From positions 1-64,000 of the forward strand of contig CAMMSL010000007.1 in the NCBI GenBank assembly GCA_946499505.1: DNA of 64,000 nucleotides, read 5' to 3'. Shown here in pieces: positions 1 through 64,000 of this stretch. The notes under the pieces were generated by a model. The model saw only the letters and a list, made by a program, of their open reading frames with translations. It had not been told where the DNA came from and did no database searches. Numbering within the stretch: position 1 is the stretch's first letter; every line of letters begins with the position of its first letter. The position numbers and the translations under genes are program-made. The stretch is from an uncultured Lachnoclostridium sp. (GTDB taxonomy: Bacteria; Bacillota; Clostridia; Lachnospirales; Lachnospiraceae).

Positions 1-1
1 G

Positions 2-16
2 CCCGGACTGTCCGGG
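2..16. repeat. 15-base palindrome at the rfbA breakpoint side
   Basis: Two 7-base arms (cccggac / gtccggg) flank a single t, forming a perfect palindrome. It lies in the 5' DNA that does not encode recognisable RfbA sequence. It could be part of a recombination junction or a chance or contig-edge feature. No function is claimed. Confidence 0.4.
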
Positions 17-42
17 AAATGCGGCCCTGCTGTCCGTAGAAA

Positions 43-441
43 GTGGCTGTTTGCAATTGTGTGACAGGACTTTATTTCTATGACAACAATGTTGTTGATT
101 ACGCAAAACAGCTGAAACCAAGCCCCCGCGGCGAACTTGAGATCACGGATCTGAACCGGATCTATCTGGAAAACAGCAGCCTGAATGTAGAACTTCTGGG
201 ACAGGGATTCACATGGCTGGATACCGGAACTCATGAGAGTCTTGCTGACGCGACGAATTTCGTCAAGACCATGGAAACCCACCAGCACCGCAAAATCGCC
301 TGCCTGGAGGAAATCGCTTATCTCAATGGATGGATCTCCAGAGATGAGGTCATGAAAGTCTACGAAATACTGAAGAAAAACCAGTACGGCCAGTACCTGA
401 AAGACGTGCTTGACGGAAAATACCAGGAACAGTTATATTAG
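43..441 (+). CDS. rfbA: Glucose-1-phosphate thymidylyltransferase, C-terminal fragment
   Basis: RfbA joins glucose-1-phosphate and dTTP to give dTDP-glucose, the first step to dTDP-L-rhamnose. The readable part runs from about [12 protein letters not shown] through [14 protein letters not shown] and [11 protein letters not shown] to the C-terminus, all strongly family-like. It is 132 residues against about 290 for the whole enzyme, so the nucleotide-binding N-terminal half is missing. An in-frame stop lies at 37-39, and no frame of bases 1-48 encodes the segment expected before VTGLYFYDN. The GTG at 43 is only the first possible start, not a supported one. The 3' end is 29 bases before rfbB. 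Either the gene is truly broken here or the window begins at an assembly junction. Confidence 0.85.
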
Positions 442-470
442 ACAGGAAATAAAAAGGGAGATTATATATT

Positions 471-1490
471 ATGAACATTATCGTAACCGGCGGAGCCGGA
501 TTCATCGGAAGCAACTTTATTTTTCACATGTTAAAAAAATATCCGGATTACAGGATCATCTGTCTGGACTGCCTTACATATGCCGGAAATCTTTCCACAC
601 TTGCATCTGTCATGGACAATCCGAATTTCCGCTTTGTAAAGGAATCCATCACAGACCGTGATGCAGTCTACAAATTATTTGAAGAAGAGCATCCTGATAT
701 CGTGGTAAACTTCGCAGCAGAAAGCCATGTAGACCGGTCGATCGAGAATCCTGAAGTGTTTCTCGACACAAATATCAAAGGTACTGCGGTGCTGATGGAT
801 GCCTGCAGAAAATACGGTATTCAGCGCTATCATCAGGTATCCACAGATGAAGTCTACGGCGATCTTCCGCTGGACAGACCGGATCTCTTCTTCACGGAGG
901 AAACACCGATCCACACAAGCAGCCCTTACAGCTCTTCCAAAGCAGCAGCCGATCTGCTTGTTATGGCTTACCACAGGACCTATGGTCTCCCCGTAACGAT
1001 CAGCCGCTGCTCGAACAATTACGGACCGTACCACTTCCCGGAGAAGCTGATTCCTCTTATGATCATTAATGCTCTTGCGGACAAGCCCCTCCCTGTCTAC
1101 GGCGAAGGCCTTAATGTCAGAGACTGGCTGTATGTAGAAGATCACTGCCGTGCCATCGACCTGATCATCCACAACGGACGGGTCGGAGAAGTCTACAACG
1201 TGGGCGGACACAATGAGATGCGCAACATCGATATCGTAAAACTCATCTGCAAAGAGCTCGGCAAACCGGAGAGCCTGATCACACATGTGGCAGACCGCAA
1301 AGGACATGATATGCGCTACGCTATCGATCCTACAAAAATCCACAACGAACTCGGCTGGCTTCCCGAGACAAAATTCGAAGATGGAATCAAAAAGACAATC
1401 CAGTGGTATCTCAACAACAGAGACTGGTGGGAAGATATCATATCCGGCGAATATCAGAATTACTACAAAAAAATGTATGAAAACAGATAG
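471..1490 (+). CDS. rfbB: dTDP-glucose 4,6-dehydratase
   Basis: Converts dTDP-glucose to dTDP-4-keto-6-deoxyglucose in the cytoplasm, using bound NAD. It is an extended SDR protein of 339 residues, the normal length. The Rossmann motif TGGAGFIG is at residues 6-13, the STDEVYG segment at 124-130 carries the catalytic Thr-Asp-Glu, and the YSSSK motif gives Tyr153 and Lys157. An SD (aaaaaggga) precedes the ATG. It lies between the rfbA fragment and rfbD in a tight plus-strand operon making dTDP-L-rhamnose, presumably for the polysaccharide encoded on the other strand. Confidence 0.96.
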   Translation: MNIIVTGGAGFIGSNFIFHMLKKYPDYRIICLDCLTYAGNLSTLASVMDNPNFRFVKESITDRDAVYKLFEEEHPDIVVNFAAESHVDRSIENPEVFLDTNIKGTAVLMDACRKYGIQRYHQVSTDEVYGDLPLDRPDLFFTEETPIHTSSPYSSSKAAADLLVMAYHRTYGLPVTISRCSNNYGPYHFPEKLIPLMIINALADKPLPVYGEGLNVRDWLYVEDHCRAIDLIIHNGRVGEVYNVGGHNEMRNIDIVKLICKELGKPESLITHVADRKGHDMRYAIDPTKIHNELGWLPETKFEDGIKKTIQWYLNNRDWWEDIISGEYQNYYKKMYENR

Positions 1491-1501
1491 GAGACATCAC
1501 T

Positions 1502-2455
1502 ATGAAAATATTTGTAACCGGCGTAGGCGGACAGCTGGGGCATGATGTGATGAACGAACTGGCATCCCGCGGACATGAATGCATCGGATCAGATATACAG
1601 GAAACATACTCCGGCATACAGGACGGCACCAGTGTATGCAGCATGCCATATCGCTCCTTAGACATCACAGACCAGAACGCCGTGGCACAAGTTCTGGAAG
1701 AGATCCGGCCCGACGCAGTGATCCACTGCGCAGCCTGGACTGCTGTCGATGCCGCCGAGGATGAAAACAACAAAGAAACCGTCAGACGGATCAATGCGGA
1801 CGGAACCCGCTATATCGCATCTGAATGCAAAAAACTTGACTGCAAGATGATCTATATCAGCACCGACTATGTGTTCGACGGTCAGGGCGAAACGCCCTGG
1901 AAACCGGACTGCAAAGACTATGCGCCGCTCAATGTTTATGGAGAGACAAAACTGGCCGGTGAGCTGGCAGTTGCTGAGACTCTGGAAAAATACTTTATCG
2001 TGCGCATCGCATGGGTATTCGGAGCAAACGGAAAAAACTTTATCAAAACTATGCTGAATGTAGGGAAAACACATGACCGGCTGACCGTGGTCTGCGATCA
2101 GATTGGAACCCCCACCTACACTCTCGACCTGGCTGTACTGCTGGCGGATATGGTCGAGTCTGAAAAATACGGCTATTACCACGCTACGAATGAGGGCGGG
2201 TATATCAGCTGGTATGACTTCACGAAAGAAATCTTCCGCCAGGCAGTGGAACTCGGGAAAGACATATACAGTGAGGACCGTCTGGAGGTCGTGCCTGTCA
2301 CCACAGAAGAATACGGCGTCTCAAAGGCAGCAAGGCCTTTTAACTCACGGCTTGACAAGTCGAAGCTCATCAAAGAGGGCTTCACTCCTCTCCCATCCTG
2401 GCAGGATGCTCTCAGGAGATACTTAACAGAACTATTCAGACAGGAGGAAATGTAA
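1502..2455 (+). CDS. rfbD: dTDP-4-dehydrorhamnose reductase
   Basis: Last enzyme of the pathway: reduces dTDP-4-keto-L-rhamnose to dTDP-L-rhamnose with NAD(P)H. It is an SDR of 317 residues with TGVGGQLG at 6-13, the TDYVFDG signature at 121-127 and the YGETK catalytic pair Tyr146/Lys150. An SD (ataggaga) precedes the ATG. The gene starts 11 bases after rfbB and stops 2 bases before rfbC. RfbD before RfbC is a common Firmicute order. It is slightly longer than the usual 280-300 residues because of an insertion near residues 30-50. Confidence 0.94.
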   Translation: MKIFVTGVGGQLGHDVMNELASRGHECIGSDIQETYSGIQDGTSVCSMPYRSLDITDQNAVAQVLEEIRPDAVIHCAAWTAVDAAEDENNKETVRRINADGTRYIASECKKLDCKMIYISTDYVFDGQGETPWKPDCKDYAPLNVYGETKLAGELAVAETLEKYFIVRIAWVFGANGKNFIKTMLNVGKTHDRLTVVCDQIGTPTYTLDLAVLLADMVESEKYGYYHATNEGGYISWYDFTKEIFRQAVELGKDIYSEDRLEVVPVTTEEYGVSKAARPFNSRLDKSKLIKEGFTPLPSWQDALRRYLTELFRQEEM

Positions 2456-2457
2456 AA

Positions 2458-3066
2458 ATGGGTCAGATAAAAGTAGAAAAAAATGCCGGCGGAATCAAGG
2501 GTTTATGCGTGATCGAACCGACAGTTCACGGTGACGCACGCGGGTATTTTATGGAAACATATAATCAGCAGGACATGCATGAGGAAGGCCTTGACATGGT
2601 ATTCGTCCAGGACAACCAGTCCTGTTCTACAAAAGGAGTACTCCGCGGTCTTCACTTTCAGAAAGAATTCCCTCAGGGCAAACTGGTCCGCGTGATCAAA
2701 GGCTCTGTATTCGATGTAGCCGTTGATTTAAGAAGCGATTCCGACACTTATGGCAAATGGTTCGGTATTGAACTGACCGAAGAAAACAAAAAACAGTTCT
2801 ACATCCCGGAAGGCTTTGCCCACGGATTCCTTGTACTTTCCGATGTCGCAGAATTCTGTTATAAATGCACTGACTTCTACCATCCCGGCGATGAAGGCGG
2901 TCTGGCTTGGAATGATCCGGAAATCGGCATCGAGTGGCCTGAACTTGTAGGCGACTATCAGGGAACTGCCTCAGCGGAAGGCTATCAACTCAAAGACGGA
3001 ACTCCGCTGAACTTAAGCGACAAAGACCAGCTGTGGGTCGGATTAAAAGATACGTCTAAATTTTAA
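2458..3066 (+). CDS. rfbC: dTDP-4-dehydrorhamnose 3,5-epimerase
   Basis: Epimerises C3 and C5 of dTDP-4-keto-6-deoxyglucose. It is a cupin-fold protein of 202 residues. RGLHFQ at 63-68 contains the catalytic His66, with IPEGFAHGF and the FCYKCTDFYHP region further on. The SD (caggaggaaat) lies inside the end of rfbD, so the two are probably translationally coupled. It is the last gene of the rfb operon, followed by a good intrinsic terminator. Confidence 0.95.
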   Translation: MGQIKVEKNAGGIKGLCVIEPTVHGDARGYFMETYNQQDMHEEGLDMVFVQDNQSCSTKGVLRGLHFQKEFPQGKLVRVIKGSVFDVAVDLRSDSDTYGKWFGIELTEENKKQFYIPEGFAHGFLVLSDVAEFCYKCTDFYHPGDEGGLAWNDPEIGIEWPELVGDYQGTASAEGYQLKDGTPLNLSDKDQLWVGLKDTSKF

Positions 3067-3087
3067 AATCATTATCACATACATTCC

Positions 3088-3132
3088 CCTCTTTCATGAC
3101 GGAGCAAATCCTGAAATGAAAGAGGTTTTTTT
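3088..3132 (+). terminator. Intrinsic terminator of the rfb operon
   Basis: Ten-base perfect arms (cctctttcat at 3088-3097 and atgaaagagg at 3116-3125) enclose an 18-base loop and are followed by seven Ts. It lies 21 bases after the rfbC stop codon. Confidence 0.85.
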
Positions 3133-3191
3133 ATCCAGTCGGTTATAAAGCGTTTACAGATTTTCAGGTATGGCCTGGAATGGATTTAAGC

Positions 3192-4148
3192 TTACAAATC
3201 AGAATACAGGTCTTCCCGATAAACCCCATCCGTAATCAACTTTTTAAAGCTCTCCACTACAGCGGCCTTATCTTCCTTATATGTAACTCCAAACCATGTA
3301 TCATTGGTCCCCAAGACCTTTACTGTATAATTCTTGTCTCTTAATAACCCACCGATCAACGTTGGAAGCAAGTATTCTGCATTCATGGGATTTTCCACCA
3401 CATCCTTCTCAAAGAAGGTCCTAAAATTTGATTCCAGCACAGACATGAATGACGGATCATGGCCATCTTTCGATGGGAATCCCCACATATTCATAGACAC
3501 ATAGGATTCCGGATTTAATTTCACTCCATCCGCCTCAGCTCCAATTAATCCGGTCACCGGATCAATTTTCTTAACAATATTGCTTGTTTCTACCACGTTA
3601 ATGATGTGTGTATGTCTTTCTTCAACTCGACACACTCCTCGGGTGACCCCGCCATTGTCAGAAAGCGTATTTTTGAGAATAAAACCGGCCATTGCTATTG
3701 CCGTATCTGCATGATCCAGTACCAGCCAGTCGTGGAGTTTGCAAAATGCTTCTTTTCCATAATAGTCATCTGCATTAATCACCGCAAAAGGCTCATGAAT
3801 CCGATTTTTCGCTGCGAGAACAGCCTGTCCTGTTCCCCAGGGTTTGGTACGTCCTACAGGAACAGTATATCCTTCCGGAACAGCCATTAAATCCTGAAAT
3901 GCATATGCTGTGTCCACACCAAGAGATCGGCAGACAGCTTCCACTCGATTACCGATACGTTCTCTGAAATCATCTTCGATATCCTTACGAATCACAAATA
4001 CTATTTTATTGAATCCCGCCTCAATAGCATCGTGAATGGAATAATCCATGATAATTTCATCATGTAAACCGACTGGTTCCAATTGTTTGATGCCTCCGCC
4101 AAAACGTGAGCCGATTCCGGCCGCCATAATTAATAATGTTGTATTCAT
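3192..4148 (-). CDS. Sugar nucleotidyltransferase (NTP_transferase fold)
   Basis: A 318-residue protein of the nucleotidyltransferase (GlmU/RfbA-like) fold, likely loading a sugar phosphate onto a nucleotide. Near the N-terminus it has the pyrophosphorylase signature AAGIGSRFGGGIKQ with the catalytic Arg and Lys, followed by the V-I-N-A-D-D-Y-Y metal-binding Asp pair. I start it at 4148, where aaaggggg precedes the ATG; an upstream in-frame Met at 4208 has no SD. It faces the rfb operon and lies outside the EPS operon proper. The exact sugar cannot be read from sequence. No C-terminal acetyltransferase (hexapeptide) domain is present. Confidence 0.8.
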   Translation of the reverse strand: MNTTLLIMAAGIGSRFGGGIKQLEPVGLHDEIIMDYSIHDAIEAGFNKIVFVIRKDIEDDFRERIGNRVEAVCRSLGVDTAYAFQDLMAVPEGYTVPVGRTKPWGTGQAVLAAKNRIHEPFAVINADDYYGKEAFCKLHDWLVLDHADTAIAMAGFILKNTLSDNGGVTRGVCRVEERHTHIINVVETSNIVKKIDPVTGLIGAEADGVKLNPESYVSMNMWGFPSKDGHDPSFMSVLESNFRTFFEKDVVENPMNAEYLLPTLIGGLLRDKNYTVKVLGTNDTWFGVTYKEDKAAVVESFKKLITDGVYREDLYSDL

Positions 4149-4393
4149 AATTGCCCCCTTTACAGCTTTAAAAAATATCAAAGGACTGATTAACACCGTT
4201 CTTTTCAAGTATACAAAATCAGCACTTATCTGCCATTGTTACTCAATCAACTTTCATTTTATCACTTCAAATCATTTATCAATTCATTCCATCATAGACA
4301 ATCTGCAGTGAGACAAACCGTTTGTTTTTAGGAAATCATGTATCCGGTCTGTCTAACAATTAGCTTTTGAGTTTACAACAGCATTCCTATTCA

Positions 4394-4422
4394 TTGTTAT
4401 CACCTTCTTTTGCAAATGTCAA
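4394..4422 (-). promoter_or_regulatory. Candidate sigma-A promoter with a 13-codon leader ORF
   Basis: On the minus strand TTGACA (4417-4422) and TAACAA (4394-4399) are separated by 17 bases. It could drive the nucleotidyltransferase after a leader of about 240 bases. A 13-codon reading frame (MNRNAVVNSKANC) with an SD-like gaaggtg overlaps the -10 region. The two readings conflict, so at most one is real. The rest of 4149-4436 shows nothing I can identify. Confidence 0.35.
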
Positions 4423-4459
4423 GCACTTTTAGGCTCTTTCCATAGTTACCTTTCCATAG

Positions 4460-4747
4460 TTAGTTCATTTTTCGCTTTGATTCAATCGAGGGCATATGTA
4501 AAGCAACTGTATCTGAAGTATGCTGTTCCGTTTCCCAGAACGGGATTTGCACAGCTTCCTGTTTCTGTGCGGCAGCATCCACTGCTTTTGGAACTTCGCA
4601 GGCTTTTTTGCGCAAAGCCCGGATGTGATAGTAAAATGTGCTGACAGGGATCCCGTTTTCTATGCACCATTGGCGGTCGGTAAGCCCGCTGGATCTGCAC
4701 TGGGTGATCAGATTTAACCAATGTTCATCATTTGAAGTTGTACTCAT
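4460..4747 (-). pseudogene. tnpA: IS66 accessory protein TnpA, truncated
   Basis: The protein has the IS66 TnpA pattern: EHWLNLITQCRSSGLTD, then WCIENGIPVSTFYYHIRALRK, a helix-turn-helix-like recruitment region. It is about 95 residues; intact members are somewhat longer, and the tail after HMPSIE is not family-like. The start at 4747 is preceded by ggaggag; a TTG at 4765 is less likely. In intact elements TnpB and TnpC follow, and both are missing here. Confidence 0.65.
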
Positions 4748-4765
4748 TTGATTCATCTCCTCCAA

Positions 4766-4889
4766 TGTGAGATTTTGGAGTAATCAGGTACAATAAAAGC
4801 GACTGAAGATGTGAAGTTGAAGCAAGGCTTTTGTACCTCCGAGAACCAGATAGGAAGTGAATTACTCCAAGTATCTGCAGTATCTCACA
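4766..4889. repeat. Nested imperfect inverted repeat in the IS66 end
   Basis: Three 8-base blocks on the left (tgtgagat 4766-4773, ggagtaat 4777-4784, aggtacaa 4786-4793) occur as exact reverse complements in mirrored order on the right (ttgtacct 4831-4838, attactcc 4861-4868, atctcaca 4882-4889). The DNA could fold into one long interrupted stem between the IS end and tnpA. Confidence 0.65.
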
Positions 4890-5098
4890 AAAGTTGGGGG
4901 TCTGCTATCCGGGCGATTATAAAGCGCTTACTATAAAGCAAATGTATAGCTCTATATTTTCCAGCCTTTTCAAGGAATTCTACATATTTAATTTTTATTC
5001 ATGAAACAACCCTGACCAAAATATGCGGAAGAACCACGCCGCACCGTAATATTCAACAAACACGTAATGCTGTACACTGTCGCATGTTCCTGCCTTTA

Positions 5099-6352
5099 CT
5101 ACTTATATTTGGAAATATGTTTAATTTTTCTCAAGACAACCAGTATACGTATTGGTAATTTAAATTTGACAACAAACAGAAGCCTCTTTTTCAAATTTAA
5201 TCCTTTCTTATAATTTTTCTCAATGGCTTCATATCCTTCACTAGCATATAAATCAAGAAGTTTATCACGATTCCCATCGTATTTGCTTGGATATTTAAGT
5301 TGTGCATTATTTTTAATTACGTGATCCATAGACGAAGGTAAATATTTAAGAGCTCCCTCGCAATGTTTTAAAAGCATTTCTCCTTTAACTGTGTTGACCA
5401 ATATGCAGGAAATACCCTTAGTAAGATTAAGCATATCTTTATTAGATGATGATAAATACTCAGGATGCTCCTCCTCAATTCCCCAGAAATCTCCAATGGA
5501 TAAATCCCCCACGCGTTCTTTTTTGGCAAACATACATTTATAGCAACTGTCACGGTATATTAATGAATTTAAAAAATAATAATAGTAAGAGCAAATAGCA
5601 AATGGAATTTCGCGCCATTTAAATATTCCCTTCTTATTTTTATATTTAACTGCAGCTTTAAATTCACCCCATCCAGCTGATTTATCTCGAAATTTCCAGT
5701 CAACAATTTTCCCTTTTAATATTTTTGACAAATATTCCAAATATTCTTGAAACATTTTTGAGTTTGGGACCCCATGACATATTATATCGATAGTAAACAA
5801 GGATTCCGTATTCTTATTCCCAAGGAATTCATATAAAGCTGCTACCTGACAGGGCGTACCAGAAAAAAGAACTTTCTTTCCAGCCATCAGTTCCCTTTGA
5901 ATTTTCTTGTAAATCCCCAACATATCACTCTGGACATATTTTGATCCTTGTAAATCTTGAATATTATTCTGTTCAGATACAATTTTGTGAACAGGAAATA
6001 ATCTTTCTTGTGAAAATTTCCATGCACACCCACAAACTATACCGCCATCTTGGATTAATCGTCTAGCAACAGTTCCAAATATACCGCCAGATGCGGCATT
6101 ATTAAGGATATCCTCGTCTGTAGCTACCGCCGCGTATACTTGCCGGTTATGATTTGTCTTTATGCTGTTATGATAAACACATACCTTTAAGCACATTTTG
6201 CACTTAACACAACAATCCGAATTAATAATCGGATAAAGGAAACCGTACTCATCTTCCTCCATTGATATTGCACCTTTTGGGCATGCATCTCTGCAGGCAC
6301 CACAACCACAGCAATCTGATTTCTTTTCAAATAAAATAATTTCACTCATCAT
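5099..6352 (-). CDS. FrhB/FdhB-like iron-sulfur flavoprotein (F420 hydrogenase/dehydrogenase beta family)
   Basis: A 417-residue redox protein. Two 4Fe-4S motifs open it: C14-x2-C17-x2-C20-x3-C24-P and C48-x2-C51-x2-C54-x3-C58. The FrhB/FdhB N and C domains follow, including GTPCQVAAL and a second Cys region (DSCYKCMFAKKERVGDLS). Such proteins occur in Clostridial and Bacteroidetes polysaccharide loci next to pyruvyltransferase-like genes; their reaction there is unknown, and F420 itself is not expected in this lineage. It is last in the EPS locus, 9 bases after wzx. The start has only a weak SD. Confidence 0.85.
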   Translation of the reverse strand: MMSEIILFEKKSDCCGCGACRDACPKGAISMEEDEYGFLYPIINSDCCVKCKMCLKVCVYHNSIKTNHNRQVYAAVATDEDILNNAASGGIFGTVARRLIQDGGIVCGCAWKFSQERLFPVHKIVSEQNNIQDLQGSKYVQSDMLGIYKKIQRELMAGKKVLFSGTPCQVAALYEFLGNKNTESLFTIDIICHGVPNSKMFQEYLEYLSKILKGKIVDWKFRDKSAGWGEFKAAVKYKNKKGIFKWREIPFAICSYYYYFLNSLIYRDSCYKCMFAKKERVGDLSIGDFWGIEEEHPEYLSSSNKDMLNLTKGISCILVNTVKGEMLLKHCEGALKYLPSSMDHVIKNNAQLKYPSKYDGNRDKLLDLYASEGYEAIEKNYKKGLNLKKRLLFVVKFKLPIRILVVLRKIKHISKYK

Positions 6353-6361
6353 CTATCACCG

Positions 6362-7927
6362 TTACTTATTCTTTTTCATCAATTTATCAGTTATAAATTT
6401 CAACTTCCCACTGGATGTACGATTAACTAGGTTTAATAACTCACCAAATTCGTTCGTATTTCGATATATAATAATGAATACTCCATTGAAAATAATAATA
6501 CAAATAATGCATCTGACAATTAACAAAGGCCAGCCCTCTAATGATATCAAATTACAAAATACAAAACATAAAATACTAATCACAATAATAGACAATGTAT
6601 AACGAAACAGTTTAAATAAATAATTTTTCAGATTACATTTATCAAATAAACATGTAAATAGATTATTTAAAAGCCACGGCATTCCAACTAATAATACTGA
6701 TAATACTGTAGAAAAAATCACACCATAAATCCCCCAATAATTTACCGTTAATAAATTTAAAGCAAGATTGGTCAATGCGGTAATTAACGTTCTAAAACGA
6801 TCTTTATGCCAGATTCCAGCTGCATCCTTATACATATTAAGAAGTAAATTAATTTCATACACATAGTAATAAATACAGAAACATATAACTGCTGTGAATC
6901 CAAGCATTAAGTCTTCTCCAACCCATATTTTCATAAAAGGTTGATACAAACATAAAAGACAGCACGTTGAAAAGCCTGATAACCATGCTATAAGAAAAGT
7001 AAATTTTTTCAAATCATTAAAATTTTTCTGTTTTGTTTCCACTATAAGACTATTGCCTATCCCTGCAGTACATGATTGAAATATAATAGAAACAATCCCT
7101 ATAATAGAATTAAGAATATAAAAATAATTCTGATAAATCGCAAGCATTGTTAAACCAAGGAAGGCTGATATGACGATGGTATCCGCCGAATTGACGATTA
7201 CTGATCCAATCTTAGAGGTAAAAAGGTCTCGAATTCTTTGATTAATTTGTTTTGTCAATTGCTTGTTTAGTGTTCCTTTGGGATGATAGTTTGGATACAT
7301 TTTATTAACAACAGCAGCGGTACTTATGTTAGTAATCACTTGTGTAACAAGAGCAATAATTAAATATATATAATAATTATGCAGGAAAAATAATGTTACA
7401 AATTGCAGTATATACTGAAAGGAATTTGTCAATATAGTGACTTTACTTGTAACATCTGTTCTTTGATGAGCTGTCACTAAACAATTTTTATATGCGAAAA
7501 GCCAATAGGTCAATACAGTTGTGGCTAAATTTAGAAGATATAATATATAAATATTAATATCGGATGGTACATTACCCTTAATTAATTGGGGAATTACTGG
7601 TAAAAGTAAAAGTCCCAGTATACAAATAACCAAGCCAATGATTCGATAATACAAACGATATAATTTCATTAATGAGCATATCGTTGACGTGTCGTCTTCT
7701 GCTATCGGCTTGTACATACTGAAAACCATTGCATTTCCAACGCCTAATTCAGCAAGATTCAAAACCTGAAGTACAGATGTAAATAAACTATTTAATCCTA
7801 AATATTGTACTCCCAAGCAATAAATCATCACTGTACGCATAAGAAATGGCAATGCTAACTGATAAATTTTCAGTATGAAACCAAAAATAATATTTCGCGT
7901 TGCATTTTTTGTCCTTTCAACTTTCAT
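6362..7927 (-). CDS. Oligosaccharide-unit flippase, Wzx/MATE-like
   Basis: Integral membrane protein of 521 residues with about 12-14 hydrophobic segments, of the polysaccharide biosynthesis (MOP superfamily) flippase type. It would move the undecaprenyl-linked repeat unit to the outer face. The basic N-terminus KVERTKNATRNIIFGFILK is typical. I start it at the ATG at 7927 because ggagaag lies 9 bases before it; the longer TTG frame from 7954 lacks support. It lies directly after a pyruvyltransferase-family gene and with wzy forms the Wzx/Wzy export pair. Confidence 0.85.
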   Translation of the reverse strand: MKVERTKNATRNIIFGFILKIYQLALPFLMRTVMIYCLGVQYLGLNSLFTSVLQVLNLAELGVGNAMVFSMYKPIAEDDTSTICSLMKLYRLYYRIIGLVICILGLLLLPVIPQLIKGNVPSDINIYILYLLNLATTVLTYWLFAYKNCLVTAHQRTDVTSKVTILTNSFQYILQFVTLFFLHNYYIYLIIALVTQVITNISTAAVVNKMYPNYHPKGTLNKQLTKQINQRIRDLFTSKIGSVIVNSADTIVISAFLGLTMLAIYQNYFYILNSIIGIVSIIFQSCTAGIGNSLIVETKQKNFNDLKKFTFLIAWLSGFSTCCLLCLYQPFMKIWVGEDLMLGFTAVICFCIYYYVYEINLLLNMYKDAAGIWHKDRFRTLITALTNLALNLLTVNYWGIYGVIFSTVLSVLLVGMPWLLNNLFTCLFDKCNLKNYLFKLFRYTLSIIVISILCFVFCNLISLEGWPLLIVRCIICIIIFNGVFIIIYRNTNEFGELLNLVNRTSSGKLKFITDKLMKKNK

Positions 7928-7966
7928 TTCTTTACTTCTCCAATCAGCAAACAAACAGACTTTCTT

Positions 7967-9133
7967 TTATTCAGCATCGCCTTGCAAAAGCCTATCTAAT
8001 TCTTGAAATTGTTTTTCAGCGGAAGCTTTCAGATAACTCAATTTAGATTCTGAAATGATATATCCATAATTATCAATAAAATAATCCTCTTTCATTGAAT
8101 CCAATTCCGTAGAATCTATATAAGGTATGTTACTATCAATATCATTTATTACATTATTAATCTTACTGCTATATGAAATAATATAAGTTTTTATTCTATA
8201 TAATAGTCCTATGATCATTGCATGATAACGAGATGCGATGATTGCTTCTGCGTTTTTAAAGAGTCCCATAATTTGTTTGTCAGAAATATCAGGATAGCTA
8301 TAAGACTCTATTCTTTCTTTATATTGAAGTTCTCCTAAAATATCATTTATTACTTCTGAGTCACCTTGCTTTTGGCAGAAAGCAATAAGAATAATTTTAG
8401 AATTACTGGTTTTCATGATATGTTTTATAATCCTGACTATAAAATCATTATATTTTTTTTGAATAACACTATCATAATTGCCATCCTTTTGAAACGAAAC
8501 AACAGAAATCAATATATATTTTCCATAGTTTTGCGGCAAAAAAAAGCATTCTCCTAAATTATAACTAAAAACCATATCCATAGCATTATGAATATTATCT
8601 AATTTTGAAAATAAGTTATAAGAGAATGTATCCCTAAACCATATTTCATCAGCAAGTTCAAAGAGCTTTATATGTCTATTTAAATATTGTTTACTTCTAT
8701 ATGGGCCAAAGTTACAACTAAGCAGATGAACACTGTTTTTGTAATACCTATAATCGGCAATATAATCAAAAAAAGAATACTCTTTCGGTTCAATAAACCC
8801 TGATCCTATAACGTATACATTATAGTCGCACATTTGGCATAACTTATATTTTTTTCTATTATAATATCTCAAAAAACCTGGAAATAACACTTTTGATGGG
8901 AGGTGTAATAAATAAAACATTCTTAAAATTTTATTATCAATCCGTACCCTTTTTATATCATAATTATTCATAGCATAAATAACGTTTTTATTAAAATATC
9001 CATTATATTTATTTTCTGCCATGATATAAAATTCAACATCAGGGTATCTATGTGATAAAATTTGAACGAACAAATCATCCCCCAAATTTTCATACAAAAA
9101 AGCATTTAAAAATATTTTGATTTGGTTTTCCAT
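7967..9133 (-). CDS. Polysaccharide pyruvyltransferase family protein (copy 1)
   Basis: A 388-residue CsaB/PssM-type protein. Family members transfer a pyruvyl group from phosphoenolpyruvate to a sugar, giving an acidic ketal, though many members in EPS loci are untested. The N-terminal NLGDDLFV Rossmann-like turn and the C-terminal ASRYHAMIIGLL motif with its conserved His support the family. Its ASRYHAM form differs from the TDxFHG form in the other two copies, so it probably has a different acceptor or role. Its start overlaps the end of wzy by 28 bases. The DNA is strongly AT-rich. Confidence 0.8.
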   Translation of the reverse strand: MENQIKIFLNAFLYENLGDDLFVQILSHRYPDVEFYIMAENKYNGYFNKNVIYAMNNYDIKRVRIDNKILRMFYLLHLPSKVLFPGFLRYYNRKKYKLCQMCDYNVYVIGSGFIEPKEYSFFDYIADYRYYKNSVHLLSCNFGPYRSKQYLNRHIKLFELADEIWFRDTFSYNLFSKLDNIHNAMDMVFSYNLGECFFLPQNYGKYILISVVSFQKDGNYDSVIQKKYNDFIVRIIKHIMKTSNSKIILIAFCQKQGDSEVINDILGELQYKERIESYSYPDISDKQIMGLFKNAEAIIASRYHAMIIGLLYRIKTYIISYSSKINNVINDIDSNIPYIDSTELDSMKEDYFIDNYGYIISESKLSYLKASAEKQFQELDRLLQGDAE

Positions 9134-10332
9134 AATTCATTATCCTTTCTCTTATTTCTTTTTTCAGAAGGTTGAATTTGCATAAGAATAAAGAATATAA
9201 AGCCACACATACTAAATACAATTGATGACGAAGTCACTCCAACTATTAAAACACATATACATCCCAAACAAGAAAAAATACAATAAAAATCTGAACGATT
9301 ATTAACTTGTTTCCATGCCAAAACAGCAATTATGATATAAAAAATTAGTGCTACTGCCCCACCAGTCATCATAATTGATAAGGCCATATTATGTGGAGAT
9401 GAATAATATGAACTTCCAAGTAAATTCTCATAGTTTGTTCCAGACAAAAAACCAATTCCGCTGATCCAATTTTCTCTCAAAATGTCAAAACACCGTTCCC
9501 AAATAATTGTTCTTGTACTTAATGTTGCATCTTTCTTAAAAATATTAGTTATAATAAATTGTATAGTAGGATTATTTTGAATTAAAACTATTAAAACATT
9601 GACAAAAATACAAATTGTCAAAACAATACGATAATCTAATATAAACCATATTATTTTTTTTAATATCTTCTGCCTTCTCGATATATTTAACCAAACAATA
9701 AACAAACAAACTAATAATAAAGATGCAAATGCGGCAGTAGCTTGCGAGTAGGCTAGCGTGATTAAAGCTAATAAAAAAACACAATAGCTCTTTATAGAAA
9801 GTTTAGCATTTTTCCAATATGATAAGATTGCTTCTATTATACACAACGGTAATATATACACTAGTCTAGCTGTTTTATATCCTAAAAACCAGTTTAATGA
9901 ATAAATTTGCGTTTTATATAATCCTCCCGGGAAAAAAAACATTGATGCTAAATCCAGTAAACATAAAATTAATAATAAATAGTTCCAACTAGAAAGAATA
10001 TAATGGATAGCTGATGTGTTTCTACTTCGATCAAGATATAAAGTAAGTAAAAATGGTATACTTAAAGAACTAAATGCATCTACAAAATCTTGATGATTGT
10101 ATGCCGTAACGAATAATATCCATATAAAGAAAAGAATAATTACCTTAAATGTATTTGAATATTTTGTCTTTCTTAAAACATCAATTAATATAAAGCCAAT
10201 TATCAAACAAATCCTTATGAGAAAAAATAAATTATTAAGCCCACCAAATTTCATGTTTAAATAAGAAATATTTAAACATGTTAATAAAACCATCATACTT
10301 ATAATTTGTATTTTTTTTATTTTAATTTTCAC
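9106..10332 (-). CDS. O-antigen polymerase/ligase-like protein (Wzy)
   Basis: A 408-residue membrane protein with about ten hydrophobic segments and a larger extracytoplasmic loop containing LSTRTIIWERCFD and the SGIGFLSG region, the pattern of the Wzy_C/O-antigen ligase family. It would polymerise repeat units delivered by the flippase. No second Wzy candidate is seen in the locus. The DNA is very AT-rich. Wzy proteins diverge fast, so the assignment rests on topology, the R-x2-I-W motif and context. Confidence 0.75.
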   Translation of the reverse strand: MKIKIKKIQIISMMVLLTCLNISYLNMKFGGLNNLFFLIRICLIIGFILIDVLRKTKYSNTFKVIILFFIWILFVTAYNHQDFVDAFSSLSIPFLLTLYLDRSRNTSAIHYILSSWNYLLLILCLLDLASMFFFPGGLYKTQIYSLNWFLGYKTARLVYILPLCIIEAILSYWKNAKLSIKSYCVFLLALITLAYSQATAAFASLLLVCLFIVWLNISRRQKILKKIIWFILDYRIVLTICIFVNVLIVLIQNNPTIQFIITNIFKKDATLSTRTIIWERCFDILRENWISGIGFLSGTNYENLLGSSYYSSPHNMALSIMMTGGAVALIFYIIIAVLAWKQVNNRSDFYCIFSCLGCICVLIVGVTSSSIVFSMCGFIFFILMQIQPSEKRNKRKDNELWKTKSKYF

Positions 10333-10496
10333 TTATAAGCACCTCAAAATATCATAAGTTCGAACTTTACATAGCTATAAAATTTGTTGAACCTTGAAAA
10401 TTCAATATCTTAACCAATAAAATGACATTTCATCCATTTTTCTTTTGAGATACAATCTCAAAAACATTTTCATACAACGAATCATATAAGTCTTAG

Positions 10497-11405
10497 TTAT
10501 GAAATTATACTTAATAAAATATACCGAATAGTAGACTTTATTAAATAATATCTATGTTTATTATCTATATCTTTCCATGGTAAATTCCAGCAACATTTAA
10601 AAAACATTTTTCTTAATTCTATTCTTAAATTTTTCGCTTTTTCATTATTATAATTTCTTAAACTGTCATCAAACAAAAAAATATGTTTGAGCATTTTATA
10701 ATTCATTACCTTTTTTAAGCTAGGAATATTTGATTCTATGATCTCTTTTTGCTTATTAATTCCATAATACCAGGTAGAAATACTAATATAATCTTTAGTT
10801 GAAGATGCTGAACCAATTCTTTTCGTATAATGGTAACCATTATTATAAAAGTAAACAAACTTATTCGTCCTCAATAACATTTGTAAAAGAATTAATGCAT
10901 CTTCTCCTATCTTAATTTGGTCAAATTTTAGTCCATTATATAATTCTTTTTTAATTAATGTAGACCATAAATATGCATCAAAATTACCCAACAAAAAGTT
11001 TTTTACAATACAATTATTTTGATTATATACAAATATTTTTCTATAATCCTTGTTATTATAACTCATGACAAAAGGACTTGAATAAGTTTGAGCTGTATTA
11101 ATTAAATCTTCAATATAAGTAGGGGCAATACTGTCATCGCTATCAACCCAAGCAATAAAATCACCGTGAACATTTTCCAAACCTAAATTACGAGCACTGG
11201 CAACTCCAAGATTCTTTTGATGATACACAATAATTCTTTCGTCTATACTGGAAAAATAATCACATATTTCTGACGAACCATCTGTGGATCCATCATCAAC
11301 TATAATAATTTCTAAATTTTTGTATGTTTGGTTTAATATACTATTTATACATGTTTCAATATATTCTTTTGTATTATAAACAGGAACAATTATAGAGACT
11401 GTCAT
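10497..11405 (-). CDS. Glycosyltransferase family 2
   Basis: A 302-residue GT-A enzyme adding one sugar of the repeat unit at the cytoplasmic membrane face. Motifs: SIIVPVYNTKEYIETC at the start, IIVDDGSTDG near residues 34-43, and WVDSDDS (DxD metal site) near 91. The C-terminal third is divergent and basic. Gaps of 165 bases downstream and 222 bases upstream (11406-11627) hold no convincing gene. The sugar cannot be predicted. Confidence 0.85.
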   Translation of the reverse strand: MTVSIIVPVYNTKEYIETCINSILNQTYKNLEIIIVDDGSTDGSSEICDYFSSIDERIIVYHQKNLGVASARNLGLENVHGDFIAWVDSDDSIAPTYIEDLINTAQTYSSPFVMSYNNKDYRKIFVYNQNNCIVKNFLLGNFDAYLWSTLIKKELYNGLKFDQIKIGEDALILLQMLLRTNKFVYFYNNGYHYTKRIGSASSTKDYISISTWYYGINKQKEIIESNIPSLKKVMNYKMLKHIFLFDDSLRNYNNEKAKNLRIELRKMFFKCCWNLPWKDIDNKHRYYLIKSTIRYILLSIIS

Positions 11406-11627
11406 AACTATCTTTTATATGTTTATAAAAACAAAAACACATACTTTCCTTTCTTTTAAAATTGTCTATAATACATTCAGATGCTGTGTAATTTAGATTT
11501 TTATTTCGTAGATCAACAACTAAAGATGTGTATTGCCACAGTTTCATCTGAATCATTTATAAGTCGGTTATACCAAATGAATAGCTCTACCTGAGCACTT
11601 TTTCAGCTAAGTCTATGTTATAAATAC

Positions 11628-12770
11628 CTATGAAATTATCATGGATTCCAACGAAGATATAAAATATTGCATAGTTTTAGCTTTTTCTACTAATAAATGA
11701 TCATTGACATATGCATAATTAATTCTATCATCTAAAATATCAGAAATATTTTGATTTGAAGTAACCATCCTATTTTCTAATTTAAATTCCTTTAACAAAT
11801 CATATACTTTCTGATAATTTCCATATTGTTTTTCTTCACCTTGTCGTACATAAACACAGAATTGTTTATTATATTTTATAGAAAAGACACTCCCATGAAA
11901 CGTATCAGTAACTACATATGATGCTTCTTTAAATAAGCATAATGTTTCAAACGGAGATGGGAAAATACATTCATCGCAAAACAAAAAAGTTCCACCAATA
12001 GCAATTAGCTTTGCGTTCTTATTTTTTGCAAAATTTCGAATTGCAATAGCTTCATCCTTTGAGATTCTGCCTGAATAAGCATAAAGAATAATATAATTAT
12101 CATAAATATATTTTCTTTGAATTATTTCTGTTTCCTTTTTGAAGTCATATATTAATACTGGATCCAGGTTTTTCTCCGGAAGTATACCTAGCAACTTATG
12201 TATAATAAAAGATGAATTTTCATCCCTAACTGAAAGCCGGTCAAATTTTTTTAAATTATTCTTCACTTCATCCACTATATTATATTTGCAAAGTCCGTTA
12301 ATTGTTGTATTACCAAACGATGCCGCATAACTTATAACTTTTTTTGCCTGAGAACGTGCTCCAAACAATTCACGGGAATATCCAACATCTGGATTCGTTT
12401 GTAGACAATTAAAAACTTCATCACTGCCAATAACTAGACAATCCAATTTGGGAGTAATATTCCTTTTTTCAGTCACACCTATCATTGGTAAATATTCATC
12501 GTTATATTTTCTTTTAAAATCCTCAAAGTTTTCAAAACGACTTCCTTTCACAAAAGTTAATATTTTTTTCATAAAAAAAGTATTGCTTTTCTTTAGACAT
12601 GACCGGAAAGATTTTTTTTTCAAATTCACGTTTATTAAGCATGGTTCAATAGTATAATCTACAAAAGATACATCCTCACCAAATTGTTTTAATATCTGCA
12701 TTAAACCATAACTCTGCAAAAAGGATCCATAATTGATTATTCTCTGCATCGACAGAATTCCTATTTTCAT
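11628..12770 (-). CDS. Polysaccharide pyruvyltransferase family protein (copy 2)
   Basis: A 380-residue member of the PS_pyruv_trans family. It opens with KIGILSMQRIINYGSFLQSYG, the N-x-GSxLQ pattern of this subgroup, and has VIGSDEVFN in the middle and VVTDTFHGSVFSI near the C-terminus with the conserved His. I start it at 12770, where gaaggga lies upstream; an ATG at 12800 overlapping the previous stop codon lacks an SD. The subgroup often sits beside FrhB-like iron-sulfur proteins, as here. Confidence 0.8.
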   Translation of the reverse strand: MKIGILSMQRIINYGSFLQSYGLMQILKQFGEDVSFVDYTIEPCLINVNLKKKSFRSCLKKSNTFFMKKILTFVKGSRFENFEDFKRKYNDEYLPMIGVTEKRNITPKLDCLVIGSDEVFNCLQTNPDVGYSRELFGARSQAKKVISYAASFGNTTINGLCKYNIVDEVKNNLKKFDRLSVRDENSSFIIHKLLGILPEKNLDPVLIYDFKKETEIIQRKYIYDNYIILYAYSGRISKDEAIAIRNFAKNKNAKLIAIGGTFLFCDECIFPSPFETLCLFKEASYVVTDTFHGSVFSIKYNKQFCVYVRQGEEKQYGNYQKVYDLLKEFKLENRMVTSNQNISDILDDRINYAYVNDHLLVEKAKTMQYFISSLESMIIS

Positions 12771-12799
12771 ATTATTACTTCCCTTCACTAATTTCATCA

Positions 12800-13738
12800 T
12801 TACTGATATTTTCTTATCATTCCTATAAATCTATTAAATTTTTTCGTCAATACTATCTTTATAAATGTAAAGCTAAATAAAAGTTGAATCAAGTATATAA
12901 ATTTTTTTTTCTTAGACTTAGAATGATGAAAATTATATTTAAGATTTTGAATTCTCAATTCTTTGTTCATCAAGCAATAATATTTCTTTGATTTTATGAA
13001 CATATTATATTCATTTAAGCTGCAACTTTTTTTTTGGCGATATTTTTTTTCTAAAAACTTCGCAATAATTCTCTGTTTAGCCTCATTTTTTCTGGATATA
13101 CTGTTTAAATTAAATCTATAGTCAAGAAGTATTTCAGGACAATTACCTATTTTAAATCCCTTAAATATAGCTCGAAATACAAAATCATAGTCTTCACAAG
13201 TCTCTATATTTCTATATCCTTCTAGAGCAAAAAAAACTTTACTTTTAGCCAACCACGTTGGGTGCTGTAAACAGTTAGCATATTTCAATTTACGAATACA
13301 TGCTTCATTGCTAATAGGAAATTGATATACTTCATTTTTCTCATTATTATCAGAAAAAAGTCTAAAATATGTTCCCACAAGATCAAGATCATTTTTAATA
13401 AGAAAATTGTATTCTTTTTCCAACCGATCAATATGAGAAATATCATCTGCATCCATTCTAGCTATATAGTCACCCTTGCAATATTGCAATCCTTTATTCA
13501 AACTGGATACTAAACCTATATTCCTGTCATTAATAATTAATTTTATTCGCTCATCATTATATTTTGTTATTCTATTTATCAAAGCATAATTTAATGGATC
13601 ATCTATTACAATTATAAATTCCAAGTTTCTATATGTCTGGTTTAATATAGATTCTACGGATTTCTCAATATAATCTACGCTTTCTTTATATGTGCTCATT
13701 AAAACACTAATCAGCGGGAAAGTGCTATTTTCTTTCAT
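12800..13738 (-). CDS. Glycosyltransferase family 2
   Basis: A 312-residue GT-A enzyme with SVLMSTYKESVDYIEKSVES at the N-terminus, the nucleotide-binding IDDP stretch and YIARMDADDISH with the DxDD metal site near residue 95. The C-terminus is Lys/Phe-rich with a hydrophobic stretch, suggesting membrane association. It lies 25 bases after the next GT2 and its stop overlaps a possible upstream start of pyruvyltransferase copy 2. It belongs to the AT-rich part of the EPS operon. Confidence 0.88.
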   Translation of the reverse strand: MKENSTFPLISVLMSTYKESVDYIEKSVESILNQTYRNLEFIIVIDDPLNYALINRITKYNDERIKLIINDRNIGLVSSLNKGLQYCKGDYIARMDADDISHIDRLEKEYNFLIKNDLDLVGTYFRLFSDNNEKNEVYQFPISNEACIRKLKYANCLQHPTWLAKSKVFFALEGYRNIETCEDYDFVFRAIFKGFKIGNCPEILLDYRFNLNSISRKNEAKQRIIAKFLEKKYRQKKSCSLNEYNMFIKSKKYYCLMNKELRIQNLKYNFHHSKSKKKKFIYLIQLLFSFTFIKIVLTKKFNRFIGMIRKYQ

Positions 13739-13763
13739 ATTTTCACCCCGTAATCTTTAATTA

Positions 13764-14711
13764 TCATTTTATTAAATTTATCAATATTTTTTTTGGGAAA
13801 AACAATATAAGTGCATTTATTTTTCTTTTAATTCCTGCTTTTTTATAGAATAATACTGTGCGACGTTCACTCTTTGCCATTTTTAAGACATCATTAAGTA
13901 TCGTACTATCATTTTCTATATCCATTTGTTTAAGTATAGAAATATAAGAATCAAATAACCTGCATTTTCCTATAGGTCTTAATTGGGGATACCTATCAAC
14001 AATTTCGCTTACCATAGTCTTTGCATAATCCAATGCAAGCAGGCGTTTTTTACTAAACTTTTGTTTTGATATCGATGACTCGCGAAACAAATAATTATAC
14101 AGAGATTTCTCTCCCCAAACAATTAAATTACTTTTCATAAAAGCCTTGTAAATTGTTGCTACATCTTCGTAAATTTTCCCATAAGGAAAACGAATATTCT
14201 CAAAACATTCAATTTTATATAATTTTGCCCAAGCAGAATTTGAAAACAATTTCGAATTCAGAAGCTCATATAATCCCTCTTCTAAATTCATGACTTTAAC
14301 AGTACCATTGTTTAATACATGATTAATAATTCTACCCTCTTCTGTGATATAATTAAAAGTGCAAACAGAAATATCTGCGCTATATCTTTTAATTAATCTG
14401 TACAAATATTCGATATAAACTATATCCACATAATCATCACTATCTATAAATGTAATATATCTACCTGATGCTTTATTAATTGCTACATTTCTTGCATCAG
14501 ATAATCCTCCATTGGCTTTATGAATTACTGTTATTCTATTATCAATGGATGCATAGTTGTCGCAGATTATCCCACAACGATCTGGTGAACCATCGTCAAC
14601 TAAAATAATCTCAAGATTTTTATATGTCTGATTTATTATTGAATCAACACATTTATGCAGATATTTTTCAACATTGTAGATTGGTATGACTACCGTAATC
14701 AAATCATTCAT
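13764..14711 (-). CDS. Glycosyltransferase family 2
   Basis: A 315-residue GT-A enzyme. Motifs: VVIPIYNVEKYLHKCVDSI, ILVDDGSPDRCG, ANGGLSDARN and FIDSDDYVD, all typical of EpsH/CpsJ-like EPS glycosyltransferases. It is first in the intact distal block after the debris at 14.8-15.0 kb, so its transcript must cross that scar. Donor and acceptor are unknown. Confidence 0.9.
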   Translation of the reverse strand: MNDLITVVIPIYNVEKYLHKCVDSIINQTYKNLEIILVDDGSPDRCGIICDNYASIDNRITVIHKANGGLSDARNVAINKASGRYITFIDSDDYVDIVYIEYLYRLIKRYSADISVCTFNYITEEGRIINHVLNNGTVKVMNLEEGLYELLNSKLFSNSAWAKLYKIECFENIRFPYGKIYEDVATIYKAFMKSNLIVWGEKSLYNYLFRESSISKQKFSKKRLLALDYAKTMVSEIVDRYPQLRPIGKCRLFDSYISILKQMDIENDSTILNDVLKMAKSERRTVLFYKKAGIKRKINALILFFPKKILINLIK

Positions 14712-14800
14712 ATTTTATGCACATTCCTTTCGCTTCGCCCAAATTCAACATACTATAAAATTTCATAACTTCCATCCTTTAATACCAATTGAATAAACAG

Positions 14801-14950
14801 CAATTCAAAAATAAATTTACCTTCATACAAAGAATATCCGCAAAAAATGTCATCGTTTCCTAAGACTCCTTTTAATATAGCAGTTCCCATCGGAGGAGGA
14901 TTCTTTTCTCCTCTTAAAATTCTTCAATCCAGCCCTTGATGCCAACTTAT
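14801..14950 (-). pseudogene. Fragment of a second FrhB-like iron-sulfur gene
   Basis: This 150-base stretch aligns with 15855-16008 inside the intact FrhB-like gene nearby, with blocks such as aattcaaaaataaa, atccgcaaa, tcaatccagcc and ttgatgccaa kept in order, but with frame-breaking indels. It is the remnant of a paralogue, not a recent exact copy. It is joined at about 14950 to the start of a GT4 gene, indicating that an intervening segment was deleted. Confidence 0.7.
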
Positions 14951-15035
14951 TGTGGTTCAAATAACGTAAATAATCTTTACATAAACGCTCTATTCCACCC
15001 GTTCCCGCAGTAGCTAGCAAATGCATTACGTTCAT
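14951..15035 (-). pseudogene. N-terminal fragment of a GT4 glycosyltransferase
   Basis: A start with a strong SD (ggaggaag) at 15035 encodes MNVMHLLATAGTGGIERLC, the typical GT4 opening with the G-G-I-E phosphate-binding turn. After about 28 codons the sequence changes to the out-of-frame iron-sulfur fragment and ends soon after. The gene began 46 bases after the intact FrhB-like gene, so the operon once carried another GT4 here. Confidence 0.7.
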
Positions 15036-15081
15036 TATTACTCTTCCTCCCTCAGCAAAGGATATACTAAAAGACAATAAT

Positions 15082-16200
15082 TTAATTTACCCCTCCCCCG
15101 ATGATTTGAAGTTTGATTAAAATCTTTTTCACATCTTGTCGCAAACACTGTTTTGGAAGTTGCTGAAATACAAGAGAGTTAAACTTCCGGTCTTTAATTC
15201 CAGCAAAAAATTTATCTCTGCCTGTTGGCCTAAAAGATGGATATTCCAACTGATGGTTATTTGCTATTGCTTTTTCAATATCAACTGCCTCCAAGTGAAG
15301 ATTCGCCATCTTTAACAATTCGTTTCCTTTTTCCGTTTGACTTAATATCAGTGATATGCCTTTTTTTTGTTCATCTATAGCTAATTCACTTCCCCACGAA
15401 TCTCCCAACGTTACATCAGAAACGCGTTTCGTCTTGGCGTAAGGACAACTATAGCAATTCTCCGTATATGTCAGGGCATTCAAAAAAGCTATAGAATATC
15501 TATCACTAACTCCTTTTGTTATAATTTCTTTGTAATCACCATATATCTGAAATTTAGCTTTTACTCTGAATTTGATGTCCTTCAGGGCTGATAAGGTCAG
15601 TCCATATTGTTTAAGGAAAATATCTAAAACCCTCGGCGAAGGCGTCCCGTGACAAATCAAATCGATGGTATAGAGCTTATCTGACAGATCAGTACCTATA
15701 AAATTCTTTAGTGCTGCTACCTGACAAGGTAAGCCTATAAAAAGAACTTTTCCCGCACACTTTAATCTGTCTTTTATTTTTTTATAAATTCCAGTTGGAT
15801 CACTTTTCACATATTTGGATCCAATGAACTTTTTAAGATCATCTTTATCATTGGCAAATTCAAAAATAAACTTGCCTTCATTGAAAGTACATCCGCAAAC
15901 TATGCCGCCATTTTCTAAAAATTCTTTTGATATGGCAGTAGCCGCTCCCCCGGAAGAACATTCTTCCCTCATCTCAAGATTTTCAATCCAGCCTTGATGC
16001 CAATTTATCGGAGCTTTTGCTCTGGCTGGATGATTTACTTGGCATACTTTATGGCAAGCATTGCATCTAATACATTTTTTTTCATCAATTACGGCATTAT
16101 AAGTGGACAAAGAATCTTTAATTTTAATTGCCCTCTTAGGGCAAATATCCACACATGCCATACAACCTGCGCATTTATTAAGTTCACAAACTGTTGTCAT
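15082..16200 (-). CDS. FrhB/FdhB-like iron-sulfur flavoprotein (copy 2)
   Basis: A 372-residue homologue of the protein at 5.1-6.4 kb. Two 4Fe-4S motifs: C10-x2-C13-x2-C16-x3-C20-P and C43-x2-C46-x2-C49-x3-C53. Then GKVLFIGLPCQVAALKNF, IDLICHGTPSPRV and ENCYSCPYAKTKRVSDVTLG, the last with a further Cys pair. It is shorter than copy 1 at its C-terminus. It lies between an IS200 insertion and the GT4 fragment; before the insertion it would have followed pyruvyltransferase copy 3 closely. The reaction is unknown. A link with pyruvyl-sugar or reductive sugar chemistry is inference from co-location. Confidence 0.85.
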   Translation of the reverse strand: MTTVCELNKCAGCMACVDICPKRAIKIKDSLSTYNAVIDEKKCIRCNACHKVCQVNHPARAKAPINWHQGWIENLEMREECSSGGAATAISKEFLENGGIVCGCTFNEGKFIFEFANDKDDLKKFIGSKYVKSDPTGIYKKIKDRLKCAGKVLFIGLPCQVAALKNFIGTDLSDKLYTIDLICHGTPSPRVLDIFLKQYGLTLSALKDIKFRVKAKFQIYGDYKEIITKGVSDRYSIAFLNALTYTENCYSCPYAKTKRVSDVTLGDSWGSELAIDEQKKGISLILSQTEKGNELLKMANLHLEAVDIEKAIANNHQLEYPSFRPTGRDKFFAGIKDRKFNSLVFQQLPKQCLRQDVKKILIKLQIIGGGVN

Positions 16201-16235
16201 ATTTTGCCCTCCGGTATTTTGTCTAGCGAAGTCTA

Positions 16236-16903
16236 GTCACAACCACCACTTCAAGTGGTGGTTTGGGTTGGCCCTCATAAGGGCCGGTTACATGCTCGCC
16301 CAAAAGGGCGGGTATCACAAGCGTTGTTACTGGTTCGCTTATAAAGCGGTACTACTGGAATCTTCTTTTCTTGACTCTTCTTCTTGCTCTCTTATGTATT
16401 TTTTTATTGCCTCTTCTGTGATATTACCGATTGTTGAAACATAATATCCTCTGCCCAAAATGCTTTATCCCATTTGCTCTGTAATTCTGGATGTCTGTCA
16501 TATATCATTAGCGTACTTTTTACTTTTAAATCCCCCATAAACTTTGAAATACTATACTTTGGCGGGATTGCTACGCTTAAATGAATATGATCCTCGCATA
16601 CTGCGCCATCTATAATCTCTACATCCTTATATCTACATAGTGTAGAAATTATATCTCTTACATCTGTTTTCAGCTTTCCATACAGTACTTTCTTTCTGTA
16701 TTTTGGAATAAAAACTATATGGTACTGGCATTTCCAACTCACGAGTGATAAACTCTTTTTGTCCATTTTGGGCCGTCTCCTATACTAATTATTGAGTTTG
16801 GCTTGCGCCACCATTCCCATTTTAGCATAGGAGGCTTTTTATTGATGTCCTACATGCTTCTGCTTACTCCATTCTCCCCAGCATAGCTGGGGGATTAGGC
16901 CTT
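16236..16903 (-). mobile_element. IS200-type insertion sequence, inactivated
   Basis: Subterminal hairpins typical of IS200/IS605 ends are present: aaccaccact/agtggtggtt (16241-16263), ggccct/agggcc (16270-16285), cgccc/gggcg (16297-16310) and ccccagc/gctgggg at the other end (16876-16892). It carries one Y1 transposase gene and no TnpB. It inserted between pyruvyltransferase copy 3 and FrhB-like copy 2, in the same direction as the operon. Boundaries are approximate. Confidence 0.75.
16339..16766 (-). pseudogene. tnpA: IS200 Y1 transposase with a -1 frameshift
   Basis: The N-terminal 100 or so residues are normal: SWKCQYHIVFIPKYRKKVLY and the HUH motif EDHIHLSV. At about 16455 one base is missing: the frame reads FWAEDIMFQQ, whereas one more base restores the family sequence RGYYVSTIGNITEEAIKKYI. 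Because the catalytic Tyr lies in that lost C-terminal helix, the 120-residue product should be inactive. A single-base sequencing error is the alternative. The restored frame would end at 16339. Confidence 0.8.
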
Positions 16904-16906
16904 TCA

Positions 16907-18010
16907 TTAACTTTCTATTATTTTTCTTAATGTGTGTATCGAATTCTCTCGTTCTTTTTCCAGAATTCTATTTGAAGACAAAAAATCAATTTTTCGCCAT
17001 GCGAGAGCAGTATCCGTATAATCCTTTAATATGCGATCGGATAGCCCCATCATTTGTAAAATACTTACATTTCGAGTTCCTGTCTTATTGTTGGGCAAAA
17101 CTTCTACAAACGGTGTGTTGAAATTAATAGCAAATGCCGTTCCGTGAAAAGAGTCGGTAACCATGCACTCTGCATTTTTGATATAGGAAAGGAATTTCCC
17201 AATCTCTGGACACCATATGAGTTTGCCTTCACGGCTAATCTGGTGAAAAGAGGTTGAAACTCTTATTAGTGGCAGCTCTCGCGTTTTTGCAACTTGAGCT
17301 GCATAAGCCCCGACACGTTTGTCATTGTGGAGCTGATAGACAAGGACATATTTCTTTTCCTTAATCGGTTTTGCTGTCTTAGACCAAAAAGTGGAATCCA
17401 ATAGTAACGTCGGATCCAGAACCTGCACGCTGTCAATGCCCATCTTATTCAGAAGACTGACTGCACTGTCCTCACGAACACCTATATAACGATATCGGCT
17501 TAACCACTTTTTGAAAAAGTTTTCGATCTCACTAGTCATTTCAGTACGTCCGAAACTAGCTGCATAAGCAATTCTTTTATCAGAATCATTGGTAAACGAC
17601 AAGCAATAAGAACTGTCATATGATCCATTCTCTACTGGCCCCCATACCTGATCGCTTCCAGTCATATATACATCAGCAATAGGTTTGTCCTCTAACAGCT
17701 CCTCTGAGCTTGCATATCTCTTTGTAAGATGCAAATATTTTGATTGCTCTGTTTCAAATCTTCTTCCAGATGCAATACTTTCTGGCTGGCGCAAAGCGAG
17801 ATAAATTGCTTTTTTAATTAGATTACGATTCCACTCAGGTTTTCGCGCCAGTAATGTTTTCTCATGTTGAGAATAAGATTCATCGTTTCGGACATAATCA
17901 ATGATTTCGCATGTATGCCCAAGTTCTTCTATAACTTGCTGAGTTGCAAATGCCTGCAACAACGACCCATAATTTGTGATTGCATGTCTGGTTATGACAG
18001 CTACTTTCAT
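16907..18010 (-). CDS. Polysaccharide pyruvyltransferase family protein (copy 3)
   Basis: A 367-residue protein opening KVAVITRHAITNYGSLLQA, with VYMTGSDQVWGP in the middle and CMVTDSFHGTAFAI with the conserved His near the C-terminus. It resembles copy 2 more than copy 1. I start it at 18010 (ATG after aggaagaggtaatattg); the TTG just before is unlikely. Its stop codon is a few bases from the IS200 edge, so the insertion just missed the coding sequence. It lies 16 bases after the GT4/radical-SAM gene. Confidence 0.82.
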   Translation of the reverse strand: MKVAVITRHAITNYGSLLQAFATQQVIEELGHTCEIIDYVRNDESYSQHEKTLLARKPEWNRNLIKKAIYLALRQPESIASGRRFETEQSKYLHLTKRYASSEELLEDKPIADVYMTGSDQVWGPVENGSYDSSYCLSFTNDSDKRIAYAASFGRTEMTSEIENFFKKWLSRYRYIGVREDSAVSLLNKMGIDSVQVLDPTLLLDSTFWSKTAKPIKEKKYVLVYQLHNDKRVGAYAAQVAKTRELPLIRVSTSFHQISREGKLIWCPEIGKFLSYIKNAECMVTDSFHGTAFAINFNTPFVEVLPNNKTGTRNVSILQMMGLSDRILKDYTDTALAWRKIDFLSSNRILEKERENSIHTLRKIIES

Positions 18011-18025
18011 CAATATTACCTCTTC

Positions 18026-20455
18026 CTACTTTTTCATCTGTGCTGCCAAATCCGCATCCACAATCTCTTCGCCGCTCTTATCCTTCAACTGTTCTTTACT
18101 TGCCTTGCTCAATCCATCATTGACCACGGCGTTGAAATCGCATGTGCTGCACTTATCCAACTGCTCTTTTGTAACTTTTCCATCTCGGTAGTCACGGCAG
18201 ATTTTCAACTCATACATGCTATAGGGATGTTTAGTGAACAGCGCTTTGAATTTATGACGCAATACCCACCAGGCTGGAACCAAAATATATTTATGCATGG
18301 CAGGAGAGACAGAGCCAATCATCCAGCAGTTGCGGTCACAATGGCGCACCTTTCTGCGCACCTGTTCTGCTTCTGGACTGTTCCACAGTTCATCCCAGGT
18401 CTGGGTGTTCAGGTTACCCATAACCTCTTTGTCCTTGGTACCATTACAGGGCATGACATCACCATAGGGGTCTATGAAAAAAGTGTCAAAGCTCATGTCG
18501 CAGGGCAACAGACGCTTCTGCCCGTAGATGTAGTTAATGAGACCATGATTGAAGTAGGCGCGGAACCACTTCTTGGGGCTGTTACTGCGCAGCAGTTCGT
18601 TGATAAGATTTTCAAAGTTCTTTGCTACCATTGGACGGTCGTGGATAATGTTCTTTGCCTCCACAAAATAAAAGCTATTATGTAAAGATGCTGTGGCAAA
18701 CTCCATCCCCATCTTGTTGCTGATTTCATAAAGTGGAACCAAGTCCGGAGCATTCTTGTCCTGAACCGTCATACCGAAACCAACGTCCTTCATTCCCATC
18801 TTCCGCAAGGTCTTTAATGTCTTATATCCTCGCTGAAAACCATTCTCTAGACCACGGATCTCATTGTTTGTCTTTTCCAGACCTTCGATGGAAATACGGA
18901 TACCGATCTGTGGAAACTCTTTACAGAGATCTACGATACGATCCGTGAAGAAACCGTTTGTGGAGATTACGATACGATCAGATTTCTTATACAGTTCTCG
19001 GACAATATCCTTCAGATCTGTACGAATGAACGGCTCACCACCAGTGATATTAGTGAAATACATTCTCGGCAGTTTCCGAATCGTTTCAATGGAAATCTCT
19101 TCTTCTGGTTTGGAAGGAGCCTTATATCGATTACACATAGAACAGCGGGCATTGCACCGATATGTCACAATGACAGTACCATTCAATTTTTTATCGCTGC
19201 TATTTTTCTTAGCCATAGTTTTTTCTCCTTTTGCAACAGTTCCTACAGATTTTTTCTTTCCTTTATAAATGACAATCAGTTTCTTTGTATATGTCTCAAT
19301 ATCATCAAACTTAATATCTTTACAATTTTGGCTGTACTGATCAGTCAATTCTTTGTCATTCCACAATTTCAAGATCTTTTCTTCCAGTTCAACAGCGTTA
19401 CCGTTTTCAAACAGCTCCCCAGTCTTACCGACCTGAATCAGTTCAGGAATACCACCGATCTCTGCACCTAGTACCGGGGTTCCATACATCTGACTCTCCA
19501 TAACTGAAAACGGACAGTTTTCATACCACTCGGATGGATAGATACTGAACCTCGCTTCACGAATGAGCGTTTCAAGTGCCTTGCCTCTCTGGAATCCAAC
19601 ATTCTGAATATTGGAGATACCATTAATTTCATCCTCCAAAGGTCCTGTACCGGCAAAAATAAACTGCACATCGGGAAGTTCTTTGCAAACCTTTAATAAT
19701 GTGTCAATTCCTTTTTCCTTAGAAAAGCGGCCAAAATAGAGAATATAATCCTTCTTTTCTGTCTCTCTCCATTCCACACGATCCACAAAATTATGCATTG
19801 CAACAGTTTTCTTTGCGAACAACGGATTGCTGTCCATTTTTGTCTTTAAGAATTTAGAACAGCAGATCATGGTATCGATATACTTGTAAGCACCATTCAG
19901 TTTCCAGAATGTAGCTTCCATAGCGCCGATTGCAGATTTTGCTGTACTGCCATGAATGCATTTTCCCTTTATGCAGTTTATAAAATGACCACCCAAACAC
20001 TTCTCACAGTTTTCTCCAGTGTTTGGATTGTTACACATATGATTCGGGCATACCAACTGGTAGTCATGGGCGGTAAAGATAATCCTACATTTGTTGCCTT
20101 CTTTACGCCATTTCTGGATTTCAAGGATAATACTAGGCGTCAGCTGGTAATTAAAGTTGTTGATATGGCAAACATCCGGTTTGAAATCATCCAGAACTAA
20201 TCTGAGTTTCTTCCTTGCCTCAGAAGAATATATAGTTTTCAGAGGATATGTAAGCTTTGCAAGTTTAGAGCCTCCATGGAAATCCATATTTGATGTATAT
20301 GCATTAATAGCATTGCCCACACATCGTCCTTCGTGTTCCATGCCAAAGTACTGAACTTCATGCCCCTGACTTTTTAAATAATCTCCTAATTTAAATATGT
20401 ATGTTTCACTACCACCATTTGGATAGAGAAACTTGTTAATCATCAATATTCTCAT
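18026..20455 (-). CDS. GT4 glycosyltransferase fused to a radical SAM/SPASM protein
   Basis: One 809-codon frame joins two enzymes. Residues 1-390 are GT4: LMINKFLYPNGGSETYIF, YFGRFSKEKGIDTLL, and the EYENCPFSVMESQMYG-like retaining-GT site. Residues 414-809 are radical SAM: C434-x3-C438-x2-C441 (CNARCSMC), NITGGEPFIRTDL, then a SPASM-type Cys tail (LPCDMS, VMPCNGT, CSTCDF). The join (KSVGTVAKGEKTMAKK) contains the DNA aaaggagaaaaaactATG at 19216, a perfect SD and start, so the second part may also be made alone. It looks like two neighbouring genes that lost a stop codon. The substrate is unknown. Confidence 0.85.
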   Translation of the reverse strand: MRILMINKFLYPNGGSETYIFKLGDYLKSQGHEVQYFGMEHEGRCVGNAINAYTSNMDFHGGSKLAKLTYPLKTIYSSEARKKLRLVLDDFKPDVCHINNFNYQLTPSIILEIQKWRKEGNKCRIIFTAHDYQLVCPNHMCNNPNTGENCEKCLGGHFINCIKGKCIHGSTAKSAIGAMEATFWKLNGAYKYIDTMICCSKFLKTKMDSNPLFAKKTVAMHNFVDRVEWRETEKKDYILYFGRFSKEKGIDTLLKVCKELPDVQFIFAGTGPLEDEINGISNIQNVGFQRGKALETLIREARFSIYPSEWYENCPFSVMESQMYGTPVLGAEIGGIPELIQVGKTGELFENGNAVELEEKILKLWNDKELTDQYSQNCKDIKFDDIETYTKKLIVIYKGKKKSVGTVAKGEKTMAKKNSSDKKLNGTVIVTYRCNARCSMCNRYKAPSKPEEEISIETIRKLPRMYFTNITGGEPFIRTDLKDIVRELYKKSDRIVISTNGFFTDRIVDLCKEFPQIGIRISIEGLEKTNNEIRGLENGFQRGYKTLKTLRKMGMKDVGFGMTVQDKNAPDLVPLYEISNKMGMEFATASLHNSFYFVEAKNIIHDRPMVAKNFENLINELLRSNSPKKWFRAYFNHGLINYIYGQKRLLPCDMSFDTFFIDPYGDVMPCNGTKDKEVMGNLNTQTWDELWNSPEAEQVRRKVRHCDRNCWMIGSVSPAMHKYILVPAWWVLRHKFKALFTKHPYSMYELKICRDYRDGKVTKEQLDKCSTCDFNAVVNDGLSKASKEQLKDKSGEEIVDADLAAQMKK

Positions 20456-20497
20456 AACTGACCTCTTTTACTTGATTTTGATAAAACCATCGATATA

Positions 20498-21625
20498 TCA
20501 GTTTCGGTACAAAGCTACAGTTTTATATACAACATCATCCCAGTTATATTTCTGACAGATAAAGTCTGACGCAGAGTCTTTATACAGCTTCACCTGCTCT
20601 GGATGATCACATAAATCCTGTAATTTCTCTTTCAATTGCTCAACATTGCTCTTTTGGAATACCACTGCTTTATCCTCAACTACTTCAGCACATTCAGCGA
20701 TGTCACTTACCACACAGCAATTCCCATAGCTCATGGCTTCCAAAAGACTTAGTGGCATTCCTTCCAAATCAGATGGCAAAACATACACATAAGCATTACT
20801 GTACAACTCCTCAAGCAGTTGTCCTTGGACAAATCCTGTAAAAATGATCCTCTTATCGCTCTTAGCAATTTTTTTTAGTTCATGCGAAAACGCATCTGTA
20901 TCTGAACTTCCGCCTGCTATTACCAGTTTCTTATCTGTGTCAATCTGTTTAAATGCCTTTATTAAATATGAAATTCCTTTCTCCGGCACTAGCCGGCCCA
21001 GAAAGAGAATATAACCATCTTTATCAAGACCAAACTTTTCCTTAATTAACTGTGGATTATGAACAGCTGTCTTATTAACCCCATTTGGAATAAAAACGGT
21101 CTCTCTGCCGTAAGTATTCTTAAAGTATCTTTGAACACCTTCAGAAAGCACGATAATTTCATCAGCGTACTTGACTGCAATTTTCTCTCCAAACTTTATA
21201 TATTTACTGGCAAAGCCTCCCCACTTAGCACGCTGCCAGTCGATTCCATGTATTGTTGCAATACACCGCTTACCAAAAAGCTTCGGAATCCACAGCGCCG
21301 CACATGGTCCTTCAGCGTGGAAATGGACTACATCATATTTCCCAAATGCCGCTTTAATTGCTGCACTTAAGGATGAGGTCATAGCTGCAAGCCCTTTTCT
21401 GTCAAGTGTCCATACTGTTTTAAGCTTTACACCTTTATATTCTGATAATCGATTACCATCATATTCCGAACCACTTACATGATGACCTTTGCGATTAAAA
21501 CATGTAACCTGATGTCCAAGTTTGACCATCCGAGTGGACAATTCTTCCACCACAATCTCAATTCCGCCTTCTCGCGATGGAATGCGCTTGTGACCGAGCA
21601 TTGCAATATTAAGTTTATCCTTCAT
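20498..21625 (-). CDS. Glycosyltransferase family 4 (rhamnosyltransferase-like)
   Basis: A 375-residue GT-B enzyme. It begins NIAMLGHKRIPSREGGIEIV, the form seen in the DUF1972-type GT4s that act early in EPS repeat-unit assembly, with YILFLGRLVPEKGISYLI and the donor-site pattern PSDLEGMPLSLLEAMSYG (E-x7-E). It lies just after the priming transferase gene and could add the second sugar. The nearby rfb genes make rhamnose a reasonable donor guess, not more. Confidence 0.85.
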   Translation of the reverse strand: MKDKLNIAMLGHKRIPSREGGIEIVVEELSTRMVKLGHQVTCFNRKGHHVSGSEYDGNRLSEYKGVKLKTVWTLDRKGLAAMTSSLSAAIKAAFGKYDVVHFHAEGPCAALWIPKLFGKRCIATIHGIDWQRAKWGGFASKYIKFGEKIAVKYADEIIVLSEGVQRYFKNTYGRETVFIPNGVNKTAVHNPQLIKEKFGLDKDGYILFLGRLVPEKGISYLIKAFKQIDTDKKLVIAGGSSDTDAFSHELKKIAKSDKRIIFTGFVQGQLLEELYSNAYVYVLPSDLEGMPLSLLEAMSYGNCCVVSDIAECAEVVEDKAVVFQKSNVEQLKEKLQDLCDHPEQVKLYKDSASDFICQKYNWDDVVYKTVALYRN

Positions 21626-21834
21626 GACTTGCGCGCTCCTTATTTATAATCAAAAACAGTTCAACTCAACATCTGAAATGTTCATTTTGGGCATTTGCTC
21701 ATGAATAATTTCCATTTGGAAAGCCCTGTAACTATGTGACAAATGTCTCATAGAAATTCTTGTATTATCAGGATTCCAACGTTATGGTCATCATTTTCAA
21801 ATAATTGTTATTATTTGGACTTCACACCGCAAAC

Positions 21835-23277
21835 TTATTTCGACCCTGTTCCGGTCAGCACCACCACCACTGTTTTCAGCAGTATCTTGATGTCCATCCC
21901 GATGTTCCAGTTCTTTACATACTGCATGTCCATCTTTACGACTTCTTCGAAGTCCACGATGTCGCTTCTTCCGCTTACCTGCCATATGCCGGTCAGCCCC
22001 GGCTTCACCGCAAGCCGCGCTCTGTGGTAGTATTCATATTGTTTCCATTCATCTTTCGTCGGCGGTCTTGTTCCCACCAGACTCATGTCCCCCTTCAGCA
22101 CATTCCAGAACTGAGGAAATTCATCCAGCGACGTCTTTCGTATAAACCAGCCCAGGCCATGCTTTGTGCCATCCGGCCCGCTTCCGATGATCCTGGGATC
22201 TGATTGCATCTTGAACATAAGACCTTTCATCTCATTTTTCTCCATGAGATCTTTCTTTCTCTTTTCCGCATCCATATACATACTGCGGAACTTATAGATC
22301 CGGAACGGTTTTCCATTCTTTCCGATCCGTATCTGTGAGAAGATGATCGGCCCCGGTGATGCGATGTAGATCGCGGGTCCGAGAAATATCGTTATGATCC
22401 CTGTCAGGATCAGTCCCACGACTCCGCCGCATATATCAAGTATCCGCTTCATCACAGTCTGACGTGACGACACCACTCTCACGCTGGATGTAAGGACCGT
22501 ATATCCTCCCATCCTGTTGATATATTGACTCCCTGTCCATTCTTCCAGCCCTTCCAGACATGTATGGACTGTGACCCCCATGTCGATGCACTTTTCCAGC
22601 AGTTTTGGCGGAAGCTGCATCCTGTCATTGACTCTTATGAATACCGAGTCAATCCATTTCGTCTGTATGTAATCCGGTATCTTCTCCACTGTGCAGACAA
22701 CCGGTATACCCTGTATTTTTTCACCCGGTTTTCTCTGACCGTCCGTATAAGATATCCCGACAATTTCGAATTCATTGAACCGGTTTTCCAATAACCTCGA
22801 GATCAGTTCGTCTGCCTGATCTTTCGGTGTGACCACCAGCATCTTTGCCTTATCATAGAACAACTGCTTATGACTGATCAGATATTGTTTCCAGATCAGC
22901 CGTTCGCAATACACCAGTCCAACAGCAATACAGAAAAACCATACGAAAGATAATCTGGAGAAGGCCGCTCCGTTCTGACTTAAGAACAGGTAGCACACTT
23001 CCAAAAGGCTTACGAAAAACACATGCTTTAGTACATTATTGAATTCGAGGAAATATCCTCTGCGCATGATCCCGTGGTACGGTTCCGTAAAGAACGCCAC
23101 GCAGATATCAGCCAGACATAAAATTACACCGATGGACAGATATAATTGATTTTTATATGGATTGACCCATCCCATCCTTATAATATAACTGAAAACATAG
23201 GCAACCTGGATCATCAGCATATCCAGCAGAATGAAATCCCAGTGCTTCAGCCATGTGCTGTCAATCTTACTGTACAT
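21835..23277 (-). CDS. Undecaprenyl-phosphate sugar phosphotransferase (priming, WcaJ/CpsE-like)
   Basis: A 480-residue polyprenyl glycosyl-1-phosphate transferase that puts the first sugar-phosphate on undecaprenyl phosphate. The N-terminus has about four to five membrane spans, then a CoA-binding-like middle domain. The catalytic bacterial-transferase domain begins KRILDICGGVVGL and contains FRIYKFRSMYMDAE, LDEFPQFWNVLKGDMSLVG and GLTGIWQVSGRSD. It is followed by 209 bases without a gene before the GT4 that continues the chain, and by a GC drop further down. Confidence 0.93.
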   Translation of the reverse strand: MYSKIDSTWLKHWDFILLDMLMIQVAYVFSYIIRMGWVNPYKNQLYLSIGVILCLADICVAFFTEPYHGIMRRGYFLEFNNVLKHVFFVSLLEVCYLFLSQNGAAFSRLSFVWFFCIAVGLVYCERLIWKQYLISHKQLFYDKAKMLVVTPKDQADELISRLLENRFNEFEIVGISYTDGQRKPGEKIQGIPVVCTVEKIPDYIQTKWIDSVFIRVNDRMQLPPKLLEKCIDMGVTVHTCLEGLEEWTGSQYINRMGGYTVLTSSVRVVSSRQTVMKRILDICGGVVGLILTGIITIFLGPAIYIASPGPIIFSQIRIGKNGKPFRIYKFRSMYMDAEKRKKDLMEKNEMKGLMFKMQSDPRIIGSGPDGTKHGLGWFIRKTSLDEFPQFWNVLKGDMSLVGTRPPTKDEWKQYEYYHRARLAVKPGLTGIWQVSGRSDIVDFEEVVKMDMQYVKNWNIGMDIKILLKTVVVVLTGTGSK

Positions 23278-23330
23278 GATTACACACTACTTTCTTCTCC
23301 CCTCAGATTTACAGGTTACTGCTTTCGGAT

Positions 23331-24806
23331 CTACTGACCGGAAAGCACCTGCTGCATCTTTTCACTAATCTCGGCCACCGACGTTTCATTAGGCCACATC
23401 ACATACAGCAGCTGTGAACCTGATGAATAGCAGGACTGGCTGTCGCCGGTACCTGTTGCCGCAATCGACTCGATATCCCAGCTTGCCCCGTCGGAGAGCT
23501 GCATGTTGATAAATTTCGCCATCTCTGTCCGGGTCATATTGGTCTCTACGCAATCGCTGACGCTGGTGATGAGCTCACTTGCATTGGCGAGAAGAGCCGG
23601 AGACATAGCTTTCTGAAGGATTGCCGTCAGCACAGCCTCCTGGTTCTTTCCTCTCTGGTTATCTCCGCTCTGGAAGCTGTAGCGCTCACGGGAAAACGCC
23701 AGGGCAGCCTCACCATCCATGTGATTCATACCTTCCTGGAATTGATAACCGCGTCCCTCAAAGGCATATTCCGAATATACATCGATACCTCCCAGAGCAT
23801 CCACGATCCTGACGAGTGAAGTGAAGTTCACTCTCGCATAATAACTGATGTCAATTCCATATATATTTTCCAGAGTAGACATTGACACATCCACACCATA
23901 TATCCCGGCATGGGTGAGCTTGTCTCTTTGCTCGCCTGATACCCCCGGGATCGTCACATAGTAATCTCTCGGTGTTGTTGTCAGCAGGATTTTATGAGTA
24001 TTCGGATTGACCGTCATGATAATATTAACATCGCTTCGACTGGTCGTCGTAATATCCCCGGCCACATCAATACCGCTGATATAGATATTAAAGGGCTGAT
24101 CTACGTCTTTTTCCTCTTCCTGGGCAATCTCTGTCTCGATACCGTACTGGTATATGATCTTTACCTGGTCTGAGTATCCTTCAATCTCATCCTCGATGAT
24201 GCCGCTAAATGCCTCATTATAGATAGCTGCCCCAATCTCTCCGTTGAGCAAGGCCTGCGCTTCTTGCTGCACGGTTACATACTCATTTACATCCGGAGCC
24301 TGTCCAAGGACGGATTCGATATCCTCCAGCATCTTCTGGTTATTTTCCTGATCCAGCGTCGTCTGAATTCCATACTTATAATCTTTTGCATCAAGTATAT
24401 TTTCTGCTGAGTCATCCGATCTAACGGCCACGATCATGTTGTCAGTTTTGTAAGTAGCTCCGCCCACATCTGCCAGCATCTGATTGGCTCTGGACAGATA
24501 GTACGAGCCAAATCCAAGCCCGATGCTGATCAGAACACTGAGGACCATTCCCAATATATAAATCTTACTTCGTAAAAACTGAAGTCCGAACATTATTCCG
24601 AACAGAACAAACAATACTACAATCAGTGCTCCAAGATACTGGCCCGGTACCATCCCGCTGCTCCAAAGCAATGCGATAAAGATGACCGTCATCAGTAGCT
24701 GTACAAGTGTTATCAGTTTTCCCGGCAGATTTCTTGTCGCTGCTCTGCTGTTCTTCCCATGAGAATGGTGTCCATTACTCTTACGGGAATGTTTGTGTGT
24801 ACTCAT
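23331..24806 (-). CDS. LytR-CpsA-Psr (LCP) family protein
   Basis: An LCP phosphotransferase of 491 residues, which attaches undecaprenyl-linked glycopolymers to peptidoglycan outside the cell. A His/Lys-rich cytoplasmic N-terminus is followed by three hydrophobic segments (residues about 30-105), then an accessory domain and the LCP domain with DVNIIMTVNP, LTTTPRDYYV, the YYARVNFTSLVRIVDALGG region and FSRERYSFQSGDNQRGKNQ with the conserved Arg residues. I start it at 24806 (aaaggagaagacacaaATG); the ATG at 24827 overlaps that SD. It sits right after the kinase module. Confidence 0.9.
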   Translation of the reverse strand: MSTHKHSRKSNGHHSHGKNSRAATRNLPGKLITLVQLLMTVIFIALLWSSGMVPGQYLGALIVVLFVLFGIMFGLQFLRSKIYILGMVLSVLISIGLGFGSYYLSRANQMLADVGGATYKTDNMIVAVRSDDSAENILDAKDYKYGIQTTLDQENNQKMLEDIESVLGQAPDVNEYVTVQQEAQALLNGEIGAAIYNEAFSGIIEDEIEGYSDQVKIIYQYGIETEIAQEEEKDVDQPFNIYISGIDVAGDITTTSRSDVNIIMTVNPNTHKILLTTTPRDYYVTIPGVSGEQRDKLTHAGIYGVDVSMSTLENIYGIDISYYARVNFTSLVRIVDALGGIDVYSEYAFEGRGYQFQEGMNHMDGEAALAFSRERYSFQSGDNQRGKNQEAVLTAILQKAMSPALLANASELITSVSDCVETNMTRTEMAKFINMQLSDGASWDIESIAATGTGDSQSCYSSGSQLLYVMWPNETSVAEISEKMQQVLSGQ

Positions 24807-24859
24807 TTGTGTCTTCTCCTTTTTCATCTAGAGCTGATGGTTTTATAATTTACTGTTTT

Positions 24860-25549
24860 CTAGGTTTTGCTTCCGTAATTGCCATAGTATTTCCCGTAAT
24901 ATTTCCCGTAGTACTTGTTCTTCTTCATATCTACTTTGTTGAGTACTACGCCGAGGATCGGACATCCAGTCTTCTCCAGTTGTTCCTTTACAGTCCGGAC
25001 AAACTTGTGGCTGATCGCATTGGCTGCAACGACTAGTACAGATGCATCACATACTTTTGCAATCACCGCCGCATCGATCACACTGCCCAGCGGCGGTGCA
25101 TCAATGATAATGTAGTCATATTCTTTTTTTGCATTTTCAATCAGATGAGCGAATTTCTCCTGGCCGAGCAATTCCGACGGATTAGGCGGAACAATTCCTG
25201 CGAAAATCATGTGCAATCCTTCTTCCTGAGTGCTGCATATCACTTCATTAAGTGATGCCTGACCTGACAGGAAATGACTCAATCCCTTTACTTCCTGTGC
25301 CACACGATGTCTTCCCACAAGTACGGATTTTCTCAAATCTGCATCGACGAAGAGCACTTTCTTGTTTCCTTCCGCGAGAGCTACAGCAAGCCCCATGGAC
25401 ACAGTGCTTTTTCCTTCATCAGGAGTACTGCTTGTTAAAACAATAGCTTGATTATCCTCTCCTGAAAACTCGATATTGGTACGAAGCGTTTTATATGCTT
25501 CATTTGATCTGTAATCTTTGTGTAAACTTTTTATTACAACATTCTGCAT
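24860..25549 (-). CDS. cpsD: CpsD/CapB-type tyrosine kinase (BY-kinase)
   Basis: A 229-residue cytoplasmic BY-kinase that autophosphorylates on a C-terminal Tyr cluster and controls chain length with CpsC. Walker A is SSTPDEGKSTV (about 40-50), Walker A' VLFVDADLRKS, and Walker B DYIIIDAPPLG. The tail carries a tandem YYGK repeat with at least six Tyr residues. It follows cpsC by 11 bases; CpsB at the head of the operon should be its phosphatase. Confidence 0.93.
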   Translation of the reverse strand: MQNVVIKSLHKDYRSNEAYKTLRTNIEFSGEDNQAIVLTSSTPDEGKSTVSMGLAVALAEGNKKVLFVDADLRKSVLVGRHRVAQEVKGLSHFLSGQASLNEVICSTQEEGLHMIFAGIVPPNPSELLGQEKFAHLIENAKKEYDYIIIDAPPLGSVIDAAVIAKVCDASVLVVAANAISHKFVRTVKEQLEKTGCPILGVVLNKVDMKKNKYYGKYYGKYYGNYGSKT

Positions 25550-25560
25550 GATTTTTTCTC

Positions 25561-26331
25561 CTAACGCTTCATCTTTTTCGTCATTCTTCGGGTTGTTCGC
25601 CTTTTTGTTTTCTTTGCTTTTTCCTCGCCTTCTTGGATTGGAATGGATGTCAGCACATTCAGGCCGAGATAATTTTCCACATCATCCGGCGTCTTGATCG
25701 TATCGTCCAGTAAAAAGATTAGGATGATAATCCCTGCTGCAAGAACAATTCCCAAAAGTCCACCTATAGCTGTATTCTTCATGACAGACGGTGAGGACGG
25801 ACTGGTGGGAAGATTTGCCTCCTCAATGGTATTGACCGCTTCAATTCCCATAATATCTACGATCTCGTTGCTCGCAGCCTGACGGAGAGCATCTGCGATG
25901 TCACGTGCCAGTTCCGGATCTTCATGTTCCACTGCTATGGTCATGATACGGGTATTCTCTGTATTGGTTGTTGTAATGCAATTGCTCAATTCTTCGGCTG
26001 TCATATCAAGATTCAGAGTAGCGATCACCTTCTCCATCACCGTACGGCTCTTGGTCAGCTCCATATAATCCTGAGTAAGTTGCGTACCGGTCTGCAGATC
26101 ACTGGTCGTGATTCCAGTCTCACTGTTGCTTTTCGCCAGCATGTACATGCTTGTCGTAGATGTATATTTCGGCGTAATCAGCAGTTGAGTACATGCAAAC
26201 GTTACGAAAGCCAGCACGATGCCAGCAAGTATGACGATGTATATCTTATCCCATAATACACTGAACAGCTCGCCCAGGTCGATCGTCAGCTCGTCATTTT
26301 CTATATCATGCGTCGTTTTTTCCTGATTCAT
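25561..26331 (-). CDS. cpsC: CpsC-type chain-length determinant (Wzz-like)
   Basis: A 256-residue polysaccharide co-polymerase and membrane adaptor for the kinase. It has one span near residues 33-53, an extracytoplasmic coiled domain, a second span near 190-210 with the proline-rich PTSPSSPSV just before it, and a very basic tail (KKTKRRTTRRMTKKMKR). The start overlaps the end of cpsB by 26 bases, so the two are probably translationally coupled. Confidence 0.9.
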   Translation of the reverse strand: MNQEKTTHDIENDELTIDLGELFSVLWDKIYIVILAGIVLAFVTFACTQLLITPKYTSTTSMYMLAKSNSETGITTSDLQTGTQLTQDYMELTKSRTVMEKVIATLNLDMTAEELSNCITTTNTENTRIMTIAVEHEDPELARDIADALRQAASNEIVDIMGIEAVNTIEEANLPTSPSSPSVMKNTAIGGLLGIVLAAGIIILIFLLDDTIKTPDDVENYLGLNVLTSIPIQEGEEKAKKTKRRTTRRMTKKMKR

Positions 26332-27058
26332 CTTTCTTTCTCTTCTTCCTCAACATGATCCTTGGATTGCTGAAGAATATCCTCCTCGCATAGTCTTCTC
26401 CACACTTTTTTTCAACATATTCCGCAGCTTTCTTCATCCGCGGAGGGCGTCGCTTCGGATCGTGTGCATCCGTTCCGACACAGAACACAAGTCTCTCGTC
26501 TATGAGCCGCCTTACAAAACGTTTTGCTTTCCAGCCGCCCTCGCCTGTAATACTGTCCGCATTGACCTGGATCCGCACTCCCATATGCTTTAGATGTTCT
26601 ACATTTTCAATATTTTTATACATGCACTGATATCTCTCGATATGTGCAAGGATCACTTCATATCCTTTCATCTGGATCTGCTGGATCCCCTGGCAGATAT
26701 AGTCAAAAGGATCTCCCGGCGAAAACTCGACAAGCACATACCTTGTCCTGTTCATTGTGAGGATCCGTTCCTCTCTGAGCCTCTCCGGTATATCCTGTCC
26801 GAAATAAATCTCTGTCCCCAGATATATTCTGAGCTCATCACTGATCTGCGCCGCCTCTTCGCGGACAAGTTTCAGCTGTCTGCGAAGCTGCCTGGGAGAT
26901 TTTCTGCCTCTTCTCGGGTGATGATGAGGCGTCGCTATGATATAGCGTATTCCATCCTCATACGCCTCTTGCAGCATCTGGCGGGTCTCTTCCATATTTC
27001 GTGCCCCGTCATCTACTTCTGGAAGTATGTGGCAATGTGTATCAACCAATCGATCCAT
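26306..27058 (-). CDS. cpsB: CpsB/CapC-type PHP tyrosine-protein phosphatase
   Basis: A 250-residue metal-dependent phosphatase of the PHP fold that dephosphorylates CpsD. Metal ligands are visible in DTHCHILPEVDDGA at residues 6-19, in IATPHHHP, in LAHIERY and in VGTDAHDP near 195. It is the first gene of the EPS operon, about 110 bases after a strong sigma-A promoter. The caggaga SD lies before the ATG at 27058. Confidence 0.93.
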   Translation of the reverse strand: MDRLVDTHCHILPEVDDGARNMEETRQMLQEAYEDGIRYIIATPHHHPRRGRKSPRQLRRQLKLVREEAAQISDELRIYLGTEIYFGQDIPERLREERILTMNRTRYVLVEFSPGDPFDYICQGIQQIQMKGYEVILAHIERYQCMYKNIENVEHLKHMGVRIQVNADSITGEGGWKAKRFVRRLIDERLVFCVGTDAHDPKRRPPRMKKAAEYVEKKCGEDYARRIFFSNPRIMLRKKRKKDESGKNDA

Positions 27059-27174
27059 CTGTATTCTCCTGGAATCTGCTCATTCTCTGCACTTTTCCTT
27101 CCGTTTTACGTAAATTAATATAGATTTTATGGATACTTTACCTCGTTTTATTGGTACGTCAATACTCCTATAAC

Positions 27175-27203
27175 AATATACTCTGAGAGGAGAGGTTTGT
27201 CAA
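27175..27203 (-). promoter_or_regulatory. Sigma-A promoter of the EPS operon
   Basis: On the minus strand a perfect -35 TTGACA (27198-27203) and -10 TATATT (27175-27180) are separated by exactly 17 bases. A start near 27168 gives a leader of about 110 bases before cpsB. An 11-base homopolymer lies 8 bases upstream of the -35. Confidence 0.85.
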
Positions 27204-27211
27204 TATTTTTA

Positions 27212-27222
27212 CCCCCCCCCCC
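27212..27222. repeat. Poly(C)11 / poly(G)11 tract beside the EPS promoter
   Basis: Eleven consecutive C on the plus strand (G on the minus strand) lie between the glmS stop codon (27236) and the EPS -35 box. Tracts this long are prone to slipped-strand length change. Confidence 0.9.
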
Positions 27223-27235
27223 GGTATTTTTTAAA

Positions 27236-29074
27236 TTATTCTACTGTTACGGATTTCGCCAGGTTTCTCGGTTTATCCACATCCAGGCCTTTCGCCACAC
27301 TGACGTAGTATCCCATCAGCTGAAGCGGTACAATCGCAAGGCTCGTTGCGAAATACTCTTCCGTCTTCGGCACATAGACCGAGAAATCTGCAGTATCTTC
27401 TATATTATAGTTGCCATATGTTGTGAGGCCCATCAGATAAGCGCCGCGGCTCTTGACCTCCACCATATTGCTGAGTGTCTTCTCGAAGAGTGCGCTCTGT
27501 GTGAGGACGCCTACCACGAGGATTCCATTCTCCACCAGGCTGATCGGACCGTGCTTCAGCTCGCCCGCCGCATATGCCTCGGAGTGGATATAGCTGATCT
27601 CTTTCATCTTCAGGCTGCCTTCCAGGCTGATCGCATAATCAAGCCCGCGGCCGATGAAGAAGATATCTCTCGCGTTCGCGTATTTGCTGGCAAACCACTG
27701 GATGCGCTCTTTATCATCGAGTGTCTTCTGGATCTTGGCAGGCAGGGTCTCCATCTCTGTCAGGAGCTCTGCATAGCGGTCGTCATCGATCATCTCTTTT
27801 TCTTTTGCCGCCTGGATTGCCAGCAGGTACATGGCGATCAGCTGGGTGCTGTACGCTTTTGTAGTCGCAACGGATATCTCTGGTCCGGCGTATGTGTAAA
27901 GTGTATAATCACCCTCACGGGCAATGCTGGAACCTACTACATTTACAATGCCCAGCACCGGCACGCCCCGGTCTTTCATCAGACGGAGAGCTGCAAGGCT
28001 GTCCGCCGTCTCACCGGACTGCGATACTATGATCACCAGTGAGTTGGGAGCTATGATCGGATTGCGGTAGCGGAACTCTGACGCCAGATCTACTTCCACC
28101 GGTATCCGCGCAAGATCCTCTAATACATATTTGCCCGCCATACCGACGTGGTAAGCAGAACCGCAGGCTACGATGTAGATCCTCTCGATCTCTTTGAGCG
28201 TCTCATCTTCCAGTCCGACTTCTGAAAAGTCGATCGCACCGTCTTTTACATAGGCGCCGATCATATCCTGGACCGCTTTCGGCTGCTCGTGGATCTCCTT
28301 GAGCATGAAGTGCTCATATCCGCCTTTTTCCGCAGACTCTGCATCCCATTTGATCTCGACGATTTCTTTCTGCACTTCTTCCCGGTCGATATTATAGAAA
28401 TGCACTTCATCTTTCGTCAGCTCGGCGATTTCCATATTATCGATATAATATACGTGCCTTGTCTTGTCCAGAATGGCCGGTACGTCAGAGGCCATCAGGC
28501 TCCCGGAACTGCTCCTGCCGATGATCAGAGGACTGTCCTTTCTCGCTGCGAAGAGCTTGCCCGGATAATCGTGGAACATCACGCCGAACGCATAAGAACC
28601 CCTGATACGGAGCATGCTTCTGGTGAGTGCCTCCAGCGGAGTTCCTGTCTTCTTATAATAATAGTCCACCAGTTTGACTGCGATCTCCGTGTCTGTCTGG
28701 GAATAGAATGTATATCCTGATTTCACCAGCTTGTCTTTCAGCTCCTGGTAGTTCTCGATGATACCGTTATGTACCAGTACAACAGATCTGTCGTCTGTAC
28801 AGTGTGGGTGAGCGTTGTTCTCCGACGGCTCCCCGTGCGTAGCCCAGCGGGTATGTCCGATCCCGCAGGTGCCGTGTACGCTTCTTCCGTTATCTGTCTT
28901 CTCAGACAGGATCTTAAGTCGTCCCTTTGCCTTAACGATGGAGATATCTCCCGACGTCTCATTGCGAACCGCGATTCCGGCAGAATCATATCCTCTGTAC
29001 TCGAGCTTTGATAATCCTTCCAGAAGGATCGGTGCCGCCTGTTCCTCTCCTACGTATCCGACTATTCCACACAT
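27236..29074 (-). CDS. glmS: Glutamine-fructose-6-phosphate aminotransferase (isomerising)
   Basis: Makes glucosamine-6-phosphate from fructose-6-phosphate and glutamine, feeding UDP-GlcNAc for wall and EPS. The protein is 612 residues, full length. The Ntn glutaminase domain starts with the nucleophile Cys2 (MCGIVGYVG) and includes CGIGHTRWATHG. Two SIS domains follow (IVACGSAYHVG, IVSQSGETADS, and the AAGELKHGPISLV region), ending with the conserved KSVTVE. A caaaaggaggcg SD precedes the ATG. It is transcribed toward the EPS operon and could read through into it past the G tract. Confidence 0.97.
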   Translation of the reverse strand: MCGIVGYVGEEQAAPILLEGLSKLEYRGYDSAGIAVRNETSGDISIVKAKGRLKILSEKTDNGRSVHGTCGIGHTRWATHGEPSENNAHPHCTDDRSVVLVHNGIIENYQELKDKLVKSGYTFYSQTDTEIAVKLVDYYYKKTGTPLEALTRSMLRIRGSYAFGVMFHDYPGKLFAARKDSPLIIGRSSSGSLMASDVPAILDKTRHVYYIDNMEIAELTKDEVHFYNIDREEVQKEIVEIKWDAESAEKGGYEHFMLKEIHEQPKAVQDMIGAYVKDGAIDFSEVGLEDETLKEIERIYIVACGSAYHVGMAGKYVLEDLARIPVEVDLASEFRYRNPIIAPNSLVIIVSQSGETADSLAALRLMKDRGVPVLGIVNVVGSSIAREGDYTLYTYAGPEISVATTKAYSTQLIAMYLLAIQAAKEKEMIDDDRYAELLTEMETLPAKIQKTLDDKERIQWFASKYANARDIFFIGRGLDYAISLEGSLKMKEISYIHSEAYAAGELKHGPISLVENGILVVGVLTQSALFEKTLSNMVEVKSRGAYLMGLTTYGNYNIEDTADFSVYVPKTEEYFATSLAIVPLQLMGYYVSVAKGLDVDKPRNLAKSVTVE

Positions 29075-29131
29075 ATTCTAACGCCTCCTTTTGCCTAACC
29101 GATGATGTAACATTTCAATAAATAATTCTTC

Positions 29132-29182
29132 GAAAAAGAGGGACAGAACTTTCCAAGTTTTTCTAGAAATCCCATCCCTCCG
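29132..29182 (-). promoter_or_regulatory. Hairpin with U-tract in the glmS leader (possible attenuator)
   Basis: On the minus strand gaggga pairs with tccctc across an internal region holding ttctagaa and aacttggaaagtt, and the structure ends in ctttttc. It lies between the glmS promoter and start codon, where many Firmicutes have the glmS ribozyme. I found no ribozyme core here. Regulation by early termination is inference. Confidence 0.35.
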
Positions 29183-29234
29183 GCTGCCTTGACTCTAATT
29201 ATGTCACAGAAAAACTTCTGTAAATCCGAAAATT

Positions 29235-29263
29235 ATCATAACATTGCATAAACCTACTGTCAA
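29235..29263 (-). promoter_or_regulatory. Sigma-A promoter of glmS
   Basis: Minus-strand TTGACA (29258-29263) and TATGAT (29235-29240) are separated by 17 bases. The start site would leave a leader of roughly 155 bases. Confidence 0.8.
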
Positions 29264-29329
29264 TATACACTTTTTTACATCTTTTCGACATATTGTGCCT
29301 TTCTTATGTGGGAATTCACAAGTTATAGC

Positions 29330-29686
29330 CTATTTTTTCATCTTCGGATCAAAGATAAAGGATGCGATATATCCGAAGATCAGGGCTGCCGATATACCTA
29401 CTGCCCCAGCTTTGAAGCCTCCCATAAATATGCCGATAAAGCCATTCTGGTCCACAGCCTCCTTCACGCCCTGCCACAGCACATTGCCGAAGCCGAGCAG
29501 CGGCACGCTTGCCCCGGAGCCGGCGAACTCCTGAAACGGCTTGTAGATTCCGCAGAATCCCAGCAGGGCTCCCGTACATACAAGGAGCACCATGACTCTT
29601 CCGGGCATCAGTTTGGTCCGGTCCAGAAGGATCTGTACTATGGCGCAGATCAGGCCTCCTATCACAAATGCGGTAATATATTCCAT
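29330..29686 (-). CDS. spoVAE: Stage V sporulation protein AE
   Basis: A 118-residue membrane protein of the SpoVA channel complex that moves dipicolinic acid into the forespore and out on germination. It has three to four hydrophobic segments and the family pattern GFCGIYKPFQEFAGSGASVPL. I start it at 29686 (ggaaggagtggaacaatATG), not the longer frame from 29734. It follows spoVAD by about 140 bases, wide for this operon. SpoVAC, normally directly upstream of spoVAD, is on the other strand at 32.2 kb. Confidence 0.9.
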   Translation of the reverse strand: MEYITAFVIGGLICAIVQILLDRTKLMPGRVMVLLVCTGALLGFCGIYKPFQEFAGSGASVPLLGFGNVLWQGVKEAVDQNGFIGIFMGGFKAGAVGISAALIFGYIASFIFDPKMKK

Positions 29687-29826
29687 ATTGTTCCACTCCT
29701 TCCTGTAGAGTTTTGCTATTCTTACAGCAGGCACTTCCCGTGCATGTGCTCAGTAGTTTGACGTGCCTGCCACAGTTATTTTCTATACCTGCAGCCAGTG
29801 CTTTTATTATGCATGCGGCCAGTGCT

Positions 29827-30963
29827 TTATTCTGCCTGTGGCCAGTGCTCAAGCACGATCCCGTGGGCGATTCCGGGCACGCTTGCGCCTTCATTGAAAC
29901 TCACCGTTGACATGAGCGCTCCCGTGGGCACGAACAGCACGCGCTTCCACTCCCCCTTTTCAATCTTTGGGATGATAAAGGATGCAAGTGTCACCGCCGC
30001 GCAGCCGCAGCCGCTGCCGCCTGCATGTGTATCCTGTGTCTCCTGGTCATAGATCGTCATCCCGCAGTCCAGATGTTTCTTCCTTATATCATATCCTTTA
30101 TCCCTGACCAGATCGAACAGGATAGACTGTCCCACATATCCCAGATCTCCTGTGATGATCCGGTCGTAATCCTGCTCACTTCTTCCAAAGTCTTCAAAGT
30201 TCTGCACGATCGTGTCCATCGCTGCAGGAGCCATACACGCGCCCATGTTCTGGGAATCTTTCAGACCGTAGTCCACGATCTTGCCAACCGTCACGCCCGC
30301 GATGCGGACATGTGAGATGTGGGTAGTGCTGATGTCATCCTCATTCGGAGCGGCTGTCGGGCTTTCTTCCGGTTCCTCTGCCAGGACGTTTACCGCGGGA
30401 GCGTCTGATGCGGAAGTAGCCGCCGGCTCCGCTGCGCGCACAAGGAATGCCCCGCTTCCGGTCACCGTCCAGTGAGCGGACAGCGGCCGCTGATTTGCAT
30501 AACCAAGAGGAAACCTGAATTCTTTCTCTGCGCTCCCAAAATGGCTGGATGTAACTGCCAGCATATATTTCCCGTATCCCGCGGCAGCGCTCATTCCCGC
30601 AAGGGCCAGCGCCTCCCCTGAGGTGGAACACGCCCCGTACAGTCCGAACATGGGAATCTGAAGCGCTTCTACTCCCATGGATGTGGCGATTCCCTGCCGC
30701 AGCAGGTCTCCGCCAAAGAGATATCGGATCTCGTCCGCTTTCACATGTGCTTTTCCCAGAGCGAGCACGCATGCCTCTTTCTGCATGGTACTCTCCGCCT
30801 CTTCCCAGGTCTGTGCACCGAACAGGTCGTCTTCATTTGTCATATCAAAGAGCTTTCCCAGCGGGCCCGCTGCCTCTTTACTGCCTGTCACAGAGGCTGC
30901 GCTTACGATATAGGGGGCATTTTCAAAGAGAAGGCTCTGTTTTCCTTTTATTATCCGGTTCAT
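29827..30963 (-). CDS. spoVAD: Stage V sporulation protein AD
   Basis: The soluble, thiolase-fold SpoVA subunit that binds dipicolinic acid at the inner spore membrane. The product is about 378 residues, longer than the usual 340 because of an Ala/Pro/Glu-rich insertion (AEPAATSASDAPAVN to PNEDD). Recognisable parts are FENAPYIVSAASVTGSKEAAGPLG-type opening, LYGACSTSGEALALAGM with the thiolase-like Cys, and the C-terminal IIPKIEKGEWKRVLFVPTGA. The start at 30963 follows gaggatatca. A sigma-G-like promoter precedes it. Confidence 0.92.
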   Translation of the reverse strand: MNRIIKGKQSLLFENAPYIVSAASVTGSKEAAGPLGKLFDMTNEDDLFGAQTWEEAESTMQKEACVLALGKAHVKADEIRYLFGGDLLRQGIATSMGVEALQIPMFGLYGACSTSGEALALAGMSAAAGYGKYMLAVTSSHFGSAEKEFRFPLGYANQRPLSAHWTVTGSGAFLVRAAEPAATSASDAPAVNVLAEEPEESPTAAPNEDDISTTHISHVRIAGVTVGKIVDYGLKDSQNMGACMAPAAMDTIVQNFEDFGRSEQDYDRIITGDLGYVGQSILFDLVRDKGYDIRKKHLDCGMTIYDQETQDTHAGGSGCGCAAVTLASFIIPKIEKGEWKRVLFVPTGALMSTVSFNEGASVPGIAHGIVLEHWPQAE

Positions 30964-31002
30964 ATTGATATCCTCATTTCTGTGATTCTCTTGAGATACC
31001 AA

Positions 31003-31031
31003 TATTATCTTCATTGAGCCGGAAAATATGC
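31003..31031 (-). promoter_or_regulatory. Sigma-G/F-like forespore promoter of spoVAD
   Basis: Minus-strand GCATA (31027-31031) and GATAATA (31003-31009), 17 bases apart, match the forespore pattern GnATA / CATnnTA with one mismatch. It abuts the divergent TATAAT box (31032-31037) of the Abi-like gene. Confidence 0.5.
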
Positions 31032-31068
31032 TATAATTTTATTACTTTAGATTATACGGAGGGATACT

Positions 31069-32040
31069 ATGCTCACGATATACCAATTGATGAAATATTT
31101 AAGAAAGCATCACTCTGTTGCAGTGAAAAGCAACCAGGCACAAGCACTCCGGAATATCGGTTATTATCATGGATATAAAGGATATCGTTTTATCAGGCAG
31201 CCAAGACAGCGTATTTCTTTCACAAGTCTGGATGAAGTTATTGCCTTAAACAGCTTTGATATGCAATTAAAAACACTTTTTTATCCCAAAGTAATGTTTA
31301 TCGAAAATGCTCTCAAAAGCTACGTAATAGAATCCGTCCTGTTGGATAGTAAATCAGAAAATCTGGACGTGATATTTAATAGATCTATCACAAACTATCG
31401 TTTGTACCCCAGAGGAAGCGATACCTATCATAAGCAGTACGAAAAACGTATGAACTTAAAAGGAAAAATAAACAATGCTTTGTTAAGGGATTACTCTAAC
31501 AAGAAACAAACTGTTAACCATTTTTTTGATTCGGACCGTTCCATCCCCATATGGGCAATTTTTGAATCACTTACCCTGGGAGAATTTGGCACATTTTTTT
31601 CATGTGCAAACTCTAACGTAAAGTTAAATACATCCCACATTCTACATCTGCCAAGTAATCTTGACTCAGATGGCAAACTAACAGAGTATATAATCTACAC
31701 TATCAAAGATCTTAGAAATGCTGTTGCGCATAATAATGCAATTTTTGACACACGTTTTCAAACAAGCAGGATTAATCAGCGCCTTATTTCTCTTTTAGAA
31801 GTGGAAACAGGAATATCTAATCTTGATTTTAAATATATTGATGCATATGTAGTCCTTATCACATATACATTAAGGAAAATGGGTGAAACAAAAACTTCCT
31901 GCAAGCAATTTATATCATCTTTTATTACCTGTACAGATGCATTGCGTTCACAGCTTTCCGCAAATGTATGCAATCAGATTTTAGGCACCCAGCAACGTTC
32001 ACATCTCAAAGCTTTACAAAATTTTCTGAGTAAATCCTGA
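31069..32040 (+). CDS. Abi_2 (AbiD/AbiF-like) HEPN protein, probable phage-defence RNase
   Basis: A 323-residue protein of the Abi_2 family. The N-terminus has the LRNIGYYHGYKGYRF pattern of these proteins, and the key site is R216-N217-x3-H221 within DLRNAVAHNNAIF, a HEPN-type R-x4-H motif expected to cut RNA. Family members act in abortive infection or as toxins, and are considered related to Cas13 ancestors. The gene has cggaggg before its ATG, a TATAAT box at 31032-31037, lower GC than its neighbours, and sits alone between the two halves of a split spoVA locus. It is followed at once by a predicted small RNA. The family is clear; the biological role here is inference. Confidence 0.82.
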   Translation: MLTIYQLMKYLRKHHSVAVKSNQAQALRNIGYYHGYKGYRFIRQPRQRISFTSLDEVIALNSFDMQLKTLFYPKVMFIENALKSYVIESVLLDSKSENLDVIFNRSITNYRLYPRGSDTYHKQYEKRMNLKGKINNALLRDYSNKKQTVNHFFDSDRSIPIWAIFESLTLGEFGTFFSCANSNVKLNTSHILHLPSNLDSDGKLTEYIIYTIKDLRNAVAHNNAIFDTRFQTSRINQRLISLLEVETGISNLDFKYIDAYVVLITYTLRKMGETKTSCKQFISSFITCTDALRSQLSANVCNQILGTQQRSHLKALQNFLSKS

Positions 32041-32045
32041 AACTC

Positions 32046-32074
32046 TTGCATATTTTAGCTTGCAATGGTATAGT
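32046..32074 (+). promoter_or_regulatory. Promoter of the small RNA unit
   Basis: TTGCAT (32046-32051) and TATAGT (32069-32074) are separated by 17 bases. The -35 box begins 6 bases after the Abi-like stop codon, so the unit is independent but tightly linked. Confidence 0.6.
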
Positions 32075-32080
32075 ATAGCT

Positions 32081-32147
32081 ATGAATTGCGGTGGTCGTCT
32101 TCGGACAACACCTGAGAAGAGCCTGATGCGTCGGGCTCTTTTCTTTT
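32081..32147 (+). ncRNA. Predicted ~65-nt structured small RNA next to the Abi-like gene
   Basis: Between the promoter above and a terminator there is no start codon with an SD, but there are two adjacent hairpins. The first (32090-32112) closes with a cTTCGg tetraloop, an exceptionally stable RNA fold. The second is the terminator. The upstream bases gcaat/attgc could add a closing helix. The size and layout fit an sRNA or RNA antitoxin. It could instead be an attenuated leader of spoVAC. Confidence 0.5.
32117..32147 (+). terminator. Intrinsic terminator ending the small RNA
   Basis: A ten-pair stem, aagagcctga with tcgggctctt around a tgcg loop (one T-G pair), is followed directly by TTCTTTT. 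Confidence 0.85.
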
Positions 32148-32161
32148 ACCCAAATTTATAT

Positions 32162-32191
32162 GTATATTTAAAAAGGTAAAACAAAATACTA
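32162..32191 (+). promoter_or_regulatory. Sigma-G/F-like forespore promoter of spoVAC
   Basis: GTATA (32162-32166) and AATACTA (32185-32191), 18 bases apart, match the forespore consensus with one mismatch. It lies after the terminator and 57 bases before spoVAC. Confidence 0.45.
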
Positions 32192-32247
32192 TGGAAGACA
32201 GAATATAAGAAACACCGGCTGAAACCGGCAGTAAAGGAGAGCTTCCT

Positions 32248-32709
32248 ATGGATAAGATACAAAAACTAAAGAAAGAAAAAGAATATGAGAAATATGTCAA
32301 TGAAAAAACGCCCCGGCACAATGTCTGGCTGAACATGCTCAAGGCATTTCTGCTGGGAGGCGCAATCTGCACACTCGGGCAGATCATTTATCACTACTGT
32401 GAATTCCGCTCTTTGAGCACCGACGAGTGCAGCAGCTGGACTTCCCTGATGCTCGTCCTGATCAGTGTGCTGCTCACCGGGACCGGGATTTACCCCCGCC
32501 TGGCGAAATGGGGCGGCGCAGGAGCGCTCGTCCCCATCACCGGATTCGCCAACTCTGTAGCCGCACCTGCCATCGAATATAAGAAAGAAGGACAGGTATT
32601 CGGAATTGGCTGTAAGATCTTCACCATCGCCGGCCCCGTGATCCTGTATGGCATTTTCACCAGCTGGGTACTGGGATTTATCTACTGGATCTGGACGCTG
32701 ATACAGTAA
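32248..32709 (+). CDS. spoVAC: Stage V sporulation protein AC
   Basis: A 153-residue membrane subunit of the SpoVA complex, described in Bacillus as a mechanosensitive-type channel. A charged N-terminus is followed by about four hydrophobic segments with the family-typical LLGGAICTLGQ, WGGAGALVPITGFANS and GQVFGIGCKIF. The SD is aaaggagag. Canonical Clostridial loci read spoVAC-spoVAD-spoVAE on one strand; here this gene faces away from the other two. Confidence 0.92.
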   Translation: MDKIQKLKKEKEYEKYVNEKTPRHNVWLNMLKAFLLGGAICTLGQIIYHYCEFRSLSTDECSSWTSLMLVLISVLLTGTGIYPRLAKWGGAGALVPITGFANSVAAPAIEYKKEGQVFGIGCKIFTIAGPVILYGIFTSWVLGFIYWIWTLIQ

Positions 32710-32736
32710 TCCATCTCCTTTACAGAGAAACACGAA

Positions 32737-34602
32737 TCAGAAAATTTTCCTGACCTCACGATCCCATGTATATACCCCGTTTATTTCTTCCTCGATATCC
32801 GTCCACTGGGTATATACACTGGCGCAGAGCCCCTGCGGGATGAGCGCCCGCACTTTGTCCATCAGCTCCCGGTACGCTTTCCTGAGGGTCCCCCTATCCT
32901 TGCATGCGCCGTAACCGTACAGTTCTTCACAGGCGCTGTGCCCCGGCTCCCGGTAAGTATGTCCGCCAATCTCCGAGAGTACGGCGGCGCGCTCTTTCTC
33001 AGGACGTACTTTAAGTTTGAAAAAATAATTATGGACACTCTGCAGATCCCCGCAGCCCTGATCGAACCAGCCGCTTGCCGCATCAATGAGCCTCGTGGGA
33101 TCTTCTTCCCGTGCGATCCGGGTAAGCTCCTTTGTCTGAAACTGCCCCCATCCCTCGTTAAAGATTACCCACGTGCAGATACTCGGGTGGCCTTTTAATA
33201 GTCGGATCGTCTCTTTCATCTCCCGGACGAACTCTGCCCTGCCCGCCTTGTCTCTCCTGGCAAGCAGCCATGGGTGGTTGTCCTTTATCGTAATGCCGCG
33301 CCAGGACATCACCGTAGCCAGATAGGTCACGAACCAGTATTGGTAGGCTTCTCCACCGTTTACCATGTCCTGCCACACTACCAGCCCCAGCCGGTCGCAG
33401 TGCCAGTACCACCGCTGCGGTTCAATCTTGATATGCTTGCGCACCATGTTGAAACCACTCTTCTTCATTTCTGTAATGTCGAAGATCATTGCCTCATCCG
33501 ATGGCGCTGTGTACAGGCCGTCCGGCCAGTATCCCTGGTCCAGGACGCCGTTCTGGAACTGCACCTTTCCGTTCAGACAGATACGCGGGATTCCCTTTTC
33601 ATCCTTCTCGATTGCGAACTTCCTCATGGCGAAATAACTTTCCGCCCGGTCTTCTCCCATAGTCACTGTAAAGAAGTAAAGATACGGAGTCTCACATGTC
33701 CACGGCCTGATATCCGGGATCGGTACTTCGATCCAGTCGCCCGTAATGCCGGAAATGCTGCACATTTGCTGATCGGCCGGCTGATGATTCGATTCGGGGG
33801 AATCATTGTCTGCCGTCGGATCTGTGATTGAAATTTCTGCTCTATCGTTCCTGTCCATATACAGACCCGGATACCGGATCTGTATTGTTATCGGTTGTTC
33901 GGTCTTATGCTCTTCCATCCCGCCATTGCATGTTTTACCTTCTGTCGTCTGAATTTCGCGGTTTCCCGCTGCCGACACACGAATCCGGACAACACTTCTT
34001 CCAAGATCCGGCTCAGCCTCGATATTCGTGATATGATTTTCCGGCACTATCTCCATCCAGACAGTCTGCCAGATACCGCTCTGTGCTGTATAGAACATGC
34101 CGCCCCGGTCCAGACGCTGTTTCCCTCTGGCATGATAGGACGTATCACTTAAATCTTTTACTGCAACGGTCAGTTCATTCTCGCCATCACGTACCAGGGC
34201 AGTAATATCCGCCTCGAACGGCAGATATCCTCCTGTATGCCTCGCCGCTTTCTGCCCGTTGACATAGACGACACACGCCTGATCTACTGCCCCAAAGTGC
34301 AGGAGCAGACGCCTGCCTGTCTTTTGCTCAGCCCATTTTTCAAGCGTAAATGTTCGCCGGTACCAAAGATACTCGTCCGGCTGCAGCTGCCGGGACACAC
34401 CGGATAGCACTGCCTCCGGCGAAAACGGAACAAGGATCTGCCCGTCATACTGTTCCGGCTTTTTAAATTCTTTTGTAAATGCATAGTCCCAGTATCCGTT
34501 CAGATTGATATAACTGCCGCGCTTCAGGAGCGGACGCGGATATTCCTGGAGGACATTCTGAGGGTCAAGATTTCTTCCCCATCTGGTATACAGTTGTTTC
34601 AT
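32737..34602 (-). CDS. Glycoside hydrolase family 2 protein
   Basis: A 621-residue GH2 enzyme of the beta-galactosidase/beta-glucuronidase/mannosidase group. The sugar-binding domain (GYWDYAF, EYLWYRRTF, LHFGAVDQACVVYVNG) is followed by the Ig-like domain and the TIM barrel. The acid/base is Glu483 (IFNEGWGQ) and the likely nucleophile Glu544 (LSEIGGHTY). There is no signal peptide, so it probably acts on imported oligosaccharides. I start it at 34602 with gaggagag upstream. The gene is divergent from the GH31 gene. The substrate cannot be fixed by eye. Confidence 0.88.
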   Translation of the reverse strand: MKQLYTRWGRNLDPQNVLQEYPRPLLKRGSYINLNGYWDYAFTKEFKKPEQYDGQILVPFSPEAVLSGVSRQLQPDEYLWYRRTFTLEKWAEQKTGRRLLLHFGAVDQACVVYVNGQKAARHTGGYLPFEADITALVRDGENELTVAVKDLSDTSYHARGKQRLDRGGMFYTAQSGIWQTVWMEIVPENHITNIEAEPDLGRSVVRIRVSAAGNREIQTTEGKTCNGGMEEHKTEQPITIQIRYPGLYMDRNDRAEISITDPTADNDSPESNHQPADQQMCSISGITGDWIEVPIPDIRPWTCETPYLYFFTVTMGEDRAESYFAMRKFAIEKDEKGIPRICLNGKVQFQNGVLDQGYWPDGLYTAPSDEAMIFDITEMKKSGFNMVRKHIKIEPQRWYWHCDRLGLVVWQDMVNGGEAYQYWFVTYLATVMSWRGITIKDNHPWLLARRDKAGRAEFVREMKETIRLLKGHPSICTWVIFNEGWGQFQTKELTRIAREEDPTRLIDAASGWFDQGCGDLQSVHNYFFKLKVRPEKERAAVLSEIGGHTYREPGHSACEELYGYGACKDRGTLRKAYRELMDKVRALIPQGLCASVYTQWTDIEEEINGVYTWDREVRKIF

Positions 34603-34697
34603 GCACATCTCTCCTCGTCTGTTGTCAAATCTTAAGTAAATTTTAGTATACCAAAGAGCGTAAATCAATACACCAAGCCAGTTAACATTCGTCGGCA

Positions 34698-34730
34698 TCA
34701 GTTGACGTCAATCAGTTGACCGTCAGTTGA
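34698..34730. promoter_or_regulatory. Candidate operator between GH2 and GH31
   Basis: Three copies of tcagttga (34698-34705, 34712-34719, 34723-34730) surround the perfect palindrome ttgacgtcaa (34702-34711). The position between two divergent sugar-hydrolase genes suits a regulator-binding site. No regulator gene is adjacent. A TATAAT box for the GH31 side is at 34791-34796. Confidence 0.35.
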
Positions 34731-34807
34731 AAAAGCAGTTTTCTGTCATAACTTTGCAGAATACTGCAAGTCTTATTCTGTCCAAGACATTATAATACAA
34801 TGTATAC

Positions 34808-34909
34808 TAACAGTTCAGCCATCTGATTATCAGTATATGAGCAAAACAGCGGCGGCAGCCGCAGTAAGCACGCAGTGCGGTTTTGCGAATGGCGCGGGCT
34901 GAACTGTTA
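34808..34909. repeat. MITE-like element, short copy
   Basis: The 102-base element has 13-base perfect terminal inverted repeats (taacagttcagcc at 34808-34820, ggctgaactgtta at 34897-34909). Its interior from cagtatatgagcaaaacagc to the end is almost the same as in the copy at 56.7 kb. It holds no real gene; short frames in it are incidental. It lies between the GH31 promoter region and its start codon. Confidence 0.8.
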
Positions 34910-34938
34910 CGATTCATAAGATCAAAGGAGGAAATGAC

Positions 34939-36963
34939 ATGATCCGCAAATACATCTATGGAACACCTTTTGAGACGGAGGCTGTCGTGACTGACATCGC
35001 ACAGACGGACGGCACACCTGCATACGGCGCCATCGACACGCAGGACGGCTTTGCTTTTACTTATATTATGGACGAGGATGACATCGTCTACGGTCTGGGC
35101 GAGGCCAACCGCGGCATCAACAAACGGGGCTACTGCTATATCAGCGACTGCACGGATGATCCGAACCACACCGAAGACAAACGCTCTCTGTACGGCGCAC
35201 ACAACTTCATCATCATCGCCGGAGAGAAAAGCTTTGGACTCTTCTTTGACTATCCGTCAAAGCTCACATTTGACATCGGCTATACCCGCATGGACACGCT
35301 GAAAGTCTCCTGCGCGGACGCGGACCTTGCACTGTACGTCATCGACGGGAACTCTCCTTACGATATCGTAACACAGTTCCGCGGCATGATCGGTCACAGC
35401 TATATCCCGCCGAAATTCGCATTCGGCTACGGCCAGAGCCGTTGGGGATATAAGACAAAGGAAGATTTTGAAAAGGTCGCACAGGGCTACCGCGAGAACC
35501 ACATTCCGCTGGATATGATCTATATGGATATCGATTACATGGATTCCTACAAAGACTTTACCGTGAACGACGGTTTCAAAGATTTCCCTGCATTTGTCCA
35601 GGAAATGAAAGACCAGCATATCCGCCTCGTTCCGATCATCGATGCAGGCGTAAAGATCGAGGACGGGTACGACGTCTACGAAGAAGGCGTGAAAAACCGC
35701 TACTTCTGCCAGAGAGCGGACGGAAGTGACTTTGTGGCGGCAGTCTGGCCAGGAGATACTCATTTTCCGGATGTGCTGAATCCCGAGGCGAGGAAATGGT
35801 TTGGAGATAAATACCGTTTTCTCACAGATCAGGGCATCGAAGGCTTCTGGAACGATATGAACGAGCCTGCCATCTTCTACTCAAAAGAAGGGCTTGAAGA
35901 AGCGAAAGAGATGGCGCGGAAGTTTGCTGAGACCGGAACGAGCAACTGGGACGGAAGTGAAAAGGCTGAGAAAACAAACGAAGATATCGGCGTATGGCAG
36001 CTAGGTGATAAACTCGGAAGTCTCGCAAACAGCCAGGATGATTATCAGAGGTTCTATCACAATGTGAACGGACAGATGGTCCGTCACGACAAAGTACACA
36101 ACCTGTTCGGCTTCAACATGACGAGAGCTGCAGGAGAGGCATTTGAACGCATCGATCCTGACAAACGTTTCCTGATGTTCTCCCGTTCTTCTTACATCGG
36201 CATGCATCGCTACGGGGGCATCTGGACAGGAGATAACAAATCCTGGTGGTCCCATATCCTGCTCAATCTGAAGATGATGCCGTCCCTGAACATGTGCGGA
36301 TTTCTCTATGCGGGAGCTGATCTTGGCGGCTTTGGTTCGGACACAACAAGAGATCTGCTGCTCCGTTTCCTCGCGCTGGGCGTATTCACACCGCTCATGC
36401 GGAACCATTCCGCCCTGGGTACAAGAGAGCAGGAATGCTATCAGTTTGAAAACATGGAAGACTTCCGTCATGTGATCGGTGTCAGATACCGCCTGCTGCC
36501 CTACCTGTACAGCGAGTACATGAAAGCAGCCTTAACAGACGATATGTATTTCAAGCCGCTGGCTTTCGTATACCCGGACGACAAAATGGCGCGCCGCATC
36601 GAGGATCAGCTCATGCTGGGCAATGAGATCATGATTGCACCGGTATACGAGCAGAATGCGAAAGGCAGATATGTTTACCTGCCGGAAGAGATGAAATTCG
36701 TCAAATTCCTGCCCGATGGCAGCATCTCGGAAGAAGTACTCGGAAAAGGCATCCACTACGTGGATATCGCACTCAACGAAGTGCCGCTCTTTATCCGCTC
36801 CGGCAAATGCATCCCGGTAGTCGATGCAGCAGAATGCGTAGATGAGATCGATATGGATACGATCCGGCTGATCGGATATGAAGGAGCTGAATACATGCTC
36901 TATGACGATGACGGAGTACATAAGGATTACAATATGGAGAAAAACTGCCGGGTATTAAAATAA
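34939..36963 (+). CDS. Glycoside hydrolase family 31 (alpha-glucosidase type)
   Basis: A 674-residue GH31 enzyme. An N-terminal beta domain is followed by the barrel: PPKFAFGYGQSRWGY, YMDIDYMDSYKDFT near 195-208, nucleophile Asp306 in GFWNDMNEP, and FSRSSYIGMHRYGGIWTGDN with WWSHI. No signal peptide is seen, so a cytoplasmic alpha-glucosidase acting on maltose- or isomaltose-type sugars is likely. The SD is aaaggagga. The O-acetyltransferase gene follows after a large palindrome. Confidence 0.93.
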   Translation: MIRKYIYGTPFETEAVVTDIAQTDGTPAYGAIDTQDGFAFTYIMDEDDIVYGLGEANRGINKRGYCYISDCTDDPNHTEDKRSLYGAHNFIIIAGEKSFGLFFDYPSKLTFDIGYTRMDTLKVSCADADLALYVIDGNSPYDIVTQFRGMIGHSYIPPKFAFGYGQSRWGYKTKEDFEKVAQGYRENHIPLDMIYMDIDYMDSYKDFTVNDGFKDFPAFVQEMKDQHIRLVPIIDAGVKIEDGYDVYEEGVKNRYFCQRADGSDFVAAVWPGDTHFPDVLNPEARKWFGDKYRFLTDQGIEGFWNDMNEPAIFYSKEGLEEAKEMARKFAETGTSNWDGSEKAEKTNEDIGVWQLGDKLGSLANSQDDYQRFYHNVNGQMVRHDKVHNLFGFNMTRAAGEAFERIDPDKRFLMFSRSSYIGMHRYGGIWTGDNKSWWSHILLNLKMMPSLNMCGFLYAGADLGGFGSDTTRDLLLRFLALGVFTPLMRNHSALGTREQECYQFENMEDFRHVIGVRYRLLPYLYSEYMKAALTDDMYFKPLAFVYPDDKMARRIEDQLMLGNEIMIAPVYEQNAKGRYVYLPEEMKFVKFLPDGSISEEVLGKGIHYVDIALNEVPLFIRSGKCIPVVDAAECVDEIDMDTIRLIGYEGAEYMLYDDDGVHKDYNMEKNCRVLK

Positions 36964-36971
36964 CCGAAAAC

Positions 36972-37018
36972 GGATATGGGGACGTAGTAAAACCGGGTTT
37001 TACTACGTCCCCATATCC
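36972..37018. repeat. Perfect 47-base palindrome (REP/MITE-like)
   Basis: Two 23-base arms (36972-36994 and 36996-37018) are exact reverse complements around a single G. The core is ggggacgtagtaaaacc. It lies between the GH31 stop codon and the SD of the next gene. No T run follows, so it is not a standard terminator, though it would strongly fold in RNA. Confidence 0.9.
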
Positions 37019-37033
37019 AAAAAGGAGGAAAAA

Positions 37034-37654
37034 ATGGATAATATTGAAAGAAGAGACCGGGAGATGGCATACATCTCCGACGAGTCTGTAATGGAGGAAC
37101 AGAAAGTATGCCACAGGATCCTGCAGCGCCTGAACACGGTGGACCGTTCCGATTTTGACGAGATCGGCAAGATTGTCAAAGAGCTTCTTGGAAAGTCAGA
37201 CGGGGCTTTTATCAATCCGCCGTTCTACTGTGACTACGGTTTCCACATCGAAGTGGGCAAAAATTTCTTTGCAAACTATAATTGTACGATCATTGATGTG
37301 GCGAAGGTAAAGATCGGCGACAACTGCCAGATGGCTCCCAATGTGGCCATATATACTGCAGGACATCCGCTCCATCCCGTCTCACGCAACTCTATGTATG
37401 AGTACGGCATCAGCGTGACTATCGGTGATAATGTATGGATCGGCGGCAACACGGTCATCATGCCCGGCGTGCACATCGGAAGCAATACCGTCATCGGCGC
37501 AGGGAGCGTGGTGACCAAAGATATTCCCGACTGGGTTGTGGCTGTGGGTAATCCGTGCAGAGTGATCAAACAGATCACAGAAGAGGATAAGAAATATTAT
37601 TATAAGGATAGAGAATTCGATCCTGAAGCGTGGGAGTATATATCCAGACTCTAA
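37034..37654 (+). CDS. Sugar O-acetyltransferase (maltose/galactoside type)
   Basis: A 206-residue left-handed beta-helix (hexapeptide) acetyltransferase, transferring acetyl from acetyl-CoA to a sugar in the cytoplasm. An N-terminal Mac domain is followed by hexapeptide repeats, with GYNCTII-like NYNCTIIDVAKVKIG, TAGHPLHPVSR with the catalytic His, and VWIGGNTVIMPGVHIG. The aaaggagga SD follows the palindrome directly. Placement after GH31 suggests a sugar-use operon. Confidence 0.9.
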   Translation: MDNIERRDREMAYISDESVMEEQKVCHRILQRLNTVDRSDFDEIGKIVKELLGKSDGAFINPPFYCDYGFHIEVGKNFFANYNCTIIDVAKVKIGDNCQMAPNVAIYTAGHPLHPVSRNSMYEYGISVTIGDNVWIGGNTVIMPGVHIGSNTVIGAGSVVTKDIPDWVVAVGNPCRVIKQITEEDKKYYYKDREFDPEAWEYISRL

Positions 37655-37689
37655 TAAAGACTTTCCAGTCTGATAATTGAACAAAAAAG

Positions 37690-37790
37690 AACAGAGAACT
37701 ATCCGGCAGGCGTGGCGTTCCCCCGCATCTCTTTTGACCTCACGGGTGTGTGGCTGCCACGAAATTGACCACCTCGGATAGTTCTCTGTT
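37690..37790. terminator. Long nested inverted repeat, probable two-way terminator
   Basis: Sixteen-base perfect arms (aacagagaactatccg 37690-37705, cggatagttctctgtt 37775-37790) enclose 69 bases that contain further arms cgtggc (37711-37716) and gccacg (37756-37761). A run of As on the left and TTTTAT on the right would end transcripts from both convergent genes. The cloverleaf-like interior is more than a simple terminator needs. Confidence 0.65.
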
Positions 37791-38735
37791 TTATACTAAT
37801 CCCATACTCCTCAATATATACAGCCAGCCCGTCAGTGTAAATGCACTGAACAGTGTCGTCAGCATGACCACGCTGGATGTCAGCACGCCTTCATGTCCCA
37901 TATTGCGCGCCATTACATAGCAGCTCACCGTCGTCGCCGAGCTGAGCATGACGAGGATTGCCACCAGTTCTTCCCTGCGGAACCCCATCCACACGGCCAG
38001 CGGCAGGAACAAAGCGGCAAACAGCACCAGCTTCATAACAGAGGCTGTAGCTGCCGGCTTTACTTTTCCGAAGGCCTTCTTCAGGTCGAAGCTTGCGCCC
38101 ATCGCCATCAGCCCTAGGGGAGTAGCCGTCGCCCCGATATCCGATACCGTCTTCTCCAGAATGGACGGCATAGGCAGCTTGAGGGCTGACCAGACAAGCC
38201 CCGCCACGATACCGAGGATGATCGGATTTGTAATGATTCCTTTGAGCGTCGTCAGCCACACTTCCTTGTCCAGCTTCTTTCTCTCCGGCTTAAAGAATGA
38301 GAGTACAACAACCGCCATGACATTATACAGCGGCACGCTTCCGATGATCATAAGCGGGGCCATCCCCGCATCCCCGTATATATTCTGGATAAACGCAATC
38401 CCCAGAAGCGCTGCGCTGCTCCGGTACGACGCCTGAATAAATTCTCCCTGTATGCTCTTGTCCCTCCATAAAAAGGACACCAGCGCCGCAATAATAATAG
38501 ATATCAGCGTAACGGCAAAACAGAACAGAACAAATTTCAAGTTCCATACCTGAGAGAAATCCACTGTCGAGAGATCTTCAAACAGCAGGACCGGCAGCGG
38601 AACGAGGAATACGAATTTATTCATTTTTGATGCAAACACATCGTCGATCAGGCCGAGTTTATTTAAGATAAATCCCAGTACCATCAGAAGGAAAATGGGA
38701 ACAGTGGCATTCAGGCTGAAGATCAGATTGTCCAT
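37791..38735 (-). CDS. AEC family transporter
   Basis: A 314-residue auxin-efflux-carrier-type permease with ten hydrophobic segments and a cytoplasmic loop in the middle (FFKPERKKLDKEV). Bacterial members move malate, malonate or similar organic acids; the substrate here is unknown. The gene begins NLIFSLNATVPIFLLMVLGF. It stands alone on the minus strand, next to the two-component system. Confidence 0.85.
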   Translation of the reverse strand: MDNLIFSLNATVPIFLLMVLGFILNKLGLIDDVFASKMNKFVFLVPLPVLLFEDLSTVDFSQVWNLKFVLFCFAVTLISIIIAALVSFLWRDKSIQGEFIQASYRSSAALLGIAFIQNIYGDAGMAPLMIIGSVPLYNVMAVVVLSFFKPERKKLDKEVWLTTLKGIITNPIILGIVAGLVWSALKLPMPSILEKTVSDIGATATPLGLMAMGASFDLKKAFGKVKPAATASVMKLVLFAALFLPLAVWMGFRREELVAILVMLSSATTVSCYVMARNMGHEGVLTSSVVMLTTLFSAFTLTGWLYILRSMGLV

Positions 38736-38762
38736 AGTATAAGACTCCTTTTATCTAAAACT

Positions 38763-40250
38763 TTAAACGTAGAAATTCTGTTCATTATTCTGTTCTTTTT
38801 TTCTTGCCGTGTCAAGTGGCAGCATTATTTTCACGCCGAATCCTCCATGTCCGCTTCTTCCGATCTCTACCTTCCCTCCATGGGATTCTGCAATCTGCTT
38901 TACGATCAGCAGGCCCAGGCCGTGGCGCTGCTCCCTTGTATTTGTATCACACACCATGTAGTGAGGCGAATGATTCAGCTTTTCGATTTCTTCATCGGAA
39001 GCGCCCGTCCCGTCATCCTCAACAGAAATCACGCAATATCCATTTGAGTCTGCCCCTTTCCTTCCTGCTGCCGTATTCTCTTCCGGGCATCCTGGCTGTG
39101 AGACAGACACCGATATATAAACCGTGCATCCATCCTCATTATGGTTCATACTGTTCTGGATCAGGTTCGAGACCGCCCGCTTTATAAGTTCTTTATCCGC
39201 ACAGATCGGACAGACCGTAAGTTTCTCGTCAGTCTCCCATTCAATGGGATATCTTCCGTCCACATCCATATTTATAAAATCTACCGCTGCCTGCCGGACA
39301 AGGGCGACTGCATTAATCTCTTCCCTGACAACAGGCTGCATATTGTACTCCATCTTGGACGCCAGATTCAGGTCATTGATGAGGTTCTTGATCCTGCGGC
39401 TCTGGCGGACAATGGCAGACGCTTTCTTTCTATCCTCTTCCCGCAGATATTCGGAATCCTCGAGCTGCGCCGCATACCCCATGACCATAGACAGAGGGGT
39501 ACGGATATCGTGGGACACGCCGGCGATCCAGTTGGCGCGGGCGGCGTCTTTCTTCCTGAGCTGATATTTCTGCGACTGCAGCATTTCCGAAGCCTGATTC
39601 AGATGAAATGCCAACTCTGAAAGTATTCCTCTCTCTTTTAAACTGACCGGTTCTCCTTCCGGCAGTTTTCGAATTCCCTCCACGATCGGGCGCACCGAGC
39701 GCAGCAGCCCGGTATTTGCCCCGATATAGATCAGGAGTACGAGCACGATATTTGCCGCAAGAACCGTAAGCACAGTCTTTGGTGCGCTCTCGATCATCTG
39801 ATAATCCCAGCTCGGGTACATGTGTTTCCAGAAACTCTTTTTCGGATACCCGAGGATCATCAGCCCGTCTTTTCCTGCCCCGGTAAATATGGGACAATCA
39901 TCAATATATCCCCGGGTAATCGACGCAATTTCCGAAGCTGTATAGACGAGCGGCACCGTGTCCGGCAGATAATCCGAGTACCACAGTGCCCTTAACGTAC
40001 TATTATCTATATAGACAGCCCAGATATTTTTGCTTTCCAGCTCTGTCTGTATCTCCTCAGGCATAACATACCCCGCCTCTGTCTCTTCCATAGAGTCCGC
40101 CGCCTCCTGCGCAGTCGTCCACGGTCCCCTGTTCGTAGAATGCCCGACCGTATAAAAGATCAGAAAACCGACATTAAGCGCCAGAAAGAGAAAAATACTC
40201 AGAAGCAGGATCAGGACAAATCTCCGGATCAATTTCGGTATACTTTTCAT
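38763..40250 (-). CDS. Sensor histidine kinase
   Basis: A 495-residue membrane kinase. Spans at about residues 11-35 and 158-178 enclose an extracytoplasmic sensor domain of about 120 residues. Then come a HAMP-like segment, the dimerisation domain with phospho-His247 (GVSHDIRTPLS), and an ATPase domain with an N box (NLIQNSMNH), a DDGTGASDEE G1 box and HGLGLLIVKQ. It pairs with the response regulator 47 bases upstream. Both face away from the ABC genes at 41.3 kb, which they may control. Confidence 0.92.
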   Translation of the reverse strand: MKSIPKLIRRFVLILLLSIFLFLALNVGFLIFYTVGHSTNRGPWTTAQEAADSMEETEAGYVMPEEIQTELESKNIWAVYIDNSTLRALWYSDYLPDTVPLVYTASEIASITRGYIDDCPIFTGAGKDGLMILGYPKKSFWKHMYPSWDYQMIESAPKTVLTVLAANIVLVLLIYIGANTGLLRSVRPIVEGIRKLPEGEPVSLKERGILSELAFHLNQASEMLQSQKYQLRKKDAARANWIAGVSHDIRTPLSMVMGYAAQLEDSEYLREEDRKKASAIVRQSRRIKNLINDLNLASKMEYNMQPVVREEINAVALVRQAAVDFINMDVDGRYPIEWETDEKLTVCPICADKELIKRAVSNLIQNSMNHNEDGCTVYISVSVSQPGCPEENTAAGRKGADSNGYCVISVEDDGTGASDEEIEKLNHSPHYMVCDTNTREQRHGLGLLIVKQIAESHGGKVEIGRSGHGGFGVKIMLPLDTARKKEQNNEQNFYV

Positions 40251-40297
40251 AGTCTGCCATTTCCTTTCTCTGTTCAGTCCTTGTGGTCAATCCCGGG

Positions 40298-41005
40298 CTA
40301 TCGCTCTACGATCAGTTTATAGCCCAGCCCTTTTACCGTTACCAGTGAGACCGGCTTTGACGGATTTTCTTCAATCTTCTCCCGGATACGCCGGATATGA
40401 GCCATGAGCGAATTCTCGTATCCATATGGGTTGTCGCCCCACGCCGCTTCACAGAGGGCGTCAATAGTCACGATCCGCCCTGCATTGCGGTATAATGCAG
40501 ACAGGAGAGCAAATTCCTTTGCTGTCAGCGGGATATGCTCTCCGCCCTTTATCACTTCCGCCCGTTCCAGATCGATCTCACAGCCGCTCAGTTTCACAAG
40601 CGGATCTTCCTCTTTATAACTCCTCCGGAGAATCGCAGCAATACGGAAAAGCAGTTCTTTGGGGAGAAACGGTTTTACCATGTAGTCGTCCGCCCCCAGC
40701 CCGAACCCCCGGAACCTGTCTTCATCCTCACCCCGGGCTGTCAGGAAAAGCATCGGATAATCTCCTTTTTCTTTCAGCTTTTCCATCAGCCCGAAGCCAT
40801 CGCCATCCGGGAGCATTACATCGAGAATGGCCAGTTCAGGCTCAAATTCATCCGCTGTTTTCAACGCTTCCGCCACACTCTGCTCGGTCCGTATATTTTC
40901 GTACCCTTCTTCTTTTAATATGGATACGACCATATCCAGCAGGTCCGGCTCATCGTCCACCAGCAGGATCCGTTTTCTTTTTATATAATCTGATAACATA
41001 GACAT
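40298..41005 (-). CDS. OmpR-family response regulator
   Basis: A 235-residue regulator with a receiver domain (VDDEP at 17-21, phospho-acceptor Asp62 in AILDVMLPDGDG, Lys in VKPF) and a winged-helix DNA-binding domain (LTAKEFALLSALYRN, RIREKIEENPSKP, VTVKGLGYKL). Start at 41005 after aaaaggagg; an ATG two codons later is also possible. It is the first gene of the two-gene operon with the kinase. Confidence 0.94.
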   Translation of the reverse strand: MSMLSDYIKRKRILLVDDEPDLLDMVVSILKEEGYENIRTEQSVAEALKTADEFEPELAILDVMLPDGDGFGLMEKLKEKGDYPMLFLTARGEDEDRFRGFGLGADDYMVKPFLPKELLFRIAAILRRSYKEEDPLVKLSGCEIDLERAEVIKGGEHIPLTAKEFALLSALYRNAGRIVTIDALCEAAWGDNPYGYENSLMAHIRRIREKIEENPSKPVSLVTVKGLGYKLIVER

Positions 41006-41313
41006 TTTCCTCCTTTTCCGTCAAAACATCTCTGCATCGCTATCCTCCCATGCAGGACATGAAGGACTTCGCCATTTTCCGGCCGCAACGAATATCCGCC
41101 GCCAGAGATATTGTAGCACAGCGGTCCTGCATTTTGTATTCCGCACGGAAAATGTAAGGTAAATGTAAGACAGGGAGAAGATTGACGTAAGGTTCTCCGT
41201 ATATGATAAAGATACAGCGACAGAGAACCCGCCGCCAAATGAATAAAGGAAATGACGACAGTCCAGCCGCCCTATTAACAAAGCTGCGCTGCCGCAAAAA
41301 GGAGATGTGTAAT

Positions 41314-42069
41314 ATGAATATAATCCAGACAAGAAACCTGACCAAATCCTACGGTGACTTTACCGCCGTATCGAATCTGAACCTGCACGTTCCGAAAGGA
41401 TCTGTGTACGGATTCGTCGGGCCGAACGGCGCAGGGAAGTCAACGACTATGAAAATGTTCCTCGGGCTCACCCGCCCGAGCAGCGGTGCATTTGTCATCG
41501 ATAAAATGAGCTATCCCCACAACCGTGTGAAAATCCTGCGGGAAATCGGCTCCTTTATCGAGGCACCCGCTTTCTACGGAAACCTTACCGGCGAGGAGAA
41601 TCTGGACATTATCCGCCGGATCTTAAAGCTGCCGAAGTCCGCTGTAGACGACGCACTGGAGCTTGTAGATCTCACCCCTTATAAGAAACGCCTTGCCCGC
41701 AAATATTCCCTTGGCATGAAGCAGCGTCTCGGACTTGCAGGAGCCCTTCTCGGCAGACCTCCTATCCTGATCCTCGATGAACCTACAAACGGACTCGATC
41801 CGGTGGGCATCCACGAGATCCGCACACTGATCCGCTCCCTGCCGGACAAATTTGACTGCACAGTATTCGTCTCCTCCCATCTTCTCTCAGAAATCGAACT
41901 GATGGCAGACCACATCGGCGTATTAAACCATGGACATCTGCTCTTTGAGGGAACGCTGGAAGAACTGAAAGAAAAAGCAGCTTTTGAGGGGTATCCCGAT
42001 GATAATCTGGAAGATATGTTCCTCGCCCTGATCGAGGAAGACAATATAAAACGGGGTGGTGTGAAATGA
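41314..42069 (+). CDS. ABC transporter ATP-binding protein (BcrA/LanF type)
   Basis: A 251-residue ATPase with Walker A GPNGAGKSTT, Q loop, signature YSLGMKQRLGLA and Walker B ILILDEPTNGLDP. It resembles subunits of exporters giving immunity or resistance to lantibiotics and bacitracin. I start it at 41314 (aaggagatgtgtaatATG); the upstream frame is probably leader. It overlaps the next gene by 4 bases (ATGA). The opposite two-component system suggests peptide-triggered expression. Confidence 0.92.
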   Translation: MNIIQTRNLTKSYGDFTAVSNLNLHVPKGSVYGFVGPNGAGKSTTMKMFLGLTRPSSGAFVIDKMSYPHNRVKILREIGSFIEAPAFYGNLTGEENLDIIRRILKLPKSAVDDALELVDLTPYKKRLARKYSLGMKQRLGLAGALLGRPPILILDEPTNGLDPVGIHEIRTLIRSLPDKFDCTVFVSSHLLSEIELMADHIGVLNHGHLLFEGTLEELKEKAAFEGYPDDNLEDMFLALIEEDNIKRGGVK

Positions 42070-42788
42070 GTTTCCGATTAGAATGTAAGAAAATCAGACG
42101 GACCGGCCTGACAGCTGCATTTTTCGCAGGCGGCATCATAGCGGGGGCACTTCCGGTCATCAATACGGCCGCCCGCCCGGATACTTTTACCACTATGGCA
42201 GGCTCGCCCGCCGCAGTCCTCGCGGGCGCCAATCTGCAGATGATTTCCATGCTGAATCTCCTGCTCATCACAGCCGGAGCCTGCATCCTGTACCACATCG
42301 AATATGCAGATAATGCGCTTCAGAAGATGCAGTCGCTCCCTGTCCGGGAATCAGGGCTTTTTATCGGGAAATGCGGGATACTCCTGCCGTTTTTCCTCAT
42401 GATGATTCTCTTCGAGACCGCCTCTCTGTGTTTCTGCGGATGGCACTGGCTGGGCGCCGGAAAAGCAGAACTCATGGAAATACTACAGACTCTCGGGTTT
42501 ACACTGCTCCTCACACTTCCGGCAGCCGTGATCTCCCTCGTGATCGCATCGGCATGCCGGAATATGTGGACCGCACTCGGAATCGGAATTTTGTGTATCT
42601 TTATGGCTACCATACTCCCTGAGAATAATTTTATCGTCTCTTTGTTTCCATACGTCCTTCTGTTTCAGATATTGCCGGGCATGGAGACAGCGCGGGTGCT
42701 CCATTACTGTATTGCAGCTGTGTGCGAGACCGCCGCTGCATGTGCCGCAGAGATAATTTACTTAAAAGTCAGGAGGTTATTTGCATGA
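42066..42788 (+). CDS. ABC-2 type permease (lantibiotic-immunity type)
   Basis: A 240-residue membrane protein with six hydrophobic segments and a short basic N-terminus (SFRLECKKIRRTGLT), as in LanE/LanG and BcrB-like permeases. LQKMQSLPVRESGLFIGK is the usual first-loop pattern of this family. Its start and stop both overlap neighbours by 4 bases, so all three ABC genes are translationally coupled. Confidence 0.82.
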   Translation: MSFRLECKKIRRTGLTAAFFAGGIIAGALPVINTAARPDTFTTMAGSPAAVLAGANLQMISMLNLLLITAGACILYHIEYADNALQKMQSLPVRESGLFIGKCGILLPFFLMMILFETASLCFCGWHWLGAGKAELMEILQTLGFTLLLTLPAAVISLVIASACRNMWTALGIGILCIFMATILPENNFIVSLFPYVLLFQILPGMETARVLHYCIAAVCETAAACAAEIIYLKVRRLFA

Positions 42789-43555
42789 ATATTTTTACAT
42801 TAACAGCAGTTGAATTTAAGAAAATAAAGCGATCAAAGATTCTGCTGATCCTGATCGCCGCCACAGTCATTCTGTGGTTTCCGAATACACTGAACGCAGA
42901 TCTGAATTTTGATATGAGCGATATAGGCATTTCTCCGGAAAACAGTTTCTTCATTCAGGGATTCATGGGAATGGCATGGTTTATCTATCCGGCGGTCATG
43001 GTCGTAACAACCGTCATTCTCGTCCAGACGGAACGGACGAATCACGGTATTCTCAAGATGCTCGCCCTGCCAGTCGGCACGCCTCTTTTGTGTCTTGCCA
43101 AATTCATTGTCCTTGCAGTGACCGCAGCGGCATTTATCCTGTTTATGACTGCCGGATACTATATCGCCGCAGCTGTCGCAGGCGCGCTGAGCGACTACAG
43201 CTTCATCCTTACTCCGAACTATGTGCTCCCCTTTGCCGGGAAACTGTATCTGGCTTCCCTGCCTATGCTGTCCGTATTCTGGCTGATCGCCGTGTGCATA
43301 TCAACTCCCATATTTTCCGTGGGCGTAGGACTTATCTCAATCGTGCCGAGCGTACTGATCAATAATACGAAAGCGTGGTTCCTCTATCCGATGGGATACC
43401 CGTTCTATTTTGTAATGACAGAATACGGAAAAGTGGCGGAAAATATCGGGAAAAGCCATATGAATCCAATTCCGTGGATCCCTGTTGCTGTTGGAATTAC
43501 ACTGATCTGTTTACTGATTTCCTGCCTGTGTTTCGGGCGGGCTGAAAGGAGATAA
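42785..43555 (+). CDS. ABC-2 type permease (second subunit)
   Basis: A 256-residue six-span permease with N-terminal LTAVEFKKIKRSKILLILIA and NHGILKMLALPVGTPLLCLAK, matching the lantibiotic-immunity permease group. I start it at 42785, in ATGA overlap with the previous stop. With the ATPase and first permease it forms a heterodimeric exporter. Confidence 0.82.
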   Translation: MNIFTLTAVEFKKIKRSKILLILIAATVILWFPNTLNADLNFDMSDIGISPENSFFIQGFMGMAWFIYPAVMVVTTVILVQTERTNHGILKMLALPVGTPLLCLAKFIVLAVTAAAFILFMTAGYYIAAAVAGALSDYSFILTPNYVLPFAGKLYLASLPMLSVFWLIAVCISTPIFSVGVGLISIVPSVLINNTKAWFLYPMGYPFYFVMTEYGKVAENIGKSHMNPIPWIPVAVGITLICLLISCLCFGRAERR

Positions 43556-43561
43556 GAAAAA

Positions 43562-43834
43562 ATGAAAGAAAAAATATTGACCGCTGTCAGCACACTTATG
43601 ATCTTCATTCCGTGGACAATCCTGCCTCTGCGCACATTTGACTGGGCGCTGGAGTCCCCTGCTGCTGAGATCATCATATACAGTTATGCGGCATTCATGG
43701 TATTCAGCGGCATATTCACCCTGCTGTCATATACGACAGCAGGGGTAAAAAATAATTTAATGAAGATCTGTCTTGTGATCACCTTGATGTACGCCGTCGG
43801 CGCTGCAGCGATCGTGGGAATGTCTCTTGTATAA
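43562..43834 (+). CDS. Small membrane protein of the ABC operon
   Basis: A 90-residue protein with three hydrophobic segments (about 8-22, 35-58, 66-88), not recognised. It starts 6 bases after the second permease with the SD aaaggagataagaaaaaATG, so it is clearly part of the operon. It may be an accessory or immunity peptide, but nothing in the sequence proves it. Confidence 0.65.
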   Translation: MKEKILTAVSTLMIFIPWTILPLRTFDWALESPAAEIIIYSYAAFMVFSGIFTLLSYTTAGVKNNLMKICLVITLMYAVGAAAIVGMSLV

Positions 43835-43883
43835 ATACTGCTGCGGCTGATTGCCGCACATACAGAAAACTCATAACAGATTT

Positions 43884-45305
43884 TTATTCTCCAACGATAC
43901 ATACGCGGATCAGGTTTGTCCGGCCCGGAATGCCAAGCGGGATTCCGCCTGTAAATACGATCTTGTCCCCCTCTTCCACGACGCCGTGGGCCTGTGCCGC
44001 CTCGATGGCGCGCAGGCAGAGGATTTCCGAGCTGTACTCTTCCCTGATCTGCAGCGGGAGAATGCCCCACGACAGATTCAGCTGTCTGCATACCCTTTCT
44101 GAACTGGAGCATCCTGCAATCAGGCACTCCGGACGATACTTGGAAATCATCCGTGCGGTATTACCGGTCTTGCTGACTGCAAGGATCGCATTAGCTTTCA
44201 GATCGATGGCTGTCATGCAGGTCGCGTGAGAGATTGCATTTGTAATATCCGGATCCTCACTTCTCGCCCTGCTGCGGAAGATCGCGTTGTAATCAATATT
44301 CCGTTCCATATGCACCGCAATCTTGACCATCATCTTAAGAGCTTCCACCGGATACTTGCCTGCAGCTGTCTCTCCGGAAAGCATGATCGCGCTTGTTCCC
44401 TGATAAATGGCGTTCGCAACGTCTGTCGTCTCCGCACGGGTCGGGCGGGGATGGATCATCATAGAATCGAGCATCTGTGTCGCAGTGATGACAACCTTTC
44501 CTGCCGCATATACCTTCTCAATAATCTTCTGCTGGATGATCGGCACATGTTCCAGAGGAATTTCCACGCCCATGTCTCCTCTTGCGATCATGATTCCGTC
44601 TGCCGCCTCGATGATCGCATCAATATTGTCCACGCCCTGCTGATTCTCAATCTTGGCAATAATGTGGATTTCATTTCCGCCGTTATCATTGAGGAGCTGT
44701 CTCATCTCGCGGATGTCTTCAGCCGTCCTTGTAAATGAAGCAGCCACAAAATCGAAATCCTCCTGAATTCCAAACAGAAGGTCGTCTCTGTCTTTCGGGC
44801 TGATAAACGGCATCTTCAGCTCTACGCCCGGCACATTGACACCCTTATGGTCTGAAATATCTCCGCCGTTCTTTACGATACAGACGATATCCTTATCCAC
44901 AATATTTACGACTTCCATACCGACAAGACCGTCATCGATCAGGATAGAATCACCCGGTTTTACATCTTTATAGAGATCCTTGTAGCTGATCGTCACCTGT
45001 TCCTGTGTTCCTTCAACCTCATCGTTTACAAGAGTAAACTCCTGTCCCTCTTCCAGCGTGATTTTCTTCTTCTTAAAACATCCGATCCGTATTTCCGGAC
45101 CTTTTGTATCAAGAAGTGCTGCAATCGGCTTGTCGAACTGCCTGCGCAGTGTTTTCAGTTTTTCCAGCCGCGCTTTCTGTTCTTCGTGAGTGCCATGTGA
45201 AAAATTAAAACGGGCCACATCCATTCCCTCACGGATGAGAGCTTCCAGAATGCCCTCTTTGTCTGTGGCCGGTCCAAGTGTACAGATGATCTTTGTCTTT
45301 CTCAT
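43884..45305 (-). CDS. pyk: Pyruvate kinase
   Basis: Glycolytic enzyme turning PEP and ADP into pyruvate and ATP. It is 473 residues, without the extra PEP-utiliser C-terminal domain seen in many Bacilli. Key parts: KIICTLGPATDKEGIL with the substrate Arg region, ALLDTKGPEIR, FISPKDRDD, the active-site IIAKIENQQGVDN and MIARGDMGVEIPLEHV, and VITATQMLDSM. A -10 TATAAT lies at 45380-45385 on the minus strand. It is monocistronic by context. Confidence 0.97.
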   Translation of the reverse strand: MRKTKIICTLGPATDKEGILEALIREGMDVARFNFSHGTHEEQKARLEKLKTLRRQFDKPIAALLDTKGPEIRIGCFKKKKITLEEGQEFTLVNDEVEGTQEQVTISYKDLYKDVKPGDSILIDDGLVGMEVVNIVDKDIVCIVKNGGDISDHKGVNVPGVELKMPFISPKDRDDLLFGIQEDFDFVAASFTRTAEDIREMRQLLNDNGGNEIHIIAKIENQQGVDNIDAIIEAADGIMIARGDMGVEIPLEHVPIIQQKIIEKVYAAGKVVITATQMLDSMMIHPRPTRAETTDVANAIYQGTSAIMLSGETAAGKYPVEALKMMVKIAVHMERNIDYNAIFRSRARSEDPDITNAISHATCMTAIDLKANAILAVSKTGNTARMISKYRPECLIAGCSSSERVCRQLNLSWGILPLQIREEYSSEILCLRAIEAAQAHGVVEEGDKIVFTGGIPLGIPGRTNLIRVCIVGE

Positions 45306-45424
45306 AATCTTTCCTTTCCGGATAACTCCTTGCTTTGATAAAACGGTGCTGTTCTTTAACCAGGTGAACCGTTAAAATTATTATAACATCATCGCACATT
45401 CAATATCCAGAGAGAAATATATTA

Positions 45425-46174
45425 TTATTGCTGAGCGGCCGCCTCATTCACACATCTGAGCGCATTTAAGCTCCTCGGATAGCCAATATAAGGCAGGCAC
45501 TGTGAAATGATCTTGATCAAAAATGCCTTGTCATTTCCAACTTTCATATTACCCGCCGCATGGGATATAAGCTGCGGTTCGCAACCGCCCTGTGCTGCAA
45601 GAAAACAGAATGTGATCATTTCTCTCTGTCCGTAATCAAGACCCGTACGGGTATAATAATCACCAAAACAGTTGCCGGACAGCCAGCGGTTGATGTGGCG
45701 GCTCTCCTCAGGGCCTGATGTGGCAAATCCTTTCATGCCGTCTCCGAATATATCCACCTGAGCCTGCTCGCCCTTTTCCACACGATCCTCGATTGTCGTA
45801 GTTGTCTGACCTTCCAGCGGCAGCGCGATACCTTTTTCCGTCAGGACTTCGTTGACCACGTCAAAGAACGGGCGCACTCTCCCGATTCCAAGATAAGCAC
45901 ATGCCTGATAGACGATCTCTTTTACCTCTACTGGTGTCACGCCGAGGTTCAGGGCCCCCGGAAGCACTTCTCTGAATTCATCGATTCCCTGGCATCCAAG
46001 TAATGTAGCCAGAATTGCCATCATCCTTGTACGGTCGTCAAGATCATCCTGATTTACTACCTCATCGCAGGAAAAGTTTGTAAAAAACTCTGCAAATTCC
46101 GGATCTGTAGATGCAAGTTTAAATTCGCCGTCCGGATATAATCTGTTGAAATATTTTTCTGCTGCTTCTGTCAT
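45425..46174 (-). CDS. Carboxymuconolactone decarboxylase-like protein (two domains)
   Basis: A 249-residue protein with two tandem CMD/AhpD-like domains: the first near DRTRMMAILATLLGCQGIDEFREV, the second near YGQREMITFCFLAAQGGCEPQLISH. The typical Cys-x2-Cys redox pair of AhpD is not present (GCQG and GGCEP have single Cys), so a peroxidase reductant role is doubtful. It lies after the cupin gene on the same strand and likely shares its transcript; such cupin/CMD pairs are common in gut anaerobes with unknown substrate. Confidence 0.82.
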   Translation of the reverse strand: MTEAAEKYFNRLYPDGEFKLASTDPEFAEFFTNFSCDEVVNQDDLDDRTRMMAILATLLGCQGIDEFREVLPGALNLGVTPVEVKEIVYQACAYLGIGRVRPFFDVVNEVLTEKGIALPLEGQTTTTIEDRVEKGEQAQVDIFGDGMKGFATSGPEESRHINRWLSGNCFGDYYTRTGLDYGQREMITFCFLAAQGGCEPQLISHAAGNMKVGNDKAFLIKIISQCLPYIGYPRSLNALRCVNEAAAQQ

Positions 46175-46274
46175 GATCGTTCATCCTCTCTTTCTTAACA
46201 TCTCTTAATCTTCTTCTCATGCCTGATAAGGTTCCTCTGCCTGTGCCCAGTATTTTCCAGATACAGACAGATTC

Positions 46275-46296
46275 GGAGAGGGCATTTACCCTCTCC
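46275..46296. repeat. Hairpin between cupin and CMD genes
   Basis: Perfect 8-base arms ggagaggg and ccctctcc surround a 6-base loop. No T run follows on either strand, so it is more likely an mRNA processing or stability element than a terminator. Confidence 0.5.
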
Positions 46297-46311
46297 AAAA
46301 TACATTGCATG

Positions 46312-46734
46312 CTACTTTAATTCTCCATATTCTTCATCAGAAACCGCCTCAAGCCACTCGTTGGATGCTCCCTCTGCCGGCACCTCGATAGCCAGATGCT
46401 GGAACCAGCTGTCCTTTGCTGCTCCATGCCAGTGTTTTACTTCCGGCGGAATGTTCACAACATCTCCGGCATGCAGCTCCTGTGCGGGTTTTCCCCACTC
46501 CTGATACCAGCCGCGTCCGCCTGTTACAAGCAGGATCTGGCCGCCTTTATGATGGACATGCCAGTTATTCCGGCAGCCCGGCTCAAAAGTCACGTTGCCT
46601 ATGCCGACTCTCTCTGTTGTAAGCATCTTTAAGTAACTCTGTCCGATAAAATACTGTGCAAATGCTGTGTTCGGCTCGCCGATCTCAAACACGTTTCCGC
46701 CGCCTAAGTCCTGTTTCATTTTCTCTGTATCCAT
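46312..46734 (-). CDS. Cupin domain protein
   Basis: A 140-residue single-cupin protein with the metal-site pattern CRNNWHVHHKGGQILLV and the later PPEVKHWHGAAKDSWF, close to the HMD-carboxymuconolactone group of cupins. The exact function is unknown. It is followed by the CMD protein gene 138 bases later. A diverged partial copy (87% identity over 95 bases) exists at 51.0 kb. Confidence 0.85.
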   Translation of the reverse strand: MDTEKMKQDLGGGNVFEIGEPNTAFAQYFIGQSYLKMLTTERVGIGNVTFEPGCRNNWHVHHKGGQILLVTGGRGWYQEWGKPAQELHAGDVVNIPPEVKHWHGAAKDSWFQHLAIEVPAEGASNEWLEAVSDEEYGELK

Positions 46735-46804
46735 GTGTAATGCCTCCCGTTTTCATATGATTTCTTCTCGTCTGTATATATTTTATTACCGGTTCAGACT
46801 ATAG

Positions 46805-46852
46805 GCAAATGCTTAGTTTACATGGCGGAGCATGCCCGGGAGGTATGATTAT
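46805..46852. repeat. 48-base direct repeat, left copy
   Basis: Identical over 48 bases to 51113-51160; it starts gcaaatgcttag and ends gtatgattat. It lies about 70 bases upstream of the cupin start and just touches the end of the HEPN frame. The two copies bracket 4.3 kb with the HEPN/MNT pair and the TOTE gene. Confidence 0.9.
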
Positions 46853-47253
46853 GATTTTTCCTCTTTCCTGAGAATATATGCTTCTACGGTCTTTACAAAA
46901 GTCTCCGCATGTTCCAGTTGTATAGAGGATTCTTCTTTTGAAGCCAGGAAAAAGTCACTATAGTCGCATTTTTCCCTGATACGATAAGCACCATCAATAA
47001 TCTAATATATTCCTCGGTCAAATTCACCGGTATGCACATAATACTGATTAAAATGGGCAATCACAGAACTGTGTTTGGAGGCATCAAACCCATCCAGAAT
47101 ATTCACCGCACGTATACTATGAAAAATTGCATAATATGACCGATTGATTGCTGCCTTGAACAGTCCGGATTCATGATTTACATGAGCGGCCTGCAAATCT
47201 TCTTTTGCCCGTTCCAACCGGTATTTGCACAGAGTTTCTCTCTCATGCTGCAT
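46849..47253 (-). pseudogene. HEPN-domain toxin with one premature stop
   Basis: HEPN proteins of this pair type are RNase toxins. The frame from 47253 (SD aaggagtcg) reads through INRSYYAIFHSIRA, with an R-x6-H motif, to a TAG at 47002-47004. Beyond it the same frame stays open with plausible family sequence (IIDGAYRIREKCDYSDFF) to a natural stop at 46849. One point mutation, or a sequencing error, thus removes the last 50 residues of about 134. The start overlaps the MNT gene by 11 bases. Confidence 0.8.
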
Positions 47254-47593
47254 AGACCACGACTCCTTCCCGGTCCACATTCCGATAGAACGGGGATATT
47301 GTCTTCCAATCCTGATACTCCTGATATTTTACATCAATGATGGAAAACACTTTCATATACTTCAGGGCAAGATCTGTAGATACATCACTGAGTCTTTCAT
47401 CGTATTCTCGCAACTGCGCATCCGTGCCATCTACTAAAACCATGATATCCACATCGGAATCTTCCGTCTGGGTTCCTCTGGCGACAGAGCCGTATAAGAT
47501 TACCGCCTTCAGCCGATTTCCATACACACCGTGAAGAAGTTCCGCCATTTCCTGTAAAATCTTTCTTAACTTTTCATCCTTGATCTTTTCCAT
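47243..47593 (-). CDS. MNT-type minimal nucleotidyltransferase (antitoxin)
   Basis: A 116-residue nucleotidyltransferase with GSVARGTQTEDSDVDIMVLV, containing the GS-x10-D-x-D signature. In HEPN/MNT modules this protein neutralises the HEPN toxin by AMP transfer. It comes first in the pair and overlaps the HEPN gene. With the toxin truncated, it may now be an orphan. Confidence 0.85.
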   Translation of the reverse strand: MEKIKDEKLRKILQEMAELLHGVYGNRLKAVILYGSVARGTQTEDSDVDIMVLVDGTDAQLREYDERLSDVSTDLALKYMKVFSIIDVKYQEYQDWKTISPFYRNVDREGVVVYAA

Positions 47594-47683
47594 ATGCTCA
47601 GACCTCCCGGATAAATAATTTCAAAATAAGACTCTTTCTCTCTGTTGCTTTTAGTATATTTAGTATACCACACAACCTCATGC

Positions 47684-50600
47684 TTATCTATCAGAAACAG
47701 TAAATCCAATCTCCAGCAGCTCCTGCGCAATTTCCTTACTTTTCACCCTCATCAGATTATCCTCTTCCTTAGCATTGGACAGCAGATTCACACTGCCATA
47801 CCAGACAATCTTCTTGTCAATAACAGCAAAATGCTCGTGTATTTTCGGCTTTTCCATCACGGCTACACCCAACTCCGTCAGTTCTGCAAGCAGTTCTTTT
47901 GTCTTTTCAATCCGTTCTTTCGGGTAACCATCTGCCGGCAGAGTCAGAAGTGTGATCTTTACCCCTGAGTCATGGCGTTCTCCCAGACCTTTTAGCATCC
48001 TGCGTATACTTCTTGCACCGACACCTGGACTGGAGATAACGATTTCAGCATTAGCTTCCGCTAAATCTCTCTCAAATACAGACATATAGGAATCACTGTC
48101 AAATATAGCATTTGTTTCCTGCTTTTTCTCTGTCGTATTCATAATGATCTCATAACCAATCTTCTTATACGCCCGCAATCTTTTATAATACATTTTATCC
48201 AGGACGCGGATATGCGTATCCACATAATCATATATGATCACATCCTGTTTTCCTTCATAATCCCTGTGGAGCCTTCCTGAATACTGTTCCACGTTCCCCT
48301 GCCATGCGATGGGTGTTGCCAGCATCATCGTATCAAGTCTTGGATAGTTAAACCCTTCGCCGATATACTGTCCGATTGCCACAAGAATCATTGATTCGTT
48401 TACCGGAACATTTTTCATTTTCTCACGAATCTGTTCATTTTCTTTTCTGCTTCTTCCTCCTTTGAGCAGAAATACATGGTCCGCCTTATCTTGAAGCATA
48501 GCAAGCAATGTATCTGCATGATCTTTAAATTTTGTCAGCACAAGTGGAGTCCTGCCCTGTTTCAGGCATTCTTCTACATCAGATACGATCTGCCTGTTTC
48601 TCACATCACTGCTGCGCACTGCGGCATATGCTTCATTAATCTTCCAGTCTTGTCCTGTTGTATTGATCAGCCTTGTAAATCTGGGATATACATAATGTTC
48701 GATTCCCTGAAGCTTTACTTTATCTTTAGCACTGAAGCGATATCTGACCGGCCCGATCTGCATAAATATTTTTTGTTCCTGTCCGTCATCCCGTTTGGGC
48801 GTTGCGGTCAGTCCGTAAACATATCTGGCAGAGACTTCTTTTACTACCGCCTCTGCTGTATCCGATGCACAGTGATGGCATTCGTCTATGAGTACAAGGC
48901 CATAATCCTTCACAACTGCATCTATATTTCCAGGCTTGCCAAGAGATGATATCATCACTACATCAATAACTCCCGTCATCGAATCATGACCGGCATATCG
49001 GGTTCCAATCACGCTTTTCCTTCGTTTTATGCGTCCTGTCGGCGTCTTATACTCGGGCGGTTCTTCGTTAATATCCAGAAACTTCTGAAGGTCTTCCACC
49101 CAGTTATTCATAATTTCTTTATTATGTACCAATACAAGGGCATTAGTCTTTCTTTCCGCGATCAGATATGCTCCTACTGCTGTTTTTCCGAACGCTGTCG
49201 CTGCATGCAGGATTCCATTCTCATACTGCAACATTCGTTCTGCCGCTTTTCTCTGCTCAGGATAAAGTTCCCCGGCAAAATCCACATGGATATTTCTTCC
49301 TGTTTGTCTCTCGTCGCTGACTTCATAGGGTATTCCTGCTTCTCCCAGTTTTTCCGTAAGTTTTTCCTGCAGTCCTTTCGGGATGCAGATATAATCATCA
49401 AAATCTTCAGAGCACGCAACAATCCTGGGATTATCCCGAGTGGAGAATCCCATTGCGAGATTTTTATAATACTGAGGATTGCTGTACGCAGCCATGCGGC
49501 GCAAAGTATTCTGTATTCTCGGCTGAAGATTGTCCTTATCAATATAAATTCCATTGGCAAGGACAATCTTAAACTGTCCGGAAACATCTTCCGGATGAAA
49601 CTGAATCTTTTTCTTCTTCCATGGCTTTGATTTTTTACCTGATTTCCAGCTTGTAACCTGCTGACTCTGGCCGTTCGTCTCCGTTTGCCCTGCTGCCAGA
49701 CTTTCTATGTTTGCCTTTGATTTTCCTTCTGTTTCCTCCCCACCTATATCCTCTAGATCTGCAAGTGCGCCTAAGACTCCAGTCTCTGACCACTCATTTA
49801 TCTTTTTTTCGATAAATTCTTTCGAAAGCTTTTTTACATTCTGCAGCTGCTGCCACTGATTCGGATATGCATTCCAATCCTGATCTATAAACGCACTGTT
49901 TCCATTCTTCAATGCCTGTCCCTGCAGAGGAAGTGCAATCAAATTTCCGAGCCCGCCCAAAGGCATATGATCCTGAGCTGGAAGCATCCTGTCATAAGTA
50001 CGAAAGCTTTTCTGATTAACAGATTCTGCTCCTTTTGTCAAAAGCGCTGTGCCGAACAGTCTTGCCATTCTTGCCGGAACAGATTCCTGAAAAAACATCC
50101 AGATATGCGCTCCCTTACCAGAACGGGAACGCTCTGTCAGGATATCCACTCCATAAATCCGGCAGATTTCCCGCAAAGCATTCACTTCCTCCCTCCAGAG
50201 TTCGTCTGTGTTAGCAAAATCATCCCCGTTTGTATTGTCATCATGATTGTCAAAATCAAATACGAGGAAATTGCAGGTCTCATCGGGCAGCATCGGATAT
50301 ACCCCGATCACATCAGAGCAGTCCTCCCGCAGTCCAAGTAAATGCTGCATAATCGCCTTTCCGGTAAGTTCTTTATAACGCTGTTCAGGACAGTCCGAAC
50401 ATTTCATTTTCTTTTTTTCATATTTGGGACAGATGCCCGGTTTCCAATAATTCCAGCATTGAGTATAATACCCCGTCTTTCCGGTTTTTGGATTCGGCTT
50501 TCCGGCTCTTTTACTGTATACATCTTTTCGACCTTTGAAAAAGGAATAGAAATACTGGGCATGTTTCTGAGTGATCGGTTCAGGAATAATACGCTTTCCC

Positions 50601-50776
50601 TGTTCGGTCTCTGCATCTTTCACAGCTAAATCTGACTGAACAGCCACATTTTCTTGCGTTTTCTTTTCATATGGAATACCTGCTTCGGATAAGAGTGCAT
50701 GAAGTCGTTGGATTTCTTCATTTAATGCAATAATTCTCTCTTTCTGCTCCTGAATGATCTTATCTTTTCTGTCCAT
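47684..50776 (-). CDS. TOTE-type primase-helicase with a C-terminal PLD domain
   Basis: A 1030-residue conflict-system-like protein. Coiled N-terminus; archaeo-eukaryotic primase domain with a Cys zinc site (CPKYEKKKMKCSDC), FLVFDFDNHD catalytic acids and SGKGAHIWMFF; a linker rich in Gly/Lys/Ser; a superfamily-2 helicase with Walker A ATAFGKTAV, DECHH, GLTATPKRDD and QYSGRLHR; and a C-terminal phospholipase-D-like module with IHEHFAVID...YGSVN, in which the usual HKD Lys is His. I start it at 50776 (aaaggtaaaaatATG). Such proteins are thought to act against foreign nucleic acid; no partner effector is seen. Confidence 0.85.
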   Translation of the reverse strand: MDRKDKIIQEQKERIIALNEEIQRLHALLSEAGIPYEKKTQENVAVQSDLAVKDAETEQGKRIIPEPITQKHAQYFYSFFKGRKDVYSKRAGKPNPKTGKTGYYTQCWNYWKPGICPKYEKKKMKCSDCPEQRYKELTGKAIMQHLLGLREDCSDVIGVYPMLPDETCNFLVFDFDNHDDNTNGDDFANTDELWREEVNALREICRIYGVDILTERSRSGKGAHIWMFFQESVPARMARLFGTALLTKGAESVNQKSFRTYDRMLPAQDHMPLGGLGNLIALPLQGQALKNGNSAFIDQDWNAYPNQWQQLQNVKKLSKEFIEKKINEWSETGVLGALADLEDIGGEETEGKSKANIESLAAGQTETNGQSQQVTSWKSGKKSKPWKKKKIQFHPEDVSGQFKIVLANGIYIDKDNLQPRIQNTLRRMAAYSNPQYYKNLAMGFSTRDNPRIVACSEDFDDYICIPKGLQEKLTEKLGEAGIPYEVSDERQTGRNIHVDFAGELYPEQRKAAERMLQYENGILHAATAFGKTAVGAYLIAERKTNALVLVHNKEIMNNWVEDLQKFLDINEEPPEYKTPTGRIKRRKSVIGTRYAGHDSMTGVIDVVMISSLGKPGNIDAVVKDYGLVLIDECHHCASDTAEAVVKEVSARYVYGLTATPKRDDGQEQKIFMQIGPVRYRFSAKDKVKLQGIEHYVYPRFTRLINTTGQDWKINEAYAAVRSSDVRNRQIVSDVEECLKQGRTPLVLTKFKDHADTLLAMLQDKADHVFLLKGGRSRKENEQIREKMKNVPVNESMILVAIGQYIGEGFNYPRLDTMMLATPIAWQGNVEQYSGRLHRDYEGKQDVIIYDYVDTHIRVLDKMYYKRLRAYKKIGYEIIMNTTEKKQETNAIFDSDSYMSVFERDLAEANAEIVISSPGVGARSIRRMLKGLGERHDSGVKITLLTLPADGYPKERIEKTKELLAELTELGVAVMEKPKIHEHFAVIDKKIVWYGSVNLLSNAKEEDNLMRVKSKEIAQELLEIGFTVSDR

Positions 50777-50868
50777 ATTTTTACCTTTCATAAAATCAAG
50801 AAAAATATCACGTTGCATTTGTAATTCGATTTTACAGCGCTGTATATAGAAAGGCAATTAAAATGATT

Positions 50869-50906
50869 AAAAAAGCCGGCATCCGGATCCTGCTCCTTCA
50901 GCCAGC
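50869..50906 (-). terminator. Intrinsic terminator upstream of the TOTE gene
   Basis: On the minus strand gctggc pairs with gccggc (one wobble) around ggatccggat-containing loop DNA and is followed by six Ts. It would end a transcript coming from the AbiE-like region. Confidence 0.5.
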
Positions 50907-51025
50907 TTCACATCTATCTCAACACCATACACACTTTTCTTCCTCAACTATGTACACTGTACTATATTAACCTATATTTCCAACGCTATACACACGATAC
51001 ACACTCAAAATCTTAGTACATTTTA

Positions 51026-51120
51026 CGGCAACCCGGCTCAAAAGTCACGTTGCCTATTCCGGCTCTCTCTGTAGTGAGCATCTTCAGATAGCTCTGTCCG
51101 ATGAAGTACTGCGCAAATGC
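51026..51120 (-). pseudogene. Cupin gene fragment
   Basis: Ninety-five bases align without gaps to 46571-46665 of the intact cupin gene at about 87% identity, mostly silent changes, encoding roughly AQYFIGQSYLKMLTTERAG. The match ends at gcaaatgc, where the 48-base repeat starts, so codons before it are missing. The rest of 50907-51025 shows nothing recognisable. Confidence 0.85.
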
Positions 51121-51160
51121 TTAGTTTACATGGCGGAGCATGCCCGGGAGGTATGATTAT
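51113..51160. repeat. 48-base direct repeat, right copy
   Basis: Identical to 46805-46852. Here its first 8 bases are shared with the end of the cupin fragment, suggesting a deletion between two gcaaatgc microrepeats (intact equivalents at 46658-46665 and 46805-46812). Confidence 0.9.
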
Positions 51161-51162
51161 TA

Positions 51163-51366
51163 TTATATCAGCCCGTAAATCAATTTCATTTTTTGGATAA
51201 TCTCTTTCAGACTTTGGTTTCGTATACCAAACGATTTCAGATCAACCGTTTCCTTCTCCATAGCTGAAAAGAACGTCTCTAGATCCCTCTGAATTGAAGA
51301 TGGTGGTATCACCTTCGTGTCAGGCGTCAATAAGATGCTCAGACGGAATACATCGTTTTTGTACTT
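51163..51366 (-). pseudogene. C-terminal fragment of an AbiEii-type nucleotidyltransferase toxin
   Basis: The minus-strand frame ending at 51163 encodes about 67 residues, KNDVFRLSILLTPDT onward, with DLETFFSAMEKE and LKSFGIRNQSLKEII, resembling the C-terminal region of AbiEii-like toxins. No start or nucleotidyltransferase domain is present, and it begins at the stop codon of the regulator gene. The toxin core seems deleted. Confidence 0.5.
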
Positions 51367-52315
51367 ACCATATCCTTTCTGTTAATTCTTCCAGGCATTG
51401 CCGGGTACGTTCATCTTCATCCTCTGCCAGACTCAATGCCAGTGATAAGACATCAACCCTCTCCGTCTGGCTGATATTTCGGGGATCATATTTCCAAATC
51501 TGCAGTGCACATTGTCTGTCCGAATCCAACAAACTGCTTGTGTAAGAATCTTTTTTTAAAAATAATTTCAGTGTACCCCAGGTTTGAATAGTCGGCGGAT
51601 TCAGCATACTCATATCGGAAAGTGCTGAAAGTCCTGCGGAAAACATTTCGGGCTGCACATCCTCCTTAGAAATATATACGGTCTTTCGAACCGGTTGGAT
51701 CAGATATGGCTGCATCTCCTGATACAGTTCTTTGGGTGTACATTCTGTTACCAGCATTTTCTTTGCTCCGACGCCGGTTCCAACTTTTTTTATCAAATTG
51801 GTTCTGCACAGCTGATCGGCTGCACGCGTTATCGTCATAGCTGTAACCCCAAACCTTTTGGAAAGAGGTGACAGCAGCATAGGCTCACCCCCTCCAAGTA
51901 TCATGGCAAAAAGTAACTGCTGAGCGGACGGCTGGAATTTATCCGTCATCGCCCCCGTTAACTCTGCGTCACATTTTTCCGTGAGCATTGTCCCCAGAAA
52001 GGGAAGATATAGCTGTTTTCCAGGTATAACAAATGGTATTCGTGCCTCAATTAATGTCTTGCGCCGCTGACTGGTAAGCCGTGGCATTTCCAGTACCATT
52101 GGTAATCCACAGATTTCACCAATACGTTTTAAATGCTTTTTTATTGAATTCACGGTATCCAGTTCTTCTTGGGGATGCAAAAACAGACATACTGTTTTTC
52201 CGAGTTTTACCTGTTCAAAATAATATTTTTCACTAAGAAAAAAAGGAAGTCTGCTTTGCTGTCTCCATTCTGTACGAATCACTGGAATGCCTAAAAGCTC
52301 TGTAATATATTCCAT
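51365..52315 (-). CDS. AbiEi-like winged-helix regulator/antitoxin
   Basis: A 316-residue protein not matched to a well-known family by eye. A winged-helix-like segment (SPLSKRFGVTAMTITRAADQL) follows IPFVIPGKQLYLPFLG, a pattern of proteins placed before AbiEii-type toxins in Clostridia. It would bind DNA and repress its own operon. Here the partner is only a fragment. The DNA is AT-rich relative to the flanks. Confidence 0.55.
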   Translation of the reverse strand: MEYITELLGIPVIRTEWRQQSRLPFFLSEKYYFEQVKLGKTVCLFLHPQEELDTVNSIKKHLKRIGEICGLPMVLEMPRLTSQRRKTLIEARIPFVIPGKQLYLPFLGTMLTEKCDAELTGAMTDKFQPSAQQLLFAMILGGGEPMLLSPLSKRFGVTAMTITRAADQLCRTNLIKKVGTGVGAKKMLVTECTPKELYQEMQPYLIQPVRKTVYISKEDVQPEMFSAGLSALSDMSMLNPPTIQTWGTLKLFLKKDSYTSSLLDSDRQCALQIWKYDPRNISQTERVDVLSLALSLAEDEDERTRQCLEELTERIW

Positions 52316-52388
52316 ACAACCATCACCGTTTTAACTCATTTCTATTATTATAACATCTCTAAAGTTAAATTGCAACTTTGTCGTTAAA

Positions 52389-52475
52389 TCAATTATACTC
52401 ATGGATCAGTAACGTTACGATGGTTTCTTCCAGTGACAGGGCATTCCCCTCGATTGCATTCTGATTTTTACTCAT
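52389..52475 (-). CDS. 28-residue small protein, coupled to the gene before it
   Basis: ATG at 52475 lies inside the last codons of the 77-residue gene (8-base overlap). The frame reads MSKNQNAIEGNALSLEET and nine more residues to TGA. The IEGNALSLEET stretch recalls the N-terminal region of Fic proteins, so this is either a small coupled protein or a Fic remnant. Confidence 0.35.
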   Translation of the reverse strand: MSKNQNAIEGNALSLEETIVTLLIHEYN

Positions 52476-52701
52476 CAAATTCTAATGTCAGATACTTGAA
52501 ACGTTCATCACTCCATTTTTTAACGACCTTTCCAGATCTGGTTTTTAATCGTTCACGGTTTTTAAAATTGCCACTGGCACCATATGCATGCTCGATCATA
52601 TACCAGTAAGATGTCGGAAGTTTATTCTCTTCCACCTGCAATATATCTCCTATCTCGCAGCAATTCGGTGTCTCAGTTGTAAAATCCATCAGTCTTCCCA
52701 T
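52468..52701 (-). CDS. Hypothetical 77-residue protein
   Basis: Not recognised. It is a soluble, mixed-charge protein with two adjacent Cys (PNCCEIGD) and the aromatic run PTSYWYMIEHAYG. The SD gaggaaatgaact supports the start at 52701. It lies between the chromate transporters and the AbiE-like gene on the same strand and looks like part of the accessory island. Confidence 0.6.
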   Translation of the reverse strand: MGRLMDFTTETPNCCEIGDILQVEENKLPTSYWYMIEHAYGASGNFKNRERLKTRSGKVVKKWSDERFKYLTLEFDE

Positions 52702-52742
52702 AGTTCATTTCCTCTATTCTCTTAATTTAAAGCTAACACTTA

Positions 52743-53312
52743 TTATACTCCCTTTCCGATCACAGATACAACTGTATTGGCGACTCCCGCCAGGAGCATT
52801 ACCCAAATGGGATTCATCCGGCATTTTTTGAGCAGCACCAGACATCCGGCAAATATGAACACCATGATCCAGTTTGTCTTTGACAAAACAACCACTGCAT
52901 CATTTCCCCAGAACGCCGTAATCAGTATCGAAATCCCTGCCGAAGCGATCAGCGCCACCACCGCCGGCCTGAGGGAATTCAGGATTCCCTGCAACATAGC
53001 CATATTACGATATTTCAAATACAATCTGGCCAGCACTGTCACTATGATACAGGATGGCAGAATACATCCCAGTGTTGCCGCCAGCGCCCCCGGTATTCCT
53101 GCAATCTTAATCCCTACAAAGGTAGCGGAATTGATCGCGATCGGTCCCGGCGTCATCTGGGAGATCGTGATCAGATCTGTAAACTCTTTCATACTCAGCC
53201 AGCCATGCTCCGTAACAACCTGCCCCTGGATCAGAGGCATGGCCGCATATCCTCCTCCGAAACTAAAGAGCCCGATCTGCAGAAAACTTAAAAACAATTT
53301 CAGGTATATCAT
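52743..53312 (-). CDS. Chromate transporter family protein (half-size, second)
   Basis: A 189-residue CHR-domain membrane protein with the FSFGGGYAAMPLIQGQVV and TISQMTPGPIAINSATFVG signatures. Half-size CHR proteins work in pairs with opposite topology, exporting chromate or, in anaerobes, perhaps sulfate or another anion. I start it at 53312 (aaaggagcgagaagaaATG), in 4-base overlap with its partner. Confidence 0.88.
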   Translation of the reverse strand: MIYLKLFLSFLQIGLFSFGGGYAAMPLIQGQVVTEHGWLSMKEFTDLITISQMTPGPIAINSATFVGIKIAGIPGALAATLGCILPSCIIVTVLARLYLKYRNMAMLQGILNSLRPAVVALIASAGISILITAFWGNDAVVVLSKTNWIMVFIFAGCLVLLKKCRMNPIWVMLLAGVANTVVSVIGKGV

Positions 53313-53875
53313 TTCTTCTCGCTCCTTTGCTTTGCAACGGTCCTGACAACACCGATCACTGCGCATACAAGGATCACATAAATCACATTGACACCCAAAA
53401 AGCATGTGGCAGCAAAGGCGAGCACCATGATCAAAACGGATACCGGATTTTTCCCATGAATGATTCCGCCTGCCATCTCGAATACCACTGCCGCGATCAC
53501 AGCTCCCACTCCCGCCTGCATGCCTTCCAGCATAAGGCTTACAATATAATTACTCTGAAACGCATTATAAAAAAATGATATAAGAGATATAATCACAAAA
53601 GGCGGGATGACCGTTGCGATTATAGCGGTCAGCGCGCCCGCTATTCCTGCCAGTTTATAGCCGACAACGATAGCCCCGTTTACAGCAATGGCCCCGGGCG
53701 AAGACTGTGCGATCGCGATCAGATCCAGCATTTCGTCTTCTTCTATCCAGTGATATTCATCTACAAATTTTTTCTTCATCAGCGTGACAATCACATATCC
53801 TCCCCCAAAAGTAAAGGCACTCAGATATAATGTTGAAAAAAAGATCTTCCATAATACCTTCTTCTTAGTCTCCAT
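53309..53875 (-). CDS. Chromate transporter family protein (half-size, first)
   Basis: A 188-residue CHR protein with LSAFTFGGGYVIVTLMKKKFV and IAQSSPGAIAVNGAIVVGY. It is the first gene of the pair and ends with a basic tail. The LysR gene is divergent across 105 bases and is the natural candidate for its regulator. Confidence 0.88.
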   Translation of the reverse strand: METKKKVLWKIFFSTLYLSAFTFGGGYVIVTLMKKKFVDEYHWIEEDEMLDLIAIAQSSPGAIAVNGAIVVGYKLAGIAGALTAIIATVIPPFVIISLISFFYNAFQSNYIVSLMLEGMQAGVGAVIAAVVFEMAGGIIHGKNPVSVLIMVLAFAATCFLGVNVIYVILVCAVIGVVRTVAKQRSEKK

Positions 53876-53980
53876 TATCTTTCCTCCTTTGTTCCAAGTA
53901 TATTTGTTCTTGATTTATAAGTAAAATACTATTATTCTATTAAAAAGATAGTGATTTTCTTATATAGAGGTGGTGTATTT

Positions 53981-54868
53981 ATGACCCTTCGTCACATGAG
54001 GATCTTTGTATCCGTATTTCAACACAGCAACATCACACGTGCTGCTGAAGAACTGCATCTTGCCCAGCCGTCTGTCAGCTTTGCGATCAAGGAACTGGAG
54101 GATTATTATGGAATCCGGCTGTTTGAACGAATCGGCCGGCGCATCTCTCCTACAGAAATCGGGAAGGAATTTTACGGATATGCACTGCATATCGTTTCTA
54201 TATTTGATGAAATGGAGAAAAAAATACGCAATTGGGATACTCTTGGGACAGTGCGGATCGGTGCGAGCATTACCATCGGCACCCACATTCTTCCTCCGCT
54301 TTTAAAAAGCTACCAGGCCTTATATCCTGACCTGCGGACAGAAGTAAACATCAGACAATCTGCGGCAATTGAACAACAGATTGTTGACAATGAAACGGAC
54401 ATCGGGCTCATAGAGACTCAGCCGAATCACCCGGATATCGTCTCTCTGCCATTTATGGAAGATTCTTTATGTCCCATAGTGTCCACCGATCACCCGCTCA
54501 CGGAATACCGAAAAATCACATTGGAACAGCTTGCAGAATATCCTTTTCTGATGCGTGAAAAAGGAAGCGCCGGACGGGAAATTCTGGACGCCTATTTTTC
54601 CCTCCGGCACATCAGCATTCGCCCGCTTTGGGAAAGCTCCAGTACACAGGCGATTGTCCGAGGCGTCGCCGAGGGACTGGGAGTCGCCGTTCTTCCTTAT
54701 CTGCTGATAAAAAAAGATATTGAGGAACACACAGTCAAAACAATTCCTTTTGACCGGCCAATAAGGAGAAAACTGAATATCATTTACCATAAAACCAAAT
54801 ATCTTACTGATAATATGCAGTCATTTATAGAACTCTGCCAAAATATATCTATTTCATCTCCTTCATGA
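53981..54868 (+). CDS. LysR-family transcriptional regulator
   Basis: A 295-residue regulator with the winged helix at residues 1-60 (MTLRHMRIFVSVFQHSNITR, LAQPSVSFAIKELEDYYG) and a periplasmic-binding-like effector domain. I start it at 53981 (agaggtggtgtatttATG). It is divergent from the chromate transporter pair, the usual target arrangement, and its end overlaps the convergent methyltransferase gene by 20 bases. Confidence 0.9.
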   Translation: MTLRHMRIFVSVFQHSNITRAAEELHLAQPSVSFAIKELEDYYGIRLFERIGRRISPTEIGKEFYGYALHIVSIFDEMEKKIRNWDTLGTVRIGASITIGTHILPPLLKSYQALYPDLRTEVNIRQSAAIEQQIVDNETDIGLIETQPNHPDIVSLPFMEDSLCPIVSTDHPLTEYRKITLEQLAEYPFLMREKGSAGREILDAYFSLRHISIRPLWESSSTQAIVRGVAEGLGVAVLPYLLIKKDIEEHTVKTIPFDRPIRRKLNIIYHKTKYLTDNMQSFIELCQNISISSPS

Positions 54869-56696
54869 TCTCTGCGATCATCCCTGCCCTGTTAAACGGC
54901 ACCATGAAATAATATCCGTCCGCCACATCGCTGAGTTTTTTCACGATCTCTACAGCGATGCGCACACCTACAGCCTGCGCCTCTTCCCGGCTCATATCCT
55001 TGCCGTACTGTGTGATGATCTCATCCGGCACATCAATCCCGGTGATCTCATTTTTCATGAACAGAGCATTGCGGTAGCTGACCAGCGGCATAATTCCGCA
55101 GATGATCTTTGTATCGATCCTGCTCTTTATGTACCGGATCCTCTCGATATCTTCTTCAGAATAAATGGGCTGGGTCAGGAAAAATGACGCTCCCGCCTCA
55201 CACTTCTTCTGCATTCTTTTTATTTCTGCATCGATATTTTTTCTTCCGTAATTCAGTGCTCCGCCGTAGGCAATCGGGTCTTCGGCAAAATGTTCCCGGT
55301 TCAGCTGCCGCACGTAATTCATCAGAGTGACAGAATGATAATCATAAACAGACGTAATGCTGCCTCTGTCGCCCGAAGGCACCGGATCCCCTGTCACGAT
55401 CAGGAAATTGCGTATCCCGTTCATATAGGCACCCAGTATCTCCGAACCGATCCCGATCGCATTCCTGTCGCGGCATGCAATGTGGGGCATGGTCTCGATC
55501 TGGAGCTGATTGGCGACCTTGACCGCAGACATGGACGCCGATGCCCGCATCTTGCCCATCGGAGAATCGGAAAATGTGATCATCTCTACGCCCGCCTGCT
55601 TCAGGACAGCCGCAGCATCCACCATCTTTCTGTCATTTCCGTCAAATGGCGGATCCAGCTCGGCGATCACTACTTTTTCTCCGGAGTATAGTTTTCGGAT
55701 AAACGGATTGTTGTCATAACGGATCTCCGACTCCGCCCGCTGTTCCGGCCGGTCTGAAAGCCTTTTTGCAACCGGCCTGCCGCCTGCTGCCTGCGAAAGT
55801 TTCCGGATATATCCCGGATTTGTCCCACAGCATCCTCCTATGATATTGACACCCTGGCCGGCAATCTCCTCCATCGCCTCGCAGAAGTAGCCGGAGTTAT
55901 CTCTGTAGACCATCCGATTCTCGATCCGGTCCGCATATCCGGCGTTGGGCACTGCCGCCACGACCAGATTTCCCAGATCCTGCCGCTTCAGAAGTTTCCC
56001 CAGGTGGGAAGGACCGATGCCGCAGTTAAATCCGATCCCGTCGATCAGATCACTGTCTTTCGCTGTTTTTATCAGCTCTCTCATCCCCATCCCTGTCTTC
56101 GTATACCCGAACACATTGACAGAAAAACTTACCATGATAAACGCATCGCTGACGGACCGGATCCATTCAGCAACCGGCAGGATACGTTCGAAATCCGAGA
56201 ATGTCTCAAACCAGATCAGTTTCACCCCGGCGTCCAGATGTGCCTTTGCCATAGTTTTATATTCTTCGATCAGCTCCGCATCCTTCTCTTCGGCCCCGCG
56301 TTTTTCCGGCACAGGCCCGATATCGCCTGCGATATAGATTTCCTTTATTTCCCGTCCGTCCTCTTTCGCGCGGCTCTGTTCCTGTTCGACTGCTGATTGC
56401 GCGATCCGGCAGGATGCGGCAACATTTTCATAGACAGTCTGCAGCTGCTCTTCCCTTGTCATACTTCCGGCTTTTCCTGCGCACAGAGTCCGGATATTGG
56501 AGGAGAAACTGTTCGTCCTCAGGATATCAGCCCCCGCTTCTATATATTCCCTGTGGATCTCTTCAATCCTCTGCGGGGCTGTCAGATTGTCGTTCTCGGG
56601 CGCCCCCGAGTCCTTTCCGTATTTCTCACTGTAGTATGTTCCCATCGCTCCGTCCGTGATCAGACACCGCGATCTGAATATCGTATAAAAATCCAT
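54849..56696 (-). CDS. Bifunctional homocysteine S-methyltransferase / methylenetetrahydrofolate reductase
   Basis: A 615-residue fusion linking methionine synthesis and one-carbon flow. The N-terminal half is a zinc homocysteine-methyltransferase barrel: ITDGAMGTYYSEKYG, GFNCGIGPSHL and IIGGCCGTNPGYI, whose Cys residues bind zinc. The C-terminal half (from about 325) is an MTHFR barrel beginning VVIAELDPPFDGND, with LIVTGDPVPSGD. The fusion is known in Firmicutes. It has no B12 domain, so the methyl donor for the first half is uncertain. Confidence 0.92.
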   Translation of the reverse strand: MDFYTIFRSRCLITDGAMGTYYSEKYGKDSGAPENDNLTAPQRIEEIHREYIEAGADILRTNSFSSNIRTLCAGKAGSMTREEQLQTVYENVAASCRIAQSAVEQEQSRAKEDGREIKEIYIAGDIGPVPEKRGAEEKDAELIEEYKTMAKAHLDAGVKLIWFETFSDFERILPVAEWIRSVSDAFIMVSFSVNVFGYTKTGMGMRELIKTAKDSDLIDGIGFNCGIGPSHLGKLLKRQDLGNLVVAAVPNAGYADRIENRMVYRDNSGYFCEAMEEIAGQGVNIIGGCCGTNPGYIRKLSQAAGGRPVAKRLSDRPEQRAESEIRYDNNPFIRKLYSGEKVVIAELDPPFDGNDRKMVDAAAVLKQAGVEMITFSDSPMGKMRASASMSAVKVANQLQIETMPHIACRDRNAIGIGSEILGAYMNGIRNFLIVTGDPVPSGDRGSITSVYDYHSVTLMNYVRQLNREHFAEDPIAYGGALNYGRKNIDAEIKRMQKKCEAGASFFLTQPIYSEEDIERIRYIKSRIDTKIICGIMPLVSYRNALFMKNEITGIDVPDEIITQYGKDMSREEAQAVGVRIAVEIVKKLSDVADGYYFMVPFNRAGMIAEIMKEMK

Positions 56697-56736
56697 GTAT
56701 TTCCTCCCTGAATCCGCTTTTTATAATTTTCTTTCG

Positions 56737-56898
56737 TAACAGTTCAGCCATCTGATGGCAGGAGACGGATTTATGCTTGCATAAGAATCCGGCGACTGAC
56801 AATCAGATGAGCTGAGCGCCAGTATATGAGCAAAACAGCGGCGACAGCCGCAATAAGCACGCAGTGCGGTTTTGCGAATGGCGCGGGCTGAACTGTCA
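56737..56898. repeat. MITE-like element, long copy
   Basis: The 162-base element has inverted ends acagttcagcc (56739-56749) and ggctgaactgt (56886-56896). Relative to the 34.8-kb copy it has about 60 extra bases after catctgat, holding inner arms catctgat/atcagatg and a ggatttatgc/gcataagaatcc hairpin. The short copy looks like a deletion of that inner part. Confidence 0.8.
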
Positions 56899-57039
56899 CT
56901 TTCTTTCAATACCGGCAGCAAATGAAAATATTATATCATACTTTTCTATTTTCGGAAGAACATAAATAATTCACTCTTTTACAAAAAATGCTTCACACAA
57001 CTGCTATACATTGAACCTGAAAGATAAGGAGGTTATACC

Positions 57040-57309
57040 GTGAGCAATTATATTTATCATTCAGATCTGTCTGAGACTGCAGTTCATGTTCCTGAAGTCC
57101 CGACAGATGAAAAGAAAAAAGAAAAGCCGCACCGGGGCATGCGCATTCTGTGCATCTGCCTTTTCATAGCCGTTGCGGGACTGGCTTTTGCCGCTGTGAT
57201 TTTTTTGTCCGGCTCCTTTATTTCAACAGATGAACCAGACAATGCCAACACAACATGGAAAGCCTCCGCATCATGCAGTGAAATTACAGAAACCGCTCCG
57301 CTCTTTTAA
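57040..57309 (+). CDS. Small single-span membrane protein
   Basis: An 89-residue protein, not recognised. A charged stretch (DEKKKEKPHRGMR) is followed by one hydrophobic segment at about residues 45-68 and a short Thr/Ser-rich outer tail. The GTG start is well supported by aaggaggttataccGTG. It stands alone, with a shared terminator against the aminotransferase gene. Confidence 0.65.
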   Translation: MSNYIYHSDLSETAVHVPEVPTDEKKKEKPHRGMRILCICLFIAVAGLAFAAVIFLSGSFISTDEPDNANTTWKASASCSEITETAPLF

Positions 57310-57357
57310 AAAAAGCCGAAATACTCCCAAGATTATGATATCAGGAATATTTCGACT
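57308..57357. terminator. Terminator between the small membrane gene and aminotransferase
   Basis: gccgaaatactcc and ggaatatttcgac form a hairpin with G-U pairs. On the minus strand it is followed by seven Ts, making it a terminator for the aminotransferase gene. Confidence 0.75.
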
Positions 57358-57382
57358 TTACTTCATTATCTGTTATTCTTAT

Positions 57383-58669
57383 TTACAGATTTCCAAGCAG
57401 TTTATCGATGCTGACCAGTTTTACACTGAGCACAAAGATATCTGTTGCAACAGCCAGTTCTTCCGGCGTCGGATAGGACGGCGCGATACGGATATTGCTG
57501 TCGTGCGGATCTTTGCCGTACGGATAGGTAGCTCCTGCTCCTGTCATAACAAGTCCGGCCTCTTTCGCCTTAGCGACAATTGCTTTCGCACATCCTTCCA
57601 TTGAATCGAAGGAAATAAAGTAGCCGCCCAGCGGTTTGATCCATGAACCGATCTCCAGACCGCCCAGTTCTCTTTCAAGGCCGTCGATGACTGCCTCGAA
57701 CTTCGGCCGCAGGATATCTGCGTGTTTCTTCATATGCTCAACAATTCCGTGAACATCCTTGAAAAATCTTACATGACGCAGCTGGTTTACCTTGTCGTGG
57801 CCGATCGTCTGCATCTGCATCATGCTGCGGATCTCATCCAGATTCGCTTTGGATGCTGCAAGAGCTGCGATACCTGATCCCGGGAATGTGATCTTTGATG
57901 TAGATGAGAATTTGTAAACCATATCCGGGTTTCCGGCTTTCTTACACTCTGTCAGGATCTCGATCAGATAGTCCTGCTTATCCTCATACAGGTGATGTAC
58001 ACAGTATGCGTTATCCCAGTAAATACGGAAGTCTTCAGCAGCCGGTTTCAGGTTGGCGAAACGGAATACTGTCTCATCTGAATATGTGATTCCCTGCGGA
58101 TTGGAATATTTCGGCACACACCAGATTCCTTTTACTGCCGGATCTTCATTTACATACTTCTCTACCAGATCCATATCCGGTCCCGTCGGTGTCATCGGGA
58201 TGTTGATCATCTCGATTCCGAAATGTTCTGTAATACCAAAATGTCTGTCATATCCCGGAACCGGGCAGAGGAATTTTACTTTGTCCAGTTTGCACCACGG
58301 TGTGCTCCCGAGCACTCCATGTGTCATCGCGCGTGCAACCGTATCATACATAACGTTCAGGCTGGAATTTCCGAAGATGATCACATTATCTTTCGGCACT
58401 TCCATCATATCTGCAAGGAGCTGTTTTGCCTCAGTGATTCCGTCCAGCCCGCCGTAATTCCTGCAGTCAACTCCATCCTCACAGATCAGGTCAGCACTGC
58501 TGTTCAGCACATCCATCATCCCCATGGACAGATTCAGCTGCTCGGCAGACGGCTTACCGCGGGACATATCCAGTTTCAGGCCTTTTGCCTTAATCTCTGT
58601 AAAACGGGCCTCCAGCCCACTCTTCAGTTCCAATAACTCTTCTCTACTTAAATCTTTGTACGCAGTCAT
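57383..58669 (-). CDS. Class I aminotransferase (aspartate-aminotransferase-like)
   Basis: A 428-residue PLP enzyme of the Asp_aminotransf/MocR-like subgroup. It starts DLSREELLELKSGLEARF, then LDMSRGKPS, NVMYDTVARAMTHG, PKYSNPQGITYS and FSSTSKITFPGSG with the probable PLP Lys. I start it at 58669 (ggaggagtcctgcaATG). Probably makes an amino acid from its keto acid; the substrate is uncertain. Confidence 0.9.
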   Translation of the reverse strand: MTAYKDLSREELLELKSGLEARFTEIKAKGLKLDMSRGKPSAEQLNLSMGMMDVLNSSADLICEDGVDCRNYGGLDGITEAKQLLADMMEVPKDNVIIFGNSSLNVMYDTVARAMTHGVLGSTPWCKLDKVKFLCPVPGYDRHFGITEHFGIEMINIPMTPTGPDMDLVEKYVNEDPAVKGIWCVPKYSNPQGITYSDETVFRFANLKPAAEDFRIYWDNAYCVHHLYEDKQDYLIEILTECKKAGNPDMVYKFSSTSKITFPGSGIAALAASKANLDEIRSMMQMQTIGHDKVNQLRHVRFFKDVHGIVEHMKKHADILRPKFEAVIDGLERELGGLEIGSWIKPLGGYFISFDSMEGCAKAIVAKAKEAGLVMTGAGATYPYGKDPHDSNIRIAPSYPTPEELAVATDIFVLSVKLVSIDKLLGNL

Positions 58670-58696
58670 TGCAGGACTCCTCCACTCTTTCTTCAT

Positions 58697-59018
58697 TATT
58701 TTTAGTCACTGAATGGTATTGTATCTGATTAATGACGCTTCGTCAATCCTTTCTTGCATTTTTCCACTCACTTTCTTTGAATTATTGCTGTTCGTCATCT
58801 CTGTTTTGAAGTTTTATTTCTTTCTTCATTCATTTTTCATCCTTAATAAACCTTATAAAATATGCTCAGGCCTTGCAGCTGATCCAAACAGTGAAAAGTG
58901 TATAAACAATATGTAAAAATTGTATGAAATTTCTTCTTCCCTTTATCGTGGTCAAGTGATATAATGTTCAAGACTGCGTTAAGAAGTCGTTAAAACAAAA
59001 GAAAGGAATGTATGTAAC
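58697..59018 (+). promoter_or_regulatory. Intergenic region with the OPT promoter
   Basis: No gene is supported in these 322 bases. A TATAAT box at 58960-58965 with a weak upstream -35 is placed to drive the OPT transporter gene. The SD agaaaggaatg lies just before its ATG. Confidence 0.5.
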
Positions 59019-60911
59019 ATGGACAACAAAAACGAGTTTAAGCCGTATATCCCGGCGGACAAAATCGTCCCTGAGTTTACGGTGACATCAGCCCTGATCG
59101 GTTGTCTTCTCGCAATTGTCTTCGGTGCAGCGAATGCATACCTCGGTCTTCTCGTTGGTATGACCATCTCCGCTTCTATCCCGGCGGCAGTTATCTCAAT
59201 GGGTATCATCCGTGTGATCCTCAGAAGAGATTCCATCCTCGAGAACAACCTGGTTCAGACAATCGGTTCAGCCGGTGAGTCTCTGGCGGCAGGTGCGATC
59301 TTCACACTTCCGGCACTGTTCCTGTGGGCAGGAGAAGGAAAGATCGAATACCCGAGCCTCCTTACTATTTTCTTTATCGCACTGTTCGGCGGTCTCCTCG
59401 GAGTCTGCTTCATGGTGCCGCTGCGTCAGGCTCTCATCGTAGAAGAGCACGGAACGCTGCCGTTCCCGGAGGGAACTGCATGTGCGGAAGTTCTTCTCGC
59501 AGGTGAGGAAGGCGGCAGCAAGGCAGGTTCTGTATTCACAGGACTTGGAATTGCAGCAGTTTACAAATTCATAGCAGACGGTCTGAAGCTCTTCCCGAGC
59601 GAGATCGGATATGCATTCAAGAGCTATGCAGGATCCCAGATCGGTATCCAGGTGCTCCCGTCACTTGCAGGTGTAGGTTTCATCTGCGGTCCGAAGATCT
59701 CCAGCTACATGCTGGCCGGCGGTACATTAAGCTGGTTCGTGCTGATGCCGGCAATCGCACTGTTCGGCGGTGACGCAACAATCTATCCGGGAACTGACCC
59801 GATTTCCACTATCCTTGCTACGGACGGACCGTCCGGTCTGTGGACGAACTACATTAAATATATCGGTGCCGGAGCCGTTGCAGCCGGCGGTGTGATCAGC
59901 CTGATCAAAACATTCCCGCTGATCGTTCGTACATTTAAGCAGGCCATGGCAAGTATGAGCAAGAAACATGCGCAGAAAAACGCACTGCGTACACAGCAGG
60001 ATCTTCCGATGTCATTTCTGCTCGTGATCATTCTGGCAATCGTGATCCTGATCTGGCTCATCCCGACATTCCCGGTTAACCCGGTAGGTTCACTGATCAT
60101 CGTAATCTTCGGATTCTTCTTTGCATCCGTATCCTCACGTATGGTCGGCCTGATCGGTTCTTCCAACAACCCGGTATCCGGTATGGCTATCGCGACTCTG
60201 ATCATCGCCACACTGCTCCTGAAAGTTACAGGAACAGACGGCACAACAGGTATGGTCGGCGCCATCGCCATCGGCGGTGTGATCTGTATCATCGCGGCAA
60301 TCGCAGGTGATACATCCCAGGACCTGAAGACAGGATTCATCGTAGGTGCTACACCGAAGAAACAGCAGCTCGGCGAGATGCTCGGTGTTGTGGTTTCCGC
60401 AGCAGCGGTTGGATTCGTACTCTACCTCCTGAATGAGGCATGGGGATACGGTACAGAGCAGCTGCCGGCAGCACAGGCTACGATGATGAAGATGCTCGTT
60501 GAAGGTATTATGAACGCAGAACTTCCGTGGGCACTGATCTTCATCGGTGTGTTCATCGCAGTTATGGCTGAAATCCTGAAAGTTCCGGTTATGCCGTTCG
60601 CAGTTGGTATGTACCTGCCGTTCAGCTTAAGTGCGGGTATCATGGCCGGCGGTGTTGTACGCTTCATCGTTGAGAAGATCAAAGGAACTGATGAAGAGAA
60701 GAAAGAGCGCTCCGACAGAGGTGTCCTCTTTACTTCCGGCCTGATCGCCGGTGAGGGTATCATGGGTATCGTACTGGCAGTGCTCGCTGTACTGGAAGTA
60801 GATTCCGTAATCCAGCTTCCATTCCAGCTCCCGCAGTTGGGAAGCCTGATCATCTTCATCCTGCTCCTCTTCTTCCTGTACACACGCTGCATGAAGAAAG
60901 ACAAAAAATAA
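59019..60911 (+). CDS. OPT family oligopeptide transporter
   Basis: A 630-residue membrane permease with about 15 hydrophobic segments, importing small peptides or metal chelates with protons. Features: VTSALIGCLLAIVFGAANAYLG-type opening, LPFPEGTACAEVLLAGEEGG, GSSNNPVSGMAI and AIAGDTSQDLKTGFIVGATP. Its codon use is strongly biased and regular, suggesting high expression. It is monocistronic with a clear terminator. Confidence 0.94.
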   Translation: MDNKNEFKPYIPADKIVPEFTVTSALIGCLLAIVFGAANAYLGLLVGMTISASIPAAVISMGIIRVILRRDSILENNLVQTIGSAGESLAAGAIFTLPALFLWAGEGKIEYPSLLTIFFIALFGGLLGVCFMVPLRQALIVEEHGTLPFPEGTACAEVLLAGEEGGSKAGSVFTGLGIAAVYKFIADGLKLFPSEIGYAFKSYAGSQIGIQVLPSLAGVGFICGPKISSYMLAGGTLSWFVLMPAIALFGGDATIYPGTDPISTILATDGPSGLWTNYIKYIGAGAVAAGGVISLIKTFPLIVRTFKQAMASMSKKHAQKNALRTQQDLPMSFLLVIILAIVILIWLIPTFPVNPVGSLIIVIFGFFFASVSSRMVGLIGSSNNPVSGMAIATLIIATLLLKVTGTDGTTGMVGAIAIGGVICIIAAIAGDTSQDLKTGFIVGATPKKQQLGEMLGVVVSAAAVGFVLYLLNEAWGYGTEQLPAAQATMMKMLVEGIMNAELPWALIFIGVFIAVMAEILKVPVMPFAVGMYLPFSLSAGIMAGGVVRFIVEKIKGTDEEKKERSDRGVLFTSGLIAGEGIMGIVLAVLAVLEVDSVIQLPFQLPQLGSLIIFILLLFFLYTRCMKKDKK

Positions 60912-60932
60912 GATATAACGACTACGAAGATT

Positions 60933-60962
60933 CAGCCTGCCTCTTGCAGGCTGTTTCTTTCT
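60933..60962 (+). terminator. Terminator of the OPT gene
   Basis: Perfect 8-base arms cagcctgc/gcaggctg around ctctt, followed by TTTCTTTCT. Confidence 0.85.
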
Positions 60963-61063
60963 GTGTTATGGTATGTTGCAGCAGCCGGTCAACCCTGCCT
61001 TTTTCCGGCATCACCCCGGAGAGGCCATTTATAATCAGGGAGAGGAAATCTCTATAATAAAAT

Positions 61064-61417
61064 ATGAAGAAAAAGAATGATAACAACTATCTCGACTATA
61101 TCCCGGTAAAGAATCCGGAGATCGAATATGAAACAGACGACAACGGCAAAGTCACCGTCTATATTGAGTGGAAAGGATTCTATCACAGGATCGCCCAGAA
61201 GTTCTTCCACCGTCCCCGCGTAAGCGATGTAAAGATGGACGACTACGGAAGCTTTGTGTGGCTTGCCATTGACGACAAAAAAGACGTGCATCAGCTTTCC
61301 AAAGAGCTTGACGCACAGTTTCCGAAGATGGAGAAATCACTGTCAAGGCTGATCAAATTTCTTGAAATTCTCCATGACAATCATCTGATCCGCTGGAAAG
61401 GAGAAAAAGTAAAGTAA
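61064..61417 (+). CDS. PqqD-like small protein
   Basis: A 117-residue winged-helix-like protein of the PqqD type: VTVYIEWKGFYHRIAQKFF, then DDYGSFVWLAIDDKKDV and LSKELDAQFPKMEKSLSRL. PqqD domains bind peptide substrates for radical SAM enzymes, but in Lachnospiraceae this form occurs without any RiPP genes, and none is seen here. The stop overlaps the next start by one base, so the two are one operon. Confidence 0.7.
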   Translation: MKKKNDNNYLDYIPVKNPEIEYETDDNGKVTVYIEWKGFYHRIAQKFFHRPRVSDVKMDDYGSFVWLAIDDKKDVHQLSKELDAQFPKMEKSLSRLIKFLEILHDNHLIRWKGEKVK

Positions 61418-61764
61418 TGTTAAAGTATATCCCTTATGTCCTCCTTTTCGCTCTTGTGACTATGATCGTCTATGCATGGGGAATGTGGCGCGCCATGCGC
61501 CAGCAGCAGGATCTCTCCAATATGCTGAGCGCGAAAGGCATCTCGAAAGTCAAAAAAGCATTGAAGAAAAACGGTTCCCTGACAGAAAAGGAACTGGAGC
61601 CTTTCATAAAAGATCTGACGGCAAAGCAGCCATTCAGCAGGGAACAGATCGCCGTGACCGATCCGAAGAAATTTCTTGACTCTATTCTGCCATATATGAT
61701 AAAGCAGAAAATGATCACGGAAACACAGGAAAATGGAAAAGCTGTCTATCAGTTACGCAGATAA
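61417..61764 (+). CDS. Membrane-anchored protein in the PqqD-like operon
   Basis: A 115-residue protein, not recognised. One N-terminal span (about 4-24) is followed by a soluble helix-rich domain (KGISKVKKALKKNGSLTEKE, PKKFLDSILPYMIKQ) that may be a small winged helix. It is coupled to the PqqD-like gene and may work with it at the membrane. Confidence 0.65.
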   Translation: MLKYIPYVLLFALVTMIVYAWGMWRAMRQQQDLSNMLSAKGISKVKKALKKNGSLTEKELEPFIKDLTAKQPFSREQIAVTDPKKFLDSILPYMIKQKMITETQENGKAVYQLRR

Positions 61765-61785
61765 CTGACAGACAGCTTTCTTTTA
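61737..61785. terminator. Two-way terminator overlapping the end of the PqqD-like operon
   Basis: aaagctgtct and agacagcttt with inner atcagtta/ataactga form a long hairpin followed by CTTTT on the plus strand and TTTT on the minus strand. It serves both convergent units and partly lies in the coding end. Confidence 0.75.
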
Positions 61786-62598
61786 TGAGTGGTAATACAG
61801 TTCGATCGGATCAATAGGATCGAACGGATGCTCTTCTTCCATCTTTTTATTTCTCCCGCGTCGTTTGATCAGCTCGCCGCTCTTATTATATACCCAGAAA
61901 GAATAGACGAGCAGCTTGTTGATCTTTCCGATTTTCTCTTTTGTCGTCTTTCCATAGAGAGTGCCTCCGGCTTTGAACGGTGTCTTCTTATGGATCAGAG
62001 AGATCAGTTCCGTCTCACAGGTCACCGGCTCGGGCAGGATCGTATAGCCTGTCCCTACGCAGTCCGGCTTATGGGCATCGCTTCCTCCTGTCATAACCTT
62101 GCCGTATTTCTTCGCAAGCTTTTCGGCTCCCGCATTGGATTCTGTGGGCTCACAGCTGTTAAACGCCTCGACGAAATCAAACCGCTTCGTAATCTCCGGC
62201 GAGAGATAGAATCTTCTCGCATTCGTAAAACTCATATACTTCTCCCCGCACGGATGGGCAGGTCCGAGCACTCCGCCGTTTCTGTGCACCAGATCTATGA
62301 GAAGCGCAAGAGGCATTCCCCTCATTTCAAGGAGACGCATTTTCACTCCCTCCGGCATGATCACAAGGATGTGCCCCGCATCCCTTGTATCATATTCAAT
62401 TCCCTTGAGCACCACAAAGTCCGTATGTTTCTTTCCCTTGATATGCTCTTTCCAGTAGCGGTATCCGTTATAAGTATCGTGATCCGTAATGACCATTCCC
62501 TGAAATCCGTGCTGCTTTAATATTGTAATGTATTCTTCCAGACCGACCTTGCTGTCGATGGAACCTTCCTTTACGTGGCAGTGCATATCAATCTTCAT
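61783..62598 (-). CDS. PHP-domain phosphoesterase
   Basis: A 271-residue metal-dependent phosphoesterase of the YciV/TrpH-like PHP group. Metal ligands: IDMHCHVKEGS, ITDHDTYNGY, LGPAHPCGE and GGSDAHKP. The C-terminal part has a Lys-rich stretch. I start it at 62598 (aaagggggcttgtgtATG). The substrate is unknown. It has no operon partners. Confidence 0.85.
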   Translation of the reverse strand: MKIDMHCHVKEGSIDSKVGLEEYITILKQHGFQGMVITDHDTYNGYRYWKEHIKGKKHTDFVVLKGIEYDTRDAGHILVIMPEGVKMRLLEMRGMPLALLIDLVHRNGGVLGPAHPCGEKYMSFTNARRFYLSPEITKRFDFVEAFNSCEPTESNAGAEKLAKKYGKVMTGGSDAHKPDCVGTGYTILPEPVTCETELISLIHKKTPFKAGGTLYGKTTKEKIGKINKLLVYSFWVYNKSGELIKRRGRNKKMEEEHPFDPIDPIELYYHS

Positions 62599-62748
62599 AC
62601 ACAAGCCCCCTTTTGTTCTGTTCTCTTTATGATGTGGTTATCATAAACTAATTATACATCAAATAGCAGAACAATGACAATATAAGATCACGGACTTTTC
62701 ACGAACATATGTAACGGTGCCGCTTTCGAATGGCACTGCGTGAGATTG

Positions 62749-62919
62749 TTATGACCTTGTCACGAAAAGCACGGCTGCAATGCATCCAAACCATGCTGAC
62801 GCATACACCTGAACAGGAACAGAAATCTCCGTAAAGCAGTATAAAACTGCCAGGATCACTAAAAAAACGATGCCTAATACTGATACGATTCCGCTAAACA
62901 CTGATTTTCTGATATCCAT
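62749..62919 (-). CDS. Small two-span membrane protein
   Basis: A 56-residue protein with two hydrophobic segments (IVSVLGIVFLVILAVLY and ASAWFGCIAAVLFV). The SD aaaggtg before the start at 62919 supports translation. The function is unknown. Confidence 0.55.
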   Translation of the reverse strand: MDIRKSVFSGIVSVLGIVFLVILAVLYCFTEISVPVQVYASAWFGCIAAVLFVTRS

Positions 62920-63009
62920 AAAAAAACACACCTTTCTCTGATAAGATTTACCTTTTATTTCCTTTTGACAGGTATATCCTAACAGATCAGGTGTGTCATA
63001 AAACGGACT

Positions 63010-63876
63010 TTACTTTTCATCATCCAAATCTATTATCGTCAGATCATCGTCTTCTAAATCGTCTTCCTCATACTCTTCCTCATGCTCTTCCCCCGCATAT
63101 TCCTCTCCACGCTCTTCATCCGAAGATACTTCCTCGGATCTCTCCGGCATCTCATCCAGATCAGCCATCATGGCACGTGCTCTTTCCACCTCGTTTGCAG
63201 TGGACTTTTCTTCCCGGATCTCCGCTGCTTTCTTCAGACTTTTCTTCTTCTGTTTTCTTGATTCAAGCAGGAGCTGTACGAGGATACCGATGATGCAGAT
63301 GCCTGCGCACAATGCGATAAGGATCACATCTCCCGTCACCGGAAGCAGATGATAGATTGCAGTCCCTGCAATCGCCGCTCCATATACAGAAGTGGCAATG
63401 ATCGTAAGTGCAGTCACAAACCGTACCGCCAGGATTGCAGCCACAAGAGCAATTGCCAGACAAATCGCAGCACCGATCCAATCCTGAGGCACGATCAGAT
63501 AAGTACTGATACTTCCTGCCGATACAAATACGGTAAGAAATACACCAACGCGGTAGAGTGCTGCGCCGAGGACTGCGAGGATCAGCCCCAGCACGCCGCC
63601 CGTGATCAGCATTCCTGTTCCGTTCAGTCCCAACAGGCCGCCTGCCGTCACTCCTGCAGCAAACCCAAATGCGAGTCCGGTCAGCGCTGCCCATACCCTG
63701 ATCATCTTCAGGCCCAGCAGACAAATCAGCAGCCCCAATACTCCCGTGACCGCCAGTGCTATTATCTCTGTCTGAGTCAGGACATGACTGTCCCTTCCAA
63801 TCTCACGGATCACACCGTTCAGATCAATTTCGCGTATTGTATCAAATAATTCACTTACATCCATAATACTATTCAT
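63010..63876 (-). CDS. DUF4203/TM198-like membrane protein with acidic tail
   Basis: A 288-residue protein with about seven Gly/Ala-rich membrane segments (residues about 38-215) in the DUF4203-like pattern, then a basic stretch (SRKQKKKSLKKAAE) and a strikingly acidic C-terminus of about 50 Glu/Asp-rich residues. The function is unknown. A regulator gene ends 19 bases upstream. Confidence 0.7.
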   Translation of the reverse strand: MNSIMDVSELFDTIREIDLNGVIREIGRDSHVLTQTEIIALAVTGVLGLLICLLGLKMIRVWAALTGLAFGFAAGVTAGGLLGLNGTGMLITGGVLGLILAVLGAALYRVGVFLTVFVSAGSISTYLIVPQDWIGAAICLAIALVAAILAVRFVTALTIIATSVYGAAIAGTAIYHLLPVTGDVILIALCAGICIIGILVQLLLESRKQKKKSLKKAAEIREEKSTANEVERARAMMADLDEMPERSEEVSSDEERGEEYAGEEHEEEYEEDDLEDDDLTIIDLDDEK

Positions 63877-63894
63877 ATCTATACACCTTGCCCC

Positions 63895-64000
63895 TTAATC
63901 AATATTTTTATATGTTTTCCCCAAATCTTCAAGCAGACTCCTGTACTCATCAACGACAGACTGCGGTGAAAGGATCTGCACGTCTCTCCCCAGCCCGGTG
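63895..64000 (-). CDS. C-terminal end of a probable WYL-domain regulator (partial)
   Basis: The frame that enters from the right edge reads GLGRDVQILSPQSVVDEY and then about 15 more residues to the stop at 63895. GxxVEVLxPxSLxxE is the usual end of WYL-domain transcriptional regulators. Only about 34 codons are visible, so the call is tentative. Confidence 0.55.
   Translation of the reverse strand, partial: TGLGRDVQILSPQSVVDEYRSLLEDLGKTYKNID

What the first reader, a model, noticed from the sequence alone, without database searches (positions are those of the whole stretch)
31032..32147. Abi_2/AbiF-like HEPN gene with a compact small-RNA unit immediately downstream
Seen: a 323-codon Abi_2-type gene with an R216-x4-H221 HEPN motif. 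Six bases after its stop a TTGCAT-17-TATAGT promoter begins, followed by a cTTCGg-capped hairpin and a strong terminator, giving a predicted RNA of about 65 nt. Known: HEPN proteins of this class are RNase toxins or abortive-infection effectors, and AbiF-type proteins have been proposed as relatives of Cas13 that work with a neighbouring ncRNA. Inference: the RNA may be the antitoxin or guide-like partner of this protein. This is the best candidate in the window for a little-known system.
Basis: partly seen in the sequence, partly recalled or inferred. Interest (0 to 1): 0.78.

Follow-up and report, generated by a model that had tools for sequence, protein, structure and literature searches.

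The report
Toxin gene with its antitoxin-like RNA
A bacterial self-poisoning gene of the family thought to have given rise to Cas13 travels across distant bacteria with one small folded RNA right behind it, and the same RNA turns up without the gene in many phages, which suggests that the RNA is the antidote and that phages carry copies of it to disarm the defence.

Summary
ORF 31069-32040 is an Abi_2 HEPN protein (PF07751; R216-x4-H221 invariant in 43 of 43 aligned sequences; AlphaFold model matches PbAbiF bound to its ncRNA, 8vz6). Behind it lies a promoter-like site and a ~65-nt two-hairpin RNA. This RNA ("R1") follows 77 of 80 homologues (36-90% identity) from several phyla, its pairing is kept by covariation, and it reaches no Rfam gathering score, abiF (RF03085) included. 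The spoVA genes adjoin 1 of the 80, so the RNA goes with abi. Best reading: an RNA-inhibited HEPN RNase, like published AbiF systems, with another RNA class placed downstream.

New: the RNA also occurs alone. Of the 30 best hits in 397 family genomes, 18 have no Abi_2 nearby. Of 69 IMG/VR loci with R1, 66 have none in the stretch held; 0 of 25 whole records checked encode Abi_2. It is in SPbeta, phi3T and lytic Bacillus phages, in gene-free or tRNA islands; 6 of 25 records also hold an abiF-RNA-like core, 5 of them 237-489 nt from R1. I infer decoy antitoxins (cf. pseudo-ToxI). No function was tested. The principal AbiF paper (Cell 2025) is not held, so priority for the RNA itself is open.

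The parts
31069..32040 (+). Abi_2/AbiD-F family HEPN gene, 323 aa (putative RNase toxin)
   Evidence: PF07751 E 7.2e-28; PADLOC AbiD E 1.3e-21; PbAbiF 8vz6
31714..31731 (+). HEPN catalytic motif R216-N-A-V-A-H221
   Evidence: R216 and H221 invariant in 43 of 43 aligned sequences
32046..32051 (+). -35 box TTGCAT of the RNA promoter (predicted)
   Evidence: pair of boxes in 47 of 64 units; not listed by the scan
32069..32074 (+). -10 box TATAGT (predicted)
32081..32148 (+). predicted small RNA (class R1), about 65 nt: leader GAAUUGC, hairpin 1, hairpin 2, U-rich tail
   Evidence: a phage copy lies between two tRNAs with 62 nt between them
32090..32112 (+). hairpin 1: GGUG/CACC outer stem, internal loop, GUC/GAC with UUCG loop
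32114..32143 (+). hairpin 2: terminator stem with loop GA(UGCG)UC

Best explanation
The locus is a two-part RNA-protein toxin-antitoxin/abortive-infection module. The Abi_2 protein is a HEPN RNase, probably a homodimer, whose activity is blocked by the small RNA bound as an RNP. Shown here: the gene, the conserved catalytic motif and fold, the conserved RNA unit, its promoter-like site, kept pairing of both hairpins, and near-constant linkage. Inferred: the RNA is made in excess from its own promoter just behind the gene, binds the protein (hairpin 1 with its UNCG cap and the GAUGCGUC loop of hairpin 2 being the likely contacts), and keeps it off. When a phage stops host transcription or breaks host DNA the RNA runs out first, the RNase is freed and growth stops. 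Also inferred: the many phage-borne copies of the RNA without any Abi_2 gene are decoy antitoxins that keep such host RNases silent, as pseudo-ToxI does for ToxIN.
For: Protein family, motif and fold: 8vz6 E 6.4e-9; next match E 0.5; pLDDT 91.5; 8vz6, E 2.4e-4, prob 1.00, TM 0.61/0.65, rmsd 6.8; the only match with E <= 0.001. Linkage: RNA behind 77 of 80 homologues, 14 of the 16 best family genomes, and the three plasmid/satellite relatives fetched. Structure: 97.0% of cells paired against 79.2% in shuffles, covariation score 0.690 against 0.317, and at most 0.272 for any slide. Not abiF RNA nor any other Rfam family at its gathering score. Precedent: C. difficile AbiF is toxic and neutralised by direct binding of RNA RCd22 (PMC12373285: abstract, sections 7, 11 and 13 read). 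Phage copies: 69 of 129 pattern-selected IMG/VR loci (68 at 43 bits or more, L215 at 28.5), 66 of the 69 without Abi_2 in the held stretch, 0 of 25 whole records (22 of those IMG/VR records and 3 named phages) with PF07751; in SPbeta, phi3T, SIOphi, Goe17 and others; pairing kept. Among 49 phage copies 0 have the promoter pair (47 of 64 abi-linked, 5 of 19 bacterial orphans) and 12 of 47 have a U run (58 of 64 abi-linked, 11 of 11 bacterial orphans), so in phages hairpin 2 persists mostly without a U run. AbiF-RNA-like cores in 6 of 25 R1-bearing records, reversed control 0 of 25, 5 of 6 within 237-489 nt of R1 on the same strand.
Against: No expression, toxicity, binding or phage data exist for this locus; nothing here shows contact between RNA and protein. 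In one search one measure does not exceed chance: 15 of 19 pairs have a double change, but 114 of 500 shuffles reach that. Among the 16 best family genomes G315 (L011) shows no R1 in the 119 nt before its contig ends and G219 (L017) holds a fragment only; among the 80, L075 has none, L069 is a broken gene and L105 ends 91 nt after the gene. More distant Abi_2 proteins lack R1 behind them; some have another RNA upstream. Eighteen of 30 RNA hits in bacteria lack the gene, so the RNA may have a role of its own. In phage copies helix 1 shows no double change (it is nearly invariant) and two inner positions are unpaired in 22 and 31 of 48 copies. Loop conservation in phage copies is partly built in, since the first scan pattern required GATGCGTC; in the second scan, which did not, 5 of 7 distinct orphan copies keep GATGCGTC or GATGAGTC. 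With the RF03085 model itself only 3 of 25 R1-bearing records match at E <= 1, one over its cut-off.
Confidence: 0.78

Rival explanations
1. The RNA is a solo regulatory sRNA with its own target, and the Abi_2 gene merely sits beside it often; the protein does not bind it.
For: The RNA stands alone in 18 of the 30 best family hits (L161 has only 247 nt held upstream and cannot be judged) and in 66 of 69 viral loci. By eye no neighbour gene is common to the 18; L136 and L137 share an AAA-ATPase-like family.
Against: Within this Abi_2 clade the link is near-constant across phyla (77 of 80) and seen again in relatives not used for the model; a chance neighbour would not persist. Published relatives of the protein act with neighbouring RNAs (PMC12373285).
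Confidence: 0.12
2. Guide-like partner: the RNA programs the HEPN protein to cut chosen targets, as crRNA does for Cas13.
For: AbiF proteins are proposed ancestors of Cas13 (PMC12165695 and PMC12737573, passages seen).
Against: The RNA is folded almost throughout and its 5' leader and loops are conserved, not variable; no repeat-spacer layout was seen in the abi-linked loci searched with the model.
Confidence: 0.04
3. Phage and solitary bacterial copies are relics of lost modules or harmless passengers, not counter-defence.
For: Orphan copies in bacteria lie beside varied genes; some abi genes next to the RNA are broken or truncated (five of 12).
Against: No trace of abi by tblastn (E <= 0.01) in the held flanks of the 18 orphans; compensatory changes in phage copies (13 of 19 pairs, 1 of 500 shuffles as high; covariation 0.455 against 0.179) and in bacterial orphans (12 of 19, 0 of 500); presence in lytic phages (that these Herelleviridae are lytic is recalled); co-occurrence with abiF-like RNA.
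Confidence: 0.25
4. Simple terminator or 3' UTR of the abi gene.
For: Hairpin 2 is followed by a U run in most abi-linked units (58 of 64).
Against: Own promoter-like site, conserved first hairpin, and persistence of both hairpins in phages mostly without a U run and between tRNAs.
Confidence: 0.02

Closest known systems
AbiF with RCd22 (C. difficile phi027 prophage), PMC12373285
   Same: Abi_2 HEPN protein with RNxxxH motif plus a small hairpin RNA with promoter and terminator beside it; there the RNA is shown to bind and neutralise the toxin.
   Different: There the RNA is upstream, co-transcribed, carries two abiF motifs (RF03085), about 100-130 nt; here it is downstream with its own promoter-like site, one copy, about 65 nt, and not RF03085.
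PbAbiF-AbiFr RNP, PDB 8vz6 (Zilberzwige-Tal et al., Cell 2025; the paper itself not held, known from PMC12737573, PMC12373285 and PMC12804078)
   Same: Best PDB match by sequence profile and by fold; RNA-inhibited HEPN dimer.
   Different: 17% identity in the structural alignment (rmsd 6.8); its RNA sequence could not be compared with R1 here.
abiF RNA, Rfam RF03085
   Same: Short structured RNA next to Abi_2 genes; also in phages (S-CREM1 and three others per PMC9964418).
   Different: Different structure and sequence; no RF03085 match at the window locus.
pseudo-ToxI of phage PhiTE against ToxIN (PMC3475682, abstract and outline read)
   Same: Phage RNA resembling a host RNA antitoxin.
   Different: Unrelated toxin and RNA; there function is shown, here inferred; here the copies sit in SPbeta-like and Herelleviridae phages and in tRNA/ncRNA islands.

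Membership tests
Abi_2 / AbiD-F HEPN proteins | Pfam PF07751 over cut-off | tested here: met
   98.6 bits against 25.6
Abi_2 / AbiD-F HEPN proteins | R-x4-6-H HEPN motif conserved (motif definition recalled; RNxxxH form in PMC12373285) | tested here: met
   R216 and H221 invariant in 43 of 43 aligned sequences
Abi_2 / AbiD-F HEPN proteins | AbiF fold | tested here: met
   8vz6 E 2.4e-4, prob 1.00, TM 0.61/0.65
Abi_2 / AbiD-F HEPN proteins | RNase toxicity | not testable with these tools
   bench assay needed
abiF RNA (RF03085) | match to the Rfam model | tested here: not met
   no match in the window at gathering score nor in 31000-32300 at E<=5; none at gathering score in 20 chosen loci, 17 of them with R1
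Type III toxin-antitoxin | RNA directly inhibits the protein toxin | not testable with these tools
   inferred from relatives only
Type III toxin-antitoxin | antitoxin made of tandem repeats (called a key feature in PMC12373285) | tested here: not met
   one R1 match in the window and one match over 20 bits behind each abi-linked gene searched; two R1-type matches at L132, which has no abi
Type III toxin-antitoxin | RNA upstream, co-transcribed across a terminator | tested here: not met
   RNA is downstream with its own promoter-like site; transcription itself not measured
Cas13-like RNA-guided effector | variable guide segment in the RNA | tested here: not met
   no long variable unpaired segment in 64 aligned RNAs
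Phage antitoxin mimic (pseudo-ToxI type) | homologous RNA in phage without the toxin gene | tested here: met
   66 of 69 loci; 0 of 25 whole records with PF07751 (some are fragments)
Phage antitoxin mimic (pseudo-ToxI type) | RNA rescues phage from the host toxin | not testable with these tools
   bench assay needed

The most novel reading that the evidence does not exclude
Large temperate and lytic phages, including the model phage SPbeta and Bacillus Herelleviridae, carry gene-free islands in which antitoxin RNAs of several RNA-inhibited toxin families (R1, abiF-like, possibly DUF3800-VIII and skipping-rope) are lined up, often among tRNAs, as a general counter-defence kit; solitary copies in bacterial chromosomes serve as antidotes to incoming modules. 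Rfam RNAs of unknown role that sit in such islands could then be read as antitoxins whose toxin partners can be looked up.
Probability: 0.45. Interest if true: 0.92.

Novelty: new variant of a known kind. Interest (0 to 1): 0.8.

Why it matters
It adds a further RNA class to the AbiF/Abi_2 systems from which Cas13 is thought to descend, with a reversed gene order. It also gives a directly testable meaning to untranslated islands in well-studied phages: B. subtilis 168 itself carries SPbeta (PMC8270828), so one simple strain pair can ask whether a phage RNA disarms a HEPN RNase. If so, RNA mimicry of antitoxins, for which PhiTE (PMC3475682) is the one case that I saw in print, may be a common phage strategy.

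Tried and rejected
Rfam in the window: only skipping-rope at 37698-37782. The weak hit to ctRNA_p42d over hairpin 2 (26.3 bits, E 0.0038, gathering 50) was rejected as a generic terminator; the other seven hits there were weaker still. The sigma-70 and terminator scan listed neither promoter nor terminator. BLAST of the window RNA against phages found nothing and against plasmids two hits at E 0.9; phage copies came to light only through degenerate patterns plus the covariance model. L113 looked like an R1 start next to RF03085 but has no hairpin 1, rejected. R1 matches below 37.8 bits were not used to count orphans: a comparison family gave up to 30.7 bits. In L132 an RF03085-like element before R1 is visible by eye, but Rfam gave no match at E<=0.1, so it is not counted. 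A genome sample around a Bacillaceae relative gave only 34 genomes, one with a good R1 match. An AUGC(G) stretch recurring in several Abi_2-linked RNAs was noticed by eye and not tested.

Literature seen: PMC12373285 (abstract, sections 7, 11, 13 whole, passages); PMC12737573, PMC12165695, PMC9964418, PMC8270828, PMC8040213, PMC12804078 (passages); PMC3475682 (abstract, outline). Not held: Weinberg 2017; Zilberzwige-Tal 2025 did not turn up in the library; its covariance models AbiF5_iter3 and diverse_rna are named in PMC12804078 and may already include R1. Searches that showed no report of phage-borne Abi_2 antitoxin decoys in their listings: (open-licence library only). S-CREM1's abiF RNA was reported (PMC9964418), with no decoy reading in the passages seen.

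Full report
WHAT IS THERE. The finding is real at the stated place. The gene 31069-32040 (323 aa) is an Abi_2 protein (PF07751, E 7.2e-28; PADLOC AbiD). It is the only Abi_2 match in this genome at E <= 0.001. Behind its stop come TTGCAT-17-TATAGT and a two-hairpin RNA that folds with z = -4.25. The promoter and terminator scan alone would not have called it; the case rests on comparison.

THE RNA IS CONSERVED WITH THE GENE. A protein-pattern scan of one genome per species (143 relatives, best 80 kept) gave 80 homologous loci, 36-90% identical, from records titled Lachnospiraceae, Veillonellales, Bacilli, Paenibacillus, Coriobacteria genera, Bifidobacterium, Treponema and others. The scan used protein only, so it could not favour the RNA. 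In 77 of 80 the same RNA lies downstream. The misses: L105 (contig ends 91 nt after the gene), L069 (broken gene), L075 (no RNA found). Of 64 distinct RNAs aligned (repeated copies and those without the GATGCGTC-type loop were left out), 97.0% of pair cells form standard pairs against 79.2% in shuffles, and the covariation score is 0.690 against 0.317 in shuffles and 0.124-0.272 when slid; 15 of 19 pairs show changes on both sides, but 114 of 500 shuffles reach that count, so it is the cells and the score that carry the case. A covariance model (R1) found the RNA also behind relatives outside the training set, and behind the three plasmid or satellite-phage relatives that I fetched out of 28 records listed: Enterococcus plasmids at 68.3 and 60.2 bits, a Streptococcus satellite phage weakly at 29.7. 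Of the 16 genomes with the best protein matches in the family search, 14 have it (9 at 42 bits or more, 5 at 26-35 bits, all right behind the gene); in G315 the contig ends 119 nt after the gene without it, and G219 holds only a fragment. The spoVA genes adjoin only L036 of the 80.

WHAT CLASS OF RNA. No Rfam 15 family reaches its gathering score here or in 20 chosen loci (17 with R1), two tRNAs apart; abiF (RF03085) does not appear even at E<=5 in the locus. RF03085 matches do occur beside other Abi_2 genes of the same bacterial family, on either side: of the 20 RF03085 loci held, 12 show an Abi_2 gene and 8 do not. A third RNA type sits upstream of more distant Abi_2 genes (L019, L020, L023, L027, L030, L031), with a terminator loop CAUGCGUG in four of them that recalls the GAUGCGUC loop here (by eye). 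So the Abi_2 superfamily seems to use several RNA classes.

PROTEIN. 28 columns are invariant in 43 sequences, the window and 42 relatives chosen from the 80, among them R216, N217, A220 and H221. AlphaFold gives pLDDT 91.5. The best PDB match is PbAbiF bound to ncRNA, by profile (E 6.4e-9) and by fold (E 2.4e-4, TM 0.61/0.65, rmsd 6.8).

THE RNA WITHOUT THE GENE. In 397 family genomes 62 have R1 matches at E <= 0.001. I judged the 30 best (37.8 bits or more; background in another family up to 30.7 bits), the window's own included: 12 lie next to Abi_2, five of these truncated or broken, and 18 do not, with no remnant by tblastn in the held flanks of up to 1.5 kb. L161 has only 247 nt held upstream and cannot be judged. 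For nine of the 18 I ran neighbours that looked like TA or mobile genes through Pfam (11 proteins): RelB and YoeB (L140), AbiEii (L137), SocA/Panacea (L145), phage integrase (L143), ORF6N (L157), RlaP (L132), RelA/SpoT (L134), AAA-ATPase-like (L136, L137); L146 gave none. They were picked by eye and no background rate was measured. Pairs of the bacterial orphans still covary (96.9% of cells paired, 12 of 19 pairs with double changes, 0 of 500 shuffles).

PHAGES. In 25 whole records, 22 IMG/VR and 3 named phages, none matches PF07751 at E <= 0.001 (some IMG/VR records are fragments). BLAST with a phage copy finds 56 Bacillus phage records; the 40 rows listed all overlap the R1 segment. SPbeta has it in a 1.68-kb stretch without annotated genes between yonN and yonK, SIOphi and Goe17 in similar gaps, the latter among tRNAs. 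In L289 the RNA lies between tRNA-Gly (ends 5553) and tRNA-Gln (starts 5616), which would leave a 62-nt RNA after tRNA processing. Phage copies keep pairing (90.8% of cells against 76.2% in shuffles; 13 of 19 pairs with double changes, 1 of 500 shuffles as high; helix 1 nearly invariant, two inner positions often unpaired, an alignment fitted to the model), while 0 of 49 have the promoter pair (31 have a -10-like box alone) and only 12 of 47 a U run. For 27 of 49 copies the nearest abi-linked RNA is that of L091 (Lederbergia) or L073 (Aquibacillus), ties included, at 65-87% identity (that both are Bacillaceae is recalled). An abiF-RNA-like core is present in 6 of the 25 records (reversed control 0 of 25); in 5 of 6 it lies 237-489 nt from R1 on the same strand. 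The RF03085 model itself gives 3 of 25 at E <= 1, one of them, in L284, over the gathering score (43.6 against 37).

MECHANISM. The parsimonious reading is an RNA-silenced HEPN RNase, as shown for AbiF of C. difficile (PMC12373285, where R202 and H207 presumably play the part of R216 and H221 here). A separate promoter for the RNA would give an excess of a short-lived inhibitor over a stable toxin; loss of host transcription during infection would free the toxin. That a phage gains by bringing its own copy would explain why the RNA, and not the gene, spreads in phages, and why some phages hold a second Abi-type RNA close by. This last part is inference; the precedent is pseudo-ToxI (PMC3475682).

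NOVELTY. The protein-RNA pairing is a new variant of a known kind. The phage side appears unreported in the listings of the library searched, with the limits named in Tried and rejected.

Noticed in passing
window 37698-37782 (-): Skipping-rope RNA (RF02924, 57.5 bits), between ORFs that by eye look like a permease (37791-38735) and an acetyltransferase (37034-37654); the same family also occurs in the tRNA/ncRNA island of phage Goe17 (L294 3439-3509) that carries R1.
   Followed up: partly
L292 2028-3708 (SPbeta, yonN-yonK gap): 1.68-kb stretch without annotated genes that holds R1 (2576-2645) and a DUF3800-VIII RNA (RF03075, 3387-3452); may be an island of several structured RNAs.
   Followed up: partly
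L284 about 10400-10432; NC_001884.1 59625-59656: A short conserved element (CTCATCTGCCATGTG..AGAAGGAG) shared by this phage, SPbeta-like phages, a Bifidobacterium phage and Vibrio phages, without an Rfam match in L284.
   Followed up: no
L241 about 1530-1580 and relatives: A conserved hairpin-like stretch (CCCAT...ATGGG) directly before R1 in SPbeta-like phages, possibly another RNA unit (by eye).
   Followed up: no
L019, L020, L023, L027, L030, L031: A third Abi_2-linked RNA type upstream of more distant Abi_2 genes; in L027 two tandem copies by eye.
   Followed up: partly
L112, L114, L115, L117, L125, L126, L129, L130: 8 of 20 RF03085 (abiF RNA) loci show no Abi_2 gene in the held stretch, so abiF RNA too may occur alone; L126 is short.
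   Followed up: no
L289 445-1018 and 5550-5619: A ROOL RNA and R1 in one viral tRNA array.
   Followed up: no
window 29827-32709: spoVAD (-) and spoVAC (+) lie back to back with the abi-RNA unit between them; the same arrangement is seen in L036.
   Followed up: partly
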